DNA from: Actinomycetota bacterium
Lineage (GTDB): Bacteria; Actinomycetota; Thermoleophilia; Gaiellales; Gaiellaceae
Direction of reading: 5' to 3'
Length of the DNA stretch: 12,712 nucleotides
NCBI GenBank assembly: GCA_019234175.1
Contig: JAFALP010000296.1
Location: 1-12,712, forward strand
In this document: positions 1 to 12,712 of the stretch, one piece after another
Numbering within the stretch: the first letter of the stretch is position 1
Layout of the letters: every line of letters begins with the position of its first letter
Position numbers and translations under genes: made by a program
Notes under the pieces: model-generated
The model's database searches: none
What the model saw: the letters and a program-made list of their open reading frames with translations, nothing else
What the model was told of the DNA's origin: nothing

Positions 1-210
1 GACTGCGGACGTGAGCAGCTCGGCGAGCAGCTCCCCGCCGCCGAAGAGGACCTCGCGCTTGTCGGCGTAGTGCCGGAAGAACGTGCGCTCCGTCAGGCCG
101 GCGCGCGCGGCGATCTCCGCCACGGTCGTCTCGTCGAAGCCGCGCTCGGCGTAGAGCTCCATCGCCGCCTGCTCGAGGCGGCCCGGTGCGTTCGGTTCCC
201 AGCGGGCCAT
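1..210 (-). CDS. TetR-family transcriptional regulator, N-terminal part
   Basis: This is a partial gene: it starts at the ATG complementary to 208-210 and runs off the left edge after 70 codons. The visible part is a typical TetR DNA-binding domain. Helix 1 contains LEQAAMELYAERGFDETTV, followed by the helix-turn-helix AEIAARAGLTERTFFRHYADKREVL at about residues 31-55, split here as AEIAARAGLT and ERTFFRHYADKREVL. In this family that helix-turn-helix contacts an operator, and the missing C-terminal domain binds a small ligand and dimerises. The gene is divergent from the SDR oxidoreductase gene that starts at 297, with an 86-bp gap. This is the usual arrangement for a TetR repressor controlling its neighbour and itself. 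The ligand cannot be inferred. Family assignment is secure; the target is inference. Confidence 0.93.
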   Translation of the reverse strand, partial: MARWEPNAPGRLEQAAMELYAERGFDETTVAEIAARAGLTERTFFRHYADKREVLFGGGELLAELLTSAV

Positions 211-296
211 GCTCGGATGGTACTGACGACAGCGGCTGACATCATTCTGGTAGAGTCACGTCATCGACTGACATCACCCTCCCGAAAGGAGTCGCC
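211..296. promoter_or_regulatory. Divergent TetR/SDR intergenic regulatory region
   Basis: This 86-bp gap separates the divergent TetR and SDR genes, so it must hold both promoters and probably the operator. The 9-mer CTGACATCA occurs twice in direct orientation, at 236-244 and 268-276, 32 bp apart (about three helical turns). Between the copies is a -10-like TAGAGT at 251-256 facing the SDR gene, and further TGAC/GTCA half-sites lie at 224 and 255. No convincing -35 box was found; ACGACA at 226-231 would need a 19-bp spacer. A strong Shine-Dalgarno sequence, AAAGGAG, lies at 285-291, five bases before the SDR ATG. That the repeats are the operator is inference. Confidence 0.4.
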
Positions 297-1217
297 ATGC
301 GTGTCTTCGTCACCGGAGCATCGGGCTGGATCGGCTCGGCGCTCGTCCTCGACCTCCTCGAGGCCGGCCACGAGGTCGTCTGCCTCGCCCGCTCCGACAC
401 CTCCGCGGACGCCCTCGCCTCGATGGGCGCCGAGGTGGGCCGCGGCACCCTCGACGACCTCGACGTCCTCGCGGACGCTGCCGCCATGTCCGACGGCGTC
501 GTGCACCTCGCCTTCAACCACGAGCTTGCGTTCACCGGCAACTTCCAGGCCGCCGCCGATGCGGACCGCCGCGCCGTCGAGACCTTCGGCGACGCGCTCG
601 CCGGCTCGGACCGCCCGCTCGTGATCGCATCCGGGACCCTCCTCGCCGCGCAGGGATCCCTCGCCACCGAGCTCGACGGCCACGAGCCGAACGAGTTCCG
701 CCCCGACGGGCTGCGCACGCGCTGGGAGACGTCCGAGGTCGCGCTCGGGCTCGCGCATCGCGGCGTGCGCTCGTGCGTCCTCCGCCTTCCGCCCACCGTG
801 CACGGCGACGGCGACCACGGCTTCATGGCCAGCATCGTCGGCGTCGCGCGCGACACGGGCGTGTCCGGCTACGTCGGCGACGGGTCGAACCGGTGGCCTG
901 CAGTGCATCGCCTCGATGCGGCGCACCTCTTCCGGCTCGCGGTCGAATCCGCCCCTGCGGGTTCGACGCTGCACGGCGTCGCGGACGAGGGCGTGCCCGT
1001 CCGCGCCATCGCCGAGGTGATCGGCAGGCAGCTCGGCGTCCCCGTCGAGCCGATGCCGGAGGAGCACTTCGGCTGGGTCGGCCACCTGTTCGGCGTCGAC
1101 GGCCCGGCGTCGAGCGCGATGACGCGTCGGCTCCTCGGCTGGGAGCCGGCGCAGCCGGGCCTGATCGAGGACCTCGAGCAGGGGCACTACTTCCACGAGG
1201 TCGCCGCGGTGGACTGA
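297..1217 (+). CDS. SDR-family NAD(P)-dependent oxidoreductase / epimerase-like
   Basis: A 306-residue cytosolic protein with an N-terminal Rossmann fold. The nucleotide-binding glycine motif TGASGWIG spans residues 6-13, after the first beta strand RVFVT, and an extended-SDR architecture follows (SDGVVHLAFNHE near residue 65, LRLPPTVHG near 160). The canonical YxxxK catalytic pair is not visible where expected; that segment reads TRWETSEVAL. This points to the atypical SDR group (COG0451-like), for which the substrate is unknown. The start is fixed by the AAAGGAG ribosome binding site five bases upstream. The stop codon TGA abuts the stop of the convergent small gene, so no terminator fits between them. 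The gene is divergent from the TetR regulator, its probable repressor. Family is confident; the reaction is unknown. Confidence 0.9.
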   Translation: MRVFVTGASGWIGSALVLDLLEAGHEVVCLARSDTSADALASMGAEVGRGTLDDLDVLADAAAMSDGVVHLAFNHELAFTGNFQAAADADRRAVETFGDALAGSDRPLVIASGTLLAAQGSLATELDGHEPNEFRPDGLRTRWETSEVALGLAHRGVRSCVLRLPPTVHGDGDHGFMASIVGVARDTGVSGYVGDGSNRWPAVHRLDAAHLFRLAVESAPAGSTLHGVADEGVPVRAIAEVIGRQLGVPVEPMPEEHFGWVGHLFGVDGPASSAMTRRLLGWEPAQPGLIEDLEQGHYFHEVAAVD

Positions 1218-1490
1218 TCAGCTCTCGGGTGTGATGCCCGCCGCGGTGAGCATGCGCCGGAGATCGACGGCCATCTGCTCGTCGATGTCCTTGTCCCGCG
1301 GCGGGTCGATCACCTCGGTCTCGGAGCCGATCGTCACCCGCAGCCTGCCGTTGTGCTCCTGGTCGACGGTCCCGACCGCCTCGAGCAGCGAGCGCACCTG
1401 GCGCCATTCGATGTTCGCCGCCGGAGCGTGCCCGAGGAGCTTCTCCAGGGTGTCGCGATGGTGGGAGTCCATCGTTGAATCGTCGCACAT
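1218..1490 (-). CDS. Small conserved-type protein, possible HicA-like fold
   Basis: A 90-residue protein without signal peptide or membrane segment. From residue 10 the pattern runs: helix RDTLEKLLGH, then NIEWRQVRSLLEAVG, a short beta hairpin RLRVTIGSETEVIDPP, and a final helix DEQMAVDLRRMLTAAGI. This helix-helix-strand-strand-helix layout resembles small actinobacterial proteins with a HicA-like (dsRBD-like) fold. However, the histidine used by HicA toxins in the strand region is not present, and no HicB-type antitoxin lies next to it. An RNase toxin role is therefore doubtful. The start could be the ATG at 1490 or the one at 1472 (residue 7). Neither has a good ribosome site, and the later start would leave the rhomboid promoter outside the coding region. 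Probably a real gene; function not known. Confidence 0.7.
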   Translation of the reverse strand: MCDDSTMDSHHRDTLEKLLGHAPAANIEWRQVRSLLEAVGTVDQEHNGRLRVTIGSETEVIDPPRDKDIDEQMAVDLRRMLTAAGITPES

Positions 1491-1504
1491 CGGTGGCGTA
1501 GAGT
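1475..1504 (+). promoter_or_regulatory. Promoter of the rhomboid gene, probably leaderless
   Basis: TTGAAT at 1475-1480 and TAGAGT at 1499-1504 are separated by 18 bases. Only six bases lie between the -10 box and the GTG start at 1511, so transcription should start at or next to the start codon and give a leaderless mRNA. There is no Shine-Dalgarno sequence, which fits. The promoter overlaps the first codons of the divergent small gene if that gene starts at 1490. Confidence 0.55.
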
Positions 1505-1510
1505 CCGCAT

Positions 1511-2248
1511 GTGCTCCCGCTCTCGGACGGGCTCAAGGCCAGGCGCTTCCCCTTCGTCAACACCGCGCTCATCGTGGCGAACTTCGCGGTGTGGATCTTC
1601 TACGAGCTCCCGCACCTGAACCGCTCGATCTACCACGCCTCGTTCTACGCCTGCACGGTCAACAACAGCTGCAAAGGCGCTCCGGAGTCGTGGGGCGTGA
1701 GCTGGATCACCTCGATGTTCCTGCACGGGAGCTGGGACCACATCCTCGGCAACATGCTCTTCCTCTACATCTTCGGCAAGAACGTCGAGGACACGTTCGG
1801 GCCGATCCGCTACCTCGTCTTCTACTTCGTCGGCGGCTTCGTCGCGACGATGACGCAGACGGCCGTCACGCTGTGGTTCGGGACGAGGCAGGACGCCCTG
1901 ACCCCCAACCTCGGCGCCAGCGGCGCGATCGCGGCCGTGCTCGGGGCGTACTTCATTCTCTATCCGCAGTCGCGGGTGCTGACGATCATCATCTTCTTCT
2001 TCGTGCGCATCCCGGCCTGGATCTTCCTCGGGCTCTGGTTCGTGTACCAGCTCGTCGAGGGGAACCTCGGCATCTTCTCGGCCTCGGCGAACGGCGGCGG
2101 CGTCGCGTTCTTCGCGCACGTCGGCGGCTTCACCTTCGGGGCGACCGTCACCCTCGTCCTCGTGCGGATGGGGAGGATCACGCCCCAGGACGACAGCGCG
2201 AACTCGACCGAGCCGATGTGGCAGCCGCGCAGCATCTTCGCGCGCTAG
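1511..2248 (+). CDS. Rhomboid-family intramembrane serine protease
   Basis: A 245-residue polytopic membrane protein that should cut substrate proteins within the membrane. The rhomboid signature is complete. HGSWDHILGN gives the conserved His72, His77 and Asn81 around the oxyanion site. GASGAI at 135-140 carries the nucleophile Ser137, and AHVGGFTFG carries the catalytic His203. About six transmembrane helices are visible, including VNTALIVANFAVWIFY near residue 16 and ILTIIIFFFVRIPAWIF-type segments near 157-173. The start is GTG at 1511, chosen because a -10 box sits six bases upstream and no ribosome site is present. The next gene follows after 24 bases. Substrates are unknown. A possible link with the exported metal proteins downstream is only positional. 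Confidence 0.93.
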   Translation: MLPLSDGLKARRFPFVNTALIVANFAVWIFYELPHLNRSIYHASFYACTVNNSCKGAPESWGVSWITSMFLHGSWDHILGNMLFLYIFGKNVEDTFGPIRYLVFYFVGGFVATMTQTAVTLWFGTRQDALTPNLGASGAIAAVLGAYFILYPQSRVLTIIIFFFVRIPAWIFLGLWFVYQLVEGNLGIFSASANGGGVAFFAHVGGFTFGATVTLVLVRMGRITPQDDSANSTEPMWQPRSIFAR

Positions 2249-2259
2249 TCCGGCCCTTC

Positions 2260-2268
2260 TGAGACAAT
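2260..2268 (+). promoter_or_regulatory. Extended -10 element before the membrane protein gene
   Basis: TGA followed by GACAAT (2263-2268) looks like an extended -10 element. It lies four bases before the GTG at 2273 and seven before the GTG at 2276. No Shine-Dalgarno sequence is present in the 24-bp gap, so a leaderless start is plausible. No -35 box is apparent. Alternatively the gene may simply be read through from the rhomboid gene. Confidence 0.35.
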
Positions 2269-2272
2269 TCCC

Positions 2273-2857
2273 GTGGTGCGCCGCGGGCTGATCTGGATGC
2301 TCGTGCTCCCCGCGATCGTCGTGGGATCGCAGCTCGCGCACGGGATCGCCTACTGGTGGGCGTATCCGCAGTCGAGCCTGCGCATGACCGCCCTCGCGAC
2401 GAGCGGACACGGATACCTCGCCTATCTTCCCCTCGCGATCGGCTTCCTGGCCGCCGTGCAGCTGGTCGCATTCGCAGCCGTTGTCGTCGACCGGGTGCGC
2501 GGGCTGCCGGCCCGCGCGGTGCCGGCGTGGGCGTTCCTCTTCATCCCCGAGGTCGGCTTCATCCTCCAGGAGCACGTCGAGCGCTTCGCGACGTCGGGGA
2601 TCTTCCCCTGGTGGACGGTGCTCGAGCCGTCCTTCTGGCGCGGCCTCGTCCTGCAGATCCCGATCGGGCTCGCCGCCTATCTCGTGGCGGCGATCCTGCT
2701 GCGCACGGCGAAGGCCGTCGCCGGGATCATCGTGGCGCACCGGCGAGCACGGATCGCCGTGGCGGGGATGCCGCAACCGCCGCTCGCGGTGCCGCTCCCG
2801 CGGCTCTCGCCCCTCGCACGTCTGGCGGCCGGCCGAGCGCCGCCGCTTCCCGCGTAG
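2273..2857 (+). CDS. Unrecognised four-helix membrane protein in the metal cluster
   Basis: A 194-residue integral membrane protein that I do not recognise. Four hydrophobic segments are visible at about residues 5-29, 45-71, 82-98 and 123-146. A basic, proline-rich cytoplasmic tail follows from about 155, rich in RRAR and PLP elements. Histidines sit in or next to the helices: His22 in SQLAHGIAYWW, His45 in GHGYLAY, and His100 with flanking glutamates in LQEHVERF. They could be metal ligands, but this is inference from composition and from the adjacent YcnI and YcnJ-like genes. The start is GTG at 2273 or the directly following GTG at 2276; no ribosome site separates them. The gene lies 24 bases after the rhomboid gene and 51 bases before ycnI. 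Confidence 0.8.
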   Translation: MVRRGLIWMLVLPAIVVGSQLAHGIAYWWAYPQSSLRMTALATSGHGYLAYLPLAIGFLAAVQLVAFAAVVVDRVRGLPARAVPAWAFLFIPEVGFILQEHVERFATSGIFPWWTVLEPSFWRGLVLQIPIGLAAYLVAAILLRTAKAVAGIIVAHRRARIAVAGMPQPPLAVPLPRLSPLARLAAGRAPPLPA

Positions 2858-2908
2858 CTCTCTCCACTCGTCCCGCAGGTTCTTCCACGCTCTCGGAGGA
2901 GTGCACGC

Positions 2909-3487
2909 ATGCGCAAACAATTGGTCGTTCTCGCTGCAGCGGGCGCCGTCGCGCTCGTCGTGGCCGCGTCTGCCTCGGCACACGCACGGATGAGCCCGGC
3001 GATCTCGGTGGCGAACGAGCTGCAGCTGTACAGCCTCGCGATCCCGACCGAGAAGGCGAACGCCTACACGACGAAGATCGTGCTGACGCTGCCGAAGAAC
3101 TTCTCGATCGACTCCTTCGTCCCGAGCCCGGGCTGGAAGCGCGTCGAGAGCTCGACCGGCTCGGGTGACAACGCGGTCATCACGCAGGTCACCTGGACCG
3201 GCGGCCACATCCCGACCGAGGAAGACTCGCTCTTCCAGTTCCTCGCGCAGCCCGCCACAGCCGGCACCTACACGTTCCAGGTCGAGCAGACGTACTCGGA
3301 CGGCTCGATCGTGAACTGGTCGGGCCCGGAGACGGCAGCCGCCCCGGCGCCGACGATCAAGGTCGTCAGCTCCGTGAACGGCGGCGGGACCTCGACGCTG
3401 ACACTCGTCGCGCTCGTGCTCGGCGCGCTCGGCCTGCTCGTCGGCGGATTGGCCCTCTTCTCGAGAGGAGGGCGGTCGCTGACGTGA
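2909..3487 (+). CDS. ycnI: YcnI-family (DUF1775) exported copper-binding protein
   Basis: A 192-residue exported protein anchored by a C-terminal helix. A signal peptide covers residues 1-24, ending ASASA, so the mature protein should begin at His25 (HARMSP). An N-terminal histidine plus a downstream Glu and Trp form the monohistidine-brace Cu(II) site described for Bacillus YcnI. Here His25, Glu48 in AIPTEK and a tryptophan (Trp76 or Trp96, the latter in VTWTGG) are the candidates. The DUF1775 beta domain spans about 25-150. A Gly/Thr-rich linker leads to a transmembrane helix at about 163-184 and a short basic tail. The start has an excellent ribosome site, GGAGGAG at 2895-2901, seven bases upstream. 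Its stop overlaps the GTG of the next gene (GTGA), so the two are translationally coupled. Likely role: an extracytoplasmic copper chaperone. Confidence 0.93.
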   Translation: MRKQLVVLAAAGAVALVVAASASAHARMSPAISVANELQLYSLAIPTEKANAYTTKIVLTLPKNFSIDSFVPSPGWKRVESSTGSGDNAVITQVTWTGGHIPTEEDSLFQFLAQPATAGTYTFQVEQTYSDGSIVNWSGPETAAAPAPTIKVVSSVNGGGTSTLTLVALVLGALGLLVGGLALFSRGGRSLT

Positions 3488-5196
3488 GGCGAGCCGGTCT
3501 CACCGCCCTCGTAGCCGCCGTCGCGCTCGTCGTGCCGGCGGCTGCGTCGGCGCACGCGTACCTGATCAAGACCCTGCCGGCGGCGAGCGTCACCCTCGAG
3601 ACGCCGCCGCCGAGCGTTCAGCTCACGTACGACGAGGCGGTCGAGCCGCGCTTTGCCACCATCTCGGTGACGGACGCCGCCGGGCATTCGCAGACGACCG
3701 GATCCGTGTCGCGGTCGCCGTCGAACCCGGACACGCTCGTCGTTCCGCTCCGCCACCTGCAGCAGGGCTGGTACCTCGTGTACTGGCGCGCGATCTCCGT
3801 CGACGGCCATCCCGTGCAGGGCGTCTTCGAGTTCGCGGTTGGACCGAATCCGGGGCCTTCGCCGCAGTTCACGCCGCCGCACATCTCGGGGTCGGCGACC
3901 TCGACGCCGCTCGTCGTCGCGAAGTGGCTCGCGTTCCTCACGATGATGGCGGCGATCGGGTTGTTCGTCCTGCGCATGCTGATCGCGCGCCCTGTGATTC
4001 GCCGCGTCGCCGGGACGAATCTCCATGCCCTCACGGTCGCGTTCGGCGCCGTCGCCGTCGCGGCTCTCCTCGCCATCCCGGCGTACCTCGAGGAAGCGAC
4101 GTCGATCGACGACGTGACGCACTCCTTCTGGGACTTCGGGGCGCTCGTCCCGCTCTGGCGCATCACCGCGTTCGGCCGAGGCTACGTCGACGTCGAGATC
4201 TGCTTCGCGCTCTTCTGCGGTGCGGCGGCGGCCGCCATCTGGGTCGATCGTCCGGAGCGGGAGCATCGCTCGGTCGCCTCCCTCCTCGCGATGAGCGGCG
4301 CGCTCGCGGCAGCCGGGGCAACGCTCCTCCTCCCAGGGACGATCGGCCACGCGGGCCAGACGGCGCCGCGCGGCGTCGCCGTCCTCCTCGACTGGCTCCA
4401 TCTCGTCTCCGGCTCCGTCTGGGTCGGCGGCCTCATCGGCCTGCTGGTCGTGTGGCGGAGCCTGCCGGCGGCGAAGCGCATCGCCGGGCTCGGCGTCTGC
4501 GTGCCGCGCTTCTCGAACACGGCCTTCGTCTCGGTGATGGTCCTGCTCGGCACCGGGGTGGGCGCGGCCGTGCTGCACCTTCCCGTCCTCGATGCGCTCT
4601 GGCTCACGTCGTACGGGAAGGTGATCCTCATCAAGGCGGGCATCCTGCTCGCGGCGATGTTGCTCGCCGCGGTCAACCTGTTGAGGACGAAGCCCGGACT
4701 CTCGCGCGCCGAGACGAGCGAGGCGTCGGCCCGGCTCCTGCGACGGGTCGTTTCCGGCGAGGTGGTCCTCGTCGCCGGGGCCGTCGCGGCGGCGTCCGTG
4801 CTCTCGAGCCTCGCCCCGCCGCCGCCGGCGTTCGCGAAGGAGAACTCCTCGCTCGCGACCGTCGGCCCCGGGAAGGTGGCGGCCTCCGTGAAGGAGAACG
4901 GCTACACGCTGCAGGTGCTCGTGAGCCCGAACAAGGCGGTCGCGCCGAACGCGTTCGCGCTGAAGGTGACGCGCGGCGGCAAGCCGGTGGTCGGCGCGAA
5001 CATCACGCTCAGCTTCGACATGCTCGCCATGGAGATGCCGACCCAGGAGTTCCAGCTCACGGAGACGGCCCCCGGCATCTACAGCCAGAAGACGTCGGCG
5101 CTCGTCATGGCCGGCCCCTGGGCGCTGTCGTTCAGCGTCACGCCGCGGGGCGGCCTGCCGTTCGACGCCACCATCGTCGACCACGCCGCCGGATGA
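3484..5196 (+). CDS. ycnJ: YcnJ-like CopC-CopD-YtkA copper import fusion
   Basis: A 570-residue membrane protein with three parts. A signal peptide (1-23) precedes a CopC domain (24-120). Mature His24, the YDE element at 49-51 and the DxH motif Asp107-His109 match the known Cu(II) ligands of CopC proteins. A CopD membrane domain follows (about 143-443), with roughly eight helices and typical CopD elements: GTIGHAG with His289, DWLHLVSGSVWVGG with His306, SYGKVILIK near 376 and AAVNLLRTK near 395. The last part, 455-570, is an extracytoplasmic YtkA/FixH-like beta domain with the methionine-rich stretch DMLAMEMPT at 512-520. The same three-part order is known in Bacillus YcnJ, a copper acquisition protein. 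It starts with GTG overlapping the ycnI stop, and its stop overlaps the following small gene (ATGA). No YcnK-type regulator is visible here. Confidence 0.93.
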   Translation: MRRAGLTALVAAVALVVPAAASAHAYLIKTLPAASVTLETPPPSVQLTYDEAVEPRFATISVTDAAGHSQTTGSVSRSPSNPDTLVVPLRHLQQGWYLVYWRAISVDGHPVQGVFEFAVGPNPGPSPQFTPPHISGSATSTPLVVAKWLAFLTMMAAIGLFVLRMLIARPVIRRVAGTNLHALTVAFGAVAVAALLAIPAYLEEATSIDDVTHSFWDFGALVPLWRITAFGRGYVDVEICFALFCGAAAAAIWVDRPEREHRSVASLLAMSGALAAAGATLLLPGTIGHAGQTAPRGVAVLLDWLHLVSGSVWVGGLIGLLVVWRSLPAAKRIAGLGVCVPRFSNTAFVSVMVLLGTGVGAAVLHLPVLDALWLTSYGKVILIKAGILLAAMLLAAVNLLRTKPGLSRAETSEASARLLRRVVSGEVVLVAGAVAAASVLSSLAPPPPAFAKENSSLATVGPGKVAASVKENGYTLQVLVSPNKAVAPNAFALKVTRGGKPVVGANITLSFDMLAMEMPTQEFQLTETAPGIYSQKTSALVMAGPWALSFSVTPRGGLPFDATIVDHAAG

Positions 5197-5291
5197 ACCG
5201 CCTCGTCCTCATCGCCGGGATCGCCGCCCTCGTCTGCGGAGCAGCGGCCGCCGTCGTGGCGCTGGCGGTGCTCCACCACACGATCGGATGA
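5193..5291 (+). CDS. 32-residue single-helix membrane miniprotein
   Basis: A short reading frame whose ATG overlaps the TGA of the CopC-CopD gene (ATGA at 5193-5196), so it is probably translated by coupling. It encodes 32 residues: a short basic start MNRLV, one transmembrane helix rich in Ala, Val and Leu (about residues 4-27) with a single Cys15, and a short tail LHHTIG ending in a di-histidine. It ends 19 bases before the FTR1 start and just before the operator palindrome. It could be a small accessory subunit of the copper or iron transporter, or a metal-ligand peptide; this is inference. The evidence that it is real is the exact 4-nt overlap, matching the preceding junction, and the clean single-helix composition. 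No family is recognised. Confidence 0.65.
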   Translation: MNRLVLIAGIAALVCGAAAAVVALAVLHHTIG

Positions 5292-5293
5292 CC

Positions 5294-5311
5294 TGTAAGG
5301 TGGCCCTTACA
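5294..5311 (+). promoter_or_regulatory. Perfect 7+7 bp palindrome over the FTR1 start: likely metal-regulator operator
   Basis: TGTAAGG at 5294-5300 and CCTTACA at 5305-5311 are exact reverse complements separated by TGGC. The last A is the first base of the FTR1 ATG. TAAGGT at 5296-5301 can also serve as a -10 box (TAnnnT), so a protein bound here would block both promoter and start. The half-site resembles the TTAGG/CCTAA halves of DtxR/IdeR iron boxes, which fits an iron permease gene, but the match is partial. As RNA it would form a hairpin sequestering the start codon, an alternative mode of control. The symmetry is seen directly; the regulator is inferred. Confidence 0.6.
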
Positions 5312-6300
5312 TGCTGCTGCGCCACTGCACGACCGCCGAGGAGATCGCGCAGCGCCGCCGTCTGCGCCGGCGCGCGGCCTGGAGCATCGTCGCCGGCGCG
5401 GCGATCGCCGCCCTCACGTGGAAGGCGGTCTCGGCCCCGGGCGGCGTCCCCGACCCGACCGCCCCCGGCACGCACCTCAGCCACGGCGCCGTCGTCCTCG
5501 ACAGCGGCCTGCTCGTCTTCCGGGAAGGCCTCGAGGCGGTCCTCGTCCTCGCGGCCCTGACGGCCAGCTTCGTCGGCGCCAATGCGCGCCTCCGCCGCCC
5601 GGTCGCCGCCGGCGCCGGCATCGGCCTCGCCGTCTCGGCTGCGACGTGGTTCCTCGCCGTCGCCGTCATCGGCGCGCTCGGCGGCCCCGGCCTGGACGTG
5701 CAGGCGGCCACCGGACTCCTCGCCGTCGCCGTGCTCCTCGTGGTCATGAACTGGTTCTTCCACAAGGTGTACTGGACCGGCTGGATCTCGGCGCACAACC
5801 GCGCGCGCCGCCGGCTGGGCGGGCCGGACGCGGGCCGGCGTGCCCTGCTCGGCCTCGCCGTCCTCGGCTTCACCTCCGTCTACCGCGAAGGCTTCGAGGT
5901 CGTCCTCTTCCTGCAGGCCCTGCGCCTGAAGGCGGGATCGCTGACCGTGCTCGAGGGCGTCGGCATCGGCCTCGCGCTCAGCCTCGCCGTCGCGGTCATC
6001 ACGTTCTCGGCGCAGCACCGCCTGCCATACCGGAAGATGCTGGTCGGCACCGGGGTCCTCCTCGGCTTCGTCCTCCTCGTCATGGTCGGGGAGAGCGTCC
6101 AGGAGCTCCAGCTTGCCGGCTGGCTGCCGACGACGTCGCTCGGCGTGCACTTCCCCGGCTTCGTCGGCGTCTGGTTCGCGACGTTCCCGACGGTCGAGGG
6201 CGTCCTGGCCCAGGTCGCCGCCGCCGGGCTCGTGATCGGCTCGTACGTCGTCGCCGAACGCGTCCGCCGGCCCGTCTCCGCGCGGCTCCAGACCGCCTGA
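5311..6300 (+). CDS. FTR1-family iron permease
   Basis: A 329-residue polytopic membrane protein of the FTR1/EfeU iron permease family. Both family motifs are present: REGLE at 71-75 in FREGLEAVL, and REGFE at 192-196 in YREGFEVVL. In this family their Glu and Arg residues bind iron during transport. About seven to eight helices are visible. An N-terminal cytoplasmic stretch with Arg clusters (15-21) precedes the first helix at about 24-40. In-frame sequence upstream hits a stop at 5296-5298, so ATG 5311 is the first possible ATG. There is no good ribosome site apart from AAGG inside the palindrome. EfeO- and EfeB-like partners, usual with EfeU, are absent from the window; the copper-handling proteins upstream are there instead. 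Iron transport is a strong family inference; metal choice is not proven. Confidence 0.9.
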   Translation: MLLRHCTTAEEIAQRRRLRRRAAWSIVAGAAIAALTWKAVSAPGGVPDPTAPGTHLSHGAVVLDSGLLVFREGLEAVLVLAALTASFVGANARLRRPVAAGAGIGLAVSAATWFLAVAVIGALGGPGLDVQAATGLLAVAVLLVVMNWFFHKVYWTGWISAHNRARRRLGGPDAGRRALLGLAVLGFTSVYREGFEVVLFLQALRLKAGSLTVLEGVGIGLALSLAVAVITFSAQHRLPYRKMLVGTGVLLGFVLLVMVGESVQELQLAGWLPTTSLGVHFPGFVGVWFATFPTVEGVLAQVAAAGLVIGSYVVAERVRRPVSARLQTA

Positions 6301-6306
6301 CCGTCA

Positions 6307-6336
6307 TTGACGCGGCGCTTCGCCGCGCGATATACC
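6307..6336 (+). promoter_or_regulatory. Promoter of the HdeD-like gene
   Basis: TTGACG at 6307-6312 and TATACC at 6331-6336 are separated by 18 bases, one of the best sigma-70-type promoters in the window. It lies directly after the FTR1 stop, so the HdeD-like gene is an independent unit with a leader of about 20-25 bases. The spacer contains the hairpin at 6311-6327. Confidence 0.6.
6311..6327 (+). repeat. 7-bp inverted repeat between -35 and -10 boxes
   Basis: CGCGGCG, loop CTT, CGCCGCG: a perfect 7-bp GC-only stem with a three-base loop, 10 bases after the FTR1 stop. It could terminate the FTR1 transcript, although no T-run follows, or act as an operator, because it fills the promoter spacer. 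Which of these applies cannot be decided from sequence. Confidence 0.5.
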
Positions 6337-6366
6337 CGGAGGACACAACCGGGAAGGGGATTGCCC

Positions 6367-6939
6367 ATGTCCTCGCTGGCCTCCGCAGCAACGCAAGCCG
6401 CCTCGCGCCGCGCTTTGCCGCCCTGGTGGCTCTTCCTGTTCACGAGCGTCGGATGGATCCTCGTCGCGCTCATCCTCCTGCGCTTCAACTACACCACCGT
6501 CGAGGCGATCGCGGTCCTGTTCGGGATCGTCGCCCTCGCCGCGGGCCTCATCGAGGCGGTGATGACGAGCTTCGCGCCCGGCTGGTGGAAGCTCCTCTAC
6601 GGTGCGCTGTCCGTCGTCTTCATCGCTTCGGGGATCGTGTCGTTCATCCACCCCGGCGACACGTTCGTCGCCCTCGCGGCCGTGATGAGCTTCTTCCTCG
6701 TCTTCGCCGGGACGTTCGACATCATCTCGGCGATCTCGATCCGCAAGGAACTCGAGGCATGGTGGCTGCAGCTGATCGGCGGCATCATCGAGATCGCCCT
6801 CGGCTTCTGGGCCGCCGGCTACTACGGGCGGAGCGCGGTGCTGCTCGTCGCCTGGGTCGCGGCCTACGCCATCATCCGCAGCTCGAGGGACATCATCATC
6901 GGATTCCGGGTGAGGGAGCTGCAGCACCCCGCCAAGTGA
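6367..6939 (+). CDS. HdeD-family (DUF308) membrane protein
   Basis: A 190-residue integral membrane protein with about six helices arranged as three repeated helix pairs, the DUF308/HdeD layout. Typical elements are IAVLFGIVALAAGLIEA, then LLYGALSVVFIASGIVSFIHPG and LQLIGGIIEIALGFWAAGY, quoted here in part from about residues 50 to 155. HdeD in enterobacteria is linked to acid resistance; in actinobacteria the role is unknown. I chose ATG 6367 because GGGAAGGGG lies seven bases upstream and a good promoter ends at 6336. An in-frame ATG at 6307 would add 20 basic residues but overlaps the -35 box, so it is rejected. The flavoprotein gene follows 43 bases downstream with its own -10 box. Confidence 0.88.
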   Translation: MSSLASAATQAASRRALPPWWLFLFTSVGWILVALILLRFNYTTVEAIAVLFGIVALAAGLIEAVMTSFAPGWWKLLYGALSVVFIASGIVSFIHPGDTFVALAAVMSFFLVFAGTFDIISAISIRKELEAWWLQLIGGIIEIALGFWAAGYYGRSAVLLVAWVAAYAIIRSSRDIIIGFRVRELQHPAK

Positions 6940-6970
6940 CCGGCGGATCTCCAGACCGACAACCTAGAGG

Positions 6971-6976
6971 TACGCT
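6971..6976 (+). promoter_or_regulatory. -10 box of the flavoprotein gene, probably leaderless
   Basis: TACGCT fits TAnnnT and is followed by exactly six bases before the ATG at 6983. This is the same geometry as TAGAGT before the rhomboid GTG. No Shine-Dalgarno sequence precedes this ATG, so a leaderless transcript is likely. No clear -35 box is visible. Confidence 0.4.
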
Positions 6977-6982
6977 CGCCCG

Positions 6983-8527
6983 ATGAGTGCCGAGGCGATA
7001 AGCCCGCTGCTGTCGTCGTCGCAGATGGGGACCCTCGCCGCCATCGGCGAGGAGCGGCGCGCCGAGGTCGGCGACGCGCTCTATCGCGTCGGCGACCGGA
7101 CGTATCCGTTCATCGCGGTGCTCGAAGGCGAGGTCTCGATCGTCGACGAGGCGGGGAACGAGCTCGCACATCACGGCCCGAACGGGTTCCTCGGAGAGAT
7201 GAACCTGCTCTCGGGCCAGACGGTGTTCGTCAACGCGATCGTCACGAAGCCGGTGCGCTACATCGCCGTCGAGCGTGAGCGCCTGCGGCCGCTCCTTTTC
7301 GAGGACAGCTCGTTCAGCGAGCTCCTGCTCTCGACCTTCATCGCGCGCCGCGAGCTCCTGCAGCGTGCGCAGGGTATCGGCATGGAGATCGTCGGGCCGC
7401 ACACGTCGCCCGCCACGATTCACCTCGTCGAGTTCGCGCGCAGCAACCGCTTCCCGTACACGTGGCGCGACGAAGCGCACGAGGACGCGCCGCTCGTCCG
7501 TCTGCCGGGCGGCGTCGAGCTGCACAACCCGACGAGCGGACAGCTCTCCCGCGCGCTGGGCGTCGGACGCGAGCTGGCGCCGCGCGAAGAGGTGGACCTG
7601 CTCGTCATCGGCGGCGGCCCCGCCGGCCTCGCCGCCGCCGTCTACGGCGCCTCCGAGGGACTCGACACGCTCGTCATCGAAAGCACCGCGCTCGGCGGGC
7701 AGGCGGGCTCGTCACGGCGCATCGAGAACTACCTCGGGTTCCCGGCCGGGATCACCGGGACCGAGCTGACGAGTCGCGCGGTCACGCAGGCGCGCAAGTT
7801 CAACGCGCGCACGGCGACGCCGTACCGCGCGGTGGCGCTCGAGCCGGGAAGCGACCGCCACGTCGTCCGCCTCGAGGAGGGCAACGAGGTCGCGGCGCGC
7901 GCGGTGCTGATCGCGTCGGGCGCGGCGTATCGCCGGCTTCCCGTCGACGGGCTCGAGGAGTACGAGGGCCTGAGCATCTTCTACGCGGCAGGGCCGCCGG
8001 AGGCGCAGCTGTGCGGCGCCTCGCGCGTCGGCGTCGTCGGCGGCGGCAACTCCGCCGGACAGGCCGCCGTCTGGCTCGCCCGCGGCGGCGCGCTCGTGAC
8101 GCTCCTCCATCGCCGCGCCGACCTGCGCGAGACGATGTCCGACTACCTCGTCCACGAGCTCGAGCGCTACGGCGTCTCCATTCGCGACAACAGCGAGATC
8201 GCGGAGCTCCACGGCGAGGACGGCCGGCTGCACAAGGTGACGCTGAAGAGCGGCGAGCGCCTCCCGTTCTCCTATCTCTTCCTGTTCCTCGGCGCCCTTC
8301 CGTGCACGGAATGGCTCGGCGACACCGTCGTCCGGGACGAGAAGGGCTTCGTCCTCACCGGGCCGCCTGTGGGCGCCGACTTCCTGCTCGAGACGAGCGT
8401 CCCCGGCATCTTCGCCGCAGGCGACGTGCGCTCCGGCTCGACGAAGCGCTGCGCGACCGCCGTCGGCGAAGGGTCCATGGCGGTGCAGCTCGTGCACGCG
8501 CGGCTCGCCGAGCGCGTTCCGGCCTAG
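6983..8527 (+). CDS. cNMP-binding domain fused to thioredoxin-reductase-like FAD oxidoreductase
   Basis: A 514-residue cytosolic fusion. Residues about 10-125 form a cyclic-nucleotide-binding-type beta roll (FIAVLEGEVSIVDEAGNE, GFLGEMNLLSG, and a C-terminal helix). A short glutaredoxin-like remnant follows (140-193), with ELHNPTSGQLSRALG near its end. A two-dinucleotide-domain flavoprotein then fills 203-514. FAD binds at VIGGGPAG (208-215) and GIFAAGDV (475-482); NAD(P)H binds at VVGGGNSAG (351-359). GGQAGSSRRIENYLGFP at 238-254 is thioredoxin-reductase-like. The CxxC redox pair of true thioredoxin reductases is missing: the equivalent stretch reads FYAAGPPEAQLCG, with one cysteine at 344. 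Such proteins are probably NAD(P)H oxidoreductases gated by a nucleotide ligand; the acceptor is unknown. Its stop shares the palindrome CTAG with the convergent DUF2252 stop. Confidence 0.92.
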   Translation: MSAEAISPLLSSSQMGTLAAIGEERRAEVGDALYRVGDRTYPFIAVLEGEVSIVDEAGNELAHHGPNGFLGEMNLLSGQTVFVNAIVTKPVRYIAVERERLRPLLFEDSSFSELLLSTFIARRELLQRAQGIGMEIVGPHTSPATIHLVEFARSNRFPYTWRDEAHEDAPLVRLPGGVELHNPTSGQLSRALGVGRELAPREEVDLLVIGGGPAGLAAAVYGASEGLDTLVIESTALGGQAGSSRRIENYLGFPAGITGTELTSRAVTQARKFNARTATPYRAVALEPGSDRHVVRLEEGNEVAARAVLIASGAAYRRLPVDGLEEYEGLSIFYAAGPPEAQLCGASRVGVVGGGNSAGQAAVWLARGGALVTLLHRRADLRETMSDYLVHELERYGVSIRDNSEIAELHGEDGRLHKVTLKSGERLPFSYLFLFLGALPCTEWLGDTVVRDEKGFVLTGPPVGADFLLETSVPGIFAAGDVRSGSTKRCATAVGEGSMAVQLVHARLAERVPA

Positions 8528-9918
8528 ACGCCCTCCATCGCCGGCACGCGGCCCTCGTCGATCGCCTTCCGCAGCGCTGCGTGGTGGCGCTCGTTCACGT
8601 CGGCGTACGCGGCGGAGAAGTCGGCGATCGCCTTGTCGAAGGCGTCGCCCTTGCCGAGGTAGGCGGAGATGGCGACACGGTCGCCGGAGCGTGCGTGCGC
8701 GCGGGCGAGCGACCAGGCGCACCACCCGCCGTACGTCGCGAGTGCGCGCGGGCGCAGCCGCTCGACGTCGACGGACATCTTCCAGTCGCGCAGCTGGCGC
8801 ACGTAGTAGTCGCGGCCGGCGCCCGTCTCGTCGACGACGCGCGTCCAGCCGAGGAAGATGTCGCTCGCCGCCTGCGCCAGGCGCTGCCCGACGACGACCC
8901 GCTGCCCGTGATTGGACTCGTCGGTGCGGCCGGTGTACGCCTCGAGCACCGACGGGCCTGCCTCCTTGATCTGGAGGATGAGCGCGTCGCTCTCGTCCCG
9001 GCCGAGGACGAGCATCACCCACGAGCGCATCCCGACGCTGCCGACGCCCACCACCTTCCGCGCGAGATGTGCGTAGCGGAAGCTCTCGACCAGCCTGCGC
9101 CGCTCCGGGGCGAGCGAGCGGCGGTAGCTCCGGAAGATGTCCCGCAGGTGCTCGATCCGGTCCGGATGCCCTTCGAGCAGGTCTTCGACGGGCACGACGA
9201 GCGGTGGCTTGGAGACGAAGCGGATCTCGCCGTCGACGACGTGCGTCAGCGTCGCCATGTCATGGGCCGTGCCGTTCATGCGCGCGCGCTCGGCGTCCTT
9301 CTGGACGTCGCGCCGCTCGCTCGACCGCAGCGCCGCCGCGATGGCGTCGATGTCCGCGCGCGCGTACCAGACGTCGACGTTGCGCATGGAGGCGAACGAC
9401 CGCATCGCCTCGCGGTACGAGCGTGCGACGGCGAGCACCGCCGACCGGCGTTCCACGTCGGATGCGCCGATCGCGCGGGCGGCGATCTCGACGCTCGCGG
9501 CAAGCCGCTTCACGTCCCACTCGAACGGCCCGCGGCCGGTCTCGTCGAAGTCGTTGATGTCGAACACGAGGTTCCGCTCCGGCGAGGCGTACCCGCCGAA
9601 GTTGGCGAGATGGGCGTCGCCGACGAGCCCCACGCGGAGGCCCGTGTCGGACGACGCCGAGAGCTCGTTCGCCATCACCGCCGCCGCGCCGCGATAGAAG
9701 GCGAACGGCGAGGCGACCATGCGGCCGTAGCGGATCGGCAGGAGCTCCTGGACGCGCGTCTTCCCCTGTTCGACGAGGATCGCCACCGGATCGTCCACCG
9801 GATGCAGCTCGGTCTCCGCATGGTCCGAGCGCGGGACGGAGGCGCGGGCGGCGCGTCCGCGCTCGACGCGCTCGGCGACGGTGGGATGGGGAACCCGCTC
9901 GACGTCGACGTCAGCCAT
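8524..9918 (-). CDS. DUF2252 family protein
   Basis: A 464-residue soluble protein of the DUF2252 family (COG4320), which has remote similarity to kinase-like folds but no settled function. Signature motifs are PFAFYRGAA at 71-79, GDAHLANFGGY at 100-110 (Asp101, His103, Asn106), and DINDFDET at 120-127, with KRLAASVE after Lys137. The C-terminal half has WSLARAHARSGD. The GDxHxxN and DxxD elements resemble aminoglycoside-kinase-type catalytic and metal sites, which is an inference. The start ATG at 9918 has a GGAGGAG ribosome site (complement of 9926-9932) seven bases upstream, and the gene overlaps the end of the response regulator gene by 8 nt, so the two are coupled. Its stop overlaps that of the convergent flavoprotein gene. 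Being last in a Pel-like operon is unusual for this family. Confidence 0.93.
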   Translation of the reverse strand: MADVDVERVPHPTVAERVERGRAARASVPRSDHAETELHPVDDPVAILVEQGKTRVQELLPIRYGRMVASPFAFYRGAAAVMANELSASSDTGLRVGLVGDAHLANFGGYASPERNLVFDINDFDETGRGPFEWDVKRLAASVEIAARAIGASDVERRSAVLAVARSYREAMRSFASMRNVDVWYARADIDAIAAALRSSERRDVQKDAERARMNGTAHDMATLTHVVDGEIRFVSKPPLVVPVEDLLEGHPDRIEHLRDIFRSYRRSLAPERRRLVESFRYAHLARKVVGVGSVGMRSWVMLVLGRDESDALILQIKEAGPSVLEAYTGRTDESNHGQRVVVGQRLAQAASDIFLGWTRVVDETGAGRDYYVRQLRDWKMSVDVERLRPRALATYGGWCAWSLARAHARSGDRVAISAYLGKGDAFDKAIADFSAAYADVNERHHAALRKAIDEGRVPAMEGV

Positions 9919-10273
9919 CGAGCAGCTCCTCCACCCGTGCGCGCAGCGCCGAGGGGCTGAACGGCTTCGTCAGGTACTCGTCCACGCCGACCTCGTCGGC
10001 GCGGTCGCGGTCCGACTGACGGCCGGCGGCGGTGAGCATGAGGATGCGCGGCTGTGGGCCGTCGGCGTCTGCGCGAAGCGTGCGCGCGACCTCGAAGCCG
10101 TCGAGCCCTGGCATGTCGGCGTCCACGATGAGGATTGCGGGAGCGTGCTCGCGGACCGCGGCCAGCGCCGCGACGCCGTCGTCCGCCTCGACCGCATCGA
10201 GCCCTTTCAACGTTGCGCGGAGCAGGCCGAGGATGAAGGGCTCGTCGTCGGCGATGACGATCGTCCGGCTCAT
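9911..10273 (-). CDS. Single-domain (receiver-only) response regulator
   Basis: A 120-residue CheY-like receiver with nothing attached. All functional residues are present: acidic pocket Asp9-Asp10-Glu11 in IADDEPF, phospho-acceptor Asp51 in LIVDADMPGLDG, Thr81 in LMLTAAG and Lys103 in YLTKPFSP. Phosphorylation by an unseen histidine kinase should change its binding surface, so the output must go through a partner protein. It begins 12 bases after the stop of the PelG-like gene with only a weak GGGG ribosome site. It overlaps the following DUF2252 gene by 8 nt (ATGGCTGA). The context suggests it regulates the exopolysaccharide machinery or the DUF2252 protein after translation; this is inference. 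No kinase gene is in the window. Confidence 0.95.
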   Translation of the reverse strand: MSRTIVIADDEPFILGLLRATLKGLDAVEADDGVAALAAVREHAPAILIVDADMPGLDGFEVARTLRADADGPQPRILMLTAAGRQSDRDRADEVGVDEYLTKPFSPSALRARVEELLDG

Positions 10274-10285
10274 GCTGCCCCGATG

Positions 10286-11863
10286 CTAGTACGCCGAGTA
10301 GGCGAAGAAGTCGAACTCGCCGAAGAGCCGTATGGCATTGCGGGTGGTGGCGGCGGCGAAGACGAACGCGCCGGCCGCGAGGCCCTCGACGCTCTGCCAG
10401 TAGACGCCGCTGCGGCTCGCGAGCAGGCCCACGACGAGCCCGGTCAGCACGGCGTAGAGGAGCGGCCGCACCGCGAAGCCCGGCTGCGAGAGATAGAAGA
10501 AGAACGTCACGTTCAGAAGGCCCCAGACGAGCAGCCCGTAGCCGAGCGCGGCCCAGAGGTAGACGTGGTACGTCGTCGTCTGCCCGAAGAAGTCCTCCGC
10601 CGTGAGGTTGTGGGAGTGGTCGCGGAGAGCGACGCCGGCCAGATACACGCCGACGGCGGAGACGGCGACGACGCCCGTGAGCAACGCGAGCTGCCGTGCG
10701 TAGAACCGCTGGAACGACAGGTTGTGCGACCGGATCCGCCCGCTGTCGAACCGCTTCTGGGTCGGCACGAGCCGCTCCGAGAACGCCGTGACCGTGTAGT
10801 CGATGAGCGCGATCGACAGGAGGAGCGTCACGAGCGCCCAGTCGATGCCGAGCTCGTAGCCGCGGTGGAAGAAGATCCGGTAGTGCGGCGGCGGCGCCTT
10901 CGTCCATGCGACGACCCGGTCGAGGAACACAAACGCGAAGTAGAGGACGCCGTACCAGAAGTACGGGCGAACCTCGGCGACGAGCGTGCGGACGGGCGGC
11001 ATCGTCTCCACGCCCTGCTCCGGCGGCAGGCTCTTGACGAGCCGGTGCAGGACGGTCCCGCCGGCGTCGGCCGCGACGAGCGCGCCGATCCCCGCGGACA
11101 GCCACTCCGACGTGTAGATGCCGAGGTGGAAGACCTCGAGGAGAAGCGCGAGCGTCCCCACCCAGACGACGACCGACACGAGCACGAGCAGGCGGCGCTG
11201 CAGCATGTAGAGGAGGGCGAGCGTGAGCCAGAGGAGCGAGAGCACGAGGTCGTAGACGAAGGCGACGCCGAGGCGCGAGGCGGGAAGGATGTGCAGCCCT
11301 GCACCGAGGACGAAGACCAGCGCGCCGGCGCCGACGGCCGAGGCGAGGCCGAGGAGCACGATCCGATACGCGAGCTCGCGCGCGAGCCGGTAGCTGCTCC
11401 GGCCGACGTAGACGGAGCCGAGCCGGCCGATCGACTGCACGAAGCCGCCCGTGGCGATGAAGCTGAGGATCGACCCGACCATGATCTCGGTCGCCTGCGC
11501 ATCGGACAGCCGCACGATCACGTCGAGGCGGAGAAACGCGACCGTCGCCACCTGGACGATCATCGGCAGCGCGTAGAAGAGGCCGCGGCTGTAGTACGCG
11601 GCGAAGCGCGACGCGCTGCCGAAGACGAGCGAGGCCATGCTGCGCCGCGGCGCCGGAGCGACGACGGGCGCCGCGGCCGCCACGGCGGGGCGGATGCGCC
11701 GCGCGAGCGCGAAGACGTCGGGCTCGAGGAACCGCTCGCGGACGTCGACGTCGCGGACACCGAGCGTCTCGATGGCGGCGGCGACGGCGTCGTCGGAGAC
11801 CGGGTAGCCGATCCGCTCCGCCACCTCGACGGCGAGCTCCTCGACGGTGACCGGCGCGGTCAC
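10286..11863 (-). CDS. PelG-like polytopic membrane protein with N-terminal helical module
   Basis: A 525-residue protein. From residue 76 it is a polytopic membrane protein with about 12 helices. Features matching PelG, the Pel exopolysaccharide export protein, are its place directly after a PelF-like gene, the segment FWYGVLYFAFVFLDRVVAW, the late segment LLNVTFFFYL, and the aromatic C-terminus FDFFAYSAY. A core of about 450 residues is also close to PelG in length. Similarity is distant, so a general polysaccharide flippase is the alternative. Residues 1-58 form an extra helical module (TVEELAVEVAERIGYPV, GVRDVDVRERF, EPDVFALARRI), joined by an Ala/Pro linker (59-72). I chose GTG 11863 because it overlaps the upstream stop (GTGA) and the module looks coding. 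An ATG at 11638 would give the core alone but has no ribosome site. Confidence 0.75.
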   Translation of the reverse strand: MTAPVTVEELAVEVAERIGYPVSDDAVAAAIETLGVRDVDVRERFLEPDVFALARRIRPAVAAAAPVVAPAPRRSMASLVFGSASRFAAYYSRGLFYALPMIVQVATVAFLRLDVIVRLSDAQATEIMVGSILSFIATGGFVQSIGRLGSVYVGRSSYRLARELAYRIVLLGLASAVGAGALVFVLGAGLHILPASRLGVAFVYDLVLSLLWLTLALLYMLQRRLLVLVSVVVWVGTLALLLEVFHLGIYTSEWLSAGIGALVAADAGGTVLHRLVKSLPPEQGVETMPPVRTLVAEVRPYFWYGVLYFAFVFLDRVVAWTKAPPPHYRIFFHRGYELGIDWALVTLLLSIALIDYTVTAFSERLVPTQKRFDSGRIRSHNLSFQRFYARQLALLTGVVAVSAVGVYLAGVALRDHSHNLTAEDFFGQTTTYHVYLWAALGYGLLVWGLLNVTFFFYLSQPGFAVRPLLYAVLTGLVVGLLASRSGVYWQSVEGLAAGAFVFAAATTRNAIRLFGEFDFFAYSAY

Positions 11864-12712
11864 GCGCCCGCCTGCTCGTAGAAGCGCCGGTACGCGTCCA
11901 CCGATCGCTCCGTGCGGAAGCGCGCGAGCACCTGCTCGCGGCCGCGGCGACCGAGCGACAGGCGCAGATCCTCGTCCTGCAGCAGCTGTGCGACGGCGGC
12001 GCCGAGCGCCTCGTCGTCGCGCGGCGGCACGACGATCCCGGCGCCTTCGAGCGCCTCGCGGACGCCGCCGACGTCGGTGGCGGCGACGGGACGGCCGCAC
12101 GACATCGACTCGAGCACCGTGTACGGGAAGCCTTCGGTGATGCTCGAGAGGATGCTGATGTCGCCCTCCGCGTACAGCTCGGACGGGCTCGGATGGAAGC
12201 CGGCGAACGAGAACGTCCGCCCCAGGTCCAGCTCGGCGACGAGCGCGCGGCAGCGGTCGGTGTAGCCCTGGTCGGCGTCGGTGGAGCCGTAGAGGACGAA
12301 GGCGACGTCGGGAACGGTCCGCCGCGCGACCGCGGCGGCGCGGATCATCGTCTCGATGTCCTTCACGGGGATCACGCGCGCGGCCGCGACCACCGTCGGC
12401 GTGCCCGCGCGCTCGCGCGGCTTCGGCCGCGGCGTGAAGACGGACGGGTCGACGCCGTTGTAGATCGTCTTGATCCGCTCCGGGTCGGCGCCGTAGTGCT
12501 CCTCCCAGCGCCGGTTGAAGTCGGCCACCGGCGCGACGACGGATGCATACGCGTACGTCAGCCGCGACAGGTACTCGCCGAGCCGGAGCAGGAACGACTT
12601 CGCATACGAGGTCATGTCGGCGGACGAGACGGCGAGCGAGCGCTCGCGCATGGCGATGCCGTGGTCGGTGACGATGACAGGGGTCCCCCACTCGTGCGCT
12701 GCGACGACGCCG
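11860..12712 (-). CDS. pelF: PelF-like GT4 glycosyltransferase, C-terminal part
   Basis: A partial gene: the frame is open to the right edge, and 283 residues of the C-terminal part are visible. The first residues read AAHEWGTPVIVTDHGIAMRER. TDHGIxxRER matches the TEHGIYxRER element of PelF, the cytosolic GT4 glycosyltransferase that polymerises the Pel exopolysaccharide, and separates it from most other GT4 enzymes. A GT-B C-terminal domain follows: IKTIYNGVDPSVF, PTVVAAARVIPVKDI, and the donor-binding E-x7-E motif EGFPYTVLE (complement of 12109-12135), then CGRPVAATDVGGVREAL. The gene ends in TGA overlapping the GTG of the PelG-like gene, so both are made together. Methionines inside the visible part are not the start; the true start lies outside the window. 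Confidence 0.82.
   Translation of the reverse strand, partial: GVVAAHEWGTPVIVTDHGIAMRERSLAVSSADMTSYAKSFLLRLGEYLSRLTYAYASVVAPVADFNRRWEEHYGADPERIKTIYNGVDPSVFTPRPKPRERAGTPTVVAAARVIPVKDIETMIRAAAVARRTVPDVAFVLYGSTDADQGYTDRCRALVAELDLGRTFSFAGFHPSPSELYAEGDISILSSITEGFPYTVLESMSCGRPVAATDVGGVREALEGAGIVVPPRDDEALGAAVAQLLQDEDLRLSLGRRGREQVLARFRTERSVDAYRRFYEQAGA

Follow-up and report, generated by a model that had tools for sequence, protein, structure and literature searches.

A PelF/PelG-type polysaccharide operon of a Gaiellaceae-type actinobacterium with a serine partner-switching set and an altered HD-GYP protein

The window, the split pelF gene and the upstream contig

The DNA analysed here, a stretch of 12,712 nt referred to as the window, is an entire contig (C331) of a metagenome-assembled genome of a soil-type actinobacterium, in 440 contigs (84% complete, 3.69% contaminated), and its end cuts a pelF gene. 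The initial annotation had described four closely packed minus-strand genes (Table 1), and both their coordinates and their junctions were confirmed, pelF and pelG overlapping by 4 nt, pelG and the receiver gene being separated by 12 nt, and the receiver and DUF2252 genes overlapping by 8 nt.

Table 1. Features of the locus and the upstream part of pelF
Feature	Position	Strand	Remarks
PelF-like GT4, C-terminal 283 residues	11860..12711	minus	open at contig end
PelG-like exporter, MOP superfamily, 525 aa	10286..11863	minus	GTG start
PelG N-terminal four-helix mini-domain, residues 7-64	11672..11845	minus	alignment and AlphaFold2 helices
Stand-alone phospho-receiver, 120 aa	9911..10273	minus	Response_reg 86 bits
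DUF2252 protein, 464 aa	8524..9918	minus	Pfam PF10009 454 bits
PelF N-terminal 182 codons	G000:C267 5169-5715		contig end; alignment to full-length PelF

When the own genome was searched with a full-length PelF from a related locus (L065, 66% identity to the own PelF), the window provided the match to the C-terminal half, and the match to the N-terminal half (DUF3492, 68.7 bits) lay at the end of a second contig, C267, with an alignment-based estimate of about 50 nt for the gap between them; the join is made by the split pelF gene and not by assembly. Contig C267 (L084) carries on a single strand an Agd3-like fragment, a SpoIIE phosphatase with a GAF domain (PF07228, 160 bits; 418 bits by the locus profile), a GAF-GAF-HD protein, a STAS protein (PF13466, 62.8 bits; PF01740, 60.6 bits), a HATPase_c_2 kinase (PF13581, 89 bits), a second PelF-family GT4 and the 5' part of pelF, the successive junctions measuring -4, -4, -13, -4, -4 and +13 nt. 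What is probably a ten-gene operon thus has its 3' end within the window.

The join could be wrong, in which case C267 would come from a different locus or organism and the window operon would consist just of pelF-pelG-receiver-DUF2252; the contig ends share no sequence overlap, the GC contents differ (0.743 vs 0.709) and the genome carries the contamination given above. Against this, the only match to the N-terminal half of PelF in the own genome, the second GT4 aside, lies at C267:5175-5711 and stops where the window part starts. In addition, the genes from GAF-HD through PelG are unbroken on one contig in five related loci (L064, L065, L067, L068 and L029), and three further relatives carry PelG and GAF-HD homologs on contigs of the same size (192582, 8389 and 39088 nt), suggesting that in these three Gaiellaceae-type pairs the two genes are probably linked as well. 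A wrong join is considered extremely improbable.

PelF, PelG and the polymer-modifying enzymes

Despite its truncation, the window PelF scored 141.5 bits with the NCBIfam PelF model NF038011 (equivalog cut-off 100), its Pfam matches being the C-terminal part of DUF3492 and Glycos_transf_1. Three relatives scored 158-177 bits with the PelF model, and the second GT4 of C267 is also of the PelF family, with a score (228 bits) above that of PelF itself. The naming of the pair in the initial annotation held at the profile level for PelF and only in part for PelG, which matches no Pfam or NCBIfam model. Among ten PelG relatives, three passed PF16933 (L025, 31.2 bits; L069, 31.2 bits; L037, 34.7 bits; cut-off 29), two remained below the cut-off (L033 and L026) and five gave no PelG match. 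The identity of the window protein was therefore derived from the relatives that pass this model, one of which (G052, L069) matches it at 97.5 bits. Structure prediction gave a fold of MOP/MATE type: the AlphaFold2 model (pLDDT 83) has 12 long helices, presumed transmembrane, and its best Foldseek matches were MATE, WzxE and MurJ. The N-terminal mini-domain, in which G19, P21, E32, G35, R37, D40, F51 and A54 are invariant in 12/12 rows, precedes the part modelled in Pfam, the Pfam PelG matches of five relatives starting at least at residue 93.

The closest named PelG homologs are those of Gaiellaceae, from which the class is presumed to be Thermoleophilia. A further 47 distinct loci, spread over several phyla, have PelG relatives, nearly all adjoining a pelF, and the pelF-pelG pairing exceeds chance. 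A scan of contigs with the single PelG sequence gave no relative, and 41 loci were obtained with the PelG alignment as query. Among 399 genomes sampled from the class this alignment matched 10, and among 103 of the family it matched 4 (the own genome included in both counts); none of the 15 other genomes of the genus matched. The PelG of G010 was missed by the alignment and matched by the single sequence (8.5e-10).

In a PelF tree of 24 rows (L096 was left out as its PelF is too short), the eight actinobacterial PelFs from loci with partner-switching genes, described below, grouped with two Chloroflexota PelFs and with that of G327 (support 100/99), and Kryptonia and Bacteroidota/Balneolota joined this group at the next level (100/99). 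A separate clade of these PelFs was considered and rejected, since the Chloroflexota, G327 and Bacteroidota/Balneolota rows fall within the smallest set of marked rows that includes Kryptonia; for G327 the available sequence stops short of the upstream region. The absence of a separate clade implies repeated gain or loss of the control module. The PelFs of the Agd3-type loci L071, L095 and L097 are remote from this group, on long branches.

Genes for GH114, Spherulin-4 (which we take to be GH135) or deacetylases are present at four of the nine partner-switch loci, the own locus contributing only a weak fragment. This 5'-cut gene resembles the C-terminal part of the Agd3 deacetylase domain (17.5 bits against a cut-off of 27.6; BLASTP 53.5 bits), and neither the Agd3 protein of L071 at E 0.01 nor PF25115 gave a match in the own genome. 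Two Spherulin-4 genes related to a solved spherulin-4 (67 bits) are found in L065, GH114 in L070 and L023, and the DUF2194 protein of L023 matches the PelADA of Bacillus cereus (PDB 9ZAU) at 158 bits. No modifying enzyme was detected in the examined stretches of the other five loci (L064, L067, L068, L069 and L029); the genome of L064 has an Agd3 away from its pelFG locus. Among the ten genomes with PelG, three have Agd3 (G317, G092 and G217) vs 14 of 399 overall (Fisher p 0.004); with the comparison restricted to the nine above the cut-off, two overlapped (p 0.019). PF25115 gave no match in the other seven (G000, G277, G327, G052, G174, G266 and G342), and G174 showed a weak match by the L071 Agd3 protein. 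Sister loci carry Agd3 with CBM87 (L071), GH114 (L095) and Spherulin-4 (L097). A second arrangement, Agd3-PelF-PelG without a partner switch, was found in G010 (L095) and G106, both with GH114, in G174 with Spherulin-4, and in G092; the PelG scores at these loci are low (78, 37, 20 and 117 bits, respectively).

The partner-switching set and the GAF-GAF-HD protein

A survey of the fetched loci with profiles built here, of which matches above 40 bits were kept for the map, showed that STAS and HATPase genes accompany pelFG at 9 of the 48 distinct PelG loci, eight actinobacterial and one of Kryptonia. These are the own locus (L084 and the window), those of G317 (L064, the same contig as L014), G266 (L065, the same as L013), G342 (L067, with SpoIIE encoded outside the operon), G277 (L068), G052 (L069), G217 (L070) and a Solirubrobacterales genome (L029), and that of Candidatus Chrysopegis kryptomonas (L023, Kryptonia). 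The set is absent from the remaining 39 loci and likewise from three further ones (L095-L097). The motifs were intact in all nine aligned sets: VGGD and DD.T in SpoIIE, DS(S/A)G in STAS and the E...N N-box in HATPase, presumably providing the metal-binding Asp residues, the phosphorylated Ser and the N-box, respectively. In L023 the gene row reads GH114, HATPase, GT4, PelF, PelG, a multi-TM protein, SpoIIE, receiver, GAF/HD/STAS and the PelADA-like DUF2194 protein, STAS being joined to the GAF/HD protein, and in L069 and L029 the receiver is joined to SpoIIE. Both kinds of fusion support the order of the switch steps proposed below.

The receiver of the window contains the Asp pair, the acceptor Asp, the Thr and the Lys (residue roles that we assume here). 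A receiver is found at, or fused within, seven of the nine partner-switch loci, standing alone at the own locus and in L065, L067, L068 and L023; none was detected in L070 or in L064, whose contig ends just past pelG. As its place varies (stand-alone ahead of GAF-HD, stand-alone behind pelG, or fused to SpoIIE), the receiver belongs to the system in a movable position, and it is a probable input to the SpoIIE phosphatase. The order of the four window genes with its receiver-DUF2252 ending was found at no other locus, although some contigs (e.g., that of L064) stop right behind pelG. DUF2252, which the initial annotation had placed at the end of the operon, was rejected as a component: the profile search gave the window's own copy alone, with no homolog at the other loci scanned, the data for L064 ending before the region downstream of pelG. 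Despite its shared orientation and the 8-nt overlap, DUF2252 is probably a passenger.

The GAF-GAF-HD family is present in 7 of the 399 genomes of the class, in all seven at pelFG. Its members have the HD-GYP fold without the HDxGK and GYP signature (0/62 for both Lys and Tyr). The Lys of HDxGK is lost in 62/62 homologs, K/R being retained in 24 of 28 ordinary relatives; GYP has another residue in place of its Tyr in 62/62, chiefly Phe (59/62); and the last Asp is changed to Glu in 58/62, with D in 24/28 ordinary relatives. Conversely, H221, D222, H250, H276 and H277 are retained in 62/62 and H189 in 60/62, residues which we take to be the metal ligands of the HD domain. The lost Lys and Tyr and the mostly altered last Asp distinguish these proteins from HD-GYP phosphodiesterases such as PmGH (4MCW), PA4781 (4R8Z) and c-di-GMP-bound DvhD (9RBZ). 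HD proteins with the same loss of Lys were detected in or near the pelFG operons of Balneolota and Campylobacterota, the HD count covering all 32 PelG loci with an HD match. Balneola sp. EhC07 (L018) and Fodinibius halophilus (L024) are cultured isolates with both pelFG and the HD gene.

Proposed control of the operon, alternatives and known systems

In Pel, a well-studied case, c-di-GMP activates the polymer synthase through PelD. Extension of the locus through C267 yielded a deacetylase only as the weak fragment described above, and no PelD-like gene was recognised among the scanned operon genes of L065, L084 and L023. The PelD model PF16963 gave no match in 23 genomes and none in 14 control genomes either, a result that leaves the absence of PelD undemonstrated. 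In other phyla, pelG has in its vicinity a gene for a multi-TM protein of 650-750 aa (7-13 hydrophobic segments, no Pfam match), which was considered as a PelD/PelE candidate and left unassigned.

The initial annotation had proposed a Pel variant controlled by phosphorylation or, alternatively, a different exopolysaccharide system built on the PelF/PelG pair. Both the PelF/PelG-type operon and phosphorylation control were supported, the latter by the serine partner-switching set found upstream and at eight other loci, which is a stronger case for such control than the lone receiver; the membership of DUF2252 was not supported. The two proposals probably merge into one Pel/GAG-like system with a different control. 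Based on the gene content of these loci, it can be hypothesized, as a fairly probable reading, that they encode a Pel/GAG-type polymer machinery in which serine partner switching takes over the gating role of PelD. Two PelF-family GT4 enzymes would synthesise the polymer in the cytoplasm, possibly a Pel/GAG-like product of the partly deacetylated alpha-1,4-GalNAc type, the MOP-type PelG would export it, and the Agd3-like deacetylase, plus GH114 or Spherulin-4 hydrolases at some related loci, would trim it outside. A partner-switching circuit would occupy the place of PelD: the HATPase kinase would phosphorylate STAS on the Ser of its DS(S/A)G motif, and the SpoIIE phosphatase would dephosphorylate it in response to the receiver and to the GAF domain of SpoIIE. 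The GAF-GAF-HD protein would read the STAS state and, depending on the direction of the switch, permit or block synthesis by PelF and export by PelG as the putative controlled steps. The 39 PelG loci that lack the switch, the five partner-switch loci with no modifying enzyme in the examined stretch, the weak Agd3-like fragment of the own genome and the missing direct Pfam match of PelG weigh against this reading.

A more specific proposal, possible but rather doubtful, is that the GAF-GAF-HD protein represents a new class of receptor replacing PelD, in which the altered HD-GYP domain would bind a nucleotide and dock to PelF/PelG, perhaps via the PelG mini-domain, gated by STAS phosphorylation. 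If so, the synthase would be opened only when the serine-phosphorylation cue and the nucleotide cue agree, and the Lys-less HD proteins of Balneolota and Campylobacterota would represent this replacement in systems that have no partner switch. The ligand of the HD or GAF domains may be c-di-GMP in the own genome, which has eight GGDEF matches, but this is unlikely in Kryptonia, since no GGDEF match was found in the Kryptonia genome G403.

Sigma factors are the targets of classical RsbU/V/W modules, and this precedent supports an account in which the partner switch controls transcription via a sigma factor or anti-sigma factor encoded elsewhere, the operon being its own target, and in which the HD protein, as an ordinary phosphodiesterase, locally reduces c-di-GMP. 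The retention of most metal ligands of the HD domain and the GGDEF matches of the own genome also favour this account. No sigma factor gene was found among the scanned operon genes of L065, L084 and L023, which argues against it, although it also means that the target of the switch could lie elsewhere. The invariable loss of the HDxGK Lys and the GYP Tyr indicates that the enzyme is not an ordinary one, and both the STAS-HD fusion and the presence of the module in Kryptonia, without GGDEF matches, also speak against control of this kind, which is regarded as unlikely. It is clearly less probable still that the PelF/PelG scaffold serves an unrelated heteropolysaccharide or glycoconjugate, the GT4 enzymes using other sugars and the regulators being generic neighbours. 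Such a reading would account for two PelF-family enzymes in place of one, a PelG diverged past Pfam detection, an own genome lacking a proven full-length deacetylase and five of nine partner-switch loci with no modifying enzyme in the examined stretch, but not for the recurrence of GH114, Spherulin-4, Agd3 or PelADA-like genes at the other four and at sister loci, nor for the confinement of the GAF-GAF-HD family to pelFG loci within the class.

Control by a partner switch and an altered HD-GYP protein in place of PelD, if true, would mean that the synthase/exporter machine accepts other inputs and that HD-GYP domains can act as receptors there. Uncultured Gaiellaceae-type actinobacteria and Kryptonia would then join the bacteria with Pel/GAG-type polymers; the control of pelFG operons without a recognised PelD becomes directly testable. 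The machinery is already known, and the control part is without a description in the literature matches listed: a word search of open-licence PMC articles (titles and the starts of abstracts) returned, among these matches, no article describing a pel operon with partner switching or with a receptor of HD-GYP type. The evidence suggests that a partner switch with an altered HD-GYP protein in the place of the c-di-GMP sensor is an undescribed on/off control of a biofilm polymer.

The syp locus of Vibrio fischeri has, to our knowledge, a polymer machinery unrelated to PelF/PelG and no GAF-GAF-HD partner. Its SypE-SypA pair is the nearest working parallel, owing to a Ser-phosphorylated STAS under a response-regulator-cued kinase/phosphatase: as far as the available part of the report describes, the conserved Ser of a STAS protein is likewise phosphorylated, with response-regulator input, at a polysaccharide biofilm locus, whereas kinase and phosphatase are separate proteins in the operon studied here (PMC4517449).

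According to the accessible sections of the respective reports, a PelF adjoining PelG is common to the Pel systems of Pseudomonas aeruginosa (pelABCDEFG) and B. cereus (pelDEADAFG), and enzymes of the deacetylase, GH114 and Spherulin-4 types act on Pel and GAG (PMC7112168, PMC13254593, PMC7229062). Deacetylase or hydrolase genes in or near several of the present operons and the PelADA-like gene of the Kryptonia version add to the likeness. The differences are the SpoIIE, STAS, HATPase and GAF-GAF-HD genes with no recognised PelD-like gene, the second PelF-like GT4 and the PelG N-terminal mini-domain beyond the Pfam model. The conserved set of the pel-like operons of 161 Gram-positive organisms, as given in the part of that report available, includes PelD (PMC7112168). 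Operons with pelFG only, likewise without a recognised PelD, have been reported together with Pel operons of Actinobacteria and Rubrobacteria; unlike here, neighbouring regulators are not described in the available portion of that text (PMC7112194). Bacterial agd3/GAG-like operons combine a cytoplasmic GT and a multi-spanning membrane protein with a CE18 deacetylase, GH114 and, in some Actinobacteria, Spherulin-4, and the accessible text makes no mention of partner-switching or HD-GYP genes (PMC7229062). This operon type recurs here in L071, L095, L096 and L097, and the PelFs of L071, L095 and L097 branch apart from those of the partner-switch loci.

Signaling genes in other pelFG loci

In a Thermoflexales MAG, a PAS/GAF histidine kinase gene is flanked by pelF on one side and pelG on the other, which is an alternative route for wiring phosphorylation into the pelFG locus. 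In genome G342, a receiver and an Hpt-REC-REC-GGDEF protein are encoded directly 3' of pelG, and in Campylobacterota and Balneolota HD-GYP-like genes without the HDxGK lysine stand in the same gene row as pelFG.

Multi-TM proteins downstream of pelG

In Chloroflexota, Balneolota, Bacillota, Campylobacterota and Bacteroidota, the DNA downstream of pelG encodes multi-TM proteins of 650-750 aa that are similar in sequence to one another and form a family; the members scanned gave no Pfam match. A 579-aa protein of the Kryptonia locus (L023) showed weak similarity to this family.

Other genes in the window

Family profile matches identified a row of consecutive genes that looks like a copper/iron handling cluster. 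Separately, the 3' ends of the DUF2252 gene and the opposite-strand oxidoreductase gene overlap by 4 nt.

Features in the window and in pelFG loci of other genomes (L-numbers)
Feature	Location	Strand
PAS/GAF histidine kinase	L015:2224-4302	
Receiver and Hpt-REC-REC-GGDEF protein	L067:7645-9746	
HD-GYP-like, within pelFG row	L033:15054-16550	
HD-GYP-like, within pelFG row	L016:11588-13210	
Multi-TM	L012:7848-10094	
Multi-TM	L016:14076-16136	
Multi-TM, first of two	L025:11569-13530	
Multi-TM, second of two	L025:13566-15584	
Multi-TM	L033:12883-15057	
Multi-TM	L037:12401-14395	
DUF1775, fused CopC-CopD-YtkA, FTR1-like permease	window 2909-6300	+
Cyclic-nucleotide-binding domain fused to pyridine-nucleotide-disulphide oxidoreductase (thioredoxin-reductase-like)	window 6983-8527	opposite to DUF2252
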